64,000 bases of DNA from Tessaracoccus sp. MC1865 (GTDB lineage Bacteria; Actinomycetota; Actinomycetes; Propionibacteriales; Propionibacteriaceae): contig NZ_CP072596.1 in the NCBI RefSeq assembly GCF_017815535.1, forward strand, positions 2,511,614-2,575,613. The letters run 5' to 3'. Below the pieces are notes generated by a model. It did no database searches. It was given only the letters and a program-made list of their open reading frames with translations, and was not told the DNA's origin. Of the stretch, positions 1 through 64,000 are shown in pieces. Made by a program: the position numbers and the translations under genes. How positions within the stretch are numbered: position 1 is the first letter of the stretch; every line of letters starts with the position of its first letter.

Positions 1-73
1 CGGCTGGCCCGAGGAGTGCCGGCACGACCACCAGCACTGCCGCGAGAAGGAGCTTGAACCAAGAACTCATCAT
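1..73 (-). CDS. Secreted protein, N-terminal fragment (partial)
   Basis: Only the first 24 codons lie inside the window; the gene runs off the left edge. Read on the minus strand from the ATG at 73 it gives a short polar start (MMSSWFK) followed by an uninterrupted Leu/Ala/Val segment ending in GPA, which is a classical Sec signal peptide or single membrane anchor. An in-frame ATG at 82 would add three residues; the GGGGGC just upstream of 73 is a weak ribosome site. Nothing of the mature protein is visible, so the function is unknown. It diverges from the glutaredoxin-like gene at 164. Confidence 0.55.
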   Translation of the reverse strand, partial: MMSSWFKLLLAAVLVVVPALLGPA

Positions 74-163
74 TGCCCCCATCACCGTGCCGTCATCGGC
101 GCTGAGGGCGACCCTAACAGAGCCGCCGCCTCGGCCGGGCGCGACCTCGCCTAACCTGGGGCC

Positions 164-583
164 ATGCAGCGGTTCACGTGGCTCATCGTCCTCATCGCCG
201 GTCTGGCGTTCGCCTTCTCCATCGAGGGCTGGAAGGTGACCGCCGTCAGCGCGCTGCTGGCGGTGTGCGTGATTCTCCTCGCCTGGTGGATGAGCCCGTT
301 CTCCGGCGGCCGCACCAAGCGGCACGCCGACGTCATGGCGCTGCCCGCCGAGCAGCGCCGCGTCGTGGCCTACTGGCGGCCAGGCTGCATCTTCTGCCAG
401 AGACTCCGGGGCGGCCTCGGGAGCGATGCGAAGAAGGTGACGTGGATCAACATCTGGCAGGACCCGGACGCGGCGGCATTCGTCCGCAGCGTCAACAACG
501 GTGATGAGACCGTCCCCACCGTCGTGGTCGACGGCGAGGTGCTGGTCAACCCTGATCCGAGGACGGTTCGCGAGGCCCTCTGA
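164..583 (+). CDS. Membrane-anchored glutaredoxin/mycoredoxin-like protein
   Basis: 139 residues. Two hydrophobic segments (about residues 5-20 and 26-42) are followed by a small thioredoxin-fold domain with a CIFC redox motif at about residues 75-78 in the context RPGCIFCQ, and further on a TVPTVVV stretch, the cis-proline-containing strand typical of glutaredoxins and actinobacterial mycoredoxins. The N-terminus would place the redox domain at the membrane; its probable role is thiol-disulfide exchange with small thiols (mycothiol in actinobacteria is an inference). The start is the ATG at 164; no strong Shine-Dalgarno is visible. Confidence 0.75.
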   Translation: MQRFTWLIVLIAGLAFAFSIEGWKVTAVSALLAVCVILLAWWMSPFSGGRTKRHADVMALPAEQRRVVAYWRPGCIFCQRLRGGLGSDAKKVTWINIWQDPDAAAFVRSVNNGDETVPTVVVDGEVLVNPDPRTVREAL

Positions 584-626
584 ACCGCCGTTGACAACGC
601 ATTATCTTGAGTGAGACGGTGCATGG

Positions 627-2126
627 GTGAGCGGTTCTGTGCTGGTGAGTGGTGGCCTGGTAGTCGGTCTCGACGGGGAGGGCGAGCGGGCCGTCGACGT
701 GCGGATCCGCGACGGCGTGGTCATCGAGGTGGGGCCGGATCTGCCCGTCCGGGGCGAGGAGGTCGTCGACGCCTCGGGCTGCTGGCTGATCCCCGGGCTG
801 TGGGACAAGCACGTGCACTTCGGCCAGTGGGCCCGCTCCACCACGTGGATCGGCCTCGCCGGCACCGCGGGCCCGGAGGAGGTCTGCGCCAGGGTGGCGC
901 AGGCCCTGGAGATGCGTCGCGACGACGGCCGCATCGCGGTTGGGTTCGGCTACCGGTCCGCGGCGTGGGAACGCGTGGGCACCGTCGCGGAACTGGACGC
1001 GGTGTCCGGATCCCAGCCCGTGGTCCTGATCTCCGGCGACGCGCACAACGGCTGGCTGAACTCGGCTGCACTGGAGCGCCTGGGGGTCGCAGCCCGCCCG
1101 GACCCCATGAAGGAGAACGAATGGTTCGCCACGCTGGCCCGGCTGACGGCGATGCCGGAGCAGGCCGCAACCGTTGAGGAGGAGGGCGCCGCCGTCGGGT
1201 ACCTGGCGTCGCGCGGGCTGGTGGGCATCGTGGACCTGGAGTTCGCCGACGCCTTCCGCCACTGGCCCCGCCGCGTGGCCGCCGGGATCCGCCGGCTGCG
1301 CGTGCGCGCCGGCGTCTATCCTCCGCAACTGGACGAGGTCCTCGCAGCCGGCTGGCGGACCGGCGACACGCTGCCTGGTGGCGACGGATTGATCACGATG
1401 GGGCCGTTGAAGATCATCACCGACGGGTCGCTGGGCACGCGTACTGCGTGGTGCTGCGAGCCGTACCTGGGCCTGGCCGCCGACGACCCCCACGCCTGCG
1501 GGGTGGTCAACGTGGCGGGCGACGAGTTGGAGGGGCTCCTCGGACGGGCCCGCGCCGCCGGCCTGGCCCTGGCCGTGCACGCCATCGGCGACCGCGCGAA
1601 CCAGGCGGCCCTCGACGCCTTCGAGGCCACCGGCGCGGCCGGCTCCATCGAGCACGCGCAGTTGCTGCGCCGTGAGGACGTGCCGCGGTTCTCGCGACTG
1701 GGGTTGACGGCCAGCATGCAGCCGCACCACCTCGTCGACGACCGCGCCATGACCGAGCGCTGGTGGGGCGACCGCGCGGACCGGACGTTCCTGGTGAAGT
1801 CGCTGCTCGATGCGGGCGCCACTCTCGCCTTGGGTTCCGACGCGCCGGTGTCGCCGCCGGATCCGTGGCTCGGCATCGCCTCGGCGGTGCACCGAAGCGG
1901 CGACGACCGGCCGGCGGTGCAGCCGGAGGAGTCGCTGACCGCGCGCGAGGCCCTTGCCGCGTCCGTCGACGGCCGGCGCATCAGCGTCGGCGGTCCGGGC
2001 GACGTGGTGCTCCTCCGCACGGATCCGCTGGCGGACCATGGGTCGCCTGTTGCCACTGCCGCTGCCCTGCGTGCCATGGAGGTCGTCGCCACCATCTGCG
2101 ACGGGGCCCTCACCTCCCAGCCATAA
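627..2126 (+). CDS. Metal-dependent amidohydrolase (YtcJ-like)
   Basis: 499 residues, amidohydrolase superfamily. An N-terminal beta-sandwich segment (SGGLVVGLDG) precedes the metal-binding HVH motif at about residues 61-65 (DKHVHFGQW), with later conserved blocks ITDGSLGT, AVHAIGDRAN (about 316-325) and GSDAPVSPPDPW (about 402), matching the YtcJ/AepA-like group of exo-amidohydrolases. The substrate is unknown; family members hydrolyse N-acyl or cyclic amide bonds. The start is GTG at 627. The stop codon overlaps an ATG of the next gene by one base, so the two are probably co-transcribed. Confidence 0.8.
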   Translation: MSGSVLVSGGLVVGLDGEGERAVDVRIRDGVVIEVGPDLPVRGEEVVDASGCWLIPGLWDKHVHFGQWARSTTWIGLAGTAGPEEVCARVAQALEMRRDDGRIAVGFGYRSAAWERVGTVAELDAVSGSQPVVLISGDAHNGWLNSAALERLGVAARPDPMKENEWFATLARLTAMPEQAATVEEEGAAVGYLASRGLVGIVDLEFADAFRHWPRRVAAGIRRLRVRAGVYPPQLDEVLAAGWRTGDTLPGGDGLITMGPLKIITDGSLGTRTAWCCEPYLGLAADDPHACGVVNVAGDELEGLLGRARAAGLALAVHAIGDRANQAALDAFEATGAAGSIEHAQLLRREDVPRFSRLGLTASMQPHHLVDDRAMTERWWGDRADRTFLVKSLLDAGATLALGSDAPVSPPDPWLGIASAVHRSGDDRPAVQPEESLTAREALAASVDGRRISVGGPGDVVLLRTDPLADHGSPVATAAALRAMEVVATICDGALTSQP

Positions 2127-2134
2127 TGGGGCCC

Positions 2135-3160
2135 ATGATCACGCTGCCCACTTCCCGTGTCCCGGACCCAATGACCGCTCCCCCGCTGCGCTGGGGGGTG
2201 CTGGGCACCGGCTGGATCGCCGAACGGTTCTTCGACGCCGCGCACACGCACACGCAGCAGCGGCTGACCGCCGTCGGCTCCAGAACCCAGAGCAGGGCCG
2301 ACGAGTTCGCGGCCCGGTTCCAGGCGCCCTGCGCGCACGACACCTACGAGGCCCTGGTAGCAGACCCTGATGTCGACATCGTCTACGTCGCCACGCCCCA
2401 CAGCGAGCACCTGGCCAACGCGAAGCTGGCCATCGAGGCAGGCAAGCACGTGCTGGTGGAGAAGGCCTTCACCGAGACCGCAGCCCAGGCCCGCGAGCTC
2501 ATCGACGCAGCCCGCGACGCCGGCGTCGCCGTGATGGAAGCCATGTGGACGCGGTTCATCCCCCACATGGATGTCATCCGCCAGCTGTTGGCCGACGGCG
2601 CGCTCGGCGAGATCGAGACCGTCTTCGCCGACCACGGCCAGTGGTTCGCCGACGACCCGGAGTCGCGGCTGTTCGACCCTTCCAAAGCCGGCGGCGCGAT
2701 GCTCGATCTCGGCGTCTACCCCGTCTCCTTCATGCACTTCGCGCTCGGCTCCCCGGGCCGTGCGCTGTCACTCGGCACGCGGGCCTTCACCGGCGTCGAC
2801 CGGCAGATCTCCGCCGTCTTCGACGGCTTCGAGGCTAGCCCGAACGCGAACGCGCTCATCAACACCACATGCAAGGCGCTCACGCCCACCCGCGCCTTCA
2901 TTGCGGGCACGAAGGCCACCGTCGACGTGCCCACCTTCTTCTACGGCCCGCAGCAGTTCACCCTGCGCACCGTCGACGGCGAGACCCAGCTGAGCGAGCA
3001 GCCCACGCTGCTCGAGCACGAGGGGCTGGCCTACGAGGCCGCCCATTTCGCCACCATGGTGGCCGAGGGCCGCGTCGAATCCGAGTGGATGTCGTGGGAC
3101 GAGACCCTCGCGGTGATGGACACGATGGAGGCGCTGATCACCTCGCTGCCGCGCGCCTGA
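2135..3160 (+). CDS. Gfo/Idh/MocA-family NAD(P)-dependent oxidoreductase
   Basis: 341 residues from the ATG at 2135; in-frame ATGs at 2126 and 2171 are alternatives, the last beginning close to the Rossmann core. The nucleotide-binding motif GVLGTGWIA, the PHSEHLANAK helix and the EKAF motif (the Lys aligns with the catalytic-site lysine of the family) identify an inositol/glucose dehydrogenase-like enzyme that oxidises or reduces a sugar or cyclitol. The substrate is not predictable. The 3' end overlaps the convergent P-type ATPase gene by 23 bases. Confidence 0.8.
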   Translation: MITLPTSRVPDPMTAPPLRWGVLGTGWIAERFFDAAHTHTQQRLTAVGSRTQSRADEFAARFQAPCAHDTYEALVADPDVDIVYVATPHSEHLANAKLAIEAGKHVLVEKAFTETAAQARELIDAARDAGVAVMEAMWTRFIPHMDVIRQLLADGALGEIETVFADHGQWFADDPESRLFDPSKAGGAMLDLGVYPVSFMHFALGSPGRALSLGTRAFTGVDRQISAVFDGFEASPNANALINTTCKALTPTRAFIAGTKATVDVPTFFYGPQQFTLRTVDGETQLSEQPTLLEHEGLAYEAAHFATMVAEGRVESEWMSWDETLAVMDTMEALITSLPRA

Positions 3161-5930
3161 TGACCTTGACGATCTCCTCGTAGACCAGGACAGCGACGCC
3201 TGCGCCCACGGCCACCGCCCAGTGGGCCAGGTCGAGCGACGTGGTGCCGAACGCGTGCTGCAGGAACGGCACCTGCACGACGGCGACCTGCGCCAGCGCG
3301 GCCCCGAGCAGCGACACCCACAGCCACGTGTTGGTGAACAGGTGGCTGAAGGCGCTGCCCATGTCGGAGCGGGAGTTCAGCGCGTTGAACAGCTGCATCA
3401 TCACCAGTGCGGTGAACACCGTGGTGCGCGCGACATCCAACTGCTGCTCAGTCCCGACGAGGTGCTCGAGCCCGCCGAGGAAGCCACCGGGCAGGCTCAG
3501 GTCGTAGATGACCAGGCTGATGAGGCCCATCACCAGGCCGGTGCCGATGATGCGCGCCCACATGTGGCCGTCGATGATCCGGTCGTCGTAGGCGCGCGGT
3601 TTGCGGCTCATCACGTCGTCGATCTCCGGGTCCACGCCCATGGCCAGCGCCGGCCCGGAATCGGTGACCAGGTTGATCCAGAGGATCTGGGTGGCCAGCA
3701 GGGGCACGACGGTGGCCCCGGGGTTGGCGGGATCCGCCAGGCCGATGAACGAGCCCAGCACCACGCCGAGGAACACCGTGGCGACCTCGCCCATGTTGGA
3801 GCTGAGCAGGTAGCGGATGAACTTCTTGATGTTGTCGAAGATGACCCGGCCCTGACGGACCGCGGCCACGATCGTGGCGTAGTTGTCGTCGCCGAGGATC
3901 ATCTCCCCGGCCTCCTTGGTCACCTCGGTGCCGGTGATCCCCATCGCAATGCCGATGTCGGCAGATTTCAGCGCCGGGGCGTCGTTGACGCCGTCGCCGG
4001 TCATCGACACGATCTGGCGGTCCGCCTGCAACGCGTCCACGATGCGTAGCTTGTGCTCCGGCGACACCCGGGCATAGACCGACGTGCGGCGCACCAACTC
4101 AGTGAGTTCGTCGTCGGAGAGGCCCTCGAGGTCGCGGCCGGTGACGGCCCTGGGCGCGCCTGAACCGTTGTCGGTGATGCCCAGGTCCTGGGCGATCCGG
4201 GAGGCGGTGACGGGATGGTCGCCGGTGATCATGACGGTCTTGATGCCGGCGCGGTGCGCCTCGGCGATGGCCTGGGCGGCCTCGTCGCGCGGAGGGTCGA
4301 TGATGCCGACGACGCCCACCCACACCAGGTCGTGCTCGGCGGTCTCGTCGAAGCCCTCGGGGTCCGCCTCGCCCGCCTCCCGCCAGGCGACACCGAGCGT
4401 CCGGTAGCCCTGCTCGGACAGACCGACGACGGCCTGGCCGAGTTCCTCGCGACGCTCGTCCGTGAGCGGCCGCTGGGTGCGGCCCACCTGTTCCTCGACG
4501 CAGCGCTCCAACAGCACGTCGGGCGCGCCCTTTGCGAACAGCCGTTGTTGGTCCTCGCGGTGCCCGAGCACGGACATGAGTTTGCGCTCGGAATCGAACG
4601 GGGCCTCCGCGTCGCGCTCGTACCAGCCGACGCGCTCGGTGACACCCTCGAGTTTGTGCTGGGCCACGACGAACGCAGCCTCTGTGGGATCTCCCTGGAT
4701 GCTCCAGGTGCCGTCGTCGTCCTGGGTCAGTTGGGCGTTGTTGGCCAGCACGCCGGAGGCCAGGAGCCGGCGGGCCTCAGCGGCGGCCTCGTCCCCACCG
4801 TCGATCTCGACCCCTCCCTCCGGGGCGTAGCCGGTGCCGCCGAGCCTGACCCTGCCCGAGGCGGTGACGATCTCGCGCAGCGTCATCTCGTTGCGCGTGA
4901 GGGTGCCGGTCTTGTCGGAACAGATGACCGACACGGAACCGAGCGTCTCGACGGAGTGGAGGTCCTTCATCACCGCGTTGCGCCGCGCCATCACCTGGAC
5001 GCCGATGGCCAGCACCAGGGACAGGATGGCGGGCAGGCCCTCCGGCACGGCGGCGACGGCGAGGGACACCCCCATCAGCAGGATGTCGACGGCCTCGTCG
5101 AGGCTGCGCACGCCGTTGACGAGCGCGACGGCCCCCATCACGACGATGGCGATCACGACGACCAGCAGCCCCAACATCTTCGAGATCTTCGCGATCTCCT
5201 GCTGCAGCGGCGACGGGTCGCGCTGCGTCTCGTCGAGCAGCGTGGCGATGCGGCCCATCTCGGTGTCCATGCCGGTGCCGGTGACGACGGCGCGGCCGAC
5301 GCCCCGCGAAACAGCGGTGCCCTTGAAGACCATGTTGACCCGGTCCCCCAGCGCCGCCTCGCCCGACAACGTGCCGGGGTCCTTCTCCACGGGTTCGGAC
5401 TCGCCGGTGAGCGAGGCCTCCTGCACCTTCAGTGACGACGACGTGAGCAGCCTGCCGTCGGCGCCCACCGCGTCTCCCTCCGAGAGCACCAGGATGTCCC
5501 CGGGGACGATGACCGACGACGGGACATCGGTGAGTTTGCCGTCGCGCAGCACGGTGGAGTGCGTGGCCGTCATGTCCGACAGTGCCGCGACGGCGTTCTC
5601 GGCCTTGTTCTCCTGAACGAAGCCGAGCACCGCGTTGGCCACCACGATGATCGCGATGACGAGCGCGTCGACGGGCAACCCCGAGGCTCCCTCGGCGAAC
5701 CAGGCGAAGAGGGAGATGACGATCGCCACCAGCAACAGGTAGATGAGCGGGTCTGCGAACTGGCGCAGGAAGCGGCGCCAGGCGGGTTCGGCTTCGGCAC
5801 CGCGCAGCTCGTTGGGCCCGAACTGTTCGAGGCGTTCGGCGGCCTCCTGCGAGGTGAGGCCGTTGCGTGGATCGACCGTGATCTCTGCGGCCACGTCGTC
5901 TGCGGATTTCGTGTATGCCGGTGCGGTCAT
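3138..5930 (-). CDS. Cation-translocating P-type ATPase (Ca2+-type, P2A-like)
   Basis: 930 residues, full length. An N-terminal cation-ATPase domain (LTSQEAAERLEQFGPNEL) is followed by the actuator TGES motif (about 173), the M4 motif PEGLP, the phosphorylation motif DKTGTLT (about 337), a nucleotide-binding KGAPDVLL block, the hinge MTGDGVNDAP (about 640) and a six-helix C-terminal domain. PEGLP together with the length and domain order place it among Ca2+/Mg2+-type pumps rather than heavy-metal pumps (no CPC, no N-terminal CxxC). Probable role: ATP-driven Ca2+ (or Mn2+) export or ion homeostasis. The start is the ATG at 5930. Confidence 0.9.
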   Translation of the reverse strand: MTAPAYTKSADDVAAEITVDPRNGLTSQEAAERLEQFGPNELRGAEAEPAWRRFLRQFADPLIYLLLVAIVISLFAWFAEGASGLPVDALVIAIIVVANAVLGFVQENKAENAVAALSDMTATHSTVLRDGKLTDVPSSVIVPGDILVLSEGDAVGADGRLLTSSSLKVQEASLTGESEPVEKDPGTLSGEAALGDRVNMVFKGTAVSRGVGRAVVTGTGMDTEMGRIATLLDETQRDPSPLQQEIAKISKMLGLLVVVIAIVVMGAVALVNGVRSLDEAVDILLMGVSLAVAAVPEGLPAILSLVLAIGVQVMARRNAVMKDLHSVETLGSVSVICSDKTGTLTRNEMTLREIVTASGRVRLGGTGYAPEGGVEIDGGDEAAAEARRLLASGVLANNAQLTQDDDGTWSIQGDPTEAAFVVAQHKLEGVTERVGWYERDAEAPFDSERKLMSVLGHREDQQRLFAKGAPDVLLERCVEEQVGRTQRPLTDERREELGQAVVGLSEQGYRTLGVAWREAGEADPEGFDETAEHDLVWVGVVGIIDPPRDEAAQAIAEAHRAGIKTVMITGDHPVTASRIAQDLGITDNGSGAPRAVTGRDLEGLSDDELTELVRRTSVYARVSPEHKLRIVDALQADRQIVSMTGDGVNDAPALKSADIGIAMGITGTEVTKEAGEMILGDDNYATIVAAVRQGRVIFDNIKKFIRYLLSSNMGEVATVFLGVVLGSFIGLADPANPGATVVPLLATQILWINLVTDSGPALAMGVDPEIDDVMSRKPRAYDDRIIDGHMWARIIGTGLVMGLISLVIYDLSLPGGFLGGLEHLVGTEQQLDVARTTVFTALVMMQLFNALNSRSDMGSAFSHLFTNTWLWVSLLGAALAQVAVVQVPFLQHAFGTTSLDLAHWAVAVGAGVAVLVYEEIVKVIRRAAAR

Positions 5931-5995
5931 GGGCGCAAACTCGCTTTCACAGGTGCCTTTCTTCCACCATACGCGCGTCCCCTATCGTCGAAAGC

Positions 5996-6088
5996 TCAGG
6001 CGACCAGGCTGCGGGTCTCCTCGTCGGCCAGCGCGAATACGGCGGCGGGGCCTCCGGGGAGGAGGCGGAGAGGACCGCCAGCGCTCAC
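5996..6088 (-). CDS. Possible 30-codon ORF or gene remnant
   Basis: A GTG at 6088 overlaps the stop of the upstream sn-glycerol-1-phosphate-dehydrogenase-like gene in a GTGA arrangement, as in many real gene pairs here, and opens 30 codons ending TGA at 5996. The peptide (VSAGGPLRLLPGGPAAVFAL and then an acidic tail) resembles no family I recognise. It may be a tiny translationally coupled ORF, a decayed gene start or chance. The rest of the gap to 5931 should hold the promoter of the ATPase gene, but no clear promoter is visible. Confidence 0.2.
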   Translation of the reverse strand: MSAGGPLRLLPGGPAAVFALADEETRSLVA

Positions 6089-7455
6089 TTACTCCAGATG
6101 GAATCGAAGACGTCGGCGACCAGGTCGTCGAAGATGCCGAGTTCCCAGGCCACGTCCAGGGCGGTGTAGCGGGAGCGGTAGAACATGGCCTTGGGGAACA
6201 TGGTGCGCACGTCGTCGCGCGTCACGCCGATGTCCTCAGGCCGGAACGGGGCACCCGCCTCACGCAGCATGGTGCTGAGTTCCGCGGTGGTGACCAGTTG
6301 GGCGCGCAACTCGTCCACGACGGCGGGCCATCGGTCGAGCAGGGGCTGTAGGCGTGCGACGAGTTCGTCGCCGGCCGCGTACTTGGCACGGGTCTCGCGG
6401 GCGGCGTGGTCCGCCAGCGCACCGCTGAAGCGGCTGCGGATGTCAGCCTCGATCTCGCTCCACGGGGCGCGGCCGGCGGCCGCTGCGGGCAGGTCGATCG
6501 CGGTGAGGTCGCGGGCCAGCAGGGCCTCGTAGAAGGCGCACATGGCCAGGGAGCCGACGGCCACCTTGAAGCCGTGCGACAGTGGCGGATTGAGGTGGGC
6601 GCCCAGCCCCTCGATCTCCCACAGGTGGGCGAAGTAGTGCTCGGCGCCGGAGGCGGGGCGGGTGCCGTCGTAGGCCTGCATGGCCAGGCCGGAGAGGCAG
6701 AGCCCCTCGACCAGGCCGGAGAAGGCCTCGACGTTGCCGGCCGCCAACTCCGCCGGGCGCGACAACGCCGTCGCCACGCCCGACTGGACCATGTCCCACA
6801 CGGCCCGGTCGATGGGCTCCACCCCGGTGTGGTGCGCCAGGATCCAGTCGGCGCCCCCGGGGATCTTGGCGACGAGGTCGCCGTAGCCCGAGGCGGTCAT
6901 GGCGGGCGGCGCGGCGGCCACCACGTCGAGGTCCATGATGACCACGACTGGGGCCTTGCAGTTTCGGGTGGCTTTGACGCCGTTCTCCGTCATGGGGGCT
7001 CCTGCGCCGGTGTAGCCGTCCATGGAGGCGGCGGTGCCGACGACGGCGTAGTCGCGGCCGAGTTCGAACGCCGCCAGCTTGACCAGGTCGTTGATCGTGC
7101 CCGAGCCGAGCGCGATGGGCAGGTGCGTCCCCGGCGTTCCCGGGGAACCGGTGGCCGCATCCCGGGACGTCAACGCACGCTGGATCTCCCGGCAGTTGTC
7201 GTAGGACGCGTACAGCGCCGGTTGGCCGGGGAAGACCAGCGGCTCAGCCACCTCGCACCCGGCCCCACGCAGGGAGGCGGTCAGCCCTTCCCCCGCCACG
7301 GCCCACGTGTTCTCGTCGGCCACGATGAGGAACGGCCCGGCCCCGAGGTGGGCGGCGACGAGCCGACCACTCTCGGCGAGCGCCCCGCGCTCGACGGCCG
7401 CGCCCACCGTGTCGGTGGCCCGGCTGAGCGCCGCGCGGAGGGTCTCACTCGTCAT
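6085..7455 (-). CDS. sn-glycerol-1-phosphate dehydrogenase-like (AraM/EgsA family)
   Basis: 456 residues, iron/zinc-dependent alcohol dehydrogenase superfamily. Diagnostic blocks are GSGTINDLVK (from residue 117), ASMDGYTGAGAP, YGDLVAKIPGGADW (Asp metal ligand), RPASGAEHYFAHLWE (His ligand) and LSHGFKVAVG (second His), the same order as in Bacillus AraM. The family interconverts dihydroxyacetone phosphate and sn-glycerol-1-phosphate with NAD(P)H; some bacterial members act on other polyol phosphates. The C-terminus is about 50 residues longer than AraM. A HAD-IIA phosphatase gene diverges from it, which could fit polyol-phosphate turnover, but that is inference. Confidence 0.8.
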   Translation of the reverse strand: MTSETLRAALSRATDTVGAAVERGALAESGRLVAAHLGAGPFLIVADENTWAVAGEGLTASLRGAGCEVAEPLVFPGQPALYASYDNCREIQRALTSRDAATGSPGTPGTHLPIALGSGTINDLVKLAAFELGRDYAVVGTAASMDGYTGAGAPMTENGVKATRNCKAPVVVIMDLDVVAAAPPAMTASGYGDLVAKIPGGADWILAHHTGVEPIDRAVWDMVQSGVATALSRPAELAAGNVEAFSGLVEGLCLSGLAMQAYDGTRPASGAEHYFAHLWEIEGLGAHLNPPLSHGFKVAVGSLAMCAFYEALLARDLTAIDLPAAAAGRAPWSEIEADIRSRFSGALADHAARETRAKYAAGDELVARLQPLLDRWPAVVDELRAQLVTTAELSTMLREAGAPFRPEDIGVTRDDVRTMFPKAMFYRSRYTALDVAWELGIFDDLVADVFDSIWSK

Positions 7456-7720
7456 GGCCGAACACCGGCCTCGGGTACTCGGGAGGTGTATGCCATGTTC
7501 GTTCCTTCTCTGGTTCTACGAGGTGGCCGTGCACACAGGCGATGCTGGCACGCCTCGGATGCGTGACCTTGTCGATGCCCCTGACGCTAGCGTGGCCGGG
7601 TCGTCATTGCGAGGTGAGGACGGGCTTCTCCCATCGTCGTGCAGACGGCCGGGTGATTCCGGTGCGTGGGACAGCGCCGGGCTGGCACTGTGGAGGCACA
7701 CCGATCAGAAGGACCCCGCC
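7456..7720. promoter_or_regulatory. Divergent intergenic region
   Basis: 265 bases separate the divergent dehydrogenase and HAD genes and must hold both promoters. I see no convincing -10/-35 pair, no long inverted repeat and no riboswitch. The only clear signal is the ribosome site AGAAGGA at about 7707-7713 before the HAD start. Confidence 0.3.
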
Positions 7721-8536
7721 ATGACGCTCAGCTCCCCCACCGGGTGGTACGACGCCTACGTCTTCGACCTCGACGGCACCATCTACCTGGGCGACGACCT
7801 GCTGCCCGGCGCGAAACGGCTCATCGAGGAGCTGAGGGCGGCGGGACGGGTGGTGAAGTTCCTGTCCAACAACCCGACGAAGGACCCCCAGCAGTACCAG
7901 GCGAAGCTGGAACGGCTGGGCCTCCCCACCCCGCTGGAGGACATCGCCAACACCGTCGTCACCACCACCCGGTGGCTGCTCGACCACCATCCCGACGCGG
8001 CGCTGTTCGTGATCGGCGAGGAGCCGCTGCAGCGCGCGCTGCGGGAAGCCGGATTCCGCCTGACGGAGGACCCGGCGGAGGTCGACATCGTGGTGGCGTC
8101 CTACGACCGGGGCTTCGACTACCGCAAGCTGCAGATCGCCTTCGACGCCATCTGGTTCCACAAGCGGGCGTTCCTGATCCAGACCAACCCGGACCGGTTC
8201 TGCCCGTTCCCCGGGGGGCGCGGCGAGCCGGACTGCGCGGCCATCACCGCCGCCATCGAGGCGTGCACCGGGGTGCAGTGCCAGGTAACGCTGGGCAAGC
8301 CGTCGGCGTTGATGGTGGAGGCGGCGCTGGGGGCCGACGACGTGGACCTGAGCCGGTGCCTGATGATCGGCGACCGGTTGATGACGGACATCCAGATGGC
8401 GATCGACTGCGGCATGCCCTCGGCCCTGGTGCTCACCGGTGAGTCGACCGTCGACGACGTGCTGAAGCAGCCGGAACACAACCGCCCCACCTACATCGTC
8501 GAACGCATCGATCAGTTGCTGCCCGGGAGGCCCTGA
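7721..8536 (+). CDS. HAD-IIA family phosphatase (NagD-like)
   Basis: 271 residues from the ATG at 7721, preceded by AGAAGGA. All HAD signatures are present: motif I DLDGTIYLG near residue 15, motif II FLSNNPT, motif III GKPSALM and motif IV GDRLMTDI. The C2A-type cap between motifs II and III assigns it to the NagD/4-nitrophenylphosphatase group, which dephosphorylates small sugar phosphates, nucleotides or phosphoglycolate. It lies back to back with the glycerol-1-phosphate-dehydrogenase-like gene; glycerol or polyol phosphate is a possible but unproven substrate. It ends two bases before the convergent ABC permease gene. Confidence 0.85.
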   Translation: MTLSSPTGWYDAYVFDLDGTIYLGDDLLPGAKRLIEELRAAGRVVKFLSNNPTKDPQQYQAKLERLGLPTPLEDIANTVVTTTRWLLDHHPDAALFVIGEEPLQRALREAGFRLTEDPAEVDIVVASYDRGFDYRKLQIAFDAIWFHKRAFLIQTNPDRFCPFPGGRGEPDCAAITAAIEACTGVQCQVTLGKPSALMVEAALGADDVDLSRCLMIGDRLMTDIQMAIDCGMPSALVLTGESTVDDVLKQPEHNRPTYIVERIDQLLPGRP

Positions 8537-8538
8537 GG

Positions 8539-9360
8539 TCAGCGGAGGAAAAGGGCCCTGAGCCTCTTGGTGGCGACGATGACCCCGATGAGGATCATCA
8601 CCGCGAAGTAGCCGAGGTGCGCCCACATCGACGGCTGGATCAGGCCCGTCGTCAACTGGCGGATCATGTCCACCCCGTGCCACAGCGGCAGGGCCATGAT
8701 CACCCACTGCACCGCCTCCGGGTAGACCGTGATGGGGAAGAACGTGGCCGAGAGCAGGAACATCGGCAGCATCACGAAGAACACCAGATCCAGGTGCTGA
8801 AACGACGTCATGTAGCTGGTCGCCGCGAGGCCCACGGAGGCGAAACCGCAGGCCACGACCAGCGCCGCGGGGATGGCCAGCAGCGCCGTCCACGAGAGGT
8901 TGAGGCCGAGCAGCGTGGTGACTACCATGAACCCGCTGGCGTAGAGCAGCCCGCGGAACAGCGCCATGAATATCTCGCCGAGCGCCACGTCCATGGGGCC
9001 CAGCGACGTCGAGAGCATCTGCTCGTACAACTTGCCGTAGCGCATCCGGAAGAACACGTTGGTGGTGGAGTCGTACAGCGCGCCGTTCATGGCCGAGACC
9101 GCCATCAGCGACGGTGCGATGTAGGCCGCGTAGGGCACCTCGCGGCCGTAGAACTCGACGCCACCGATCAGTGCTCCGAGGCCGAGGCCCATGGACAGCA
9201 GGTAGAACACCGGCTCGAAGAACCCCGACAGCACGACAAGGTAGTTGTTGCGGGCGATCACCTTCATGCCGCGGGCGACCACCGAGCGGGTGTTGCCGCG
9301 GTAGATGCCGCGCAGCGCCCTCGGCACCCGCGCCTGCCGGGCGAGGGAATCTGTGCTCAC
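8539..9360 (-). CDS. ABC-2 type exporter permease (second permease)
   Basis: 273 residues from the GTG at 9360, which overlaps the stop of the upstream permease as GTGA. Six hydrophobic segments with a long first cytoplasmic region (ARQARVPRALRGIYRG) and an ABC2_membrane domain (YLVVLSGFFEPVFYLLSMG, then SATFFPITVYPE) match the DrrB/NodJ-type permeases. It is the third gene of a three-gene exporter operon (ATPase at 10190-11116, permease at 9357-10193). Two different permeases suggest a heterodimeric membrane domain. The substrate (lipid, polysaccharide or drug) is unknown. Confidence 0.85.
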   Translation of the reverse strand: MSTDSLARQARVPRALRGIYRGNTRSVVARGMKVIARNNYLVVLSGFFEPVFYLLSMGLGLGALIGGVEFYGREVPYAAYIAPSLMAVSAMNGALYDSTTNVFFRMRYGKLYEQMLSTSLGPMDVALGEIFMALFRGLLYASGFMVVTTLLGLNLSWTALLAIPAALVVACGFASVGLAATSYMTSFQHLDLVFFVMLPMFLLSATFFPITVYPEAVQWVIMALPLWHGVDMIRQLTTGLIQPSMWAHLGYFAVMILIGVIVATKRLRALFLR

Positions 9361-10193
9361 TGATCCAACCTCCTGCGGAAGTGGCGCACGGACAGCAGCC
9401 CGCCGACGACGGCCATGACGGCCAGGAAGCCGACGTGGATCAGGCCCATGCCCACCGTCAGGGGCGCGCCGTAGAGGGCGGTTCGGCCCAGTTCCGCGGC
9501 GTGCCACAGCGGCGACACCCAGCCGATGGGTTGCAGGTAGCCGGGCAGCGTCTCCAGTGGGAAGTAGGTGCCGGAGAACAGGGTGAGCGGCACGATGATG
9601 AACCGCTCGATGAAGCTCAACTGGCCGCGTTCATCCTTCTGCGTCGAGACCCACGCCATCACGCTGAAGCCCACCGCCACGGCGAGCAGCAGCCCGATGG
9701 GCAACAGCAGCAGCACGCCCCACCACCGGCCGATGCCGAACACGAGCAGCGCCACCAGGTAGAACCCGATCATGGGGAGGACGCGCACCATGACCGCAGC
9801 CTGGAAGCCGCCCGCCATCTGGCCAGGCGTGATGGGGGTCAACCGCATGGCGTTGAACAGGTTGGTCCACTTGAAGCCGCCGAACACGCCGAAGGTGTTC
9901 TCCTGCGAGGCCACCTGCATCGCGCTGGCCAGCACCAGCGCCGGCGCGACGAACGTCAGGTACGGCACGCCCTCGATGCCCTTGCCGTCGTCGACGAGGA
10001 CCCCCAGCCCGGCGCCGAGGCCCAGGAGGTAGATGAACGGTGACCCGATCCCGGTCAGCAGCAGCGTGGCCAGGTAGGCGCGCATGTGCATCACCCACTG
10101 CTCCACCACCGCCCACCAACCCATGCGGGCGACGACGCGGTGGTCTGCCGTGAGCCGGGTGTCGATCACAGGCTTGTCCGTGGTGAGGCTCAT
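9357..10193 (-). CDS. ABC-2 type exporter permease (first permease)
   Basis: 278 residues with six predicted membrane segments and the ABC2_membrane layout (YLATLLLTGIGSPFIYLLGL near residue 40; FSGTYFPLETLPG before the fifth helix). It starts at an ATG whose ATGA overlaps the stop of the ATPase gene and ends in a GTGA overlap with the second permease, so translation of the three genes is coupled. It is related to but clearly distinct from its neighbour, an ancient duplication. Exporter function is inferred from the family. Confidence 0.85.
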   Translation of the reverse strand: MSLTTDKPVIDTRLTADHRVVARMGWWAVVEQWVMHMRAYLATLLLTGIGSPFIYLLGLGAGLGVLVDDGKGIEGVPYLTFVAPALVLASAMQVASQENTFGVFGGFKWTNLFNAMRLTPITPGQMAGGFQAAVMVRVLPMIGFYLVALLVFGIGRWWGVLLLLPIGLLLAVAVGFSVMAWVSTQKDERGQLSFIERFIIVPLTLFSGTYFPLETLPGYLQPIGWVSPLWHAAELGRTALYGAPLTVGMGLIHVGFLAVMAVVGGLLSVRHFRRRLDQ

Positions 10194-11116
10194 TCGATCA
10201 GGCTCCTGCCTGTGAGGCGGAGGAACACGTCCTCCAGCGACGACCTGCGCACCAGCGAGGTGACGGGCTCCAGCCCCCGCTCGACGACGGACTGCAGCGC
10301 GTGTTCTCCGTTGTCGGCGTAGATCAGCACCCTGTCCGGGAGGAGTTCCTGCCGCTCGCCGATCCCGTCGAGCTGTCCCGCGGCCGCCTGGTTGCGCGCC
10401 GAACCGAAGCGGACCTCCAGCACCTCGCGGGTGGAGTACTGCCTGATGAGCTGCTGCGGCGAACCCTCGGCGACGATCCTGCCCTTGTCGATCACGACGA
10501 GCCGGTCACACAACTGCTCCGCCTCGTCCATGAAGTGTGTGGTCACCACCAGCGTGACGCCCTCCTCCTTCAGCCGGAAGAGACGGTCCCAGAGCACGTG
10601 GCGGGCCTGCGGGTCCAGGCCGGTGGTGGGCTCGTCGAGCAGCATCACCTTGGGGTTGTTGATCAGGCCGCGGGCGATGGTGAGGCGGCGCTTCATGCCG
10701 CCGGAGAGCCCGTCGACCCTTGCGGTGCGCTTCTCGCGGAGCTGCGCGAAGTCGAGGAGCTCCTCGGCCCGTGCCCTGACGTAGGCGCGAGGCAGCCCGA
10801 AATAGCGGCCGTAGACGTAGAGGTTGTCGATGACGCGCAGTTCCTCATCGAGGAGGTCACCTTGGGGCACGATGCCCAACTGCGCGCGGATCTCCGGGCC
10901 GTGCCGGTTGGTGTCCAGGCCCAGCACGCTGAGTTCGCCGTCGGAGCGGGTGGATGTGGCCGCGATCATGCGCATGGTGGTGGACTTGCCGGCGCCGTTG
11001 GGCCCGAGGAACCCGAACGACTCACCGGGCGCGATGTCGAAGTCGATACCGTCCACGGCCGTGAAACTGCCGTAGCGCTTCGTCAGCCCGCGGGCGGAGA
11101 TCACTGGAGTAGGCAC
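10190..11116 (-). CDS. ABC exporter ATP-binding protein (DrrA/NodI-like)
   Basis: 308 residues: Walker A GPNGAGKST (about residue 38), Q-loop VPQGDLLDEEL, signature LSGGMKRRL, Walker B VMLLDEPTTGLD and the H-loop Val-Thr-Thr-His. The C-terminal about 80 residues after the ATPase core are the DrrA-type extension. It powers the two permeases encoded immediately downstream. DrrA-like cassettes export anthracyclines, lipids or other hydrophobic compounds; self-resistance is possible but there is no biosynthetic cluster beside it. The promoter should lie in the 38-base gap before the upstream phosphotransferase stop, or transcription reads through from that gene. Confidence 0.9.
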   Translation of the reverse strand: MPTPVISARGLTKRYGSFTAVDGIDFDIAPGESFGFLGPNGAGKSTTMRMIAATSTRSDGELSVLGLDTNRHGPEIRAQLGIVPQGDLLDEELRVIDNLYVYGRYFGLPRAYVRARAEELLDFAQLREKRTARVDGLSGGMKRRLTIARGLINNPKVMLLDEPTTGLDPQARHVLWDRLFRLKEEGVTLVVTTHFMDEAEQLCDRLVVIDKGRIVAEGSPQQLIRQYSTREVLEVRFGSARNQAAAGQLDGIGERQELLPDRVLIYADNGEHALQSVVERGLEPVTSLVRRSSLEDVFLRLTGRSLIE

Positions 11117-11154
11117 CCCAGAAACCTACAACCTGCCCCGGACAAACCGGGGGG

Positions 11155-12090
11155 TCAGTCGGGCGGATCGGCGAAGGCTTTGGCCAGGGTGATCATCCGG
11201 CCGCGGAAGTCGTCGGAGGCCGGCGCGTACCCGGCCGCCCAGACGGCGTTGAGCACGAGCCGGACGAAGGTCCAGGCGTAGGCGCGGTCGAGGTCGAGCC
11301 CCGTGGCATCGGCCACGACGTCGGCGCGCAGCCGCACATGGGCCCGCAGGTTGTGCGCGCGGGCCGCCACGTCGGCGCGGTTCCACACCACCGGGGCCAC
11401 GGCATAGGCCCACTCCCCGACGACGGGCTTGGGGTCGATCGCGAGCCAGTCGCCGCGTGCCGGGTCCAGGGGCGCGAGCACGTTGGCGTCGTGGAGGTCC
11501 TCGTGCACCAGCCGGCCGGGGAGGGGGGCGGCGAGGAGGTCGTCGAGCGTGCTGAGTGCCTGCTCCGCGAGGCGTCGGGGAAGGGCGCGGTCGGCCTCGG
11601 CCAGCTGGCCGCGCCACCGTCTGGCCTTGTCGGCGACCCTCGGGAACTGCGGCGAACCCTCGCGGTCGAGGCTGCGGAAGAGTCCTCCGATGGTCTCGCA
11701 GGAATCCAGGACGGAGGCTGAGGTGAGCGGACGGGAGGCGTCGAGGCGTTCCAGCAGCAGCGCGTCGGCCGCCGGGTTGGCGGCGATGAGCCGGACGGCG
11801 CCGTGGCCGGCCCAGAGCCGCAGGGCCAGGTGCTCGAGATCGGCCTCGTGGTGCGGCCAGCCCACCTTCACGACGGCGGGCTGCCCGTCGTGGAGCACCG
11901 GCAGCACCAGCGCGTTCTCGCCGTGCCACGGGTCGCCGTCGGGCGTGAGGTCCCAGCGGGCCAGGTGCTCGTCGATCAGCTTGGGGAGCCGGGCCAGCCA
12001 GGTGTCGCCGTCGACGGGGCGCGCACCGAGCACGTCGGCCGGGCGACCGGCGACCAGTGCGCGGAACGGAGCTGGGATCACGGACCCCAC
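11155..12090 (-). CDS. APH(6)/streptomycin-6-kinase-family phosphotransferase
   Basis: 311 residues in the aminoglycoside phosphotransferase fold, closest in layout to the APH(6)/hydroxyurea phosphotransferase group: an N-terminal lobe with VVKVGWPHHEADLE (the Lys that positions ATP), the catalytic loop VHEDLHDANVL (family consensus HGDLHxxN, with the Gly replaced by Glu) and the metal-binding AIDPKPVVGE. Many actinobacteria carry such genes without proven drug resistance, so antibiotic modification is only a possibility. Start ATG at 12090. It lies upstream of the exporter operon on the same strand and could share transcription with it. Confidence 0.8.
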   Translation of the reverse strand: MGSVIPAPFRALVAGRPADVLGARPVDGDTWLARLPKLIDEHLARWDLTPDGDPWHGENALVLPVLHDGQPAVVKVGWPHHEADLEHLALRLWAGHGAVRLIAANPAADALLLERLDASRPLTSASVLDSCETIGGLFRSLDREGSPQFPRVADKARRWRGQLAEADRALPRRLAEQALSTLDDLLAAPLPGRLVHEDLHDANVLAPLDPARGDWLAIDPKPVVGEWAYAVAPVVWNRADVAARAHNLRAHVRLRADVVADATGLDLDRAYAWTFVRLVLNAVWAAGYAPASDDFRGRMITLAKAFADPPD

Positions 12091-12108
12091 GCTAGTGGGG
12101 ATGCGAAA

Positions 12109-12136
12109 GGGGCGGGCCGCCGGAGCGGCCCGCCCC
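12109..12136 (-). terminator. Rho-independent terminator after phoX
   Basis: A perfect 12-bp GC stem (GGGGCGGGCCGC / GCGGCCCGCCCC) with a CGGA loop lies 12 bases beyond the phoX stop. On the minus strand it is followed by TTTCGC, so the T-run is short. It would separate phoX from the downstream phosphotransferase gene. Confidence 0.65.
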
Positions 12137-12148
12137 CTCAGGTGGGTG

Positions 12149-14200
12149 TCACTTGATCTTGGCGGAACGGTTGCCCGAGGTGCGGGTCACCTGGACGACG
12201 GAGGGGCGGGGTGCCGCCACCTTGTCGCCCACCTGGACGGGGCCGCCGGCCGAGAGCTGGTCCGGCCACAGCGAGGTGTGGGCGCCCCACCTGCCGTCCT
12301 CACCCGGATGCTGCACGGCGACGAAGACCGAATCGTCGCGGTCATGGATGACGGGGCCGCAGGTCTCGGAGGCCGATGGCACGGCGAGGAACTGCTCGAC
12401 GCGGCCGCGGTTCGGGCCGTCGACGGTGACCTTGTGCAGGGCATCGCAGAGGCCCAACGTGCCGGGCTGACCGTCAGTGGAGATCCAGAGGTTACCCAGG
12501 GAGTCGAAGGCGATGTTGTCGGGGCACGAGATCGGCGACACCTTGTCGGCCGGGTAGCCCGAGAAGTAGGTGCGGGTCGAGGTGCGGGGGTCCCCGCAGA
12601 GCATCAGGATGTTCCAGCTGAACTTCTCGGCAGCGTGGTCGTTGCCGTCCTCGACCATCTCGACGATGTGGCCGTCGCGGTTCGCGGTCAGCGGGTTGGC
12701 CTCGTCGACGGCGGTGCGGCGCGAGTTGTTGGTGAGCGCCAGGTAGACCGTGCCGGAAACCGGGTTGGTCTCGAGGTCCTCGGGCCGGTCCATCTTGGTG
12801 GCGCCGACGCGGTCCGCGGCGAGGCGGGTGAAGACGAGCACCTGCTCCGTGGTCATACCGGGCACCAGCGACTCGGTGCCGCGTACCAGCGGGACCCACT
12901 CGCCGTAGCCGTCGAAGGCGCCGTCGGCCGGGAGGTCGCCGTCGCCGGTGATCTCCGCCTCGAGCGAGTTGCCGTGGTAGCGCGCCACGTAGAGCGTGCC
13001 GTCCTCGAGCAGGCGCATGTTGTGCTGCTTGTCGCCCTCGATGAAGGTGCGCGACGACACGAACTTGTAGACGTAGTCGTGGCGCTCGTCGTCGCCGGAG
13101 TAGACGACGGCCTGGCCCGACGGCGCGATGACGCAGGTGCCGGCCTCGTGCTTGAAGCGGCCCAGAGCGGTGTGCTTGACCGGGGTGGAGGAGGGATCCT
13201 CCGGGTCGATCTCGACGATCCAGCCGAAGCGGTTGCCCTCGTTCGCGTACTCCTCGTTGCGGAGGTCGAAGCGGGGGTAGACCGTCTCCCAGCCGCGGCT
13301 GGTGGCGCCCGAGCCGATGCCGTAGCGCGCGTGCTCGGCCGAGCCGTTGCCGCGGAAGTACTGGTTGAAGTTCTCCTCGCCGGAGAGGACGGTGCCCCAC
13401 GGGGTCGTGCCGCCGGCGCAGTTGTTGAGGGTGCCCTCGACGAGGGTGCCGGTGGGGTCGTCGGCGGTCTTCAGCAAGTCTGAGCCGGCGGCGGGGCCGG
13501 AGACCGAGAACGTCGTGAAGCCGGTGATGCGCCGGTTGCGACGGCCGGCTCGCACGTACGTCCAGGGCTGACCCTGCTTGTCGCGCCGCAGGTCGACCAC
13601 CGAGAATCCGTGGGCGGCCAGGGCGATATCGACGACCTCCTTGGCGTTTCCGGTGCGGAAGGCGTCGGAGAACATGATGCCTTCGTTGGTGTATTCGTGG
13701 TTGCACACGAGGTAGCCCGAGCGGTCGTTGCCGCCGTCAGAGATGACGTTGAGATAGTCGCAGTTGTAGCCGAACTGCTGGGCCTGCGCGACGCCGGTCT
13801 GGTTCTCGATGTCGAAATCCGGGGCGTCGGCGAAGATCGGGTCGCCCCACCGGATGATAGGGTCCCAGCGGTAGCCGCGGGGGACGGTGACGGTGTCGAC
13901 GGAGCGCGGCACCGGGGCGATGGCCTCGAAGGGGAGCTTCCCGCCACCCTGCGGAAGGACGCCGTTGTCCGCGGCGGCGGTACCGCCGGTGACGTGCGAC
14001 ACGACGAGGGCGCCGGTGATGCCTGCGGCGCTGCCCAGTGCGGCACGGCGGGAGAACACGGCCGAAACGATGTCGCGGAACGACTCGTTCCCAGTGGTGT
14101 TCGGCTCGGGGTGCGAACAGGCGTTGCCGCACTTCAGTTCGCAGGTGATGGGCGAGCGGTTGCCGCGGGTGTGGCCGAGCATGGGAAGCAAACGCTTCAT
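12149..14200 (-). CDS. phoX: PhoX-family alkaline phosphatase (Tat-exported)
   Basis: 683 residues from the ATG at 14200, with AAGGGG about 10 bases upstream; a longer in-frame extension has no ribosome site. The N-terminus carries a cytoplasmic CELKCGNAC cysteine cluster seen in PhoX proteins and then a twin-arginine segment (SRRAALGSAAG, about residue 50) before an Ala-rich hydrophobic stretch. The DUF839 core has the expected blocks: NHEYTNEG, LSGEENFNQYF, GRFKHEAGTC, YSGDDERHDYVYKFV, RPEDLETNP and CPDNIAFD, which supply the Fe/Ca ligands in characterised PhoX. Periplasmic or extracellular phosphate scavenging is expected; no clear Pho box is visible upstream. Confidence 0.9.
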   Translation of the reverse strand: MKRLLPMLGHTRGNRSPITCELKCGNACSHPEPNTTGNESFRDIVSAVFSRRAALGSAAGITGALVVSHVTGGTAAADNGVLPQGGGKLPFEAIAPVPRSVDTVTVPRGYRWDPIIRWGDPIFADAPDFDIENQTGVAQAQQFGYNCDYLNVISDGGNDRSGYLVCNHEYTNEGIMFSDAFRTGNAKEVVDIALAAHGFSVVDLRRDKQGQPWTYVRAGRRNRRITGFTTFSVSGPAAGSDLLKTADDPTGTLVEGTLNNCAGGTTPWGTVLSGEENFNQYFRGNGSAEHARYGIGSGATSRGWETVYPRFDLRNEEYANEGNRFGWIVEIDPEDPSSTPVKHTALGRFKHEAGTCVIAPSGQAVVYSGDDERHDYVYKFVSSRTFIEGDKQHNMRLLEDGTLYVARYHGNSLEAEITGDGDLPADGAFDGYGEWVPLVRGTESLVPGMTTEQVLVFTRLAADRVGATKMDRPEDLETNPVSGTVYLALTNNSRRTAVDEANPLTANRDGHIVEMVEDGNDHAAEKFSWNILMLCGDPRTSTRTYFSGYPADKVSPISCPDNIAFDSLGNLWISTDGQPGTLGLCDALHKVTVDGPNRGRVEQFLAVPSASETCGPVIHDRDDSVFVAVQHPGEDGRWGAHTSLWPDQLSAGGPVQVGDKVAAPRPSVVQVTRTSGNRSAKIK

Positions 14201-14414
14201 TCGAAACCCCTTGGGTGGTAGGCGATCGGGCACAGCAATCCCATCGGACCAGGTGGGCAGAATCCGGTCGTCCAAGGTGACCGGTGAGTGAACAGTTGTG
14301 GACGACTGGGCCAACCGTCCGGGCGCGCCGAGCCTGCGTCGGCGGCCCAGCGGTCTGGACCGACGGAGCTCGTTGCGGCGAACGAAACGATGGGCCAGTG
14401 GGTAGGCTGCGGCC

Positions 14415-15569
14415 ATGCACATCGACGCGTTCCGGGAGCTCCTGCTGGATCGCTCCCCCGGGGCCGCACCGCTGCCCGTGCAGGTGGCGGCCGGCATCCG
14501 CGACTTCGTCGCCCTTGGCTCCCTGCTCCCGGGCGAGGCGGTGCCGTCGACGCGCGCGGCCGCCGTCGCCCTGGGCGTCTCGCGCGGCACCGTCGCGGCT
14601 GCCTACGACCAACTCGTCGCCGAGGAATATCTCGTGGCCCGCGACCGCTCCGGCACCGTCGTCAACCCTGACCTGCGCTCGGTTTCGGCCCCCACCGTGA
14701 GCAAGTGGATGGGGTCATCGCCCCGACACGCCGGAAAACGGCCCGAAACCAACCGTGACCCCATCCAATTGCTCACGGGCTCCGACGGCGGGGCCTGGCC
14801 CGACGACGCCGCCTGGCGCAGTGCCTGGCGGCGAGCCGTGACGGACGAGCCGGTCCCCGCATTGGCGGAAGCGGTGGCCGAACACCTGCGCCACATGCGC
14901 GGCGTGGTGGTGGAGGCGGACCGCATCACTGTGACGTCCGGTGCGCGCTCCGGGCTGTCGTTGCTGCTCGCGGTGGCGGCGAGGAGGGCGGGCAGGCGCC
15001 CGCGGGTCGCCGTCGAGTCGCCCGGCTTCCCGGGCCTGCGGCGACTGCTGGAACATTCGGCCGTGGACACCGCGGCGCTGCCCGTCGGCGCGGCGGGTCC
15101 GCACCTGGAGGCACTGAACCGCGCCCACCGCCGCTCCCCCATCGACCTGGCCATCGTCACACCCAATCACCAGTACCCCGACGGCGGGGCGCTGTCCGCC
15201 CGCCACCGGCAGGCCATGATCGCCTGGGCGCGCGACGAGGGCGTGGTGCTGGTGGAGGACGACTTCGACTCCGAACGCCGCCACCTGGGCCCGCCGCTGC
15301 CCACGCTGTGGAGCCTGGACCCCACCGTCGTGGCCCACCTGGGCACGTTCGCGGCGGTGATCGGACGGGGCGTGGGCACCGGTTACCTGGTGGCGCCGGC
15401 GTCGTGGCATGCCGAGATCGTCGGCGCGGCCGACGCGACGGGCGCCGCTCCCCCACTGTTGCTGCAACGCGCCGTCGCCTCCTACCTGGCCGACGGCGGC
15501 CTGCGCCGGCGCCTGGCACGGGCCCGCCGTCGCGCCTCCTCCACGAACCGCGAACTCACGTTCCGCTGA
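14415..15569 (+). CDS. MocR-type GntR regulator, degenerate and interrupted
   Basis: 384 residues: a GntR winged helix (about 1-78, GVSRGTVAAAYDQLVAEEYL), a linker, then a class-I aminotransferase-like domain (GARSGLSLLLAVAARR, ESPGFPGLRRLL, EDDFDSE). Three oddities. Residues 94-121 come from an 84-bp palindromic element (14695-14778) inserted in frame in the linker. The PLP-lysine block, normally GTFSKTLxPxLRxGY, reads GTFAAVIGRGVGTGYLV, so the Schiff-base lysine and the arginine are missing. The protein stops about 80 residues before the usual C-terminal subdomain. It may be a PLP-independent repressor or a dying gene. It diverges from phoX. Confidence 0.75.
   Translation: MHIDAFRELLLDRSPGAAPLPVQVAAGIRDFVALGSLLPGEAVPSTRAAAVALGVSRGTVAAAYDQLVAEEYLVARDRSGTVVNPDLRSVSAPTVSKWMGSSPRHAGKRPETNRDPIQLLTGSDGGAWPDDAAWRSAWRRAVTDEPVPALAEAVAEHLRHMRGVVVEADRITVTSGARSGLSLLLAVAARRAGRRPRVAVESPGFPGLRRLLEHSAVDTAALPVGAAGPHLEALNRAHRRSPIDLAIVTPNHQYPDGGALSARHRQAMIAWARDEGVVLVEDDFDSERRHLGPPLPTLWSLDPTVVAHLGTFAAVIGRGVGTGYLVAPASWHAEIVGAADATGAAPPLLLQRAVASYLADGGLRRRLARARRRASSTNRELTFR
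14695..14778 (+). repeat. 84-bp palindromic coding element, copy 1
   Basis: Terminal arms of 22 bp (14695-14716 and 14757-14778) are inverted repeats with one mismatch: left arm begins CCGTGAGCAAGTGG, right arm ends CCAATTGCTCACGG. The 40-bp middle is also shared with copy 2 at 30109-30192 read on the opposite strand (CGACACGCCG, GAAAAC, AAACCA). 84 is a multiple of three and the frame is open: it encodes VSKWMGS, then a variable stretch, then DPIQLLT. It sits between the helix-turn-helix and aminotransferase-like domains of the MocR-like gene. Confidence 0.85.
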
Positions 15570-15578
15570 AGGCCGCGC

Positions 15579-16337
15579 TCAGTCGACGATCTGGAACTGG
15601 ACGCCCTGGTCGTCCTCCACGGTGGCCACCCGCCCGTTGGGAGAATCCATCGGCCCGTCGACGAGCCGGCCACCCAGTTCCTGGATCCTGCCGATCGCCT
15701 CGTCGGTGTCCGCCACCGAGAAGTAGACGCGCCAGTAGGACACGGGCACCTTGGAGGGGACGAACTCCGAGGCGTCGCACAGGCCGGCCACCGCGTCGTC
15801 GCCCTTGCCGTTGGTGGCGTACCGCCACTCCATCCCCTGGTCGCCCACGGGCTGCACGTCCCACTGGAAGACGTCGCGGTAGAACGTCAGCGCCTCGTCG
15901 TAGTTGCCGGTCATGAGTTCGAACCAGACGGGGGCGCCCGGCTTGTCCTTCGCCTGGATGGCGACGGTGTCGCTCTGCCAGGCACCGAGGGCGGCCCCGG
16001 TGGAGTCGCTGAGGAACGCCATCGTGCCCTGCCCGGGGATCTCCATGGGCTCGACGTGGATCTCGCCGCCCGCCTGCCTGGCCCGCTCCGTCATGGCGCG
16101 GATGTCGTCTGAGCTGAGGTAGACGCACCAGGTGGGGATGCCCATCTCGGGCTGCTGCACCATGGCGCCGCCGACGACCTCGTCACCGCGCACGATCATG
16201 TGGTAGTTGCCGTACTCCTCGCCGGAGTTGTCGAACCGCCAGCCGAACAGGCTGCCGTAGAAGGCCTGCGCCCTGGGGAGGTCCTGCGCGTAGAGCTCAA
16301 CCCAGATGGGCGCGCCCTTGAGAGTGGTGCCGGTCAT
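15579..16337 (-). CDS. Two-domain VOC (glyoxalase-like) protein
   Basis: 252 residues made of two vicinal-oxygen-chelate repeats: residues 1-120 (PIWVELYAQDLPRAQAFYGS) and about 130-252 (PVWFELMTGNYDEALTFYRD). This double architecture is common in actinobacterial glyoxalase/bleomycin-resistance-family proteins (CFP-30B-like). No enzymatic role can be assigned; members bind metals or small ligands and some act in detoxification. The stop lies only 9 bases from the convergent truncated MocR gene, so the missing end of that gene may have been lost at this junction. Confidence 0.8.
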   Translation of the reverse strand: MTGTTLKGAPIWVELYAQDLPRAQAFYGSLFGWRFDNSGEEYGNYHMIVRGDEVVGGAMVQQPEMGIPTWCVYLSSDDIRAMTERARQAGGEIHVEPMEIPGQGTMAFLSDSTGAALGAWQSDTVAIQAKDKPGAPVWFELMTGNYDEALTFYRDVFQWDVQPVGDQGMEWRYATNGKGDDAVAGLCDASEFVPSKVPVSYWRVYFSVADTDEAIGRIQELGGRLVDGPMDSPNGRVATVEDDQGVQFQIVD

Positions 16338-16415
16338 CGTTGCCCCTTCCCATCGTGAGCACGGTGGCTCACTGAGCAGCCTAAGCCGACGGGTGGGGCA
16401 GGTCCATAGCCTTCG

Positions 16416-17033
16416 TCACCCGGCTGGGGCGTGCCGTTCGATGAGGATGCGGCGACCCTCGAACGCCCTGCTCAGCGTTGCCTGGTCCGCGTATTCCAGG
16501 TCTCCGCCGACGGGCAGGCCCGACGCCGGCCTGGTCACGCGGACACCGAAATCATTGAGCATGCGGCTCAGGTACGACGCAGTGGCCTCGCCCTGCGTGT
16601 CGGGATCCGTGGCCAGGATCACCTCCTGCACCTCCCCGTCGGCAAGACGCTGGAACAGTTCGCGGGTGTGCAGGTCTGCCGGGCCGCGGCCCTCGATGGG
16701 CGAGATGGATCCGCCCAGCACGTGGTAGAGCCCGCGGAACTCGTTGGTGCGCTCGATGGCCACCACGTCCTTGGATTCCTCCACGACGCACAACTGCGAG
16801 CGGTCGCGCCGGGGATCGCGGCAGATGCGGCAGCGCTCCTCCTGCGAAACGTTGAAACACACCTCGCAGAAGCGGGCGAGCTGCTTGACCCTCCGGAGCG
16901 TGTCGGCAAGCGCGTAGACGTCCTCCTCAGGTGCATCGAGGAGGTGGAACGCGATGCGCTGCGCGCTGCGCGGACCGATGCCCGGCAGGCGGCTCAGCTC
17001 ATCGATCAGTTCCTGGATTGCGCCTTCGTACAC
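16416..17033 (-). CDS. recR: Recombination mediator RecR
   Basis: 205 residues, the normal length. A helix-hairpin-helix ([20 protein letters not shown]), a four-cysteine zinc finger (CEVC and CRIC separated by a short loop, about residues 57-72), a Toprim domain ([14 protein letters not shown]) and the conserved C-terminal [20 protein letters not shown] are all present. RecR works with RecO/RecF to load RecA on gapped DNA. It lies directly downstream of the ybaB-like gene, whose stop is adjacent to the recR ATG, the classical dnaX-ybaB-recR order. Confidence 0.97.
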
Positions 17034-17357
17034 TCAGCCCCCGAAGCCCGGCATGCCGGGCATGGTGGGGAGCTCGGGGAGCGTGGCGGCCGTGGCGGCG
17101 TCCACCTCTGCCCTGGCGGAACGGAACGCGGCCACGACGAGGGCCTGCAGCGTCTCGATGTCGTCGGGATCCACCGCGGCGGGCTGGATCTCGACCTCCT
17201 GCATGTCGCCCTTGCCGCTCAGGGTGACACTGACGAGCCCGCCGCCGGCGGTGCCGGTGAACGACTGGTTGCCCAGTTCCTCCTGCGCCGCCTGCAGGTC
17301 TGTCTGCAGCTTCTGCGCCTGCTGCATCAGCGCGTTGATGTCAAAGTCGCCAAACAT
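17034..17357 (-). CDS. YbaB/EbfC-family nucleoid-associated protein
   Basis: 107 residues, N-terminal long helix (QQAQKLQTDLQAAQEELG) followed by the beta-sheet strand pattern GGGLVSVTLSGKGDMQEVEI and a C-terminal helix, then a Pro/Gly/Met tail (PGMPGFGG). YbaB proteins form tweezer-like dimers that bind DNA. Its position between dnaX and recR is conserved across bacteria. Start ATG at 17357; the stop abuts the recR start, so the two are co-translated. Confidence 0.95.
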   Translation of the reverse strand: MFGDFDINALMQQAQKLQTDLQAAQEELGNQSFTGTAGGGLVSVTLSGKGDMQEVEIQPAAVDPDDIETLQALVVAAFRSARAEVDAATAATLPELPTMPGMPGFGG

Positions 17358-17415
17358 TTCTCACTCCTGAGTGGGGGTCGGTTACAAGCATAGAAGCCCT
17401 GCCGGATGGCCGGCA

Positions 17416-19683
17416 TCAGTCGTCGTCGGCATCCCGCACCGAGATGACCTCGGCGCCGAACGCAGTGCTGAGCAGTTCCTCGGCGTTGTGGCCCGCATCG
17501 AGCACCGCGTCGTCCGCTGACACCTGCTCCGACGGCGGGGGCGGCTCCATGCGGTCGCGCTGCTGCTGCTCGGGATGGGGATCAGGCTCGTCCGGGGCGA
17601 CGGGTGCGCCCTGGGGCCGCTGCGCCGGACGTGCGTCATGCTCGCCGCTGGCCAGCACCGACTGGATGCGCAACTCGACGCCGATCACCTCGATGAGGGC
17701 GTCCGCCAGCACATCGGAGCTGCCGCCGGAACCGAAGTTCTCCCGGGGGCCGGGCGCATCGAAGCCGAGCACGAGGGCGCCGTCGGTGATGTCGACCACC
17801 TGGGCGTGGTTGCTGAGCAGCATGAACGTGAACCGACGGCGGCGTTTGACCTCGTCGAGCACGTTGGGCCAGACCCGCCGCAGCTCGGCGGCGGTGAGCT
17901 GGCCCTGGGAAGCGGGGCGCCGCTGCTGCACGGCAGGCTCCGGGGCGGCCTCCGGCTGCGGGGCGGGCCGCTGCTCAGGAGCCGGGCGCTGCGCCGGCGC
18001 GGGGCGCTGTTCACCGGCGGGACGCTGCTCGGGGGCCGGGCGCTGCTCGGCCGCGGCGGGCTGCTCGGCCGCGGGACGTTGGGCTGCAGCGGGACGCTGG
18101 GCGGGCTGCTCGGGCGTGGGCCGCTGCTGTTCTGCGACCGCTGCCGTCTCGGCGGCTGCGGGCGCCGGACGCTGGCGCTCGTGCTCCGCCGCGCGCGGCC
18201 GCTCGGGCTGGCGCGGGCGGGCCGCACCGGTGTCCTGCCAGTCTTCGACGGGGGCGGCCTCGCCGCTGCCCATCATGCCGACGCGGCGCTCGAGCCTGTC
18301 CATCCGGGCGTGCAGGCCGCGCTCGTCGGCGTCCGAACCCGGCAGGAGGACGCGGGCGCACATCAACTCCAGGTGGAGCCGGGGCGCCGTCGTGCCGCGC
18401 ATCTCCGTGAGGCCGGTGGCGATCACCTCTGCGGCGCGCGTCAGCTCGCCCGAGCCCATCCCCGCCACCTGCGTGGCGAGGCGCTGCGCCTGATCTGCCG
18501 CAACTTCGAGCAGGCCGTTGGTGGCGGCTTCCGGCACGGCGGCCAGGATCACCAGGTCACGGAGCCGGCGCAGCAGGTCTTCGGCGAAGCGCCGGGGGTC
18601 CTGGCCCACCTCGATGACCTTGTCGATGGTGTGGAAGACACCTGCGGAATCGCCGGCGGCGAAGGCGTCCATGATGTCGTCGAGCAGCGCATCCGGCGTG
18701 TAGCCCAGGAGCGCGGCGGCCTGCGAGTAGCTGACGCCCTCCTCGTTGGCCCCGCCGAGCAGCTGGTCCAGCACCGACAGCGAATCGCGCACCGAGCCGG
18801 CCCCGGCGCGCACCACGAGCGGGAGCGCGGTGCGGTCCACCGCCACGCCCTCGGCGTCACAGATGCTGGCCAGGTAGTCACTCAGCACCTTCGGCGGCAC
18901 CAGCCGGAACGGGTAGTGGTGCGTGCGGGAGCGGATGGTGCCGATGACCTTCTCCGGCTCCGTCGTGGCGAAGATGAACTTGGCGTGCGGCGGCGGCTCC
19001 TCCACGAGCTTGAGCAGCGCGTTGAAGCCCGCCGTCGTGACCATGTGGGCCTCGTCGACGATGTAGATCTTGTAGCGGCTGGCCACAGGCGCGAAGTAGG
19101 CGCGCTCGCGCAGGTCACGTGCGTCGTCGACGCCACCGTGCGAGGCCGCATCGATCTCGATCACGTCGATGGACCCGGGGCCGCCGCGGGCGAGGTCCAC
19201 GCAGGACCGGCAGATCCCGCACGGGGTGTCCGTAGGGCCTTCCACACAGTTGAGGCAGCGCGCCAAGATGCGCGCCGAGGTGGTCTTGCCGCACCCGCGC
19301 GGGCCGGAGAACAGGTAGGCGTGGTTGACACGGTTGTTCTTCAGGGCGCGTTGCAGGGGGACGGTGACGTGCTCCTGGCCGATCACGTCAGCGAACGAAT
19401 CCGGACGGTAGCGGCGGTAGAGCGCCAGCGGTGCCGCGGGGGCCTCGATGCGCGGGCTGTGGTCGAGCTTCGACGGCGGCACGTGCGTCACGGCCGGCAG
19501 CTCAGGCTCCTCGTCCGGCTCCACCTCCGCGAAGAGGCTGGGGCCCGTCTGCTCAGGGATGGCACCGGGCGCCGGCTCATCGTCGAACAGGCTGGGCCCG
19601 TCCATGGGCTCGAAGCCGGGACCCTCATCAGCGATGGGGGCGTACTCGTCTTCTTCGATGTACTCGTCGTCCACGATTCCCAC
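17416..19683 (-). CDS. dnaX: DNA polymerase III subunit gamma/tau
   Basis: 755 residues from the GTG at 19683, chosen because GGAGG at 19694-19698 is 10 bases upstream; an ATG at 19704 would place that sequence inside the gene. Canonical DnaX homology begins only at ALYRRYRP, about residue 87, so there is an acidic N-terminal extension carrying GPSLF twice. Walker A GPRGCGKTT (127-135), a four-Cys zinc module (CLNC, CGIC, C), VDEAHM, and sensor motifs follow. About residues 480-610 are an Ala/Pro/Gln/Arg linker with repeated EQRPA units before the tau C-terminal domain. It is the clamp-loader ATPase subunit. Confidence 0.95.
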   Translation of the reverse strand: MGIVDDEYIEEDEYAPIADEGPGFEPMDGPSLFDDEPAPGAIPEQTGPSLFAEVEPDEEPELPAVTHVPPSKLDHSPRIEAPAAPLALYRRYRPDSFADVIGQEHVTVPLQRALKNNRVNHAYLFSGPRGCGKTTSARILARCLNCVEGPTDTPCGICRSCVDLARGGPGSIDVIEIDAASHGGVDDARDLRERAYFAPVASRYKIYIVDEAHMVTTAGFNALLKLVEEPPPHAKFIFATTEPEKVIGTIRSRTHHYPFRLVPPKVLSDYLASICDAEGVAVDRTALPLVVRAGAGSVRDSLSVLDQLLGGANEEGVSYSQAAALLGYTPDALLDDIMDAFAAGDSAGVFHTIDKVIEVGQDPRRFAEDLLRRLRDLVILAAVPEAATNGLLEVAADQAQRLATQVAGMGSGELTRAAEVIATGLTEMRGTTAPRLHLELMCARVLLPGSDADERGLHARMDRLERRVGMMGSGEAAPVEDWQDTGAARPRQPERPRAAEHERQRPAPAAAETAAVAEQQRPTPEQPAQRPAAAQRPAAEQPAAAEQRPAPEQRPAGEQRPAPAQRPAPEQRPAPQPEAAPEPAVQQRRPASQGQLTAAELRRVWPNVLDEVKRRRRFTFMLLSNHAQVVDITDGALVLGFDAPGPRENFGSGGSSDVLADALIEVIGVELRIQSVLASGEHDARPAQRPQGAPVAPDEPDPHPEQQQRDRMEPPPPSEQVSADDAVLDAGHNAEELLSTAFGAEVISVRDADDD
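17935..18190 (-). repeat. EQRPA-type low-complexity repeat inside dnaX
   Basis: The tau linker is built from imperfect copies of a five-residue unit (EQRPA, AQRPA, EQPAA) in a row. At the DNA level this is a GC-rich run of similar 15- to 30-base blocks on the minus strand. Such linkers in DnaX are flexible and length-variable, so slippage between strains is expected. No function beyond spacing is implied. Confidence 0.7.
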
Positions 19684-19720
19684 CCTATTGCAGCCTCCGG
19701 ACATTCACCGGGCAAAGAAA

Positions 19721-19813
19721 AAGGGCCCCTCGCGCACCCGGAAGAGCTCACTTACCCTTGCTGCCTTCCGACCCTGGGGGAGTTGGGCGAGTTACCGCCG
19801 CGCGAGGAACCTT
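19721..19813 (-). ncRNA. ffs: Signal recognition particle RNA (4.5S type)
   Basis: On the minus strand the conserved SRP Alu-less hairpin is plain: the apical core GGTCGGAAGGCAGCAAGG with the GGAA tetraloop region, flanked by symmetrical helices that end in CCTCGCGC / GCGCGAGG. The size (about 90 nt) fits the small bacterial 4.5S RNA that pairs with Ffh to target membrane proteins. The 3' end runs into a terminator-like GGGGCCC followed by T-rich sequence (plus-strand AAAGAAAAA at 19714-19722). It lies just upstream of dnaX on the same strand. Confidence 0.9.
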
Positions 19814-19861
19814 GGATCACTCTACCCCATCCTGATCGGCGCTTCACTTCGGCGGATTTCG

Positions 19862-19985
19862 CCCCGGATCTGGATTCGGTCCGGTCCGGCACCCCGGATC
19901 TAGATTTGGGGCCTTCCCCGCGCGGCGGCCCGACGCCCCGGATCTGGATTCGGTCCCGTCCGGCACCCCGAATCTGGATTTGGGG
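19862..19985. repeat. Four copies of an 18-base CCCCGGATCTGGATTCGG-like motif
   Basis: The motif begins at 19862, 19892, 19936 and 19966: two pairs, 30 bases apart within each pair and 74 bases between pairs, so a unit of about 58 bp is duplicated with about 90 percent identity. Copies differ at one to three bases (for example CTAGATTTGGG and AATCTGGATTTGGG). They fill the space between the SRP RNA gene and the asparaginase gene, whose start is 30 bases further on. They could be regulator sites or a local duplication. Confidence 0.75.
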
Positions 19986-20015
19986 TCTTTCCGGCGGCGG
20001 TGGCAGGGTGGCGGA

Positions 20016-20990
20016 ATGGTCAGCAGTCTCGATCCCGCGCTCGCCGAGGTGTGGCGCGGCCCGTACCTCGAAGCGATCCACCACGGCGCGGTGGCCGTCA
20101 CCGGCCCCGACGGCGTGCGCCTCGCGCTGGGGGACGCCTCCACCCCGTTCCTCGCCCGCTCAGCCGTCAAACCCATCCAGGCGGTGGCCATGCTGCGCCA
20201 CGGGCTCGACGTCGAGGGCACCGAGCTCGCGCTCGCCGGAGCCTCCCACGACGGCGAGCCGATCCATGTCGACGGCGCCCACCGCGTCCTCGAGGGCGCC
20301 GGCCTCTCCCCCGCGCACCTGCAGACCACGCTCGCCTTCCCCTCCCGCGTCCCCCTCGACGCCTGGCTGGCGCAGGGCCGGGGCGCGGAGGCGATCGCGC
20401 ACAACTGCTCTGGGAAACACTCGGCGATGCTGCGCACCTGCGTGCGCGCCGGCTGGCCCACCGACACGTACCTGAGCCCGGACCACCCCCTGCAGGTGGC
20501 CATCCGCGAGGAGTTGGCCGCCCAGACCGGTGAGCCCGTGGGCGACCCCGTCGTCGACGGTTGCGGCGCCCCCGCCTTCCCCACCAGCCTCACCGGGCTC
20601 GCGCGCGCCTTCGGAAAGATCGCCGGCGCGACGGACGGCCCCGAGCGGCGGCTGGCAGACGCGTTCCGCGCCCACCCCGAGTTCGCGTCGGGCACCCGGC
20701 GCGACGAGGTCGTCTACCACCGCGAGGTCCCCGGCCTCATCTGCAAGGCCGGTGCCGAGGGAACCCTGGCGCTCGGCCTGCCCGACGGCACGGGAATCGC
20801 CATCAAGATCACCGACGGTCGCCACCGCGGCACCGTGCCCGTGGCGGTGGCGGTCCTGAAGGCGCTCGGCCACACGTCGGCGGCCCTCGAAGCGCTCGAT
20901 CCCGAGCCGGTGCTGGGCCACGGCACGAAGGTGGGCCACCTCGCGTCGTCGCAGCAACTGCTGACAGCGCTGGCGGAACTCGACGCCTGA
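20016..20990 (+). CDS. L-asparaginase (thermolabile/R. etli-type, PF06089 family)
   Basis: 324 residues. Family blocks are visible: SAVKPIQAVAML (the catalytic Ser/Lys pair region), SHDGEPIHVDG, NCSGKHSAMLRTC, VDGCGAPAF and the C-terminal HRGTVPVAVAVLKALG. This asparaginase class is unrelated to E. coli AnsA/AnsB and hydrolyses asparagine to aspartate and ammonia. The start at 20016 (ATGGTCAGC) is preferred over an in-frame ATG at 19980, which lies inside the upstream repeat block. It stands alone on the plus strand before the antiporter gene. Confidence 0.85.
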   Translation: MVSSLDPALAEVWRGPYLEAIHHGAVAVTGPDGVRLALGDASTPFLARSAVKPIQAVAMLRHGLDVEGTELALAGASHDGEPIHVDGAHRVLEGAGLSPAHLQTTLAFPSRVPLDAWLAQGRGAEAIAHNCSGKHSAMLRTCVRAGWPTDTYLSPDHPLQVAIREELAAQTGEPVGDPVVDGCGAPAFPTSLTGLARAFGKIAGATDGPERRLADAFRAHPEFASGTRRDEVVYHREVPGLICKAGAEGTLALGLPDGTGIAIKITDGRHRGTVPVAVAVLKALGHTSAALEALDPEPVLGHGTKVGHLASSQQLLTALAELDA

Positions 20991-21065
20991 CCCGGTGCGG
21001 CGCCGGAGGCACCTGGCACTTAGGATGCTCCCCGGCCCCTGTCACCTAGCCCCCGAAGGCTGCCC

Positions 21066-22415
21066 ATGAACGCCGTCGTGCTGTCCGTCCTCGTGATGCT
21101 GATCCTGTCGGTACTGCGCGTCCATGTGGTCTTGGCGCTGTTCCTCGGCGCCCTCGTCGGCGGCCTGACCGCCGGGTTGGGCCTCGAAGCGACGATGGTG
21201 GCCTTCCAGGACGGCCTCGCCGGGGGCGCGAAGATCGCGCTGAGCTACGCACTGCTGGGCGCCTTCGCCATGGCCGTGGCGCACTCCGGCCTGCCGCAGC
21301 TGCTCGCGAACTGGTTCATCGCCAAGCTCGACAGCGCCGACATGTCCACCTCACAGAAGGTGGTGGCCTGGGCCAAGTGGGGCATGCTCGGCGGCGTGCT
21401 TGCGATGGCGATCATGAGCCAGAACCTGATCCCCGTGCACATCGCGTTCATCCCGCTGCTGATCCCGCCGCTCCTGGTGGTCATGAACCGGCTGCGGCTC
21501 GACCGCCGCGCCCTGGCGTGTGTCCTGACGTTCGGCCTGGTCACCACCTACATGTTCCTGCCCATCGGCTTCGGCAAGATCTTCCTGTACGACATCCTCT
21601 ACGGCAACATCATCAAGTCCGGCCTCGACGTGAGCGACGTGCCGGTCATGCAGGCCATGTGGATCCCGGCGTTGGGCATGGTCATCGGCCTGGCCCTGGC
21701 CGTCGGGGTCACCTACCGCAGGCCCCGCGGCTACGACACGACCGCCGTCGTGGACGTGGAGGCGCCGAAGGTGATCGACAGGAAGAAGGTCTTCATCGCG
21801 CTGGTGGCGATCGTCGCCTGCTTCGCCATCCAGACCTGGCTGACCATCATCGACTCCGCCGCGGACTCACTACTCGTGGGCGCACTGGTGGGCCTCTGCA
21901 TCTTCGTGGTCACCGGCGCCGTGAAGTTCACCGACGCCGAGCACGTCTTCACCGGCGGCATGAAGATGATGGCACTCATCGGCTTCATCATGATCTCGGC
22001 GCAGGGATTCGCGGCCGTCATGCAGGCCACGGGCGAGATCGGCCCGCTCGTCGAGGGCACTTCGGAGCTCTTCGGCGACAACCGCGGCATGGCCGCGTTC
22101 GCCATGCTGCTCGTCGGCCTGCTCGTGACCATGGGCATCGGCAGCTCGTTCTCGACGCTGCCGATCATCACCGCCATCTACGTGCCGCTCTGCCTCGCGT
22201 TGGGCTTCTCCCCGCTGGCGACCGTCTCGATCATCGGCACCGCGGGTGCCCTCGGCGACGCCGGCTCCCCAGCGTCGGACTCGACGCTTGGCCCCACGGC
22301 CGGCCTCAACGCCGACGGCCAGCACGACCACATCCGCGACACCGTCATCCCCACCTTCCTGCACTTCAACCTCCCCCTCCTGGCCGCCGGCTGGGTCGCG
22401 GCGATGGTGCTCTGA
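21066..22415 (+). CDS. NhaC/YuiF-type sodium:proton antiporter-family permease
   Basis: 449 residues, about eleven hydrophobic segments. The C-terminal signature GDAGSPASDSTLGPTAGLNA followed by DGQHDHI and TVIPTFLHFNLP is characteristic of the YuiF branch of the NhaC-like family, in which some members have been linked to amino-acid (histidine) uptake rather than Na+/H+ exchange. It is a cytoplasmic-membrane transporter; the ion or substrate cannot be decided here. Start ATG at 21066; the ribosome site is weak (CCCCGAAGG). Confidence 0.8.
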   Translation: MNAVVLSVLVMLILSVLRVHVVLALFLGALVGGLTAGLGLEATMVAFQDGLAGGAKIALSYALLGAFAMAVAHSGLPQLLANWFIAKLDSADMSTSQKVVAWAKWGMLGGVLAMAIMSQNLIPVHIAFIPLLIPPLLVVMNRLRLDRRALACVLTFGLVTTYMFLPIGFGKIFLYDILYGNIIKSGLDVSDVPVMQAMWIPALGMVIGLALAVGVTYRRPRGYDTTAVVDVEAPKVIDRKKVFIALVAIVACFAIQTWLTIIDSAADSLLVGALVGLCIFVVTGAVKFTDAEHVFTGGMKMMALIGFIMISAQGFAAVMQATGEIGPLVEGTSELFGDNRGMAAFAMLLVGLLVTMGIGSSFSTLPIITAIYVPLCLALGFSPLATVSIIGTAGALGDAGSPASDSTLGPTAGLNADGQHDHIRDTVIPTFLHFNLPLLAAGWVAAMVL

Positions 22416-22564
22416 CGCTCCCGACGGAAAAACTCCCGTCCCTCTGCAACCTTCCGGCCCGCCACTGCGTATCAGTCGATGAAAGCCCTGGCTGCCCGGG
22501 GTTAGGAAATGACCGCGGCGCCGTTTACGATTGGCAACGATGTTTGCCTGGGAGGAAGCTCGAA

Positions 22565-23626
22565 ATGCGTAAGAAGCTGTTGGGGGTCGCAGTCGCTGCC
22601 TTGGCGATGACACTGGTCGCGCCGTTCGCGACTGCCGAAGAAATCAACCCCACCCCGCCGGGGGAACTGCCACCGCTGGCGGCCTCCCCCACACCCACCC
22701 CGACGCCCACGCCCGCGGTACAGCCGAAGCTGACACCCGAGCAGGCCGTCTACGTCACCCCGGGCTACCACCTGGTGGCCGGGCGCTACTGGTACACCTC
22801 GTGCGAGATGTACTCCTCGACGACCGTGCGGTGCCGCACCAGCATCTACGCTTCCACGGTCTTCCAGAAGGACGGCCAGTGGTTCACGCAGAACGCGTGG
22901 GTGTTCAACAACCTGACCTACCTGCCGTCCCCGCGCTCCGTGTGGGCCAACAACCCGTTGGGTAGCACCGGCGAGTGGACCGCCACGGACGGCCGCAAGT
23001 GGCGCTCCGAGTGCGACACCGCAGCCACCGGCCGCGGCGCCTGCCGCAGCTACGCCGTCGCCACCACCGCGTCGGTGGCCACCGGCCAGGTGACGCAGAA
23101 GACAGACTGGGTGTTCAACGGCATCGTCAAGTTCGACAGCCAGTACAGCCCGTGGGTGAAGAGCATCCCGGCCACCAACCCCCGCCCGGCAGGTGTGCCG
23201 TACCCCACCGCCCCGGTGCCCGTCGTCACGCACCCGCTCGTGCAGTCCGGATTCCGGCTGGATCAGCGCTGCATGACCGGCCGTGCGTTCTGCGTCTCGA
23301 AGGGCCAGGACAAGATGGCCTGGGTGATCAACGGCAAGGTGCAGACCATCGTCGACGTGCGCTTCGGCAGGACCGCCACGCCCACCCGCAACGGCGCCTT
23401 CAAGATCGGCTGGAAGTCGCGTGACCACTTCTCCAGCATCTACAAGGTGGACATGCCGTTCGCGCTCTTCTTCGACGGCGGCATCGCCATCCACTACTCC
23501 GCCAACTTCGCCCGCGTGGGCTACAGCGGCGGCTCCGGTGGGTGCGTCAACGTGCGTGACTACGCTCAGATGGAGCGCTTCTTCGACATCGCCCGCGTGG
23601 GCGACAAGGTGATCGTCTACAACTGA
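22565..23626 (+). CDS. Secreted L,D-transpeptidase (YkuD domain)
   Basis: 353 residues from the ATG at 22565 with GGAGG at 22550-22554. A Sec signal peptide (RKKLLGVAVAALAMTLVAPF, cleavage near ATA-EE) is followed by a Pro/Thr spacer with a PTPTPTPTP run, an unassigned domain with paired Cys residues (about 75-190), and a C-terminal YkuD domain with the catalytic pattern HYSANF then SGGSGGCVNV (His and Cys). Such enzymes make 3-3 peptidoglycan cross-links or attach proteins to the wall, outside the membrane. The middle domain is not one I recognise. Confidence 0.85.
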   Translation: MRKKLLGVAVAALAMTLVAPFATAEEINPTPPGELPPLAASPTPTPTPTPAVQPKLTPEQAVYVTPGYHLVAGRYWYTSCEMYSSTTVRCRTSIYASTVFQKDGQWFTQNAWVFNNLTYLPSPRSVWANNPLGSTGEWTATDGRKWRSECDTAATGRGACRSYAVATTASVATGQVTQKTDWVFNGIVKFDSQYSPWVKSIPATNPRPAGVPYPTAPVPVVTHPLVQSGFRLDQRCMTGRAFCVSKGQDKMAWVINGKVQTIVDVRFGRTATPTRNGAFKIGWKSRDHFSSIYKVDMPFALFFDGGIAIHYSANFARVGYSGGSGGCVNVRDYAQMERFFDIARVGDKVIVYN

Positions 23627-23647
23627 TCCACCCTTCCCCAGGCACTT

Positions 23648-23684
23648 CGACGGCGCGCCCCCAGGGCGCGCCGTCGCTGCTTTT
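23648..23684 (+). terminator. Rho-independent terminator after the L,D-transpeptidase gene
   Basis: A 12-bp perfect stem CGACGGCGCGCC / GGCGCGCCGTCG with a CCCAG loop is followed by CTGCTTTT, 22 bases after the stop codon. Confidence 0.85.
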
Positions 23685-23730
23685 CGGCCGGATTTGAGGC
23701 AGGGCGCGCAACTCCGGTAAGTTTCTCCCT

Positions 23731-23815
23731 GGAGGATTCGCCTAGAGGCCTATGGCGCTCGCTTGGAAAGCGGGTTGGGTTAACGCCCTCACGAGTTCGA
23801 ATCTCGTATCCTCCG
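23731..23815 (+). tRNA. tRNA-Ser (anticodon GGA)
   Basis: An 85-nt cloverleaf with acceptor stem GGAGGAT / ATCCTCC, anticodon loop CTTGGAAAG (anticodon GGA), a long class-II variable arm (GGTTGGGTTAACGCCCTC region) and the T-loop GTTCGAATC. Discriminator base G. The 3' CCA is not encoded (the next bases are CCG). Confidence 0.95.
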
Positions 23816-23823
23816 CCGTCACA

Positions 23824-23855
23824 CCCCCGTCCGGGCTTCCCGGGCGGGGGTCTTG
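23824..23855 (+). terminator. Terminator downstream of tRNA-Ser
   Basis: Stem CCCCCGTCCGGG / CCCGGGCGGGGG (one G-T pair) with a CTT loop, followed by TCTTG; it begins eight bases after the tRNA. Confidence 0.75.
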
Positions 23856-23911
23856 AGTTCCCGCCCACGAGCAGATCACCGAGTGACCTCGAAGTTTGGC
23901 AAGCTGGGCCC

Positions 23912-24595
23912 ATGGACGGCCTCCTGGATGACGACTTCGACCCGCTCGCGCCGGTCCACGTCGCCGACCCTTCAGACGAGGTGGCGGAGGAGGACGCCGC
24001 CAACTCCATCGCAGACCCCCAGCGGATCGTGCGGCTGTGGTTCGAGGACGGCCGCCTGACCAGGGTTTCGGTCTCCCCCATCTGGCACCGCAAACTGGGC
24101 GAACACCGCACCCTCGGCAGCGCGTTCGCGGCGGTGCTGGCCGCCGCGCGGATCCGCATCGCGGAGCCGGAGGAGCTGCCGGAGCCGGATCTCGACGGCG
24201 TGGACTTCTCCGGCCTCTGGCGCTTCGGCCCGGATCCTTTCACCACGTTCCAGTTGGCGTTGGAGAACGTCAACCGGCGTTGGCAGGCGGCGGCCCAGCG
24301 GCACCTCGAGCACCCGCCCGCTGCGTCGGAACCGGTGAGCGTGGTCCAGGAGGGCGCCCTGGGGGTGCGGCTTGACGAACAGGGCCACCTGGTGACCGTC
24401 GAGTTCGACGAGGACTGGCTGGACGAGGCGGACGTCCGCGAGATCAACGACGGTGTGCTGAGGCTCGCGCAGCAGGCCTACGCCCGCTACGCTCCCCCCG
24501 CCGATACCGCCGGCGAACTGGCCGCCATCACGCGCGAGCACGAGATTCTGATGGCCGGCCTGCGCCGGATGCTGACGGGAAGGGACCCAGCATGA
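23912..24595 (+). CDS. YbaB-like protein of a putative WXG-protein operon
   Basis: 227 residues, acidic. Two related segments (about 35-80, QRIVRLWFEDGRLTRVSV, and about 145-225, ALGVRLDEQGHLVTVEFDED) each look like a YbaB/EbfC beta-sheet followed by a helix, so this may be a tandem YbaB-like protein; proteins of this kind accompany WXG100 genes in actinobacteria. No catalytic motif is present. It is the first of four genes joined by ATGA, ATGA and GTGA overlaps, just after the tRNA and its terminator. Function unknown. Confidence 0.6.
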   Translation: MDGLLDDDFDPLAPVHVADPSDEVAEEDAANSIADPQRIVRLWFEDGRLTRVSVSPIWHRKLGEHRTLGSAFAAVLAAARIRIAEPEELPEPDLDGVDFSGLWRFGPDPFTTFQLALENVNRRWQAAAQRHLEHPPAASEPVSVVQEGALGVRLDEQGHLVTVEFDEDWLDEADVREINDGVLRLAQQAYARYAPPADTAGELAAITREHEILMAGLRRMLTGRDPA

Positions 24596-25452
24596 GCAGC
24601 GACGAAGAACTCTGGGATCAGCTCGCGTTCCGCGTGACCCGCTCCCAGGTGGGCGGCGTTCGTGCTGAGGACGACGACCTCCTCGCCGCCGCAGACCTCC
24701 TCGAGGCCAGCATCAACCCCCACCGCGGGGCCCAGGCCGGCATGGCCGGCGGCGGCTCCCCCGGGATGATGCCTCCCATGATGATGGGCGGCGCCGGCGG
24801 CACGGCCGGTGGTGCCACCGCCCCCGCAGGCGGCCTCGGCGCCGGCGGGCGGCTGGCGGACCCGGCTGCCGGCCCGCTGTCGGTCCCCGCCTCAGCACCG
24901 GCGGCAGCGGGCGTCCCCGGCGACGCCACGGCCCTGCCCCGTCAGAGCGGCGGAGCGGGCGGCGGCACCGGCGCCAGCGGCATCAGCGGCGGCGCAGAGC
25001 CTGCTCCCCTCGCAAGCGGCGGCGGCCCCGGTGTCGAACCCGCGGCGGCCGCGGAGGTTGCGCCCCCCGTCGAGCAGGCCAGCGAGGTGGCGGGGTTGGC
25101 GATGGTGGCCGGCGAGACCGCAGCTCTCGGGCGGGCGGTGGCGCCGGCGTCGGAGCCGCTCGACGGGTTCGAGGCAGACCCCACGGAGTTGCACGGCCTG
25201 GGAGAGCGGTGGTCAGGGCTCGCCGAGCAGGTCGCCGGATTGTCGCGGCACCCTGAGGCCGGGATGGGGCTGTTCGAGGACGCCCAGCAGGCGCAGCACT
25301 CCCTCAGCCAACAGCTGGATTCATGGCGCACCGGCGCCGTGGACGAGTTCGAGGCGATGGCGGAGCGGCTGCACGTGACGGCGGCCCAGTACGGCCGCGT
25401 CGACGACGAGGGAGTCGCCGAACTGCGCCGCACTGGAGGGCTGGACGCATGA
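24592..25452 (+). CDS. Gly/Ala/Pro-rich protein with EspC-like C-terminal helix domain
   Basis: 286 residues. A short charged N-terminal helix (1-45), a low-complexity Gly/Ala/Pro/Met region (about 46-190, including GGGSPGMMPPMMMGGAGG), and a helical C-terminal domain (about 195-286, PTELHGLGERWSGLAEQVAG) that resembles ESX secretion-associated (EspC/DUF2580-type) proteins. I infer a type VII secretion substrate or chaperone-like role only from this layout and the WXG-like neighbour; no ESX ATPase is in the window. ATGA overlaps on both sides. Confidence 0.6.
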   Translation: MSSDEELWDQLAFRVTRSQVGGVRAEDDDLLAAADLLEASINPHRGAQAGMAGGGSPGMMPPMMMGGAGGTAGGATAPAGGLGAGGRLADPAAGPLSVPASAPAAAGVPGDATALPRQSGGAGGGTGASGISGGAEPAPLASGGGPGVEPAAAAEVAPPVEQASEVAGLAMVAGETAALGRAVAPASEPLDGFEADPTELHGLGERWSGLAEQVAGLSRHPEAGMGLFEDAQQAQHSLSQQLDSWRTGAVDEFEAMAERLHVTAAQYGRVDDEGVAELRRTGGLDA

Positions 25453-26273
25453 CCACCCGGACGCTCGTGATGAGGCTGGCGCAGGTGCAGGCAAGCCTGC
25501 TGCGCCAGCAGGAAGCCAACGCCACCGCCCCGAAGGCGGACTTCGACGCCGTGCGCGACGCCACCTGGGGGCTGCAACGCTCGGCTCAACGGGTGCTGGA
25601 CGCGGATCTGAGGCAGAGCCGCGAGGCCGTCGCGGAGATCGCCCGTCAGCACCCTGAGATGCAGACGATCATCGGCTACCTCGTGGCAGACGGCGAACGA
25701 GCCGCCAGGGCGGATCTCGAGGAGGCGGTGGGCGAGCTGCGCAGCGCAGTGAACAGCCGGCTGAACCCCCATTCCCCCGTCCCCACCCGGCTGGAGACGC
25801 AGCAGGGTGAGGTGCTGGCGCAGGCGGACCACCTCGACGGGGCCCTCCGCACCGCCCGGGAGCTGCAGGATTGCGGCACCTGGCAGGGCGAGGCCGCCCA
25901 GGCGTACCGCACGTCGGCGGACACGCAGACAGGCGCGCTGCAGGAGTACGCGGCGGTCACACGCGCGTCGGCGGAGTACCTCGGGCAGGCCGCGCTCCTG
26001 CACCGCGCCACCTTCTTCCTCTGCGCGGAGTCCCTGAAGGCCGCCGCCGCCCAGGTCGACGTGCTGGTCGCCGGGGATGCGGGGCACCTGTTCGCCCGCA
26101 CGCGCCGGGCCATCGCGCAGGTGCACCGGGCCACCTCCCAACTGGGCCGCGACCTCGACGGGGCCCTGCAGGGCACCCCGGCCCTGGATCTCGCCAGGGG
26201 CCTAGAGGACCTGGTGCAGGGCGCCGAGATCCTCAAGGGCAACTGGCCGCAGGGCGGCGAACCGCCGAAGTGA
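25449..26273 (+). CDS. WXG100-like helical protein
   Basis: 274 residues, almost entirely helical and without a signal peptide. Around residues 140-160 the sequence CGTWQGEAAQAYRTSADTQ contains a W-x-G turn between two predicted helices, the hallmark of WXG100/ESAT-6-superfamily proteins. It is longer than classic WXG100 proteins, with an extra N-terminal helical region (about 1-95). The start ATG at 25449 overlaps the upstream stop. It probably pairs with the product of the preceding gene; possible export by a type VII system is inference. Confidence 0.6.
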   Translation: MTTRTLVMRLAQVQASLLRQQEANATAPKADFDAVRDATWGLQRSAQRVLDADLRQSREAVAEIARQHPEMQTIIGYLVADGERAARADLEEAVGELRSAVNSRLNPHSPVPTRLETQQGEVLAQADHLDGALRTARELQDCGTWQGEAAQAYRTSADTQTGALQEYAAVTRASAEYLGQAALLHRATFFLCAESLKAAAAQVDVLVAGDAGHLFARTRRAIAQVHRATSQLGRDLDGALQGTPALDLARGLEDLVQGAEILKGNWPQGGEPPK

Positions 26274-26902
26274 CCCTGCATTCCATCGCGTGCCACGACC
26301 GCGACTTCACCCAGTGGCGCGGCGGCGCGGACCACGCCCTGATCTGGGCCGTGCTGGCCGATGTCGACGACGTGCGCGCCGCCGTCGACTCCGCCCGCGC
26401 CCACTGGGCCGATGTGCTGCTGCCGCGCTATGACCGCCAGCCGCACATCACCGTCGGCTACGGCGGGCCGGTCCCGAAACCGGGCGCCACCCCGGAGGAT
26501 GAGCCGTACACGCCCGAGCGGATCGCCGCGGACCGGGCCGCCGTCGAGGCGTTGGGCCTGTCGCCGTTCGACGTGCGGATCGGCGGCTGGGACACGTTTC
26601 AGATGGTGCCGTACCTGCGTGCGGAGGCCCCCGAGTTGCAGGCCGTGGCCCGGGCGCTCCGGGAAGACCGGCGGCGGCCGTACGTGCCGCACGTGACCAT
26701 CGGGATGTACGCGGTGTCTGCGCCGCTGAGCGGGTTGGCGGGGCGGGCCGCCGGGTGGGAGTCGCCGTCGATCACGCTGCCCGTGACCAGGCTCAGCCTG
26801 CTGCGCTACGACGCGGCGGACGTGGCCGGACCGCTGACGGAGGTGGACGCGATCGACCTCACGCGGCCAGTGCGAACGCCACGAGGAACACCGTCTGGAT
26901 GA
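26270..26902 (+). CDS. 2H phosphoesterase (2'-5' RNA ligase-like)
   Basis: 210 residues from a GTG overlapping the previous stop (GTGA). The two signature tetrapeptides are PHITVGYGG (about residue 60) and PHVTIGMY (about residue 142), i.e. two HxT motifs in the spacing of the 2H superfamily, which hydrolyses or ligates 2'-5' or cyclic phosphodiesters. No cargo domain is fused. Co-translation with the WXG-like gene is notable, but may be only operon neighbourhood. Its 3' end overlaps convergent cobS by 44 bases. Confidence 0.7.
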   Translation: MTLHSIACHDRDFTQWRGGADHALIWAVLADVDDVRAAVDSARAHWADVLLPRYDRQPHITVGYGGPVPKPGATPEDEPYTPERIAADRAAVEALGLSPFDVRIGGWDTFQMVPYLRAEAPELQAVARALREDRRRPYVPHVTIGMYAVSAPLSGLAGRAAGWESPSITLPVTRLSLLRYDAADVAGPLTEVDAIDLTRPVRTPRGTPSG

Positions 26903-27617
26903 CCTCGATCAGCGAGCCGAAGGTGTCGCCGGTCCAGCCCCCGAGCCGGGTCAGGAGGTGCCGGCTCCACAGCGCCCCGACGAGCGCGGCGGCCGTCAGG
27001 CCAATGGCTGCGGCGAGCAGCGTCTGGTAGCCGCCGGCCCACCAGGCGCCACCGAGGACGACGCCGGCGACGCCGACCAGGGTGATCGCCGCGGTGCTGA
27101 ACCGGGTGACACCGACGAAGAGCGCCCCGAAACCCTGCTGCCGGGCCGTGAGTTTCGAGACGCTCGCCACGGTGATGCCCAGCCGACCCGAGGCGGCCGC
27201 GGCCGCCAGCGCGACCCCGCCCAACAAGGGGGTGGGCATGGAGGCGAGGGCGGCGGCGTCGATGAGCAGCACGAGGACGAGGGTGGCCACCCCCATGGGG
27301 CCGATGTCGGAGCGGCGCATGATCACCAGCGCCTCCGCCGGTGGGCGGCGGGAGCCGAGGCCGTCGGCGGTGTCAGCCACCCCGTCGAGGTGCATCGCGC
27401 CGGTGACCCCGGCGAGGAGCGCAAGGCCGAGCATGGCCCCCAGGAACGGGCCGGCGAGGTGCCAGGCGCCGAACACGACCGCTCCCCCGGCGGCGCCGAT
27501 CAGCAGCCCCAGCCAGGGGAAGGCGGCCATGGCGCGGGCAGCGAGCCTGCGGTCCACCTCGAACGCGCGCACGGGGATGATGGTGAACAGCCCGGTGGCC
27601 GCGCCGAGCGGATTCAT
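26859..27617 (-). CDS. cobS: Adenosylcobinamide-GDP ribazoletransferase
   Basis: 252 residues, polytopic membrane protein. The N-terminus (GLFTIIPVRAFEVDRR) and the motif GAMHLDGVADTADGLGSRR with acidic catalytic/Mg2+ residues are diagnostic of CobS, which joins adenosylcobinamide-GDP to alpha-ribazole (phosphate) in the last steps of cobalamin synthesis. The ATG at 27617 overlaps the cobU stop (ATGA), so it is the last gene of the cobT-cobU-cobS operon. Confidence 0.95.
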   Translation of the reverse strand: MNPLGAATGLFTIIPVRAFEVDRRLAARAMAAFPWLGLLIGAAGGAVVFGAWHLAGPFLGAMLGLALLAGVTGAMHLDGVADTADGLGSRRPPAEALVIMRRSDIGPMGVATLVLVLLIDAAALASMPTPLLGGVALAAAAASGRLGITVASVSKLTARQQGFGALFVGVTRFSTAAITLVGVAGVVLGGAWWAGGYQTLLAAAIGLTAAALVGALWSRHLLTRLGGWTGDTFGSLIEVIQTVFLVAFALAA

Positions 27618-28159
27618 GCCCACCGCTTCGCGATGCCGGCCACGCAGAACCAGACCTCGTCAACGGCTGCGGCGAGGCTGGCGTTCAGGCGGCCCAGCTC
27701 GTCGCGGTAGAGGCGCCCGGAGGCGGTTGCGGGCACCACTCCCAGGCCCACCTCGTTGCTGACGAGGATCACGGTGCGGCGGGTGGCGCGCACCGCCTCG
27801 ACCAGCGACAGCGTCCGGGCCGCGACGGCGTCGCGCCAGCCGGGCGCGTCGTCCCAGGCTCCGGCCTCGAAGAGGACGCGGTCGAACCAGACGGCGACGC
27901 AGTCCACCAGGACCGGCGCGTCGTCGTCGGCCCCGAGGACCGAGGGGATGTCGAGCGTCTCCGTGGTGCGCCAGGTACCGGGCCTCCGCTCACGGTGGAG
28001 GGTCACGCGGTGCGCCCACTCGGTGTCGCCGTCGCGCAGTTCGGAGGTGGCCACGTACTCCACGTCGGCGACTCCCGCGAACTGGGCCTCGGCCCACGTC
28101 GACTTGCCCGACCGGGCCCCACCCAGCACCAACGCGGTGCCACCACCTGTGAACTGCAT
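27614..28159 (-). CDS. cobU: Adenosylcobinamide kinase / guanylyltransferase
   Basis: 181 residues. P-loop GGARSGKST near residue 14, the YVATSE motif, HRERRP and the ILVSNEVGLGVVP block define CobU, which phosphorylates adenosylcobinamide and activates it with GTP. It starts at an ATG sharing TGATG with the cobT stop and ends in an ATGA overlap with cobS. Confidence 0.95.
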   Translation of the reverse strand: MQFTGGGTALVLGGARSGKSTWAEAQFAGVADVEYVATSELRDGDTEWAHRVTLHRERRPGTWRTTETLDIPSVLGADDDAPVLVDCVAVWFDRVLFEAGAWDDAPGWRDAVAARTLSLVEAVRATRRTVILVSNEVGLGVVPATASGRLYRDELGRLNASLAAAVDEVWFCVAGIAKRWA

Positions 28160-29214
28160 CAGCCCTCCGAGACGCCTGCGCTGGCGAAGGTCGCCATCTC
28201 GCTCAGGATACGGGCGGCCGCCTGGACCATGGGCAGGGCGACGGCTGCGCCGGAGCCTTCGCCGAGGCGGAGGCCTAGGTCGACGAGCGGGCGCAGGCCG
28301 AGGTGCGTGACGGCGGCCTGGATGCCCGGCTCGGCACCGGCGTGGCCGGAGACGAGGTAGCCGCGCACGTCGTCGTTGAAGGCGACCGCGACGCACGCCG
28401 CGGAGCACGCGATGACGCCGTCGAGGATGACCGGCACCCGGCGCGAGGCGGCGCCCAGGATGAACCCTGCGATGGCGGCCTGCTCGAGCCCGCCGATGGC
28501 GGCGACGGTGCCCAGCGCGTCTGTGGAGTCGGGCCGGTGGAGCGCGATGCCGCGCTCGATGACGTCCACCTTGCGGTTCAGCATCTCGTCGTCGGCGCCT
28601 GCACCGCGGCCGGTGACAGTGGCGGCGCCGGTGCCGGTGAACACGGAGATCAGGGCGCTCGAGGGCGTGGTGTTGCCGATGCCCATCTCGCCGGTGAGCA
28701 GGCACTTCGCCCCGCCGTCGATGGCCTCGAGGGCTGTCTCGATGCCCACCTCGACGGCGGCGCGGGCCTCGTCGAGCGTCATGGCGGGCCCCTCCGTGAA
28801 GTCGGCGGTGCCGGAGCGCACGCGGCGGTTCCGGATGGCGGGGTGCTCGGGCGCGTCGTTGGCGACGCCGACGTTGGTGACCCAGACGGTGGCCCCGGCC
28901 TGGCGGGCGAGGGCGTTGATGGCCGCGCCGCCGGCTCCTATGTTGAGCATCATCTGCACCGTGACCTCCTGCGGCCAGGGGCTGACACCCTGCGCGCAGA
29001 CACCGTGGTCGCCGGCGAAGAGGCCGATCACGGCGGGCTCCGGGATGGGGGGCGGGCAGACACCGGCGATGGCCGCCAGCCGGTTGCCCACCGTCTCCAG
29101 GTGGCCGAGGCTGCCGGGCGGCTTGGTCAGCTGGTTCTGGCGTTCCTCAGCGGCGGCCAACGCCTCCGCGGAGACGGGCTGGATGGCGGCGAGCGTGGTG
29201 TCGAGCAGCGACAT
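28159..29214 (-). CDS. cobT: Nicotinate-nucleotide:dimethylbenzimidazole phosphoribosyltransferase
   Basis: 351 residues, standard length. KPPGSLGHLETVGNRLA near residue 31, GLFAGDHGVCAQGVSPWP, GEMGIGNTTPSSAL and GHAGAEPG are the conserved CobT blocks; the catalytic glutamate lies in the C-terminal RLGEGSGA stretch. It makes alpha-ribazole phosphate for the lower ligand. First gene of the cobTUS operon; only 26 bases separate it from divergent cobK, so their promoters must overlap or lie within the opposite gene. Confidence 0.95.
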   Translation of the reverse strand: MSLLDTTLAAIQPVSAEALAAAEERQNQLTKPPGSLGHLETVGNRLAAIAGVCPPPIPEPAVIGLFAGDHGVCAQGVSPWPQEVTVQMMLNIGAGGAAINALARQAGATVWVTNVGVANDAPEHPAIRNRRVRSGTADFTEGPAMTLDEARAAVEVGIETALEAIDGGAKCLLTGEMGIGNTTPSSALISVFTGTGAATVTGRGAGADDEMLNRKVDVIERGIALHRPDSTDALGTVAAIGGLEQAAIAGFILGAASRRVPVILDGVIACSAACVAVAFNDDVRGYLVSGHAGAEPGIQAAVTHLGLRPLVDLGLRLGEGSGAAVALPMVQAAARILSEMATFASAGVSEG

Positions 29215-29240
29215 GGGTTTCCTTCGGGTTGGATGGTGGG

Positions 29241-29972
29241 GTGATCTTGATTCTGGGCGGCACCGCGGAGGGGCGCCGGTTGGCGGCCGCGCTAGGGAGC
29301 GGGGCCGTGCTCTCCCTGGCCGGGCGGACGGAGGACCCCTTGACAGTGGGCGACACCCGGCGCGGCGGCTTCGGCGGCGCCGAGGGCTTGGTGTCGTACC
29401 TGCGGGAGCACCGCGTCGAGGCGGTGCTGGATGCGACGCATCCGTTCGCCGCCACCATGTCGGCCAACGCCGTGGCCGCCTGCGCCCGGGCAGGGGTGCC
29501 GCTGCTGCGCGTGGTGCGGCCCGGCTGGGGCGGGCACCCCCTCGCAGCGACGTGGCGCTGGGTGGATTCGCACCCCGAGGCCGCGGCTGCGGCTGCCGAG
29601 GGCGAGCGGACGGTGCTGCTCACCGTGGGGCGGCAGCACACCGTCGACTATGTGCCGGCGCTGGCGGGGCATCGCGTGGTCGCGCGGGTGGCGGAGGCTC
29701 CCTCCCAGATCCTTCCTGCGGGCTGGGAGGTGCTGACTGTCCGCGGGCCGCTCACGGTCGACGGCGAGCGGGAGTTGTTCCGCCGGTACGGGGTCGGTGT
29801 GGTGGTGACCAAGGACTCGGGAGGCGCGGCCACTGAGGCCAAGCTGACCGTCGCCGAGGAGTACGGGGCCGAGGTGATCATGCTGCGGCGCCCCGAGCTG
29901 CCGGCGGCCGACGAGGTGGCGAGCGTCGAGGACGCCCTGGCGTGGGTGAGTCACCGGCCCACCCCCAGCTGA
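29241..29972 (+). CDS. cobK: Precorrin-6A / cobalt-precorrin-6A reductase
   Basis: 243 residues from the GTG at 29241 (LILGGTAEGRRLAAAL directly follows); a TTG at 29229 is the alternative. The N-terminal nucleotide-binding loop, DATHPFAATMSANA, and VVTKDSGGAATEAKL are typical CobK/CbiJ blocks; it reduces the macrocycle with NADPH. It is the only plus-strand gene within 26.9-36 kb, divergent from cobT and overlapping the end of cobC by 22 bases. Confidence 0.93.
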   Translation: MILILGGTAEGRRLAAALGSGAVLSLAGRTEDPLTVGDTRRGGFGGAEGLVSYLREHRVEAVLDATHPFAATMSANAVAACARAGVPLLRVVRPGWGGHPLAATWRWVDSHPEAAAAAAEGERTVLLTVGRQHTVDYVPALAGHRVVARVAEAPSQILPAGWEVLTVRGPLTVDGERELFRRYGVGVVVTKDSGGAATEAKLTVAEEYGAEVIMLRRPELPAADEVASVEDALAWVSHRPTPS

Positions 29973-31027
29973 CGCAGCGCCTCGACCAGGTGTTCGTGGA
30001 CGTCCGGCGTGCGCACCGCGAGCCGCAGCCAGGTGGGGCCGAGCCCGGGGAAGGTCTCCCCGCGCCGCACGGCGAAGCCTCGCTGAGCCAGCGCTCGACG
30101 TGGTCCTTCCGTGAGCAATTGGGTGGGGTCGTCGGTGGTTTGGGGTGTTTTCCTCGGCGTGTCGCACCGTGACCCCATCCAATTGCTCACGGTGTCGACC
30201 AGCACGAACGGGGCGGCACCCGGGACTGTACGCAGGCCGAGGTCCGTGAGGCGCATGACGAGGTCGCGACGATGGGCAGCGGCGTCCCGCGCGAGCCCGG
30301 CCGCCTCCGCCCGGGCGCGCGCCGTCAGGCACGCGAGGGTGGCCCGGATGGCCGGGGTGGAGACGGACCACGGCGGCTGCTGGCGCTCGAGCGCCTCGAT
30401 GAGGGCGGGGTCTCCGACGACGTAGCCCGCGCGGAGACCGGCCAGCGCCCAGGTCTTGGTGAGCGACCGCAGCACCAGCCGCCCGGGCATGCTGGGCGCG
30501 ATGAGCGTCTCGGGTTCGCCGGGCACGGCGTCGAGGAAGGCCTCGTCCACCACCAGCACCCCGGCGCGCAGCGCGGCCAGGTCAGCCGCGGAGTGCAGCA
30601 CCGCCGTCGGGTTGGTGGGGTTGCCCACCACGATCAGGTCGGCCGGCGGCACGACGCCGGGGTCGAGTTGAAAGTCGCTCTCGGGGGTCAGTACGTGGCG
30701 CTGGGGTGTGCGGCCGGCGGCCAGCAGAGCGGCCTCGGGTTCGGTGAACTGCGGATGCACGATCAGGGACGAGCCGGTGACGGCGCGGGCGATGAGGGTG
30801 AAGGCCTCGGCGGAGCCTGCCGTCGGGAGCACCATCGCGGGGTCGACGCCGTGGTGCTCCGCGATGGCCAGCCTGGCGGGTTCCGGGTCCGGGTAGGCGG
30901 CCCAGTCGGCGTCGCGCATGATGGCCTCCACCAGCCACGCCGGGGTGCGGGGCTGACGGACGTTGACGGCGAAGTCGATGAGCCCCGGCGCGAGATCCTT
31001 GTCGCCGTGGTGCCACAGGTCCGTCAT
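29951..31027 (-). CDS. cobC: CobC, PLP-dependent threonine-phosphate decarboxylase-like enzyme
   Basis: 358 residues. The aminotransferase-fold core includes NVRQPRTPAWL, LPTAGSAEAFTLIARA, GNPTNPTAVL, VVDEAFLDAVPGE and the PLP lysine in LRSLTKTWALAGLRAGY, so the active site is intact. It belongs to the actinobacterial CobC group expected to supply aminopropanol (phosphate) for the nucleotide loop. Residues about 279-306 (VSNWMGS ... DPTQLLT) come from the in-frame palindromic element at 30109-30192, placed between a beta-strand ending FVLVDT and the helix GPRRALAQRGFAVRRG. The ATG at 31027 overlaps the cobB stop. Confidence 0.9.
   Translation of the reverse strand: MTDLWHHGDKDLAPGLIDFAVNVRQPRTPAWLVEAIMRDADWAAYPDPEPARLAIAEHHGVDPAMVLPTAGSAEAFTLIARAVTGSSLIVHPQFTEPEAALLAAGRTPQRHVLTPESDFQLDPGVVPPADLIVVGNPTNPTAVLHSAADLAALRAGVLVVDEAFLDAVPGEPETLIAPSMPGRLVLRSLTKTWALAGLRAGYVVGDPALIEALERQQPPWSVSTPAIRATLACLTARARAEAAGLARDAAAHRRDLVMRLTDLGLRTVPGAAPFVLVDTVSNWMGSRCDTPRKTPQTTDDPTQLLTEGPRRALAQRGFAVRRGETFPGLGPTWLRLAVRTPDVHEHLVEALRQLGVGR
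30109..30192 (-). repeat. 84-bp palindromic coding element, copy 2
   Basis: Same element as at 14695-14778, here read on the minus strand inside cobC. The 22-bp arms (30109-30130 and 30171-30192) are inverted repeats with one mismatch; the outer ends are CCGTGAGCAATTGG and CCAATTGCTCACGG. In the cobC frame it encodes VSNWMGS, a variable stretch and DPTQLLT, the same frame as in copy 1. The middle shares CGACACGCCG, GAAAAC and AAACCA with copy 1. No target duplication beyond the shared CC/GG ends can be defined. Confidence 0.85.
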
Positions 31028-32343
31028 GCGCCCACTGCCTCGGCGAAGCGGGCCGCGAGTTGCGGGTGGCCGGCCCAGTGGACGTGGAGGTAGGACGCGT
31101 GCAGCGTGGCGGTGGCAACGCCGTCGGGGTCCGGGAGCAGCCAGGCGGGGCCGGCGGCTGGACGGTTGAGGAGCCGCGTGCGGTGGAACTCGTGGCCGGT
31201 GATCTCCTCCCCCGGGCGGCCCAGCAGCGAGGCCCGCTCCGTGGTGGCGGTGCGGTACCCGAGGGTGAGCCGGGGCGCCATCGCGGCGTCGGCGCCGATC
31301 GCACCTGCCATGGGGACGCCGTCGAGGCTTCGGCAGAGGTACAGCAACCCGGCACATTCGGCGACCGTGGGGAGGCCTGAGCGGACGGAGTCGCGGATCT
31401 CCCCCATCAGGGTGGCATTGGCCGCCAACTCGGCGGCATACATCTCGGGAAAACCGCCGCCCAGCCAGAGCCCGCGGGTCCCTGCAGGGAGGGAGTCGTC
31501 GAGGAGGGGGTCGAACTCGACGACGCGGCAACCCGCGGCGGCGAGCAGCTCGTCGGTCTCGGGATAGCGGAAGGTGAAGGCCCGGCCCCCCGCCACGGCG
31601 ATGGTGGGCGTGCCCTCCACTACGCAGCCCGGATCCGGGCGCCACGGCACCACGCCCAGGGGTGCTGCGGTCCTGGCCACCGCCAGCACCGCGTCGAGGT
31701 CGACGTGCGCGGCCACGGCCTCGCCCATGGCGGCGATCTTCGCGTCGTCGCGCTCCGCCGCCGGCACCAGGCCGAGGTGCCGCGACGGCGCCTCGATCTC
31801 GAGGTTGCGCGGCAGCACGCCGAGCACCGGCAGGCCCACCTCCTCGACGGCGGCCCGGGCCTCCGTCGCGTGGCGGTCACTGCCCACCTGGTTGAGGATC
31901 ACCCCCGCCACGCGGATTGCGGGGTCGAAGCGCGCCATCCCCAACGCCACCGCGCCGACGGTGCGCGAGGTGTGCCGGGCGTCGACCACCAGCACGACGG
32001 GGGCGTCGAGCAGCCTCGCGACATGGGCCGTCGACCCCTCCCCCCTCGTGCCCAGGCGACCGTCGAAGAGGCCCATCACGCCCTCCACCACGGCGACATC
32101 GGCCCCCTCGGCCCCGTGCCTGAACAGCGGCGCGATCAACTCCTCGCCGCACAGCACCGGATCCAGGTTGCGCCCGGGCCGCCCGGTGGCGAGGCCATGG
32201 TAGCCGGGGTCGATGTAGTCCGGGCCCACCTTGAACGGCGACACCGTCAGCCCGCGCGCCCGGAGGGCCGCCATCAGGCCCGTCGCGACGGTGGTCTTCC
32301 CGCTGCCCGACGACGGTGCGGCCACCACGATCCGGCTCACCAT
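31024..32343 (-). CDS. cobB: Cobyrinate / hydrogenobyrinate a,c-diamide synthase
   Basis: 439 residues. P-loop APSSGSGKTT at the N-terminus, FKVGPDYIDPGYH, GVMGLFDG and a C-terminal class-I glutamine amidotransferase-like domain with the nucleophile in ECAGLLYL. CobB/CbiA amidates the a and c carboxylates using glutamine and ATP. The start ATG at 32343 overlaps the cobO stop region (ATGGTGA); a GTG at 32340 is an alternative. The stop forms an ATGA with cobC. Confidence 0.95.
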   Translation of the reverse strand: MVSRIVVAAPSSGSGKTTVATGLMAALRARGLTVSPFKVGPDYIDPGYHGLATGRPGRNLDPVLCGEELIAPLFRHGAEGADVAVVEGVMGLFDGRLGTRGEGSTAHVARLLDAPVVLVVDARHTSRTVGAVALGMARFDPAIRVAGVILNQVGSDRHATEARAAVEEVGLPVLGVLPRNLEIEAPSRHLGLVPAAERDDAKIAAMGEAVAAHVDLDAVLAVARTAAPLGVVPWRPDPGCVVEGTPTIAVAGGRAFTFRYPETDELLAAAGCRVVEFDPLLDDSLPAGTRGLWLGGGFPEMYAAELAANATLMGEIRDSVRSGLPTVAECAGLLYLCRSLDGVPMAGAIGADAAMAPRLTLGYRTATTERASLLGRPGEEITGHEFHRTRLLNRPAAGPAWLLPDPDGVATATLHASYLHVHWAGHPQLAARFAEAVGA

Positions 32344-32882
32344 TCGATGCCCGCCTGCCCGCGCTGGCCCTGCGTGAAGGGATGCTTCACGGGCACCATC
32401 TCGGTGACGAGATCCGCAGCCTCGATGAGCGGCTGTGGGCACCGTCGACCGGTGATGACCACGTGCTGCGTGCCTGGGCGCTCGTGGAGCACGGTGAGCA
32501 CCTCGTCGAGATCCACCCAGCCCCAGGCGATGGGGTAGGTGAACTCGTCCAGCAACCAGAAGCGGTGCCGCTCCTCGGCGAGGCCCTCGCGGATCCGTGC
32601 CCATCCTTCGCGCGCCCCGGTCTCCGGGTCAGAGGCGGTGTGGGCCCGCGACCAGCTCCAGCCGGTGCCCATCTTCTCCCATGTGACGTCGCCGGCCAGC
32701 GCCGCGAACGCCGCCTGCTCCCCGGTACGCCACTTGGCCGACTTCACGAACTGGTAGACGCCCACGCTCCAGCCCTGGGCCCAGGCGCGCAGTGCCATGC
32801 CGACGGCGGCGGTGGTCTTGCCCTTCCCGTCGCCCGTGTGGACGGCCAGGACGGGCCGGTTGCGCAGTTCCTTCGTGCTCAT
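32337..32882 (-). CDS. cobO: Cob(I)yrinic acid a,c-diamide adenosyltransferase (BtuR/CobO type)
   Basis: 181 residues. HTGDGKGKTTAAVGMALRA carries the inverted P-loop of the CobA/CobO family; FVKSAKWRTGE, LLDEFTYPI and VVITGRRCPQPLIEAADLVTEM complete the fold. It transfers the adenosyl group from ATP to Co(I) of the corrinoid. ATGA overlap with the cbiT stop upstream, and overlap with cobB downstream. Confidence 0.95.
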   Translation of the reverse strand: MSTKELRNRPVLAVHTGDGKGKTTAAVGMALRAWAQGWSVGVYQFVKSAKWRTGEQAAFAALAGDVTWEKMGTGWSWSRAHTASDPETGAREGWARIREGLAEERHRFWLLDEFTYPIAWGWVDLDEVLTVLHERPGTQHVVITGRRCPQPLIEAADLVTEMVPVKHPFTQGQRGQAGIEW

Positions 32883-33466
32883 CGCTGCAGCGCCCACGTC
32901 ACGACGGTGCGCGCCGGGGTCCAGCCCAGCAGGCGACCGATCGGCTCGGCGTGCTCGACGCCGACCCTCGCCAGCGCGCCACCCCACCGTCGATGGGCCG
33001 CGACACACACCTCTTCGGCCTCGACCGTCACGCCGTGCACGACGATCCGGCCGCCCTCCGGCAGCCGGCCGATGGCCAGCTCCACCAGGGCGGGTGTCGC
33101 GCCGCCGCCGATGAACACGGCGTCGGGGTCCGGCAGCTCGGCGAGCGCGTCCTCGACGGCGCCCCGGACCAGTGTGTAGCTTCCGGCCGGCGCCAACCGC
33201 CTGGCGTTGGCCTCCGCCCGGTCAGCCCGCTGATCGACCCGCTCCACACCGACGCAGCGACAACCTTCCGCCGCGCGGCACCACTCGATGCCCACCGAAC
33301 CAGCGCCGGCCCCCAGATCCCACAGCAACTCACCCGGCATCGGCCGCAGGTGCGCCAGGGCGCCTGCGCGCAGCGTCCGCTTCGTGATCAACCCATCGTG
33401 CTCGAAGACCTCCTCCGGCAGGCCGGGGGTGCGGCCGAGGACGGTGCAGTGCGGGTCGTTGATCAT
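32879..33466 (-). CDS. cbiT: (Cobalt-)precorrin-6B C15-methyltransferase, decarboxylating
   Basis: 195 residues, stand-alone Cbi[19 protein letters not shown] and the SAM-binding [16 protein letters not shown] are typical; [14 protein letters not shown] follows. It methylates C15 and decarboxylates the C12 acetate. Its usual partner CbiE is not fused to it (as in CobL) but is the first domain of the CbiEGH fusion 9 kb away. Start ATG 33466 in ATGA overlap with cbiO. Confidence 0.93.
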
Positions 33467-34245
33467 CGTGCCTCCAGCAGTGCGGTGACGTCGTCGAGGT
33501 GTCTCGGGGTGCCCGCCAACCCGAGGCGACCCGCGAGCTCGAGCGGCCACGGACGGTGGAGCCGGGCGGCGGTCAGCAGCGCCGCGTCGTTCAGCAGCGA
33601 CACCGGCCCCTGCCGCACGTTACCGTCCACCACCACGGCGACCTCGTCGGCCCAGGCCAGCGCGAACGCCACATGGTGCGTGGCCAGCAGGATCCCGGCG
33701 TCCAGGCCGTCCAGGGCGGCCAGCAGTTCGTGGACACCCTCGGGGTCGAGGCCCGCGGTGGGTTCGTCCAGCAACAGGTAGTCGGGACGCATCGCGACGG
33801 CGCCCGCGAGCGCCACCCGCTTCCGCTCGCCGTAGCTGAGGCGATGCGTCGGCCGCGCCGCGAGGTGCGCGATGCCCAGTTGCCGCAGCGTCTCGTCCAC
33901 CCGCACTGCGGCGTCGGTCTCGGACAGCCCCAGGTTCAGCGGCCCGAACGACACGTCCTGGCGCACGTCGGCGGAGAACAACTGGTCGTCGGGGTCCTGC
34001 AGCACGAGCTGCACGCGGCGACGGTGGGCGCGCAACCCGGCGCGCGACCGCTGCAGCTGCTGATCGTCGAGGAGCACCCTGCCGGAGCGCAGTTCCAGGG
34101 CCCCGGCCAACGCGTGCAAGAGCGTGGTCTTCCCGGACCCGTTGGCGCCGAGCAGCGCCACCTTCCCGCGCCCCACCTGGATGGACGCGCCGGACAGCAC
34201 GGGCCGGTCCGGGTAGGCGACCGTGATCTCCTCGGCAACCAGCAT
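33463..34245 (-). CDS. cbiO: Cobalt ECF transporter ATP-binding protein
   Basis: 260 residues: Walker [11 protein letters not shown]-loop [13 protein letters not shown], signature LSYGERKRV, Walker [14 protein letters not shown]-loop LATHHVAFA. With CbiM, CbiN and CbiQ from the same operon it forms the CbiMNQO energy-coupling-factor cobalt importer. Start ATG 34245 shares TGATG with the cbiQ stop. Confidence 0.95.
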
Positions 34246-34991
34246 CACGCCACCGCCCAGACGGCGAGCCAGATGCCGACGACGAGCGCGGCGTCGCGCA
34301 GCACGCTCAGCCCGGCAGCACCCGGGGCGGGCCGCAGGGTCGGCAGGTCCTCCTCGTAGCCGCGCAGCGCCAGGCCGTGCTGCAGGCGCGTGGCGCGGTC
34401 CCAGGTGCGCAGCAGGACGGTGCCGGTGGCGTCGGCGGCGTAGCGCAGCCGGCGGGTGAACGGGGCGTCGGCGGACAGTCTGGCCTGCTGCGCCTGCTGA
34501 AGAGCGACGGCGGTGCTCAGCAGCACGAACACCAGCCGGTACATCAGCTCGGCGATCTCCAGCAGCGGTGCCGGGATGCGCAACCCGCGACACCAGGCGA
34601 GCAGGTCCACCATGGTCGTGGTGGTGACCAGCAGCAGCAGGGCGAGCGTGCCCGCGACGCCGTGTGCCAGCACATCCAGCGCCCTGGCCCCGCCGTCGGG
34701 CGCCCACGAGAGCACGGCAGCGCCGCCCACCTGCACGGCGAGCGGAAGGACCCCCACGGCGATGAAGACCACCGGCGGCACCGTGACGAGCGCCACGAGG
34801 GAGGCCCGGATCCGTGCGGAACCCAGCATCAGCGCGACGGCGACCGCAGCCACCAGCGCGGACCCTGGCCACGCCGGGGTCACCAGTGCCGTGAGGACCA
34901 GGGCGAGCGACAACGCCACCCTGATGCCGACGGGACGCGCGCGCCACGGCGACCCCCAGGCCGCGTCGTCGACCGTCGCCAAGTGCGCCAT
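34245..34991 (-). CDS. cbiQ: Cobalt ECF transporter transmembrane protein
   Basis: 248 residues with five to six hydrophobic segments and the cytoplasmic coupling helices ([22 protein letters not shown] and [16 protein letters not shown], the two Ala-Arg-Gly-type motifs that contact the ATPases). It is the T component of the cobalt importer. Four bases separate it from cbiN upstream. Confidence 0.93.
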
Positions 34992-34995
34992 GGCC

Positions 34996-35304
34996 CTACT
35001 CCTCCGTAGCGTCGGGAGAGACGCGACGGGTCAGGCGGCCCAGCAGGAAGCCGAGAACGACTCCCCCGACAGCCGCCTGGATGGCGAAGAGGCCGGCCTC
35101 CACCTCCGGCCCGTAGCTGGCGGGCGAGAAGAGGGGCTCTGCCCAGGGCTCGGCGGGGAGCATCGCCCCCACCGTCGCATCCGTTCCCTCGAAAGTGGCG
35201 CCGTCGGGAGCGAGGACCACCGCGAGGAGGTAGCCCACCACCAGCGCGGCGATGATGGCGATGACGGTGACCAGCTCCCAGGTGCGGAACCTACCCCTAG
35301 ACAT
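34996..35304 (-). CDS. cbiN: Cobalt transport protein CbiN
   Basis: 102 residues: an N-terminal membrane helix ([20 protein letters not shown]), an extracytoplasmic loop with FEGTDATVG and a C-terminal helix ([18 protein letters not shown]). This two-helix layout is that of CbiN, the small partner of CbiM. The start overlaps the cbiM stop by eight bases. Confidence 0.93.
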
Positions 35305-35971
35305 GGGCGCCCTCGCTGAGCAGGCCCAGGCGCACCAGTTCGGGGCGCGCGGCGCGCGCCAGAAACCCGAAAACCAGGACGCCCAGCACTCCCTCTGCCG
35401 CGGCGAGGGGGATCTGCGTGAGCGCGAACACCGTGGCGAACTTGGCGAAGGCTGCAGCGAAGCCGCCCGCAGCGTCGGGGTACGCCAGCGCCAACTGCGC
35501 GGAGGTGACCAGGTACGTGGTGAGGTTGGCCACGAACATGGCGCAGCACACCGGCAGCCATGCCGGCGGGCGCAGGGCCCGGACGAGGCGGAAGGCGCCG
35601 TAGGCGGCCCACGGGCCGGCCACCGCGAAGGAGAAGACGTTGGCGCCGAGTGTCGTGAGGCCCCCGTGCGCCAACAGCAGCGCCTGGAAGAGCAGCACCA
35701 GCGTGCCGATGAGCGCCATCACGGGCGGGCCGAACACCGCGGCCCCCAACCCGGTACCGGTGGGATGCGACGACGAACCGGTCACCGATGGCAGCTTAAG
35801 CGCGCTCAGCACCAACGTGAAGGCACCGACGGCGGCGATGAGCAGTTTGTTCTCTGGGCGCTCGCGTGAGCTCCGCACCACGGCGACGGCGCCGTGGATC
35901 ACGAACGGTGCGGACGCTGCGAACCAGGCTGCGCAATGCAGCGGTGGCAGCATCCCCTCTGCGATGTGCAT
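35297..35971 (-). CDS. cbiM: Cobalt ECF transporter S component
   Basis: 224 residues. It starts with [10 protein letters not shown]; the His at position 2 and its neighbours bind the metal in this family. Seven hydrophobic segments and [16 protein letters not shown] are typical of CbiM. RBS AAAGGA lies about 7 bases before the ATG at 35971. The leader carries a cobalamin riboswitch, so cobalt uptake should fall when cobalamin is plentiful. First gene of an eight-gene operon to cobC. Confidence 0.95.
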
Positions 35972-36017
35972 GGGGATTCCTTTCGGCCGGGATGTCGCGT
36001 CCCGGCGATCGGGTGGT

Positions 36018-36110
36018 GGGGATCCAGTTCCTGACTCTCCGCCCGGCTGGGCGGTTCACAGTGGCGCGACCGTGCCGGCTCGTTCCGGCTTCCTGGTCTC
36101 CTCACGGGGG
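36018..36110 (-). ncRNA. Cobalamin riboswitch, cbiM leader
   Basis: On the minus strand: GGAAGCCGG, then CGGTCGCGCCACTGTGA (the conserved core, plus-strand 36056-36065), a GC-rich P6-like hairpin (CCGCCC / GGGCGG), and the B12 box GAGTCAGGAAC (36027-36037). Downstream, 35983-36006 forms an inverted repeat (GCCGGGA / TCCCGGC) just ahead of the ribosome site, a possible expression platform that controls translation or termination. Confidence 0.85.
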
Positions 36111-36182
36111 GTTTTGTGTTGTGTCCCCATCCAACCAGACACCCCTCGCGAGGACCGCCGGGGGGTGCACTACGGTGTCGGC

Positions 36183-36839
36183 GTGACCTACGACTACCTC
36201 ACCGACGGCTCCGAGATCTACCGCGAGAGCTTCCGCATCATCCGGGAGGAGACCAACCTGGAGCGCTTCCCAGAGGACATCAGCCGCGTCGTGGTGCGCA
36301 TGGTGCACGCCAGCGCGGCCACCAACCTCGCCGACGACGTGGACTTCACGCCGGGGGTCGTCGCAGCGGCCAACGCCGCGCTGCGGGCCGGGGCGCCCAT
36401 CTTCTGCGACTCGTCGATGGTCGCAACCGGCATCATCCGCTCGCGTCTCCCGCGCGACAACGAGGTGATCTGCCACATCAAGGACCCGGCGCTGGCCCAA
36501 TTGGCTGCTGACAAGGGCATGACCAAGACGATGGCCGCCATCGACCTGTGGCTGCCCCGCCTCGACGGCGCAGTCGTCGCCATCGGAAACGCCCCCACCG
36601 CGCTCTTCCGGCTGCTCGAAGTGGTGGCAGAAACCGGGCTCCGGCCCGCCGCCGTGGTGGGCATCCCGGTGGGCTTCGTCGGCGCCGCGGAATCGAAGGC
36701 GGCGTTGGCCGCCAACAGCCTCGGCCTGGAGTACCTGGTGGTGCACGGCCGACGCGGCGGCTCGGCGTTGACGGTGGCCGCGGTCAACGCGATCGCCAGC
36801 GTGGACGAGCTGACCAACACGTCCCGGCAGGAGGGCTGA
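36183..36839 (+). CDS. cobH: (Cobalt-)precorrin-8X methylmutase
   Basis: 218 residues from the GTG at 36183, which gives the family start TYDYLTDGSEIYRESF; another in-frame GTG at 36165 would add six residues. Conserved blocks: RMVHASAATNLADDV (with the active-site His), IFCDSSMVATGI, IGNAPTALF and GIPVGFVGAAESK. It moves the C11 methyl to C12. The stop overlaps cobF (TGATG). It diverges from the riboswitch-controlled cbiM operon. Confidence 0.95.
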   Translation: MTYDYLTDGSEIYRESFRIIREETNLERFPEDISRVVVRMVHASAATNLADDVDFTPGVVAAANAALRAGAPIFCDSSMVATGIIRSRLPRDNEVICHIKDPALAQLAADKGMTKTMAAIDLWLPRLDGAVVAIGNAPTALFRLLEVVAETGLRPAAVVGIPVGFVGAAESKAALAANSLGLEYLVVHGRRGGSALTVAAVNAIASVDELTNTSRQEG

Positions 36840-37618
36840 TGGGCCGCGAGGTAGCGCTGATCGGCATCGGCGCGGGCGACCCGAACTGGCTCACGCTCGA
36901 AGCGGTCGCGGCGATCCGCGAGCTCGACGTCCTGTTCGTGGTGGTCAAGGAGGACGAGTACGAGGAGCCCGTCGCGTTCCGGCGTGATCTGGTGGCCCGG
37001 CACCGGGGATCTGATCTTCCCGGTGTGCGCGTGGTGGAGTTGACAGACCCGCCCCGGCCCTGGCGCAGCACGCCCGACTATCCCGCCGCTGTGACCCGGT
37101 GGCGGCAGCAGCGCTTCGAGCAGTGGGGCGCCGCCATCGACGGGGCGCTCGGCGCCGGCGAGACCGGCGGCTTCCTGGTGTGGGGCGACCCCAGCCTGTA
37201 CGAGTCGACGCTGGCCATCGTCGAGCGCATCGCGGAGGCCGCCGTCGAACCGTTCTCGGTCCGCGTGCTCCCAGGGATCAGTTGCGTGCTGGCGCTGGCG
37301 GCGCGGCACCGCATCCCGCTCAACCGGCAGGGCAGGGCCGTGCAGATCAGCCCAGCGCGGCTCCTGGCCGACGGGCTGCCCGACGGCGTGGACGACGTCG
37401 TCGTGATGCTCGACGGTAAGCAGACCTTCGCGACGATCGATCCCGCCGGCATCGAGATCTACTGGGGCGCGTACCTGGGCACGCCGGATGAGATCCTCCT
37501 CAGCGGCCGACTGTCCGACGTCCGGGAGGAGATCACCCGGGTGCGGGCCGACGCCGCGGCCCGTAAGGGATGGATGTTCGACACCTACCTGTTGCGGCGG
37601 GTGGGGCTCGACGCCTGA
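36839..37618 (+). CDS. cobF: Precorrin-6A synthase (deacetylating), C1-methyltransferase
   Basis: 259 residues. Tetrapyrrole methylase fold with the SAM loop IGIGAGDPNWLTLEA, the GGFLVWGDPSLYEST block, VLPGISCVLALAARHRIPLN and the C-terminal EIYWGAYLGTPDEIL stretch, which match CobF rather than any other C-methylase. In the aerobic pathway it methylates C1 and removes the C20/C1 two-carbon unit as acetate. It overlaps cobH. CbiD, which does the equivalent step in the anaerobic pathway, is not in this window. Confidence 0.93.
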   Translation: MGREVALIGIGAGDPNWLTLEAVAAIRELDVLFVVVKEDEYEEPVAFRRDLVARHRGSDLPGVRVVELTDPPRPWRSTPDYPAAVTRWRQQRFEQWGAAIDGALGAGETGGFLVWGDPSLYESTLAIVERIAEAAVEPFSVRVLPGISCVLALAARHRIPLNRQGRAVQISPARLLADGLPDGVDDVVVMLDGKQTFATIDPAGIEIYWGAYLGTPDEILLSGRLSDVREEITRVRADAAARKGWMFDTYLLRRVGLDA

Positions 37619-37671
37619 GCCTGCCGCCTGCAACTGGTCGAAGGATCCCGACGCCGACCGCGATGCCCACC
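37614..37671 (+). repeat. 58-bp direct repeat, copy A
   Basis: Identical to 39705-39762. It begins in the last codons of cobF (CCTGAGCCTGCC) and ends GCGATGCCCACC. The sequence directly after it belongs to a 5'-deleted DUF222 gene. Confidence 0.9.
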
Positions 37672-38650
37672 CGCCCGGCCTGCGCCTCCACCTCCTCCAT
37701 GAGGCCCGCCTCTCCGCCGCAGACAGTGTCGTCGACGTGGACCGCCAATCCGTGCGCACCACCACCGGTCAGGCCACCGCCTGCCTGAAACTGGCGCTGG
37801 ATCTCGGGGAGCGGTTCCCGCTCATCGCTGCGGCGTTGAACAACGGGGAGATCTCCCTGGCGCAGGCCGAGGCGATCGTCTCGGGGTTGCGGAAGCTGCC
37901 CGGCCGGTTGACCCGCGCCGATCTGGTGGAGTGCCAGAGGTCGGCGCTTGAGCATGTGGACACGCTGGGGCCTTCGGAGTTGCGGGAGTTGGCGTCGCGG
38001 CTGGTCGAGGTGATTGATCCTGACCTGGCGGACGCCGACGAGGCGAAACGCCTGGCGGCCGAAGAGCGGGCCGCGCGGCGAGGCAGGTTCCTGGCGCCTT
38101 TCGCCGGACCGTCACGACTCGATCCGGATCACCGGGCAACTGCCCGTGGCGGATGCCGCCTTGCTGGCGGCGCAGCTGGAGGCGTTGCTGCCGTCGGCCT
38201 CCTCGTACGCGAATGCGGGCGAGACGCCGGGGCCGGACGTTCGCCGCGCCGACGCGCTGGTGCTGCTGGTCCAGGCCGCGGCCGCGTCCGGCGAGCTTCC
38301 GGCCCATGGCGGAGACCGGCCACGGGTCCACATCACCATGCACCTCGACACCCTCACCACCGGGCTGGGAGCGGTGGGGTTGCCGGGCCTCGACGTCGAC
38401 GGCCTCACCCCAGGAGCGGCCCGCAGAATGGCGTGCGACGCGGGCGTGATCCCCATGGTGCTCGGCAGCGACTCCCAGCCCCTCAACGTCGGCAGAGAGC
38501 ATCGGCTGTTCACCCCCGCCATCCGCGCCGCCCTGATCTTCCGTGACGCGGGCTGCGCGTTCCCCCACTGCGCCGCCACACCGGCCTCGTGTGAGGCGCA
38601 CCACATCATCCCCTGGTGGGCAGGCGGAGAATCGTCGATCAACAACCTGG
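37672..38650 (+). pseudogene. DUF222/HNH endonuclease pseudogene
   Basis: A near-identical but broken copy of the gene at 39879-41279. The promoter and the first 40-50 codons are missing: after the 58-bp repeat the sequence jumps straight into the GLRLHLLHEARLSAAD region. A one-base insertion between 38090 and 38105 shifts the frame (intact copy: FLRLSPDHHGSIRITG). It then continues through the HNH domain as far as HHIIPWWAGGESSINN, where homology stops near 38650 and foreign sequence begins. DUF222 proteins correspond to the 13E12 repeat family of mycobacteria, which are multi-copy and prone to such duplication. Confidence 0.85.
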
Positions 38651-38808
38651 CTAGTTACCAATCTGGTCCCACCTGTCACAGGTTTGCCCCGGCGCACGGG
38701 TTCCACGAGTCGGGCATCGAAGATGGCGGGCCTTTGCGCCACCAACCGTTTACTACCGTTCCGGTAGGGTCGCGCGTATGGCGGGGCAGAGACTTGAGTA
38801 ACGGCTTT
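38651..38808 (+). promoter_or_regulatory. Leader of the FRG-domain insert with two short palindromes
   Basis: Between the broken HNH gene and the FRG gene lie two perfect short inverted repeats: ACCTGTCACAGGT (near 38672) and CTACCGTTCCGGTAG (38753-38767). They could be operator half-sites or leftover recombination sites. No clear -10/-35 pair is visible. Confidence 0.3.
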
Positions 38809-39703
38809 ATGTGGAAGATGACCGGCTGGTACGTTGAGCCCAAAAGCGCCAGAGACGTGATGCAGGTCTTAGGGTCTATTGGCGTGTACAGCCGGGGTCA
38901 GAAGTTCGCGTGGCGCGGGATGAGCAGCATCGACTTCGATCTGCGTTCATCGCTTCATCGGCGCTTGGGGCACAAAGTGACCGAAGACCAGATGCGCCGG
39001 GCGGAACTCGCGTCACTGGCTGAGGCGCGAAATTGGGGCTTCGGGATCACGGAAAACGGTCACGTTGATGACCTCCAACTATTGGCTGACCTTCAACACT
39101 TCGGGGCGCCCACCAGACTTCTGGATTTTACTAGTAATCCGATGACTGCCCTATGGTTCGCATGTCAGCCAGCAACCTGAAACAAATGGACAGGGCAGCA
39201 GACCTTCTAAGACGGGGCTCCTCTTGGCTCTTAACGTGACGAGATGGCCGAAGCACATGACGGTCGGCGATGCCTACGAGCCGCCTACGTATGGCTCCAT
39301 TGGCAACCCCGTCGGTTGGACCCTTGAGCAGGCGCTCGAAACGACTGGGCCATTCTTGGTCGAGCAGTCAAACCCGAATCCTCGACTCCGTGCACAAGAG
39401 GGCTTCTTCGTCGCTGGCGCATTGCCTAAACAGGACTTGGCGCGGGATCTTTCCGGTCCTTTCGCCAGCCTCGACATCGAGGTTCCACCCGGGGATAGCG
39501 AGAGATTGCAGAGTCGACTCACCGCAGAACGCAGCCGTGGCAATCCGATGCACCTCCCTCTGGTGGCTGTGATTATCAATGCGGGTTTGAAGAAACGTCT
39601 CCTTGCTTATCTGGAGAATTCGTACAACCGCAGCGCGCGCGTTCTGTTTCCTGACTATCCCGGTTTCGTCAATTTCGGGCTACCGAACTTTGAGGGAACG
39701 TGA
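38809..39703 (+). pseudogene. FRG-domain protein gene, frameshifted
   Basis: The first part (38809-39180) encodes an FRG domain: FAWRGMSSIDFDLRSSLHRR, then LADLQHFGAPTRLLDFTSNP and ALWFAC. The frame then closes at 39178-39180. The other frame, open from before 39180 to 39703, carries the expected continuation (TGLLLALNVTRWPKH, LRAQEGFFVAG, LFPDYPGFVNFG). A single frameshift around 39165-39185 therefore splits what was one protein of about 297 residues. Base composition is visibly lower in GC than the neighbours. FRG proteins are frequent in bacterial accessory regions, but their role is not settled. Confidence 0.75.
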
Positions 39704-39704
39704 T

Positions 39705-39762
39705 CCTGAGCCTGCCGCCTGCAACTGGTCGAAGGATCCCGACGCCGACCGCGATGCCCACC
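39705..39762 (+). repeat. 58-bp direct repeat, copy B
   Basis: Exact copy of 37614-37671, here two bases after the FRG stop codon and upstream of the intact DUF222 gene. The following 116 bases (39763-39878) are the promoter region missing from the broken copy. Confidence 0.9.
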
Positions 39763-39842
39763 GCCCGTGATCGGCCACGTAGCGACGGAAATTGTCAGAG
39801 GTCAGTGCTAGCGCAAGTTGCCTTTGACAAGGGCCTTTTCCC

Positions 39843-39871
39843 TTGTTTTAGACCGTGCGTTCCTTTAGAAT
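39843..39871 (+). promoter_or_regulatory. Promoter of the intact DUF222 gene (probably leaderless)
   Basis: TTGTTT at 39843-39848 and TAGAAT at 39866-39871 with a 17-base spacer form a good sigma-70-type promoter. The ATG at 39879 lies seven bases beyond the -10 box, so transcription would begin at or next to the start codon. An inverted repeat CAAGGG-CCTTTT-CCCTTG overlaps the -35 region and may bind a regulator. Confidence 0.65.
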
Positions 39872-39878
39872 AGTTCAC

Positions 39879-41279
39879 ATGAGCGAAGCGCGGGAACTGA
39901 TGCAGCAGGGTATCGCTGCGCTCTGGGACGCCGTAGGCTCACTCCGCACTGATTCACCGGCCGCAGAACGGTTGGCCACCATGGTGCACACCGTCACCGA
40001 GGCCGAGGCCCAACTGGCCGGCCTGCGTCTCCACCTCCTGCACGAGGCCCGCCTCTCCGCCGCAGACAGTGTCGTCGACGAGGTCCGTCAGTCCGTGCGC
40101 ACCACCACAGCCCAGGCCACCGCGTCGTTGAAACTGGCGCTGGATCTCGGGGAACGCTTCCCGCTGATCGCCGCGGCGTTGAACGACGGGGAGATCTCGC
40201 TGGCGCAGGCCGAGGCGATCATCTCCGGGCTGCGGAAGCTGCCCGGCCGGTTGACCCGCGCAGATCTGGTGGAGTGCCAGAAGTCGGTCCTTGAACACGT
40301 GGACACCCTGGGGCCTTCGGAGTTGCGGGAGTTGGCGTCGCGGCTGGCCGAGGTGATCGATCCTGACCTGGCGGAGGCTGACGACGCGAAGCGTCTGGCA
40401 GCCGAAGAGCGGGCCGCGCGCAGGGGAAGGTTCCTGCGTCTGTCACCGGACCATCACGGCTCGATCCGGATCACCGGCCTGCTACCGGTGGCAGATGCCG
40501 CGTTGTTGGCCGCGCAACTGGAGGCGTTGCTGCCGTCGGCCTCCTCCTACGCGGACGCGGGCGAAACTCCGGGGCCGGACGTACGACGCGCCGACGCCCT
40601 GGTGCTGCTGGCTCAGGCCGCGGCCGCTGCCGGTGACCTGCCTGCTCATGGCGGGGACCGGCCCCGGGTCCACATCACCATGCACCTCGACACCCTCACC
40701 ACCGGGCTGGGAGCGGTCGGGTTGCCGGGCCTCGACGTCGACGGCCTCGCCCCAGGAGCGGCCCGCAGAATGGCGTGCGACGCGGGCGTGATCCCCATGG
40801 TGCTCGGCAGCGACTCCCAGCCCCTCGACGTCGGCCGCGAGCATCGGTTGTTCACCCCCGCCATCCGCGCTGCCCTGATGCTGCGGGACGGGGGCTGCGC
40901 GTTCCCCCACTGCACCGCCACACCGGCCTCGTGTGACGCGCACCACATCGTCCCCTGGTGGGCAGGCGGAGGATCCTCACTCGCCAACGGCGTTCTCCTC
41001 TGCCCGCACCATCACCGGCTGGTCGAGCCAGACCCACAACAGTCACCCGAATCACAATGGCAGGTCCACCTGGACCAGGTCACCGGGATGCCGTGGTTCA
41101 CCCCACCCCGACATGTCGATCCGGCGCGCAGACCCAGGCAACACCCACGACACCTGATGCGCGAACTCACCCCGTCAGCCAAGGCACCACCCCGCCCGGA
41201 CGAATCCGAGCCCCCTGACTTCAGCCGGCTCGAGGAACTCATCGCCCGCACCGCCGTAGTCTGGCAACCCGCCAGCTGA
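39879..41279 (+). CDS. DUF222-domain HNH endonuclease (13E12-repeat family)
   Basis: 466 residues, intact. Residues about 25-320 are the DUF222 helical domain (SLAQAEAIISGLRKLPGRLT); the C-terminal HNH nuclease domain follows with CAFPHC, CDAHHIVPWWAGG and NGVLLCPHHH (His, Asn, His and the Cys ligands all present). Members are abundant in actinobacteria; a homing or mobile-element role has been suggested for the group, but cellular function is unknown. It is the functional sister of the pseudogene at 37672 and lies inside the cobalamin region, convergent with the cbiX gene. Confidence 0.9.
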   Translation: MSEARELMQQGIAALWDAVGSLRTDSPAAERLATMVHTVTEAEAQLAGLRLHLLHEARLSAADSVVDEVRQSVRTTTAQATASLKLALDLGERFPLIAAALNDGEISLAQAEAIISGLRKLPGRLTRADLVECQKSVLEHVDTLGPSELRELASRLAEVIDPDLAEADDAKRLAAEERAARRGRFLRLSPDHHGSIRITGLLPVADAALLAAQLEALLPSASSYADAGETPGPDVRRADALVLLAQAAAAAGDLPAHGGDRPRVHITMHLDTLTTGLGAVGLPGLDVDGLAPGAARRMACDAGVIPMVLGSDSQPLDVGREHRLFTPAIRAALMLRDGGCAFPHCTATPASCDAHHIVPWWAGGGSSLANGVLLCPHHHRLVEPDPQQSPESQWQVHLDQVTGMPWFTPPRHVDPARRPRQHPRHLMRELTPSAKAPPRPDESEPPDFSRLEELIARTAVVWQPAS

Positions 41280-41305
41280 GCTAGGGCTGGCTCAGGACAC
41301 GACGC

Positions 41306-42520
41306 TCAGGAGTCGGGGTCCGCGACCACCGCCACCACCGCGTCGCGGACCGCGCGGGACAGGCGCGGGTCCCGGTTGCCGATCACCGCGACCGTCAGCC
41401 CGTGTGCGTCCGCCGTTGCCGGCGTCCACGCGGTGCCGGCCCGTGCGTCGTCGGCCCGCACGCAGAACCGGTGGTGCGCCTCGGCCATCTGGGAGGCGGC
41501 GCGGTTCGCCGTCGGGTCATCGGTGGCGGCGAGGATGTACCAGGCGTCACCCAGGTCGGAATCGAGGAACGCCCGCCGGATCCATTCAAACCGGCCCTCC
41601 TCAGCGAGCATCCGCAGCGCGGGCGTCAGATGGGGCGCCACCACCCTCAGCCGCGCCCCGGCCTCCAGCAGCCGTGGCACGCGGCGCTCCGCGACCTTGC
41701 CGCCGCCCAGCACCAGCACGTCTCGGTTGCGCAGCAACAGCCCCGCCAGATAGGTGGGCGACCCATGCGGCGGCGCCTCCGGCAGCATCTCCAGGTAGCG
41801 CTCCACCACCACGTCGGCCAGTTCCGCGCACGCCCCGATCACATCGGCCACCCGCACCTCGGCATCTGGGTGGGCGGCGGCCCATTCGTCGGTCTGCCGC
41901 TGCGTCCAGGTGCTGAGCATGCCGGGGAACAGCCAGTGCCCCATCACCACGATGCGGCGTGCCCCCGCCGCGTACGAACGATCCAGGGCGGTGGGCAGCG
42001 ACGGGCGGGTGACCTGGATGAACGCCGGTTCGACGTCGGCCCACTCCCCCCGCTCCAGCAGCATGCGGGCCAGGCGCACGTGATCGGCGTTCGCGTCCGG
42101 CACCAGGGCGCCACGGCCCACGAACACCACGCTGGTCTCGGCAGGTGCCCAATCGCCGCGGGCCGCGTGGAGCCGGCCCTCGACGGCCTCCATCAGGCGC
42201 GGATGCGGGCCCAGATGCGCCGCGTAGTCCACGTGCGCCCCGGGCACCGCCGAGCGAGCCTCCGCAATGAACTCCGGGATATCGGAGCGCACGTGCCCGC
42301 CGGTGCCCAGCATCAGCGGGACGACGACCGCGCGCGGCCCATGCTGCTCCAGTGCCTGGGTGAGGGCTGCGGTGATGGACGGCTCAGTGAGTTCGACGAA
42401 CCCCACGTTGACCGGCACGCCAGGCACCCTCTCGCGCACCAACTGGGCGAGTTCCAGGCACGCCTCCACTCCCGCTTCGAGCCGCGTGCCGTGGGCCGCG
42501 ATCAACAGGGGGGTCCTCAT
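41306..42520 (-). CDS. cbiX: Sirohydrochlorin cobaltochelatase fused to precorrin-2 dehydrogenase
   Basis: 404 residues. Residues 1-245 are a two-repeat CbiX: LLIAAHGT and GTGGHVRSDIP in the first half, VVMGHWLFPG in the second, with metal-ligand histidines. From about 255 (LLLRNRDVLVLGGGKVAERR) a Rossmann-type SirC/CysG-N domain follows, with AATDDPTANRA. One chain would therefore oxidise precorrin-2 to sirohydrochlorin and insert Co2+, which means early, anaerobic-type cobalt insertion. The ATG at 42520 overlaps the cbiEGH stop; it is the last gene of the cobI operon. Confidence 0.9.
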   Translation of the reverse strand: MRTPLLIAAHGTRLEAGVEACLELAQLVRERVPGVPVNVGFVELTEPSITAALTQALEQHGPRAVVVPLMLGTGGHVRSDIPEFIAEARSAVPGAHVDYAAHLGPHPRLMEAVEGRLHAARGDWAPAETSVVFVGRGALVPDANADHVRLARMLLERGEWADVEPAFIQVTRPSLPTALDRSYAAGARRIVVMGHWLFPGMLSTWTQRQTDEWAAAHPDAEVRVADVIGACAELADVVVERYLEMLPEAPPHGSPTYLAGLLLRNRDVLVLGGGKVAERRVPRLLEAGARLRVVAPHLTPALRMLAEEGRFEWIRRAFLDSDLGDAWYILAATDDPTANRAASQMAEAHHRFCVRADDARAGTAWTPATADAHGLTVAVIGNRDPRLSRAVRDAVVAVVADPDS

Positions 42521-45000
42521 GCGTTGTCCTTGGGGTGTAGTTCGGGCGCCGGTCCTTGGTGAGCCTGCAGCTCGTTCGCGGCGCCCTGCTCTTCCAGAAC
42601 CACCGACCCTGTCCGGTGTATTCCCTGCCCCTCTGGAACCGCCGGATCCATCCAGGTGTAATCCCGCGGGGTGACCATCAGCTGGCGCCCCCCGCCGGAC
42701 GTGACGTACTTCGTCGACGACGAGCCCACCACGACAAGGGAATTCATGTCCACCCACTCGGGCCGGAACTCCGCCAGCGTACTCAGGATGACCTTCTGTC
42801 GAGGGCGCTCCGCCTGCTGGACCACCGCCACAGGGGTGTCGGGTGGGCGGTGCTCGCCGAGGATCTCCAGGGCCCGCGGGAGATGCGCCACCCGCTTGCG
42901 GGAGCGCGGGTTGTAGAGGACCGTGACGAAGTCGCCGACGGAGGCGCCGTGGAGGCGCCGCTCAATGGACTCCCAGGGGGTGTGCAGGTCGGACAACGAG
43001 ATGGTGGCATGGTCGTGGCCCAGCGGCGCGCCAAGGATGGCGGAAACCGCGAGCGAGGCGGTCACGCCGGGCACGACGTCGACGTCCACGCCGTCGGTGC
43101 CCTGCTCCAGCACGGGGCTGGCCATCGCGTAGATCGCCGGGTCGCCGCCGCAGACCAGGGCGACGTTCTCGCCGGCCCGGGCCGCGTCGATCGCCGAGGC
43201 CGTGCGCTCCTCCTCGGTGCCCATCTTCGTGGCCATGATGCGGGCGCCGGGGCGGATGAGGTCGCGGATCTGCTTGACGTACGGGGCGTACCCGACGACG
43301 TAGGTGGCCTGCTGGAGACGCTGCTTCGCGCGGGGCGTGAGGAGGTCGCGGACCCCGGGGCCGAGCCCCACGACGCTGAGCCGCCCCCGCGCGGGGATAC
43401 GGCCGACGGCGCACGTGGCGTCCTGGGTCTTCTGCTTGGGCACGATGAGGCGGGCGCCGCGCGCCATCACAGAGGCCTCCGAGACCGACGGCGTGCCGAC
43501 GTGCTCCAGCGCGTACTGGCTGGGCGTCGGCACGTCGAAGACGGCCAGTTCCGCGGCCGGGTAGTCGAGGAGTTTGACCCCCAACTGATGGGCTAGCTGG
43601 ATCAGCCCGAGCTCGCCGGCCTTGGCGTCTATGGTGGTGAGCGCGGTCACCGACTCGAGGGCCAGGTTGTGCTCAGCGAGGGTCGCCTCGAGGAGTCCGC
43701 GGAGGTGCTCGGCGGAGGTGCCCTTGTTGCAGCCCATGCCCACCACGAGGCTGGGGGGATGCAACACGACGGTGGGGACTCTTTCAGTCTCAACCAGCGT
43801 GTGGTCAGTGACGAGGATCCGGGCGACGGGGCGCTCGGCGTTCTCTGACACGTTGGCCGGCAGCGGCGGCAGCGGCCACGGCTGCCACTTCTGCACGAGC
43901 ACCGGCCCGCCGTCGATGATGGCCCGGGTGACGGCCGCGACGTCGCCGGAGTAGGCCCAGCCCAGGGTGTCCAGGGCGGGGATGTTCAGCGCGTCGGTGG
44001 CGGTGGTCAGCACCGGCGTGGCGCCTGTGGCCTCGGCGATCCGCCGGGCGAGGTCGTTGGCGCCGCCCGCATGCCCGCCCACCAGCGGGACGGCGAACCG
44101 GCCGGCCTCGTCGACGACGACCACGGCGGGGTCGGTCTTCTTGTCCCGCAGCAACGGCGCGATGATGCGCGAGGTCGCTCCCAGGGCGAGGTGGCTGACG
44201 ATGAGATCGCACCGCTGCCAGGCGGCCGCCAGCCCTTCGCAGGCCGGGCCGTCGAAGCGGAGCGTGGCTCCGACGACGCCGTCGATGGCGTCGGCGTGCC
44301 GCCGAGCCGCCGCCGAGTTGGTGACCTGACCGATCACGTTCCCTGAGCCCTCGACGCGCCCTGAGCCAGCCCCAGCGCTGAGCCCCGGACCGGTCGAACG
44401 GCGGACGCCCAGGCCGTCGAGGATGATCACGACGTTGGGCTCCGCCACGTCTGCCGTCAGCGCCTCCTCGGGCGAGAACCAGCGCACCTGTTCGTCGGCT
44501 TCCCCCAGCCGTTCGGCGACGACGAAGCGCAACCCCTCGGCAGGGGCGAGCGCAGCCGCGATCTCGCGCAGGCCGGTACCCGGCCCGGTGAGCACCGCGA
44601 CCTTCGGGTGCCTGCGCGCCGCGGCCACGGCGTCGTCGATGGGGCGCCCGTGGGCGGAGACCACGACGGCGTCATCCCAGGGCAGCGCGACGGCAGCGAA
44701 GGCGGCCGCCACGGAACTCACCGCCGGCCGCACCGACAGCTCGAAGCCGTCGGCACGGAGCCGGCGCACGATGCCGTGGAAGCCGGGGTCGCCGCTGGCG
44801 ATCACCAGCGCGTCGGCGCCGTCCGGCAGGGAGCGCAGCCGCTCCAGCGCCGGGGTCAGCGCGCCGAGCACCACCCGGCGCGGCTCCTCCACCCCCAAAG
44901 CCTCCAGGTGCCGCCGGCCGCCGACCACCAGCGCCGCCCGCTCGGCCAGCGCAACCGTCTCCGGGGCGAGCTGCCCCAGGTAACCGTGGACGTGGATCAT
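42517..45000 (-). CDS. cbiEGH: Triple fusion CbiE-CbiG-CbiH
   Basis: 827 residues. 1-197: CbiE methyltransferase (IASGDPGFHGIVRRL; C5 methylation). About 225-535: CbiG cobalt-precorrin-5A hydrolase (LVGGHAGGANDLARRIAE at 307-324, VVGMGCNKGTSAEHL at 419-433), which opens the delta-lactone and releases acetaldehyde. About 540-790: CbiH/CobJ C17-methyltransferase (SVVGLGPG, ALVCGGDPAIYAMAS, DVVPGVTASLAVSAILGAPLG). A CbiEGH protein is known in Propionibacterium. A Ser/Gly-rich linker joins E and G (201-222). ATGA overlaps with cobM upstream and cbiX downstream. Confidence 0.95.
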   Translation of the reverse strand: MIHVHGYLGQLAPETVALAERAALVVGGRRHLEALGVEEPRRVVLGALTPALERLRSLPDGADALVIASGDPGFHGIVRRLRADGFELSVRPAVSSVAAAFAAVALPWDDAVVVSAHGRPIDDAVAAARRHPKVAVLTGPGTGLREIAAALAPAEGLRFVVAERLGEADEQVRWFSPEEALTADVAEPNVVIILDGLGVRRSTGPGLSAGAGSGRVEGSGNVIGQVTNSAAARRHADAIDGVVGATLRFDGPACEGLAAAWQRCDLIVSHLALGATSRIIAPLLRDKKTDPAVVVVDEAGRFAVPLVGGHAGGANDLARRIAEATGATPVLTTATDALNIPALDTLGWAYSGDVAAVTRAIIDGGPVLVQKWQPWPLPPLPANVSENAERPVARILVTDHTLVETERVPTVVLHPPSLVVGMGCNKGTSAEHLRGLLEATLAEHNLALESVTALTTIDAKAGELGLIQLAHQLGVKLLDYPAAELAVFDVPTPSQYALEHVGTPSVSEASVMARGARLIVPKQKTQDATCAVGRIPARGRLSVVGLGPGVRDLLTPRAKQRLQQATYVVGYAPYVKQIRDLIRPGARIMATKMGTEEERTASAIDAARAGENVALVCGGDPAIYAMASPVLEQGTDGVDVDVVPGVTASLAVSAILGAPLGHDHATISLSDLHTPWESIERRLHGASVGDFVTVLYNPRSRKRVAHLPRALEILGEHRPPDTPVAVVQQAERPRQKVILSTLAEFRPEWVDMNSLVVVGSSSTKYVTSGGGRQLMVTPRDYTWMDPAVPEGQGIHRTGSVVLEEQGAANELQAHQGPAPELHPKDNA

Positions 45001-45827
45001 GACAGTTCCTCCGTGACGCCCCGCGTGCCGTGGGCGCGCAGGTCTGCCTGCGCCTGGGGTTCGGCCGCGCGGTACTCGTGCCGGAACCCGGGATGGTAGA
45101 GATGCGAGCGGGTACTGAGCGGTCCTTCAGCCAGCGCCGGACCCACCAGGACGACGGTGTGCTTCCACAGCTTGTGCTCGCGCATCGTCGCCGAGAGTTC
45201 GTCGAGTGCGCAGCGCAGCATCATCTCGTCGGGCCAGGTCACGCGGTACCCGACGATGCACGGGGTCTCCGGCGGGTAGCCGCCCGCCAGGAGCTCGTCC
45301 TGCAGCACCTTGTTGCGCGCCGCGGACAGGTACAGCGCCATGGTGGCGCCGTGCGCGGCGAACGAGCGCACGGTCTCCTTCGGGGGCATCGGCGTGCGGC
45401 CGCCCTCCAGCCTGGTGAGGATCAGCGACTGCGACACCTCCGGCACCGTGATCTCCACCTCCATGCGCGCCGCCGCGGCCGAGAAGGCGGAGATGCCGGG
45501 CACCGATTCGAAGTCGAGCCCCAGTTCGCGGATAAGGTCGCGCTGCTCCGCGGTGGCGCCGTAGATGGAGGGGTCGCCGGTGTGCACCCTGGCGACGGTG
45601 AGCCCCTCGTCGCGGGCCCGCTCGTAGAGGGGCGCGATGTCCTCCAGCGAGGCGGACGCGGAATCGATGACCTCGGCCCCCGGTTTCACGCCTGCGACGA
45701 TGTCGGGATGCACCAGCGAGGACGCCCAGATGACGATGTCGGCCTCCCCGATCACGCGCGCCCCGCGCAGCGTGATGAGATCAGCGGCGCCCGGACCGGC
45801 ACCGACGAACACCACCTTGCCGCTCAC
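44997..45827 (-). CDS. cobM: (Cobalt-)precorrin-4 C11-methyltransferase
   Basis: 276 residues from a GTG overlapping the cobI stop (GTGA). KVVFVGAGPGAADLITLRGA is the SAM-binding start, ARVHTGDPSIYGATAEQ and SVPGISAFSAAAARME the active-site loops, and TRLEGGRTPMP is specific to the C11 enzymes CobM/CbiF. The last about 25 residues beyond the methylase core are Ala/Gln-rich. Confidence 0.95.
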   Translation of the reverse strand: MSGKVVFVGAGPGAADLITLRGARVIGEADIVIWASSLVHPDIVAGVKPGAEVIDSASASLEDIAPLYERARDEGLTVARVHTGDPSIYGATAEQRDLIRELGLDFESVPGISAFSAAAARMEVEITVPEVSQSLILTRLEGGRTPMPPKETVRSFAAHGATMALYLSAARNKVLQDELLAGGYPPETPCIVGYRVTWPDEMMLRCALDELSATMREHKLWKHTVVLVGPALAEGPLSTRSHLYHPGFRHEYRAAEPQAQADLRAHGTRGVTEELS

Positions 45828-46582
45828 AGCGCACCGCCCGTCCCCGTGCGGCGCGGGGCGCTCAGCACGGTGGAGAAGTAGGGCGCCCGTTCGTCGTCGG
45901 TCAGGTCGTCCAGCGCCACGAGCCGCTGCCCCTCGAGGGACACGTTGACGCCCAGCACGGCGTCGCGCCCCTCCTCCCGGAGCACGCGCACCAGTTCGGG
46001 TAGCTTCCGGCCACCCTTGTAGGCGACCACGGTGTCGGCGGCTCCCAACAACTCCCGCACCCGGTCGAGGCCGACGGTGACCGGAACCAGCGCCAGGATC
46101 TCCTGCCCCTCCACGAGCGGCGTCTTCGACTCCGCGGCCAGCGCCTGCATCGCTGTGATCCCGGGAATCACCTCCACCTCGACGCCCTGCCGCGACTCCA
46201 CGACGTGCGCCGCCAGGTACGAGAACGTCGAGTACACCGACGGATCGCCGACGGTGGCGAAGGCCACGCGCTGGGCCCCGCCGTCGAATTCCTCCAGCGC
46301 GGCCGACGCGGAGGTGAGCCACGCCTCCTTCCGCCTGTCCGAGACGCCGCTTCGGTCCGCCATGGAGAACGGGATGCGCCGGATCCGCGCGTCGGGCGCG
46401 ACGTCCGCGACGATCAGCTCAGCGCGGCCCGGACCGTCGCCGGAGGCCTCCGTCGCGGGGACGAGGACGACGTCGGCCGCCCTCAGCGCCAGCGCAGCTT
46501 TGATGGTGGTGAGAGTGGGATCTCCTGGGCCGACACCGACGCCGATCAGACGTCGTGGGGCAGGGGCGGGGACGGTGGACAC
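45824..46582 (-). CDS. cobI: (Cobalt-)precorrin-2 C20-methyltransferase
   Basis: 252 residues. The GTG at 46582 is preceded by AGGAGG with good spacing; an ATG at 46615 would put that site inside the gene. RRLIGVGVGPGDPTLTTIKA, RVAFATVGDPSVYSTFSYLA and VIPGITAMQALAAES define CobI/CbiL. First gene of the ring-building operon (cobI-cobM-cbiEGH-cbiX), under a cobalamin riboswitch. Confidence 0.95.
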   Translation of the reverse strand: MSTVPAPAPRRLIGVGVGPGDPTLTTIKAALALRAADVVLVPATEASGDGPGRAELIVADVAPDARIRRIPFSMADRSGVSDRRKEAWLTSASAALEEFDGGAQRVAFATVGDPSVYSTFSYLAAHVVESRQGVEVEVIPGITAMQALAAESKTPLVEGQEILALVPVTVGLDRVRELLGAADTVVAYKGGRKLPELVRVLREEGRDAVLGVNVSLEGQRLVALDDLTDDERAPYFSTVLSAPRRTGTGGAL

Positions 46583-46621
46583 CGTGGCCTCCTGTGGGTT
46601 CGCTCGCCCGGACAAAGTGGC

Positions 46622-46725
46622 CGCGCAGACAGAGTTCCTGACTCACCCGTTAGGGCTCACAGTGGCGGGACCGCCCCGGATTCACACCGGGTTCCTCTGA
46701 CGCTCTGCGCGTTGGCAGTCATCCT
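46622..46725 (-). ncRNA. Cobalamin riboswitch, cobI leader
   Basis: A textbook match on the minus strand: GAGGAACCCGGTGTGAATCC, then CGGTCCCGCCACTGTGA (plus-strand 46657-46666 covers GCCACTGTGA), a P6 hairpin CCC-TAA-CGGG, and the B12 box GAGTCAGGAAC. Between it and the cobI ribosome site, GTCCGGGCGAGCGAACCCAC gives no strong terminator, so translational control is more likely. Confidence 0.93.
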
Positions 46726-46756
46726 CGCAGACCCCCTTCCGGCGCCGACGGCGGGG

Positions 46757-48187
46757 TCAGCCGAGCGACAGGATGCGCTCCACGTCCGCGTGTTCCTCCA
46801 GCGCGTCGGCCACCGCTTCGAGCATCATTTCGCGCCGCTGCGCGAACCCGGGCGCGGCCGACGGCGTCCAGTCACGCCCCGCGGCCTGGGCCACGACGGC
46901 GAGCCAGGCCCGGCGGAAGTCGTCTGACTCCAGCGCGCCGTGCCACATGGTGCCCCACGTCTGCCCGACGCGGACGCCGCCGAGGAACTCCTCGCCCCCG
47001 GGCGAGGGGCGCATGCGGCCGTGGTGGATCTCGTAGCCCTCCACTGGAATCCCGCGCCACTGACCCTTCGGCCGGCCCAACACCTTCTCCGCCTCGAACC
47101 GCACGTCCACCGGGAGGAGCCCCAGACCCGGCACGGGGGTGTCGTCGCCGCTCTCCACCGGGTCGACGATGGCGCGGGCCAGCATCTGGAACCCGCCGCA
47201 GATCCCCAGCACCGGCCGCCCGGCCGCCGCCCTCGCGGTCACCGCCTCGGCCAGGCCGGTCTCGCGCAGCCACGCCAGGTCGTGCAGCGTGGCCCGCGAC
47301 CCCGGCAGCACCGCCAGGTCCGCCGCGGCCACCTCTGCGGGATTCGTCGTCACGCTCACGTGCACCCCCGGTTCCGCAGCCAGGGCGTCCACGTCCGTCG
47401 CGTTGGAGATGCGCGGCATCCGGATCACGGCGACGGTGAGCCCGCCGTCGGCCTTCTCCTCGCCGCGCCACCGGGCCACCTCCAAGGCGTCCTCGCCGTC
47501 GACCCACATGCCAGGCAGCCACGGCACCACGCCGAAGTTGGGCAGGCCGCACCGGCGGGTGAGTTCGTCCAGCCCCGGGTCCAGGACGGCCTGGTCGCCG
47601 CGGAACTTGTTGATGAGGTAGCCGGCCAGGAGCGCCCGGTCCTCGGTGTCGAGCAGGGCCCAGGTGCCGTAGATGGAGGCGAGGACGCCGCCGCGGTCGA
47701 TGTCGCCGACGAGCAGCACGGGCAGGGTGAAGGCCCTGGCCAGGCCCATGTTGGTGTAGTCGCCCGCGCGGAGGTTGATCTCGGCCGGGGAACCGGCGCC
47801 CTCGCAGATCACCAGGTCGTGCCGGGCCGCGAGCTCGCGGTACGCGTCATGCGCGGCTTGCGCCAAGAGCCGCCGTCCGGTGGCGTACTCCCCCGCCCGC
47901 AGTTCGCCCGCTGGTTGGCCGCGGAGGATGACGTGCGCGCGCCGGTCGCTGCCCGGCTTCAGCAGCACTGGATTCATCGCGGTCGACGGCGTGACCCCGG
48001 CCGCGATGGCCTGCAGGTATTGCGCGCGGCCGATCTCGCCGTCGGCCACCACCATGGAGTTGTTGCTCATGTTCTGGGCCTTGAACGGCACCACGTCGAT
48101 GCCCCGCCGCCGCGCCGCTCGGCACAGCCCGGCGGTGATCAGCGACTTCCCCGCATCCGACGACGTGCCCGCCACCAGGAAACTCAT
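46757..48187 (-). CDS. cobQ: Cobyric acid synthase (amide synthase)
   Basis: 476 residues. P-loop GTSSDAGKS, FKAQNMSNNSMVV, the DIDRGGVLASIYGT block and a C-terminal GATase domain with the nucleophile in GICGGFQML and the catalytic His in YEIHHGRM. CobQ/CbiP amidates carboxylates b, d, e and g. The ATG at 48187 overlaps the cobD stop; 30 bases after the stop comes the cobI riboswitch region. Confidence 0.95.
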   Translation of the reverse strand: MSFLVAGTSSDAGKSLITAGLCRAARRRGIDVVPFKAQNMSNNSMVVADGEIGRAQYLQAIAAGVTPSTAMNPVLLKPGSDRRAHVILRGQPAGELRAGEYATGRRLLAQAAHDAYRELAARHDLVICEGAGSPAEINLRAGDYTNMGLARAFTLPVLLVGDIDRGGVLASIYGTWALLDTEDRALLAGYLINKFRGDQAVLDPGLDELTRRCGLPNFGVVPWLPGMWVDGEDALEVARWRGEEKADGGLTVAVIRMPRISNATDVDALAAEPGVHVSVTTNPAEVAAADLAVLPGSRATLHDLAWLRETGLAEAVTARAAAGRPVLGICGGFQMLARAIVDPVESGDDTPVPGLGLLPVDVRFEAEKVLGRPKGQWRGIPVEGYEIHHGRMRPSPGGEEFLGGVRVGQTWGTMWHGALESDDFRRAWLAVVAQAAGRDWTPSAAPGFAQRREMMLEAVADALEEHADVERILSLG

Positions 48188-49122
48188 CGCCGCCCCCTCC
48201 TCAGCAGGGCGAACCCCGCCGCCAGAGCCGTCGCCGCGCCGGTCACGAGCGTGACCAGCTGCGCCGCCTTGCGCACCTCACACGCGCCCGGTCGGGGCCC
48301 GTCGCCGAGCCGCCCCCGCTCCTCCACGCGATTGGCGTACACGTTGCGCCCGCCCAACTGCACGCCGATGGCGCCGGCCCAGGCGGCCTCGCACCAACCG
48401 CCGTTGGGCGAGGGGTGGTTGCCCGCGTCGCGCAGCGTGATGGCCCAGGCGCGCCGGGCCGAGCCGCCGACCGCGGGAGCGAGCGCCGCACCCAGCACCC
48501 CGGTGAGGCGTGCCGGCAGGAGGTCCAAGGCGTCGTCCAGCTTCGCCGACGCCGTGCCGAAGCGGCCGTAGCGCTCATCGCGGCGGCCCACCATGGCGTC
48601 GAGCGTGTTGACGGCCCGGTGCCCCAGCAGGCCGGGGATGCCCAGCAGCGCACCCCAGAACAGCGAGGCCACGGCCGAATCCGCGGTGTTCTCCGCCATG
48701 GATTCGACGGTGGCACGGGCCAGTTCCGGCTCGTCGAGCTGGGCGGCGTCGCGGCCGCAGAGGTTGGGCAGCTGCGCGCGGGCGCGGGCGAGGTCGCCGA
48801 TCTCCAGGCTGTCGGCCATCGTGTCGCCCTCCCGGGCGAGGCTGCGGGCGCCGAGCACGGCCCAGGTGGCGAGCGCCGTGGCGGCGGTGTGGAGCACCGG
48901 GTGCCGACGGGTGAGCCGCTCGGCAGCGACCCCCAGCGCCGCGACGGGCGCCACCGTCGCCGTCGTGTAAACCGCCCCGGCGGCGACGTTGTCGCCGTAG
49001 AGGGGGGCTTCGGCCCGGGCGGCGAACGAGCCGAACCAGGCCACCGGGTGGTGACGCCGGGGGTCGCCGACGATCTGGTCGGCGAGCACGCCGAGTGCGA
49101 GGCCGAGAGCTCTGGAGATCAC
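48184..49122 (-). CDS. cobD: Adenosylcobinamide-phosphate synthase (CbiB-type)
   Basis: 312 residues with four to five membrane segments. LGVLADQIVGDPRRHHPVAW at the N-terminus, RATVESMAENTADSAVASLFWG, AVNTLDAMVGRRDERYGRFG and NAGNHPSPNGGW-like DAGNHPSPNGGWCEAAWAGA identify CobD/CbiB, which attaches aminopropanol (phosphate) to cobyric acid. Co-translated with cobQ by ATGA overlap, 9 bases after the phosphatase gene. Confidence 0.95.
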   Translation of the reverse strand: MISRALGLALGVLADQIVGDPRRHHPVAWFGSFAARAEAPLYGDNVAAGAVYTTATVAPVAALGVAAERLTRRHPVLHTAATALATWAVLGARSLAREGDTMADSLEIGDLARARAQLPNLCGRDAAQLDEPELARATVESMAENTADSAVASLFWGALLGIPGLLGHRAVNTLDAMVGRRDERYGRFGTASAKLDDALDLLPARLTGVLGAALAPAVGGSARRAWAITLRDAGNHPSPNGGWCEAAWAGAIGVQLGGRNVYANRVEERGRLGDGPRPGACEVRKAAQLVTLVTGAATALAAGFALLRRGRR

Positions 49123-49131
49123 GGGGGAAGG

Positions 49132-49674
49132 CTATCGGGCCGGGTTGTGGGTGCGGACCTCGCCGTTGCCGAACTCCAGCCATTCGACGCTGCGGTGGTC
49201 CCGGCCGTCGAGCACTGCCAGCAGGATGCGGAGGGTGTCACCGTGCGAGACGAGCACCACCTCGCCGTCGACCTCCGGCAGCCCCGCCACGAACAGCGTG
49301 AGGCGCTCATGCACGTCGCGCACCGATTCGCCGCCGCCCCAGCGCACCTCCGAGATGTGGACGCCGTCGGGCACCGGCTCCTCGATGAGGTCGTCGTAGC
49401 TGAGCCCCTCGAGTCGGCCGAGGCCCTGCTCGCGGAGCGCCGGTGTCGCCTGGACGGGCACGCCCAGCGCGCGGGACACGGCGTCGGCGGTCTGCAGCGC
49501 GCGCACCTGGTCCGAGGACCAGATGGCGGAGACCGGCCTGCCGGCGAGCAGCTCGGCGACCGACGCGGCCTCGGCATGGCCCTGCTCGGTCAGCGGCACG
49601 TCGGGGGTCTGGCCCTGGAGCCGGCGCTCCAGGTTCCAGGCGGACTGCCCGTGCCGCACCAGATGAAGAATCAC
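49132..49674 (-). CDS. Histidine phosphatase, probable alpha-ribazole phosphatase
   Basis: 180 residues. The RHG motif LVRHGQSAWNLERRLQGQ with the phospho-accepting His, SSDQVRALQTADAV, and the second catalytic His in VLVSHGDTLRILL show a phosphoglycerate-mutase-fold phosphatase. Size and its position as first gene of the cobD-cobQ operon suggest alpha-ribazole-5'-phosphate phosphatase (the enterobacterial CobC function); this is inference, since many such phosphatases have other substrates. Confidence 0.75.
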   Translation of the reverse strand: MILHLVRHGQSAWNLERRLQGQTPDVPLTEQGHAEAASVAELLAGRPVSAIWSSDQVRALQTADAVSRALGVPVQATPALREQGLGRLEGLSYDDLIEEPVPDGVHISEVRWGGGESVRDVHERLTLFVAGLPEVDGEVVLVSHGDTLRILLAVLDGRDHRSVEWLEFGNGEVRTHNPAR

Positions 49675-49697
49675 GCCGGTGAGTCTAGGGTGAACGC

Positions 49698-50696
49698 ATG
49701 AGAGACGCCGTGGACGACCTGATCTGGGACGAGGCCCCCAAGGAGGCCGGAGCGATAGCCATCCTGGACGCGCCCGCGCTCGTGGAGGACGCGCTCACCA
49801 TCGCCGATGACGTGCGGGTCTTCTGCGACGACTGGCGCGACGCCGCGTCGGTGGCCCCGGAGTATCTGGTGGCCAACCCCGACGACCTCGGCGGCGTCGA
49901 CCTGGCGCTCGCCCGCCTCCCCAAGAGCCTCTCGGCGCTGGACCACCACGCGGCCGTGGTGCAGGGCGCCCCGGACGTGACGTACCTGGGCGGTGCGCGC
50001 ATCCGGCACATGAACCACACGATGAACGAGGTGCTCGCCAAGCACTTCGTGGCCGTGGCGGCCTCGCTGGGCCGCTCGAAGTCGCGGGTGCTGCGCGCCT
50101 GGGGGCCGCAGGGCCTGGAATCCGACTGGCCGAAGGTGCGCCAGCATGAAGACCTGGGCTACGCAGTCGCCGCCTACGGGGCGACGTTCGGCGGCACGAA
50201 GGTGGACCCCGGCACCCGCCTGTTGCTCATGGCGCTGGCCGGCGGCGGCGACCACGCCCCCCTCGAGGCCGACACCGTCCTGGACTGGGGCTGCGGCAAC
50301 GGGTCCGTGGCCATGTGGCTGGCCAAGGAGGGCGTCGACACGGTGCTGGCCCGCGACGTGAGCTGGTCCGCCGTGGCCGGCACCTCCGTCGCCGCGGAGG
50401 TCAACGGCTTCCAGGTGGACGCCACCTGGGGCGACGGGCTCGACGGCTACGCCGACCAGAGCGTCGACGCGCTGGTCACCAATCCGCCGTTCCACCAGGG
50501 CGTGGCGAAGGACTCCAGCGACACGCTCGACATGTTCGTGGACGCCCGACGGGTGCTGAAGCCCGGCGGCCAGCTGTGGTGCGTGTACAACTCGCACCTG
50601 CCGTACCGCCGGGCCCTCAACGAGACGCTCGGGCGCACCCGGGTCGTCGCGCAGGACAGGCACTACACCGTCACGGTCACCTCGTCGGGTCGGTGA
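49698..50696 (+). CDS. RsmC/RlmG-like class I methyltransferase
   Basis: 332 residues. The C-terminal half has VLDWGCGNGSVAMWL (SAM loop) and ALVTNPPFHQG (NPPF motif for base methylation), the N-terminal half is the degenerate methylase-like domain found in RsmC/RlmG. Likely a 16S or 23S rRNA guanine-N2 methyltransferase. Diverges by 24 bases from the phosphatase gene; it ends before the htrA-like promoter. Confidence 0.8.
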   Translation: MRDAVDDLIWDEAPKEAGAIAILDAPALVEDALTIADDVRVFCDDWRDAASVAPEYLVANPDDLGGVDLALARLPKSLSALDHHAAVVQGAPDVTYLGGARIRHMNHTMNEVLAKHFVAVAASLGRSKSRVLRAWGPQGLESDWPKVRQHEDLGYAVAAYGATFGGTKVDPGTRLLLMALAGGGDHAPLEADTVLDWGCGNGSVAMWLAKEGVDTVLARDVSWSAVAGTSVAAEVNGFQVDATWGDGLDGYADQSVDALVTNPPFHQGVAKDSSDTLDMFVDARRVLKPGGQLWCVYNSHLPYRRALNETLGRTRVVAQDRHYTVTVTSSGR

Positions 50697-50735
50697 CCCG
50701 CATAGGTCCGAAGCTGACACAAAGAAACCTCACAG

Positions 50736-50788
50736 GAATCACATAGACTGGACGGGTTATCTAGGCGCGTACCCACCAAGGAGCCCAG
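50736..50788 (+). promoter_or_regulatory. Promoter and RBS of the HtrA-type protease gene
   Basis: A -10-like TAGACT lies near 50747, and AAGGAG is positioned five to ten bases before the ATG at 50789. A good -35 is not evident (CCTCACA). Confidence 0.4.
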
Positions 50789-52189
50789 ATGAGCAACGAG
50801 CAGAACCAGCAGCCGGATCCGATAAACCGCCCTCCTCAGCAGTGGCAGCCCCCGGCGCACCCGCAGCCTTCTCAGCAGCAGCCCGTCCAGCCCCAGCAGC
50901 AGTACCCGCCGCGGCCCACCTACCAGCAGTCGGGTCCCTCCTTCCAGCAGTCGGCCTACCCGCCCAGGCCCGCGTACCCCAGCTACCAGCAGTCGGGGGC
51001 CACCAGCACCTCGACGCGGCCCCCGCAGAAGCGCGGCGGCGCCCAGGTGGCGGGCGTGCTCGCCATCGCGATGCTCGCGGCCGGCGTCGGCGGCGGCACG
51101 GGATTCGTCGCCTCGCGCTACGCCGCTGAGGACGCCGCGGCCCCCGGCATCACGTCGACGACGCCGAGCGCCGGCCCCTCGACGGAGACCACCGAGGACG
51201 CGTCGGGCGGCCAGCAGACCACGGTGGTACAGGGCGACCCCACGAACCCCGACTGGAGCGCCGTGGCGGAGGTGGCGTCGAAATCGGTCGTGGCTATCCA
51301 GGTGGCCGGTGGCGACGGGGGCAGCCAGGGCTCGGGCGTCGTGATCGACGGCGACGGCCACATCGCTACGAACAACCACGTGGTCGCCAGCGCAGGATCC
51401 GGCGCGCAGATCACCGTGCTGCTCGGCAACACCGCCTACCAGGCTGAGGCCGTGGGCTTCGACCCGTCGACGGACCTCGCCGTGATCAAGATGATCGACC
51501 CGCCCGCAGATCTCGCCGTGATGGGCTACGGCGACTCCCGGGAACTCGTCGTGGGCGACCCCGTGATGGCCATCGGCAACCCGCTGGGGCTGGCAGACAC
51601 CGTGACCACCGGTATCGTCTCCGCGCTGAACCGCCCGGTGACCACGCGCGCCGTGTCGAACGAGACCGTGTCGCAGCAGACCTCCGACAGCGTGGTGGTG
51701 ACCGCCGCCATCCAGACCAACGCCGCCATCAATCCGGGAAACTCGGGTGGCGCGCTGGTCAACAGCGCCGGCGAACTGGTGGGGATCACGTCGTCGATCG
51801 CCTCCATCCCGTCGCCCGGGCAGAACCAGGCCGGCAACATCGGCATCGGGTTCGCCATCGGCTCGGACCAGGTGCAGTACGTGGCCGAGCAACTGATCGC
51901 CACCGGCCGGGCGGAGCACCCGCAGCTCGGCGTGAGCGCGAGCGACGTGCAGAGCTACGGCCCGATGGGCGCCGAGATCGTCCAGGTCGTGCCGGGCTCC
52001 CCCGCTGAGCAGGCCGGCATCGCCGTGGGCGACCAGATCACCCAGGTGGACGGCCAGCCCGTCAGCTCGACCGAGTCGCTCGTCGCCCTGGTGCGGGCCG
52101 GACGCGTGGGTGAGGAGATGGAGATCACCTTGCTGCGTGGCGGCAAGGAGACAAAGGTGGCGGTGACCCCCATCGCCGCACCCAACTGA
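50789..52189 (+). CDS. Membrane-anchored HtrA/DegP-type serine protease with PDZ domain
   Basis: 466 residues. A Gln/Pro-rich cytoplasmic tail (1-80) with YQQSG repeated three times, one membrane helix (about 90-112, VAGVLAIAMLAAGVGGGTGF), a Thr/Ser linker, then a trypsin-like domain with His in NNHVVASAG, Asp in DLAVIKM and Ser in NPGNSGGALV, and a PDZ domain (about 375-460, VVPGSPAEQAGIAVGDQI). Expected to degrade or remodel misfolded extracytoplasmic proteins. The Gln/Pro tail is typical of actinobacterial members. Confidence 0.93.
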   Translation: MSNEQNQQPDPINRPPQQWQPPAHPQPSQQQPVQPQQQYPPRPTYQQSGPSFQQSAYPPRPAYPSYQQSGATSTSTRPPQKRGGAQVAGVLAIAMLAAGVGGGTGFVASRYAAEDAAAPGITSTTPSAGPSTETTEDASGGQQTTVVQGDPTNPDWSAVAEVASKSVVAIQVAGGDGGSQGSGVVIDGDGHIATNNHVVASAGSGAQITVLLGNTAYQAEAVGFDPSTDLAVIKMIDPPADLAVMGYGDSRELVVGDPVMAIGNPLGLADTVTTGIVSALNRPVTTRAVSNETVSQQTSDSVVVTAAIQTNAAINPGNSGGALVNSAGELVGITSSIASIPSPGQNQAGNIGIGFAIGSDQVQYVAEQLIATGRAEHPQLGVSASDVQSYGPMGAEIVQVVPGSPAEQAGIAVGDQITQVDGQPVSSTESLVALVRAGRVGEEMEITLLRGGKETKVAVTPIAAPN

Positions 52190-52226
52190 CGCCCCGGCCC
52201 GCTCGGGCATCCCAGCCGAGGCCGAG

Positions 52227-52268
52227 TGAAGTTGTGCAGCTACTCCGCTGCATAACTTCATTCTGCTT
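52227..52268 (+). terminator. Terminator after the HtrA-type gene
   Basis: 14-bp stem TGAAGTTGTGCAGC / GCTGCATAACTTCA (one G-T pair), loop TACTCC, followed by TTCTGCTT. Lower GC than most hairpins here. Confidence 0.75.
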
Positions 52269-52333
52269 GGGGGGCCGGCTGGCCGCTGGGCGCCGGACGA
52301 CGGCGGTGCAAACCCCCTCTAAAGTTGGGGTCC

Positions 52334-53197
52334 ATGGACATCCGCGTGACGCTGGCGGCCGTGGGCCCCATCCCTGAGTCGCTCCTCGCCTGCATCCCCG
52401 ACCCGATCTCCAGGACCGTGGACCGCACGGCTTACGGGCAGCGGATCAACGTCTACGCCCGCCATGACGAGCCGGAGCAGTTGCGCCAGGCGCTCCGCGC
52501 CGTCGCGGGCAAGGTCGCCGTCGGGGTACTCACCAGGCCGCTTGCCGCGCAGCCGGCACAGCTGCTGCTGATGGACGTGGATTCCACGCTCACGACGACG
52601 GAGGCCGTGGACCTGCTGGCCCACCATGCGGGCGCGGGCGAGAAGGTGGCGGAGATCACCGAGCGGGCCATGCGCGGCGAACTCGACTTCACCGCGTCCC
52701 TCCGCGAGCGCGTCGCCACCCTGGGGGGATTGCCCGTCTCGGTGTTCGAAGACGTGGCGCCGGCCATGACGCTGTCGCCGGGCGCCGAGGACCTCATCCG
52801 CGCCGCGCGCGCCGTCGGGGCGAAGGTGGGCGTCACCTCCGGCGGGTTCACGCAGCTCGTCGGCCCCCTCGCTGAGCGGCTCCGGTTGGACTTCTTCCAC
52901 GCCAACGAACTCGAGACCGAGACCGTCGACGGCGTGGAGCGGCTCACCGGCCGCGTGATCGGCACCGTCGTCAACCGCGAACAGAAGGCCCGCGACCTCC
53001 TGCGCTTCGCCCACGCCCACTCCATCGACCCCGAGATGACGGTGGCCGTGGGCGACGGCGCCAACGACATCGACATGTTCGACGCGGCCGGCCTCTCCGT
53101 CGCTTACTGCGCCAAGCCCATCACGGCCGCGGCCGCGGATGTCGCCATCCCGTTCGCCAGGCTCGACGCGGTGGCCGCCTTCGCATTCAACCGCTGA
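52334..53197 (+). CDS. serB: Phosphoserine phosphatase
   Basis: 287 residues from the ATG at 52334 (a TTG at 52325 is in frame). An N-terminal ACT-like region (1-75) is followed by the HAD core: motif I LLMDVDSTLTTTEAVD, motif II VTSGGFTQL, motif III/IV GDGANDIDMFDAAG. This architecture is that of SerB, which makes serine from phosphoserine. Monocistronic between two terminators. Confidence 0.92.
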   Translation: MDIRVTLAAVGPIPESLLACIPDPISRTVDRTAYGQRINVYARHDEPEQLRQALRAVAGKVAVGVLTRPLAAQPAQLLLMDVDSTLTTTEAVDLLAHHAGAGEKVAEITERAMRGELDFTASLRERVATLGGLPVSVFEDVAPAMTLSPGAEDLIRAARAVGAKVGVTSGGFTQLVGPLAERLRLDFFHANELETETVDGVERLTGRVIGTVVNREQKARDLLRFAHAHSIDPEMTVAVGDGANDIDMFDAAGLSVAYCAKPITAAAADVAIPFARLDAVAAFAFNR

Positions 53198-53245
53198 GCG
53201 GCACCGTCGCAGAGACGGCCACAGGCGCGCCCCTGGACACAGAAC

Positions 53246-53274
53246 AGCGCCTGAGCCTCCACGGCTCAGGCGCT
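53246..53274 (-). terminator. Terminator between serB and xylA (possibly bidirectional)
   Basis: Perfect 12-bp stem AGCGCCTGAGCC / GGCTCAGGCGCT with a TCCAC loop in the 100-base gap of the convergent pair. On the minus strand it is followed by GTTCTGTG, a modest T-run. Confidence 0.7.
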
Positions 53275-53297
53275 GCCATTGACGGTTCCCGTCAGGT

Positions 53298-54476
53298 TCA
53301 GCTCACGAGGTGGCGCAGCGCCGCCTGGTAGAGCTCCACGAAACGGTACTCGCGGGCGCCCTTCTCGTCGGCGTCGAACTTCTCCTCGGCCGCCAGGAAG
53401 TCGGCGATCGACTCCCCCTCGGCCAACGTGGGCTGGCCCAGCTCGTCGATGCTGGCTTCCTTCATGAGGGCCTGCACGGCGGGATCGGCGCGGAAGGCCT
53501 TGGCCTTCTCGGCCAGCATGAGGTACATCTCCATGTTCGCCTTGGCGGAATCCCAGATGCCCTGGACACCCTCGGTACGCGACGGCTTGTAGTCGAAGTG
53601 GACAGGCCCTTCGTAGCGGGGCGCCTCCGGCGAGAACGGGAAGCCGTTGACCAGGAGGTCGACGGTGAAGAACGCGCTGATGAGGTCTCCGTGGCCGAAC
53701 ACGAGGTCCTGGTCGTACTTGAGGCCGCGCTGGCCGTTGAGGTCGATGTGGAACAGCTTGTTCGAGTGCAGTGCCTGGGCCAGCCCGTGGGTGTAGTTGA
53801 GGTTGGCCATCTGCTCGTGGCCGACCTCCGGGTTGAGGCCCACGATGTCGCCGTTGTCGAGCGTCGCGATGAGCGCCAGCGCGTGCCCGATGGTGGGTAG
53901 GAAGATGTCGCCGCGGGGCTCGTTCGGCTTGGGCTCGAGCGCAATGCGCAGGTCGTAACCCTGCTGCTTGATGTAGCCGGCGACGGTATCGAGGCCCTCG
54001 GCGTAGCGGGCATGGGCCGCGTAGAGGTCCTTCGAGGACTCGTACTCGGTGCCCTCACGGCCGCCCCACATGACGAACGTGCTGGCGCCGAGCTCGGCGG
54101 CCAGGTCCACGTTCTTCAGCACCTTGCGCAGGCCGAAGCGACGCACGGACCGGTCGTTGGCGGTCAGCCCTCCGTCCTTGAAGACGGGGTGCGAGAAGGT
54201 GTTGGTGGTGACCATTTCGATGACCAGCCCGGCCTTGTCGGCGGCGTCCTTGAGGCGGCCGACGCGGGAGGCGCGCTCCTCGTCGGTGGAGCCGAACGGG
54301 AAGACGTCGTCGTCGTGGAACGTGATGCCCCACGCGCCGAGTTCGGCGAGCTTCTCGGCGTATTCCCACGAGTCGAAGGCGGGGCGGGTGTTGCCGCCGA
54401 AGGGGTCCGTGCCGGTCCAACCGACGGTCCAGAGGCCGAAGGAGAACTTGTCTTCAGGGGTTGGTGTGCGGTTCAT
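53298..54476 (-). CDS. xylA: Xylose isomerase, class I actinobacterial type
   Basis: 392 residues from the ATG at 54476 (a GTG at 54485 would add three residues). [15 protein letters not shown] matches actinobacterial XylA N-termini; catalytic His in [24 protein letters not shown], the Lys in [12 protein letters not shown], and the metal ligands in [13 protein letters not shown] and [16 protein letters not shown] are all present. It interconverts D-xylose and D-xylulose (also glucose/fructose). No xylB or xylose transporter gene is next to it in this window. Confidence 0.95.
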
Positions 54477-54485
54477 GCTCTTCAC

Positions 54486-54734
54486 TCTCTTGGGCCGGGG
54501 TCTCCGGGGCGACTTTTCATCATCGAGGCGCCGCCACTTTTGTTTTGTGCTGAGACTAAAGAGGATCGGGCCGCAGAGTCAAGCTGATGCGATAACGATT
54601 CGGACACGTCGTAGTAGCACGCCATGCACAGCCGGAACGGCCACCGCTGCACCGTCCAATTTCGCCCCGACAGCCCCGGCAAAACGCCAGCCGGTATGGT
54701 GGGCCACGCCACCGAAATTCTTCAAGGAGGACAG
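54486..54734. promoter_or_regulatory. Divergent promoter region, xylA / CoA-transferase
   Basis: About 250 bases without a convincing gene. Around 54536-54566 the sequence is A/T-rich (CTTTTGTTTTGTGCTGAGAC), the most likely site for the xylA promoter and a sugar-responsive operator, though no clear palindrome is present. The plus-strand gene has a strong AAGGAGG at 54724-54730. Confidence 0.35.
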
Positions 54735-56249
54735 ATGTCAGGTCGCATCCGATACGAGGCGTTCAAGAACAAGGTGATGTCGGCCCACGACGCCGCCGCC
54801 CTCGTCGAAAACGGATGGAACATAGGCTTCTCAGGGTTCACCGGTTCCGGTTACCCGAAGGCGTTCCCCGAGGCGCTCGCCGCCATCATCGACGCCGCGC
54901 ACAACCGCGGCGAAGAGTTCAAGATCGGCGTCTGGACCGGTGCGTCCACGGCCCCTGAGCTCGACGGCGCCCTCGCCCGCACAGGCGGCATTTCCTACCG
55001 CGCCCCGTACCAGTCGGATCCCGACATGCGTAACACCATCAACTCCGGCGTGTCCTACTACCAGGACATCCACCTGTCCCACATGGGCCCCCAGGTCTCC
55101 CAGGGCTTCCTGGGCAAGCTCAACGCGGCAGTCATCGAGGTGACCGCCATCACGGAGAGCGGCGACCTCATCCCGTCGTCCTCGGTGGGCATGAACCGCA
55201 CCTACCTCGAGCACGCCGACAAGGTCATCATCGAGGTCAACGAGTGGCAGTCCGAGGGCCTCTTCGGCATGCACGACATCTATTACCCCATCGGCGCCCT
55301 TCCCCCGAACCGCGTCCCGCTGCCCATCCAAAACCCGGGCGACCGCATCGGCGGCAAGTACCTCACGGTGGACCCGGAGAAGGTCATCGCGATCATCGTG
55401 ACGAACTCGCCGGACCGCAACACGCCGTTCAAGCACCTCGACGACGACTCCCGCGCCATCGCCGGCAACTTCTTGGATTTCCTCGGCCACGAGGTCAAGG
55501 TCGGCCGTCTGCCGGAGAACCTGCTCCCGCTGCAGTCCGGCGTCGGCAACATCGCCAACGCCGTGCTCCAGGGCCTGCTCGAAGGCCCGTTCGAGAACCT
55601 CACCTCGTACACCGAGGTGATCCAGGACGGCATGGTGGATCTGCTGGATTCAGGCAAGCTCAGCGTCGCCTCCGCGACGGCCTTCTCGCTGTCGCCGAAG
55701 GCCGCGGAGAAGATGAACGACAACGCCGCGCACTACGCCAAGAAGATCGTGCTGCGCCCGCAGGACGTGTCGAACCACCCCGAAGCCATCCGTCGCATGG
55801 GCGTCATCGCCTGCAACGGCATGATCGAGGCCGACATCTACGGCAACGTGAACTCCACCCACGTGATGGGCTCGCGCATGCAGAACGGCATCGGCGGCTC
55901 CGGCGACTTCACCCGCAACGGTTGGATCTCGTCGTTCGTCACCCCCTCGACAGCCAAGGGCGGCGCCATCTCGTGCATCGTGCCGATGGTCAACCACGTG
56001 GACCACACCGAGCACGACGTCCAGGTGATCATCACCGAGCAGGGCCTGGCGGATCTGCGTGGGCTCGCCCCGCGGCTGCGCGCCAAGGCGATCATCGACA
56101 ACTGCGCGCACCCGGATTTCAAGGAGCCGCTGCGTGAATACGTGAAGCTCGCGGAGAAGAAGGCCAACGGCATGCACACGCCGCACGACCTGGCCACCGC
56201 GCTGGGCTGGCACGTGCGCTTCCTCGAGACGGGCACCATGGCTCAGTGA
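54735..56249 (+). CDS. Acetyl-CoA hydrolase / succinyl-CoA:acetate CoA-transferase family
   Basis: 504 residues from an ATG with the perfect ribosome site AAGGAGG five bases upstream. GFSGFTGSGYPKAFPEAL near the N-terminus, LQSGVGNIANAV, the glutamate in TEVIQDGMVDLLDSG (expected covalent acyl intermediate) and GSGDFTRNGW are hallmarks of the AarC/Cat1-like class I CoA-transferases. In propionic-acid bacteria this activity swaps CoA between succinyl-CoA and acetate, tying the methylmalonyl-CoA (cobalamin-dependent) route to acetate formation; that link is inference here. Confidence 0.9.
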   Translation: MSGRIRYEAFKNKVMSAHDAAALVENGWNIGFSGFTGSGYPKAFPEALAAIIDAAHNRGEEFKIGVWTGASTAPELDGALARTGGISYRAPYQSDPDMRNTINSGVSYYQDIHLSHMGPQVSQGFLGKLNAAVIEVTAITESGDLIPSSSVGMNRTYLEHADKVIIEVNEWQSEGLFGMHDIYYPIGALPPNRVPLPIQNPGDRIGGKYLTVDPEKVIAIIVTNSPDRNTPFKHLDDDSRAIAGNFLDFLGHEVKVGRLPENLLPLQSGVGNIANAVLQGLLEGPFENLTSYTEVIQDGMVDLLDSGKLSVASATAFSLSPKAAEKMNDNAAHYAKKIVLRPQDVSNHPEAIRRMGVIACNGMIEADIYGNVNSTHVMGSRMQNGIGGSGDFTRNGWISSFVTPSTAKGGAISCIVPMVNHVDHTEHDVQVIITEQGLADLRGLAPRLRAKAIIDNCAHPDFKEPLREYVKLAEKKANGMHTPHDLATALGWHVRFLETGTMAQ

Positions 56250-56263
56250 GCTGACAGCCACAC

Positions 56264-56303
56264 GGGCACCGGGGGTGGGTTTCCACCCCCGGTGCCCTTT
56301 TCT
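56264..56303 (+). terminator. Terminator after the CoA-transferase gene
   Basis: 15-bp perfect stem GGGCACCGGGGGTGG / CCACCCCCGGTGCCC, loop GTTT, followed by TTTTCTG. Strong. Confidence 0.92.
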
Positions 56304-56437
56304 GTGGGCCTGCGACGGGGATCTGTGGCTGGGCTCTGTTGCCGGGCTTTGAGCCTGCGTCGCCACCCCGCCCCCACGCGGGCGGCCGGACTCTGGCAGG
56401 CTGAGCACCGCCGCGCCCTGAAAGGAGCCCACACCCC

Positions 56438-57022
56438 GTGCTTTCCGCCGCCTTGACGTTCTTCCTGGTCATGGACCCGTTGGGCAACGTGCCCCTCTTC
56501 CTGACCGCACTGCGCAACACCCCGGAGGAACGGCGACAGTGGGTGATCCTGCGCGAACTCCTCATCGCCCTGGCCGTCATGGTGGCCTTCCTGTTCGCGG
56601 GGCGGGGCCTGCTGGACCTGCTCAACATCGGCAACGCCGCGCTCGAAACAGCCGGTGGAGTGATCCTATTGCTCATCGCCATCCGGATGGTGTTCCCCAC
56701 CGCCGAGCGCAACCTGCGAGAGCCCCACACCGACGACGAGCCGTTCATCGTCCCGCTGGCCGTGCCCTATGTCGCCGGGCCGTCGCTGCTGGCCGTCGAG
56801 GTCGTGCTCATCTCGCAGAACCCGGCAGACTGGCCGATCTTCCTGGGCGCGCTGATCCTGGCGTGGTCGGTGACCGCCGGGATCCTCTACCTCTCGGGCT
56901 TCCTGCGTCGGGTCGTCGGCGACAAGACCCTCATCGCCATCGAGCGGTTGATGGGAATGATCCTGGTGATCCTCGCGGTCCAGATGATGCTGGGCGGCAT
57001 CAAGGCCTTCTTCACGGGCTGA
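56438..57022 (+). CDS. MarC/YhgN-family membrane protein
   Basis: 194 residues, six hydrophobic segments. It starts at a GTG preceded by AAAGGAG (about 12 bases). TFFLVMDPLGNVPLFLTALR at the N-terminus and PLAVPYVAGPSLLAVEV in the middle are the two conserved family blocks. Function is unresolved; earlier links of MarC to drug resistance are not supported for the family. Confidence 0.9.
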   Translation: MLSAALTFFLVMDPLGNVPLFLTALRNTPEERRQWVILRELLIALAVMVAFLFAGRGLLDLLNIGNAALETAGGVILLLIAIRMVFPTAERNLREPHTDDEPFIVPLAVPYVAGPSLLAVEVVLISQNPADWPIFLGALILAWSVTAGILYLSGFLRRVVGDKTLIAIERLMGMILVILAVQMMLGGIKAFFTG

Positions 57023-57062
57023 CGCGGGGCGGCCGTCCGCCGCGACTGGTATGAATAGGGCC

Positions 57063-58229
57063 ATGATCGACCTGGTTGCCCTACGCCGCGAATTCCATCA
57101 GATCCCCGAGGTGGGCCTGCAGCTCCCCCAGACCCAGGCCCGCGTCCTCAGCGCGTTGGAGGGGCTGCCGCTGGAGATCACCCTGGGCGAGTCCGTGACC
57201 AGCGTCGTGGGCGTGCTGCGCGGCGGGAAACCGACGGAGGGCAAGCGCCCCGTCGTGCTGCTGCGGGCGGACATGGACGCGCTGCCCGTCGAGGAGCTGA
57301 CCGGCCTGGAGTACGCGTCGGCCAACGGCAACATGCACGCCTGCGGGCACGACCTGCACATGGCGATGCTAGTCGGCGCCGCCCACGAACTCTCCGCCCG
57401 CCGGGCGGACCTCGCCGGCGACGTGGTCTTCATGTTCCAGCCGGGCGAGGAGGGCGTCGACGGCTGCCGCTACATGCTGGAGGAGGGCCTCCTCGACGTG
57501 GCAGGGTCGCGGCCGGACTGGGTCTACGCCATCCACGTGTGGTCCGCCCTGGACCCCCATGGCACCTTCAGCACCAAGCCCGGCACCGTCATGGCCAGCT
57601 CGGACGTCGCCCGCGTTCGGGTGGTGGGCCGCGGGGGTCACGGGTCCACCCCGCAGCTCGCGGCAGACCCGGTGCCCGCGCTGGCGGAGATCACCACCGC
57701 GCTGAACACCATGGTCACCCGCCGCTTCGACGTGCAGAACCCCGTCGTGGTCACCGTCGGGTTGCTGCAGGCCGGCACCATCGCCAACGTCATCCCGGAG
57801 GACGGCCGCCTCGAAGCGACGCTGCGCACCTTCGACACCGGAGTGCGGGCCAAGCTCATCGAGATCATCCCCCAGGTGGTGGAGGGCATCGCCGCTGCGC
57901 ACGGCGTCACGGGCGAGTTCTCCCTGCTCGAGCAGTACCCCGTCACGGTCAACGACGACGCGGAGGCCGACGTCGTGGCCGCAGCGGTGACAGACCTCTT
58001 CGGCTCGGAGCGCCACGCGCGCTGGGAGAAGCCGCTCGCCGGCGCGGAGGACTTCTCGCGCCTGCTGGAGGAGGCGCCCGGCTGCTTCATCGGCCTGTCG
58101 GCCTGCCCGCCGGAACTGGACCCCGCCACCGCACCGTTCAACCACTCCGCCTACGCCCTCTTCGACGACGCCGTGCTGGCGGACGGCGCCCGGCTCTTCG
58201 CCGAACTGACCCTGCGCAAAATCGCCTGA
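57063..58229 (+). CDS. M20-family amidohydrolase / carboxypeptidase
   Basis: 388 residues. RREFHQIPEVGLQLPQTQ, HACGHDLHMAMLVGAAHEL (metal ligands), FQPGEEGVDGCRYMLEEG (catalytic Glu) and the C-terminal AGAEDFSRLLEE and NHSAYALFDD are typical of the IAA-amino acid/hippurate/N-acyl-amino-acid amidohydrolases. It hydrolyses an N-acyl amino acid or similar, exact substrate unknown. The start at 57063 is preferred over an ATG at 57051 because homology starts immediately (IDLVALRREFH). Confidence 0.9.
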   Translation: MIDLVALRREFHQIPEVGLQLPQTQARVLSALEGLPLEITLGESVTSVVGVLRGGKPTEGKRPVVLLRADMDALPVEELTGLEYASANGNMHACGHDLHMAMLVGAAHELSARRADLAGDVVFMFQPGEEGVDGCRYMLEEGLLDVAGSRPDWVYAIHVWSALDPHGTFSTKPGTVMASSDVARVRVVGRGGHGSTPQLAADPVPALAEITTALNTMVTRRFDVQNPVVVTVGLLQAGTIANVIPEDGRLEATLRTFDTGVRAKLIEIIPQVVEGIAAAHGVTGEFSLLEQYPVTVNDDAEADVVAAAVTDLFGSERHARWEKPLAGAEDFSRLLEEAPGCFIGLSACPPELDPATAPFNHSAYALFDDAVLADGARLFAELTLRKIA

Positions 58230-58292
58230 GAAGGCGCATCGCCACCATACGGGTGTGGCGGTGAGGGGGCGGGTCACGGGTACTGTCGAAGG

Positions 58293-59453
58293 ATGGAACT
58301 CGACGACGCCGTTGCGGCGGCACTGGCCCACCCACTGGTGGTCGCCGCCGCGCCCAGCAGCGAGCATCCGGGAATGATCACGCTCACGCTGCTCACTGGT
58401 GAAGACATCATCTGCAACCCGCAACTCGCCGAGCCTGATCCCGGCGAATCGGACGAGGACGCCCTCATGCGCTTCCATGCGTCACTGGACAAGCTCCTCG
58501 TCACCGTCCAGACCACGCTCGACGAGGAACACAGCCTCGACGACGCCATCCCCCTGGTGCGCAGCGCCGACTACTTCACCAGGCCGGAGGCCAGCCCGGC
58601 CCTGACCTTCCCCCTCACCGACTACATCGGCGTCGGGCTCGCCTTCGACCTACCCACGGCCGTCATGCCCATCAGCGAGGACCAACTCGCCGGCGACACC
58701 GCGGAGGAGGCCGTGAACCGCGCGGCCCGCGCGGTGCTGAACCTGCGCGACATGGCTGAGCAGTTCGGTCTCGCCCCCGTCGTCGAGGACAATTCCATCC
58801 TCGTCGTGCACGCCACCGAGGGCAACGACTCCGCCTGGTTCGCGGACCTCCAGACCATGGAGGCGGCGCTCACCCAGATGGAGAGCGTCACCGGCTCCGA
58901 ATGGGCAGCGGTGCCCGCGTCCCGCGAGGACCTCTTCCTGCTGGACACCGACACCCTGCACTGGCCGGAGTTCCTGGACGTGCTGGAGTCGGTGCACGGC
59001 AGCCACAAGGAGGTGTGCCCACTGCCCCACGTGCAGGCGGACCACGCGTGGCGCGAGTGGCTGCCACCAGCGGGGCACCCAGCGGAGCAGAGACTGACCC
59101 GGCTGCGCGCCGACATCCACGCCCAGCAGCACGCCGAGCAACGCGAGCGGCTCCAGGCCGGCGGGCCGTTCCCGTCGTCGATGCTGCAGATCGAGCGCTC
59201 CGGCCGCTGGGAGACCCTCGCGGTGACCGCCGACGACGTGACCAGCATCCCGCGCACGGACCTGGTGGTCTTCTTCCGCGAAGGAGACCAGGAGCCGCTC
59301 GGCGTGAGCCTCGGCGACGCACTGGTGCTGTGCCCGCATCTCTTCTCCCTGCACGAGGGCACCTTCCCGCCCCGGCTGCTCGTCAAGCCACCCACGGACG
59401 AGGACCGCCGCGCGCTCGATCAGAATCGCGTCCAGTGGGGCGCCCGCGCCTGA
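58293..59453 (+). CDS. Conserved hypothetical protein, 386 residues
   Basis: Soluble, acidic, without signal peptide or membrane segment. A middle region (about 105-215) resembles a DUF1444-like fold: PLTDYIGVGLAFDLPTAVMP, NRAARAVLNLRDMAEQFG and a hydrophobic strand VEDNSILVVHAT. The rest (about 250-386) contains a Gln/Glu-rich helix and TDLVVFFREGDQEPLGVSLG. I cannot assign a family or function. It is followed 20 bases later by the DNA ligase gene, possibly one operon. Confidence 0.65.
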   Translation: MELDDAVAAALAHPLVVAAAPSSEHPGMITLTLLTGEDIICNPQLAEPDPGESDEDALMRFHASLDKLLVTVQTTLDEEHSLDDAIPLVRSADYFTRPEASPALTFPLTDYIGVGLAFDLPTAVMPISEDQLAGDTAEEAVNRAARAVLNLRDMAEQFGLAPVVEDNSILVVHATEGNDSAWFADLQTMEAALTQMESVTGSEWAAVPASREDLFLLDTDTLHWPEFLDVLESVHGSHKEVCPLPHVQADHAWREWLPPAGHPAEQRLTRLRADIHAQQHAEQRERLQAGGPFPSSMLQIERSGRWETLAVTADDVTSIPRTDLVVFFREGDQEPLGVSLGDALVLCPHLFSLHEGTFPPRLLVKPPTDEDRRALDQNRVQWGARA

Positions 59454-59473
59454 CAAGAGGGGACAATGGGCCG

Positions 59474-60448
59474 ATGCGTCCCATGCTCGCCACCCCCACC
59501 GCCACGCCCGGGGTCCCACCCGTCGGGCCGGGCTGGGTCCATGAGATCAAGTGGGACGGCGTGCGCTCGATCGCCGAGACCCGTGGCGGGGAACTGATCC
59601 TGTACAACCGCACCGAGGGGCAGATCAGCGTCGCCTACCCCGAGGTGGTAGCGGGCGCCCGCGGCCTGCCGGACGGACTCATCCTCGACGGCGAACTCAT
59701 CGCGCTGAACAGCGACGGCGTGCCGTCGTTCCACGCCATCCAACCGCGGATGCACGTGCGCAACGCGGCGCGGGCGGCCAGGTGGTCCGCCGAGCGGCCC
59801 GTCACGTTCGTCGCGTTCGACCTACTGAAGCTCGCCGACGAGGACCTGACCCGGCTGCCCCTGGCAGAACGGCGCGCACGGCTGGAGGCGCTCGACTTCG
59901 CCCGGCCGCACTGGCAGTTGTCGGACCAGCACGACGACGGCGAGGCGCTCGCCCGGGCCACCCGCGACGCCGGGCTCGAGGGCGTGATCAGCAAACGGGC
60001 CGATTCCGTCTACCTTCCCGGGGCACGGACCACGGACTGGGTGAAGACTCCGCACCGCACCGAACTGGTGGGCGTGATCGGCGGTTGGCTACCGGAGACC
60101 ACCAACCCGGCACGGCTGGGCGCGGTGTGGATCGGCCACCCGGCTGACGAGGCGACGTTCGAGACCCAAGCGGTGCTGTACTCGCTCGGCCGCGTGGGCT
60201 CGGGGCTGAGCCACGCGGAAAAGGACATGTTGCTCGAGGTCCTCCGCACGACCGAACGCCCCACCCCGCCCTTCGATCCCGTCCCCTCAGACCCGGCAGT
60301 CCGTCGCACGCACTGGGTGGAACCCATGCTGTGCGTCCAGGTGCGCTACCTCAACGTCACGCCCGGCGGGGTGCTGCGGCAGCCGGTGATGATGCGGCTG
60401 CGCCCGGACGTGTCGCCGGCCGAGGCGGCCGTCGCCGAGATCCGTTGA
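59474..60448 (+). CDS. ATP-dependent DNA ligase (LigC/LigD-ligase type)
   Basis: 324 residues from the ATG at 59474. Motif I HEIKWDGVRSIAE with the adenylated Lys (about residue 26), LILDGELIAL (motif III region), FVAFDLLKL, GLEGVISKRADSVYLPG (motif IV) and WVKTPHRTELVGVIGGW (motif V), then an OB-fold with PMLCVQVRYLNVTPGG. It is a stand-alone ligase like the C-terminal module of LigD or LigC, used in end joining or base-excision repair; no Ku gene is in the window. AGAGGGG at about 59455 may be the ribosome site. Confidence 0.9.
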   Translation: MRPMLATPTATPGVPPVGPGWVHEIKWDGVRSIAETRGGELILYNRTEGQISVAYPEVVAGARGLPDGLILDGELIALNSDGVPSFHAIQPRMHVRNAARAARWSAERPVTFVAFDLLKLADEDLTRLPLAERRARLEALDFARPHWQLSDQHDDGEALARATRDAGLEGVISKRADSVYLPGARTTDWVKTPHRTELVGVIGGWLPETTNPARLGAVWIGHPADEATFETQAVLYSLGRVGSGLSHAEKDMLLEVLRTTERPTPPFDPVPSDPAVRRTHWVEPMLCVQVRYLNVTPGGVLRQPVMMRLRPDVSPAEAAVAEIR

Positions 60449-60460
60449 GCCGGGCGCCGC

Positions 60461-61057
60461 TCAGTTGAGCCGCTGCGCCACCAGCACCACGTCGTCGCGG
60501 TGCTGCGCACCGGCCCCATGGGTGACCGAACGCTCGCGGTTGTCGAGGGTGATGACGCTCCACCCGTCGGGCAGCTGTTCCGAGATCAGCTCCGGGCTGA
60601 GGAGTTCGCGTCCGTAGGCCGGATGGTCCGCGTGCACATGGGTGTCGAAATCTGCGTGGTGCACGACCAGGAGGTGCCCGCCGGGCGCCACCAGGCTCGT
60701 GAGGAGACCGGCCGTGTGCGCATCAGTGAACAGCGGGACATAGCTGGCGGTGACAAGGTCGTACTCGGCGTGCGGCAGGAAGGCGGACCCGAGTTCACCG
60801 TGCACCCACTCCACCTCGACGCCTGCGGCCTTCATGGCCCTGGTGGCACGCTCGATGGCCACCGACGACGGCTCCAGCCCGACGACCTCCCACCCCTGCT
60901 GCTCGAGCCAGATGGCGTCCGCGCCCTCGCCCGAGCCGACGTCGAGGGCGAGCCCGGGAGAGAGCTTCGAGGCCTCCGCCACGAGTGCCGCATTCGGGTT
61001 ACCGGACCACATGGCCTCGGATTCGCTGTACGTCTCGTCCCAGTCGTGGTCGTGCAT
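60461..61057 (-). CDS. Class I SAM-dependent methyltransferase (TehB-like)
   Basis: 198 residues. WDETYSESEAMWSGNPNAAL then the SAM loop ALDVGSGEGADAIWLEQQG, acidic loop VVGLEPSSVA and LVTASYVPLF. The layout resembles TehB/thiopurine-type small-molecule methyltransferases. Substrate unknown. It is convergent with the ligase gene and divergent from the next membrane-protein gene. Confidence 0.8.
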   Translation of the reverse strand: MHDHDWDETYSESEAMWSGNPNAALVAEASKLSPGLALDVGSGEGADAIWLEQQGWEVVGLEPSSVAIERATRAMKAAGVEVEWVHGELGSAFLPHAEYDLVTASYVPLFTDAHTAGLLTSLVAPGGHLLVVHHADFDTHVHADHPAYGRELLSPELISEQLPDGWSVITLDNRERSVTHGAGAQHRDDVVLVAQRLN

Positions 61058-61110
61058 GGCTCAAGTATGCCTCTGCCGCTGGGGCTGAATGGCTTGTAGT
61101 CTTGGCGGCG

Positions 61111-61686
61111 ATGGACACCACCAAGCAGATCGCGACCCTCCCGCCGCTGGAGGAACTGCAGGGCGGCGTGCCACTCAGCAGGCGCACGGGCGAGCCCCGG
61201 CGCCCCGTCGTGCTCGCGCTGGCGTCGGTGCTGCTGTACCTCGCCGTCGCCTCGGCCGTGGGCGCCTACGCCTGGCACTGGTGGATGGCGGCGCACCCGG
61301 CCAGCTACGCCAACTCCGCGTGGCTCATCTCGTGGACGGATCCGGCACCGGGCACGTGGTTGTCGCTGACGCTGGAGGTCGCGCTGGCCGCCGCTCTCGC
61401 CCTGGCCGCGGGGGCCGCTGGCATCGCCGGTTTTCAGGCCTGGAACGGGTGGCGCTGGGCGCGCTGGGCCGGCCTCGTCGCGGCTGCGCTGATGGGCGGC
61501 TTCATGGCCATCACCCACTGGTACGCCGCGGTGCCCGTCGGCCTGACGGCGCTCGGCGCGGGTCTGCTGTTCCTGCCGCCCGTCACCCGCTACTTCCGGC
61601 ACTGGACCCAGGTGCGCGCCACCCGGCCAGCCCCGTACCGCCGGCCCGGTGAGATCCACTACGGCCGGCTCGCCCGGTTCCGCTGA
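61111..61686 (+). CDS. Small polytopic membrane protein
   Basis: 191 residues, a soluble N-terminal stretch (1-30), then four hydrophobic segments (PVVLALASVLLYLAVASAVG; EVALAAALALAAGAAGIAG; GLVAAALMGGFMAITHWY; VGLTALGAGLLFLPP), and a basic tail (RATRPAPYRRPGEIHYGRL). No family recognised. It lies 17 bases before the PemK-like gene on the same strand. Confidence 0.65.
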   Translation: MDTTKQIATLPPLEELQGGVPLSRRTGEPRRPVVLALASVLLYLAVASAVGAYAWHWWMAAHPASYANSAWLISWTDPAPGTWLSLTLEVALAAALALAAGAAGIAGFQAWNGWRWARWAGLVAAALMGGFMAITHWYAAVPVGLTALGAGLLFLPPVTRYFRHWTQVRATRPAPYRRPGEIHYGRLARFR

Positions 61687-61703
61687 CTTATAGACTCCCC
61701 ACC

Positions 61704-62267
61704 ATGGCCAACTCGCTCCTCAACGGTCTCTTCCGCGTGCTCCGCGACGCGGCCACCCGCTCGCTCCGACGCCCGCAGGACGCCCCCGGCGGTGGACCCC
61801 GCACCCGCGCGCGCTTCAAGCAGAACGTATCGCTGCAGGAGCGGCGCAGGGAGGAACCCTCGGGCGACTACCCGGGGGACTTCACGCAGATGCCGAAGAT
61901 CAGCTACGCCCCCCATCTGGACGGACGTCCGGACCCGGGCGAGATCGTCTGGACCTGGGTGCCCTACGAGGAGGACCACAGCCGCGGCAAGGACCGCCCC
62001 GTGCTGCTGATCGGGCACGACGGCCCCTGGCTCCTGGGGTTGCAGATCACCAGCCAGGACCACGACCGCGATGAGGAGCAGGAGGCGCGCGCCGGCCGGT
62101 ACTGGGTCGACATCGGCGCCGGCGCCTGGGATTCGCAGCGCCGTCCCAGCGAGGTGCGGGTCAACCGGATCATCCGCATCGATCCGGATACCGTGCGCCG
62201 TGTGGGCGCCATCCTCGACGAGTCCACCTTCCGCACCGTCGGGCGCGAGGTGGGCAACCACTACTGA
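61704..62267 (+). CDS. PemK/MazF-like protein without visible antitoxin
   Basis: 187 residues. A basic N-terminal tail (1-60) is followed by a PemK-like fold: PGEIVWTWVPYEEDHSRGKDRP-type block with VLLIGHDG, then YWVDIGAGAWD and SEVRVNRIIRID. Actinobacterial proteins of this shape are often annotated as toxins, but no small antitoxin ORF precedes or follows it, so RNase toxicity is doubtful. Confidence 0.7.
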   Translation: MANSLLNGLFRVLRDAATRSLRRPQDAPGGGPRTRARFKQNVSLQERRREEPSGDYPGDFTQMPKISYAPHLDGRPDPGEIVWTWVPYEEDHSRGKDRPVLLIGHDGPWLLGLQITSQDHDRDEEQEARAGRYWVDIGAGAWDSQRRPSEVRVNRIIRIDPDTVRRVGAILDESTFRTVGREVGNHY

Positions 62268-62274
62268 GCGGCCA

Positions 62275-62976
62275 TCAGGACGCCGCCTCAGCCTCCAGCA
62301 GCAGGCGCTCAAGCCTGTCCGTGTACGGGCCGGGGTGCGTCAGGTTCACCATGTGGGTGCCGTAGCCCAACACCACCAGCCGACCACGCCGGGCCGCGCG
62401 CGCGAAACGCCGCTCCTGCCCCCGGAACTGGTCGAACCGGCCGTTGAGGATGGTCACGGGGGCGTCGATGGAGGCCAGGTCGGCGAGCAGGTCGAACTGC
62501 GCCACCGCCCGCACCCCGGCCGCCACCGTAGCCAGATCGGCACGGCCCCGCCGCAGATACGCCTCCGCGCCCGCCGGGCCCAGCACGCGGCGCAGTGGCG
62601 CCTCGCCAGCCCGGTCCGTCCAGCCGATCAGCCGGCCGTAAAACGCGGCGCTGCGCCGTCCCGGCTGGGTGGAGCACCCGGAAGCCACGAGCGAGCGGAC
62701 CACTTCAGGGAAGCGGGCGGCGGCGTGGATGGCCAGCATGCCGCCCAGCGAACAGCCCACCAGGTGCGCCGGCCCCGCCGTCGACGCTTCGAGCAGGGCG
62801 GCCCTGATGGTGTCGAGGGCGCTCTGAGAGGTGAAGGTCTCGTCGCGACGGCTTCCGTGCCCCGGCAGATCCGGGCTGATGCAGGTCCAGCCGCGTTCGC
62901 GGAGCCGCTCCACCTGGGGGTCCCACATGGTCGACGAGGTGCGAAGGCCATGGACTAGGACCACCGTGCGGCTCAT
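62275..62976 (-). CDS. Alpha/beta-hydrolase
   Basis: 233 residues. Oxyanion-hole start VVLVHGLRTSSTMWDPQ, nucleophile elbow VGCSLGGMLAI (Ser), acid in ILNGRFDQF, and catalytic His in LGYGTHMVNLTHPG. Esterase/lipase-like or C-C hydrolase-like; substrate not predictable. Convergent with the PemK-like gene (8 bases apart). Confidence 0.85.
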   Translation of the reverse strand: MSRTVVLVHGLRTSSTMWDPQVERLRERGWTCISPDLPGHGSRRDETFTSQSALDTIRAALLEASTAGPAHLVGCSLGGMLAIHAAARFPEVVRSLVASGCSTQPGRRSAAFYGRLIGWTDRAGEAPLRRVLGPAGAEAYLRRGRADLATVAAGVRAVAQFDLLADLASIDAPVTILNGRFDQFRGQERRFARAARRGRLVVLGYGTHMVNLTHPGPYTDRLERLLLEAEAAS

Positions 62977-63084
62977 CTGTCCAGCTTAGGCAGCCGGTAC
63001 GCCGGTGGTGAACAAGGGGCCGGCCGATTCGGAGCGCCGGGCCGGCGAGTGGTTGAATGACTGTGCTGAAGCACAGGAGAGTCC

Positions 63085-64000
63085 ATGATCACCGTCACAG
63101 ACCTGCGGAAGGTCTACCACCAGGGCAAGCGTGAAGTGCGCGCCCTCGACGGAGTGTCGCTCACCGTCCCCGCCGGGTCCATCCACGGCGTGATCGGGCA
63201 CTCGGGCGCAGGCAAGTCCACCCTGGTGCGTTGCCTCACCCTGCTGGACCGGCCGTCGTCCGGCACCGTGGAGATCAACGGCGTGGACCTCACCGCTGCC
63301 CGCTCCGACGCGCTGCGCACCGCCCGTCGTCGCATCGGGCTCGTCTTCCAGCAGGCCAACCTCTTCGATTCGCGCACCATCCTGGCCAACGTCGCCTACC
63401 CGCTCGAGCTCATCGGCGTGGGCCGCGAGCAGCGTCGCGAGAAGGCCCAGGAGCTGCTGCGGCTCGTCGGCCTCTCCGACGCGGGCAACGCCTACCCGGC
63501 ACAACTCTCCGGCGGCATGCGGCAGCGGGTCGGCATCGCCCGGGCCCTGGCCACAGATCCCGACGTGCTGCTCTTCGACGAGCCCACCTCGGCGCTGGAT
63601 CCGCGCACGACGGACGAGATCCTCGACCTCATCGTGTCGCTGCGCGACCGCAGCCCCCAGGACCTGGCCGTCCTCGTGATCACGCACGAGATGCACGTCG
63701 TCAAGAAGATCTGTGACTCCGTCTCGCTCCTCGAAGCCGGCCGGATCGTCGAATCCGGGCCGCTCACGCACGTCGTCCAGCGCCTCAGCGGCAGGCTCAG
63801 CCAGGCGCTGCTCGGCATCCCGCCGCACTCCCCCGTCGAGGCCAGCGACGCGACTCTCGTCGACGTGCTGGCCAGCGGTGACCGCGCCGCCCTGCCGATG
63901 ATCGCCCACACCTCCGGCGCCGTCGGCGCGGACCTCGCGATCGTCGCCGGCTCGGTGGAGCAGCTCGCCGGCACCACGTTCTCCCATCTCCGGCTCGCGG
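63085..64000 (+). CDS. metN: Methionine-type ABC importer ATP-binding protein (partial)
   Basis: 305 codons, the 3' end lies outside the window. Walker A GHSGAGKST, Q-loop VFQQANLFDSRTILANVAYP, signature LSGGMRQRVG, Walker B VLLFDEPTSALD, H-loop VITHEMHVVKKICD. After the ATPase core the beginning of a C-terminal NIL-type domain is visible, as in MetN of MetNIQ D/L-methionine importers. RBS AGGAGA about 8 bases before the ATG at 63085. No S-box or other riboswitch is apparent in the 108-base leader. Confidence 0.88.
   Translation, partial: MITVTDLRKVYHQGKREVRALDGVSLTVPAGSIHGVIGHSGAGKSTLVRCLTLLDRPSSGTVEINGVDLTAARSDALRTARRRIGLVFQQANLFDSRTILANVAYPLELIGVGREQRREKAQELLRLVGLSDAGNAYPAQLSGGMRQRVGIARALATDPDVLLFDEPTSALDPRTTDEILDLIVSLRDRSPQDLAVLVITHEMHVVKKICDSVSLLEAGRIVESGPLTHVVQRLSGRLSQALLGIPPHSPVEASDATLVDVLASGDRAALPMIAHTSGAVGADLAIVAGSVEQLAGTTFSHLRLA

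Follow-up and report, generated by a model that had tools for sequence, protein, structure and literature searches.

Two 84-bp palindromes that sit in frame within unrelated genes of Tessaracoccus sp. MC1865 belong to a dispersed family of short elements, nearly all examined copies of which lie between genes, and in related genomes such palindromes flank a gene for a two-part protein, AbiEi-like in its N-terminal half and nuclease-like in its C-terminal half. We consider it likely that they are REPIN-like: short, non-autonomous, dispersed palindromes of near-constant length, served by a non-HUH enzyme of the AbiEi-like plus DUF559 nuclease type, with the copies in this genome left as orphans.

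Two palindromes in the window

The window (the whole 64,000-nt stretch analysed, G000:C1:2511614-2575613) comes from a Tessaracoccus genome, here called G000, that consists of one contig of 3.04 Mb. An initial annotation had described two 84-bp elements with 22-bp inverted-repeat arms, one mismatch per copy and a close likeness to each other, lying in frame and free of stop codons in a MocR-like gene and, on the other strand, in cobC; both are present at the coordinates given, and the account of their arms, likeness and hosts is borne out. The features of the window are as follows.

14695..14778 (G000:C1:2526308-2526391), + strand: palindromic element copy 1, 84 bp, in frame within the MocR-like ORF
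14695..14720, + strand: left arm of copy 1
14724..14733, + strand: conserved core decamer of copy 1, CGACACGCCG
14753..14778, + strand: right arm of copy 1
14415..15569, + strand: host ORF of copy 1, GntR/aminotransferase (MocR-like) by Pfam, C-terminus shorter than in orthologs
30109..30192 (G000:C1:2541722-2541805), - strand (coding strand): palindromic element copy 2, 84 bp, in frame within cobC
30155..30164, - strand: conserved core decamer of copy 2, CGACACGCCG
about 29951..31027, - strand: host gene of copy 2, aminotransferase family by Pfam, presumably cobC, with the sequence after the insert still alignable to orthologs
19718-19814, - strand: SRP RNA (Rfam)
46611-46741: cobalamin riboswitch (Rfam)

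The two copies have the 27-mer ACCGTGACCCCATCCAATTGCTCACGG in common and are read by their host ORFs in the same codon phase (GTG AGC AAN TGG), with no stop; the peptide predicted for the insert in CobC is VSNWMGS...DPTQLLT. We take the name cobC from the translation, as the initial annotation did, and the names groES, bioB, CPBP, MFS and IS30 are likewise presumed from translations, unlike those based on Pfam. The MocR-like host gene ends early, with weak in-frame alignment to an ortholog for about 20 residues beyond its stop codon, and from its sequence it may be decaying; the CobC of the window retains the region downstream of the insert. Elsewhere in the window, two 63-nt direct repeats (19860-19996; 90% identical, 74 nt spacing) lie near the SRP RNA, and positions 37614-40735 hold duplicated stretches about 2.3 kb apart with at least 88% identity.

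A dispersed family with genome-specific arms

A search for the 20-bp arm with at most 3 mismatches returned 25 sites in the 3.04-Mb genome, against none for the reversed control pattern. These sites resolve into 11 full and 3 half copies and one unrelated match (at 642 kb), with no parent transposon among them. The resemblance of the two window copies is thus far beyond chance and both are confirmed members of one dispersed family, as the initial annotation had proposed; copies beyond its two loci are present in G000 and in relatives. In the G000 consensus the arm CCGTGAGCAATTGGATGGGGTCACGG is followed by a core containing CGACACGCCG, then by a variable stretch and finally by the arm in inverted form. 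The inverted arms span 24-26 bp, and the length is 84 bp in 10 of the 11 full copies, with the core displaced by one base in some.

The same layout recurs in the other genomes that were read. T. massiliensis SIT6 (G044) has at least 30 copies by covariance model. A model built from 16 copies found matches at E <= 1 in at least 13 of 39 genus genomes; among them is G017, whose single match (L066) has no TGAGCA ends and was left out of the family. With a model of 32 chosen copies at E <= 0.001, matches occur in at least 13 of the 39 genus genomes and at least 20 of 198 family genomes. The length is again 84 bp in 28 of 30 T. massiliensis copies and in 14 of 15 copies of a further genome, G003. 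In G001 the arm-to-arm distance is 71 in 21/21 copies, and these are flanked by C and G in 21/21, which puts the true length of the element at 73 or more, perhaps 75. Across the loci read, palindrome length is specific to each family and ranges from about 42 to 94 bp.

Arms are conserved and cores vary (G022, G023 and G051 carry other cores), and the genomes read each have arm sequences of their own. The two arms change together: of the 24 pairs in the set of 32 chosen copies, 16 have changed on both sides, and the covariation score is 0.418, compared with 0.134 for shuffled and at most 0.097 for slid alignments. In the G003 copies (L060-L114) one arm mostly reads AAGTGAG where the other reads AAATGAG at the same position, and perfect arm pairs number 0/15. 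Different species have some places in common, with the genes on either side preserved, and the copies at such places have the arm type of their own genome; arm types were compared side by side at three such places, two of them among G044, G053 and G015 and one between G044 and G003. The single place shared by G003 and T. massiliensis could be chance. Two further observations concern location. Upstream of cobC in G023, G019 and G022 there is another, diverged element (L143 2361-2444, L132 2517-2600, L137 2364-2447). The gap beside a tRNA-Ile gene (L048, L265) holds an 84-bp element in G000 and an element of an unrelated family in G001, and this gap is possibly an insertion hot spot.

Empty sites in orthologs

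The initial annotation had suggested a mobile element, and orthologs do not carry the same residues at the two places: the element is absent from all 12 cobC orthologs that span the site (13 were aligned, and L146 stops short of it), and 8 of 8 MocR-like orthologs have no recognisable element. The evidence for mobility consists of these element-free orthologs together with the differing sets of places between genomes; each species is represented by a single genome, often distant from the others, and no insertion event was observed directly.

Neither site looks like a simple insertion, given the loss of host bases at cobC and the replaced sequence in the MocR-like gene. At cobC the element is accompanied by a net loss of host sequence that amounts to 12 bases when compared with G053 and to 17-18 when compared with nine others; the difference is 21 for two diverged orthologs and -22 for one, and no usable alignment was obtained for three. 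At the MocR site four orthologs carry about 60 other bases where the element sits. Target-site duplications of 2-9 bp showed no pooled excess over shuffled flanks in 56 copies. Extension of the palindrome into its flanks showed no excess within single genomes; a higher pooled figure, reached in 36/1000 shuffles, combines genomes whose flank compositions are opposite. At the cobC insertion point G053 reads ACC TTGAGCAAT GAG and the window reads ACC GTGAGCAAT, which is the element's end. This single case hints that homology guided the insertion, or else that G053 carries a scar, and TGAGCAAT in the target may have guided the cobC insertion in this one instance. An origin from a phage or plasmid was rejected: exact pattern searches of viral contigs gave no match to the element, nor did blastn of copy 2 against plasmids and phages.

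A candidate partner gene between palindromes

Clustering of the genes that adjoin elements singled out one gene of about 285 aa, which lies between two copies in four genomes; the proteins of the three other genomes are 52-76% identical to that of T. massiliensis, which is encoded in strain SIT6 at NZ_LN623541.1:129704-130564 on the + strand. The arrangement recurs in many Propionibacteriaceae. Palindromes of 83-85 bp lie close on both sides of the gene in G044, G019 (two paralogs, with different arms), G003, G022, G051, G023 (two loci) and G043. The G046 gene is adjoined by one palindrome, with another about 0.4 kb off; G053 (at a contig edge), G011 and G042 have one close on one side, and at a second locus in G011 there are weak copies of greater length to either side. 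The palindromes that flank the gene in G047 are identical to each other over 60 bp, and the CGACACGCCG core or its complement is present at loci of other genera (L242, L243, L250).

This linkage was scored against control genes, of which 51 had 450-bp flanks (generic scan) and 36 had full 600-bp flanks (linked-pair scan). The controls include L132, L137 and L143, with the element upstream of cobC, as well as L131, with copy 2, and retaining them is conservative. In the generic scan both sides were palindromic at 19/44 homolog loci and 0/51 controls, either side at 33 homolog and 7 control loci, and linked arms of at least 15/20 occurred at 17 and 1. A linked-pair score of at least 64 was reached by 23/44 homologs and 0/36 controls, a cut-off picked after both sets of scores were visible; at 62 the counts are 25 and 1, at 60 they are 27 and 5, and at 56 they are 30 and 13. 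Fisher's test gives about 3e-8 both for 19/44 and for 23/44. The 23 linked loci are spread over 21 genomes, and the 21/44 homologs under the threshold include some with flanks truncated at contig ends or with copies farther off.

Arms taken from beside the gene, used as a prediction test, uncovered new families in two more genomes. G001 is a Tessaracoccus without a match to the covariance model, and the arm found beside its partner gene returned 44 sites in that genome against none for the control. They make up 21 copies, including the two flanks of the gene; none lies inside a predicted gene, and one extends 6 bases into the end of the partner gene. Elsewhere the G001 arm has 0 sites in G044 and G113 and a single site, with 3 mismatches, in each of G047 and G003; in G003 the control has one too. 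In another genus the gene-side arm of G125 returned 21 sites in G125 and none for the control, which by their coordinates make up one half copy and 10 full copies 70-71 bp long, the flanks of the gene accounting for two; it has 2 weak sites in G126, 1 in G044 and 0 in G113 (where the control has 2). Across Tessaracoccus, a homolog of at least 44% identity, a line set after the fact, is present in 10/13 element-positive genomes and 1/26 others (Fisher 4.5e-6). The lone homolog in the element-negative set is that of G046, which has its own palindrome type, and weaker DUF559 homologs (E <= 1e-10) occur in 26/39 Tessaracoccus genomes. Three genomes, G000, G015 and G020, have elements without an intact close partner. 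Judged by its neighbours, the gene occupies at least four different places, and it seems to have moved, since the G053 partner is closest to those at the groES site but lies at the other main site. Searches of phages and viral contigs gave no match to the partner, and the plasmid collection gave one; a phylum-wide search at 1e-30 returned 0/396 and is uninformative. In Tsukamurella (Mycobacteriales) a DUF559 gene has, by eye, a palindrome on each side; that palindrome occurs at three places on the gene's record, with more copies on two other Tsukamurella records of the same sample description, and the system may thus extend beyond Propionibacteriaceae.

The partner protein combines an AbiEi-like N-terminal half with a C-terminal half of the DUF559/MTES_1575 type (a Vsr-like restriction endonuclease domain). 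At E <= 0.01 the MTES_1575 profile matches 24/24 proteins and DUF559 matches 22/24; among four scored proteins, none reaches the curated cut-off of MTES_1575 and three reach that of DUF559. The C-terminal half also matches profiles of PDB 3hrl (2e-5) and 3r3p, a 'Mobile intron protein' (9e-4) that we take to be the Vsr-like I-Bth0305I. Against the PADLOC AbiEi profile the N-terminal half scores E values of 1.7e-9, 3.4e-8, 1.9e-9 and 3.9e-4 in the 4/4 proteins tested, and Pfam AbiEi_4 matches just 2/24 proteins at E <= 0.01. Five residues are invariant in the 24 proteins (E186, H190, D217, E228 and D230) and fit a predicted nuclease active site. Fold and active site are assigned from profiles only, as structure prediction was poor (pLDDT 42) and was left unused.

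Arm sequences track the protein. Over 14 loci, arm similarity and protein identity are correlated (Mantel r = 0.65, 0/5000 permutations), with 0.70 for the N-terminal half and 0.45 for the nuclease half; the test is partly confounded by phylogeny and takes the best of the typed arms at each locus. The second paralog of G019 has arms that match those of G051, whose protein is 91% identical to it, and that are unlike those of the other G019 paralog.

Apparently orphaned copies in the window's genome

No partner gene was found in G000 at E <= 1e-10. The T. massiliensis locus runs groES, element, partner gene, element, bioB-like gene, element, MFS gene. A distance of 17 kb separates the groES side from the MFS side in G000; on both sides a half element adjoins an IS30-like transposase gene, and the interval between the two IS copies holds sugar-transport and other genes; tblastn found no partner in it and its gene list has no bioB-like gene. 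With no partner, and with IS-bounded DNA at its presumed place, the G000 copies look orphaned.

IS30-like ends also lie within the core of several copies: two in the window's genome (G000:C1 891720 and 908981; L080), one in G003 and one in a 'Propionicimonas' MAG (L029, L174). It is as if the IS30-like element targets the palindrome, a pattern for which ISPpu9 in REPs offers a comparison (PMC8450116).

Alternative explanations

Several alternatives can be weighed against mobile palindromes with a partner enzyme. In the first, the palindromes are immobile functional sites (operator, nucleoid or defence-related) of the AbiEi-DUF559 protein, kept under selection, with arms that follow its specificity. 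The places common to several species with both flanking genes kept, the conserved arms around variable cores and the closer tracking of arms by the N-terminal half are all in keeping with this, and AbiEi proteins are described as autoregulating through inverted repeats (PMC7319586). We nonetheless think it unlikely. The 26 T. massiliensis copies clear of predicted genes fall into 12 tandem, 9 divergent and 5 convergent gaps, so promoters are not favoured; copies flank the partner gene on both sides; and copies lie inside cobC and the MocR-like gene, both element-free in orthologs.

A second possibility is an ordinary MITE, a derivative of a DDE transposon that bears long terminal inverted repeats and is mobilised in trans by the transposase, with the DUF559 gene as a passenger. 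The elements do resemble MITEs in being short and multi-copy with inverted termini and no coding capacity of their own, and an IS30-like transposon lies within several copies; the ends of that transposon differ from those of the element, which makes the IS an invader of the element. Unlike MITEs, the palindromes have no target-site duplication in the 56 copies, which argues against a DDE transposase, and it is the DUF559 gene that lies between linked palindromes, in 21 genomes and with locus-specific arms; no parent DDE transposon was seen in the loci read. This origin is quite improbable.

Third, the initial annotation had likened the pair to Rickettsia palindromic elements, a coding element selected for an open frame in one orientation. 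Rickettsia palindromic elements of about 150 bp are reported to integrate in ORFs, in frame in 11/12 homologs (PMC10969869), and the palindromes here are likewise occasionally in frame inside genes: two copies are so placed in two genes, and cobC is alignable beyond its insert. The likeness does not extend to the family at large. Gene context, taken from a codon-usage gene caller, was examined for all 11 full copies of G000, 30/30 of T. massiliensis and 15 of 26 listed places in G003. Predicted genes contain 2/11 copies in G000, 0/30 in T. massiliensis and 1/15 in G003; in the sole G003 case the coding score is negative across the element, which probably lies between genes. In 6 of these 56 copies a predicted gene terminates on the element's own TGA.

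That both window copies use the same of the six frames is true and says little. Each arm carries a TGA (CCG TGA) that shuts most other frames, so the shared frame was largely forced. Frame +2 is open in 8/11 full copies of G000 and 27/30 of T. massiliensis, frame +1 is open in 10/15 copies of G003, which has different arms, and some frame is open in 21/21 copies of G001. Since intergenic copies are open as often as genic ones and in the same frame, the open shared frame reflects arm sequence and survival and not coding selection. The palindrome is not a coding element, and with the MocR-like host ending early as well, the proposed selection for an open frame is very improbable. Two other candidates were rejected: the gap types show no clear preference of the kind expected of a terminator, and Rfam has no match at the elements that would indicate an RNA element.

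Finally, true REPs or REPINs moved by a RAYT (Y1 HUH transposase) are hardly credible here: the layout is the same in its dispersed, extragenic inverted doublets with conserved ends, a variable middle or spacer and a partner adjoining copies (PMC3116915, PMC3733652), but PF01797 occurs in 0/39 genus genomes (the control was positive in 5/14 known genomes), and the ends carry no GTAG or CGTC tag, with TGAGCA near both ends instead (from the 32-copy alignment, read by eye with no statistics).

A model of enzyme and palindrome

The partner enzyme probably copies or maintains the palindromes, and a sequence of steps can be suggested. The AbiEi-like half would bind the arms, as AbiEi does with two inverted repeats of 23 bp (PMC7319586), a size close to that of the arms here. 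The Vsr-like nuclease half would cut DNA at the element or at its target. Repair would then copy the element into new intergenic places and overwrite old copies, by which the arms would be homogenised. Genic insertions would persist only where the frame stays open, which would explain the two in-frame copies of the window.

The known system closest in outline is that of REPINs and RAYTs, in which enzyme and palindromes have co-evolved (PMC8266576). Here the partner is AbiEi-like plus DUF559/MTES_1575 and not Y1 HUH, and length is near-constant. CGTC-tagged REPs are reported to form palindromic families without a dedicated transposase (PMC3733652); the present family has no such tag, and a candidate partner gene has been identified. 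The partner differs from the AbiEi of the type IV toxin-antitoxin system AbiE in its endonuclease fusion and its flanking dispersed palindromes, and from the Vsr-like homing endonuclease whose domain its C-terminal half resembles in that its gene lies between dispersed palindromes. The initial annotation knew of no such element in this kind of actinobacterium; in the openly licensed papers searched we likewise found no prior description of these palindromes or of a DUF559 partner.

To our knowledge, the HUH RAYTs, which are unrelated to the candidate described here, are the one well-studied partner enzyme of short bacterial palindromic repeats. A broader proposal, to which we give even chances, is that Actinobacteria hold a second, independently evolved counterpart of the REPIN-RAYT system: 'homing palindromes' that are spread and continually overwritten across the genome by an AbiEi-DUF559 endonuclease, the DNA-binding half of which co-evolves with their arms, such that a change of specificity would bring concerted rewriting and loss of the enzyme, as in G000, would leave orphans. 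If this is true, populations of palindromes tied to an enzyme arose at least twice, the poorly described DUF559 domain family would gain a likely role, and these genomes would supply a naturally occurring set of proteins, each matched to its own arms and differing from the others in specificity.
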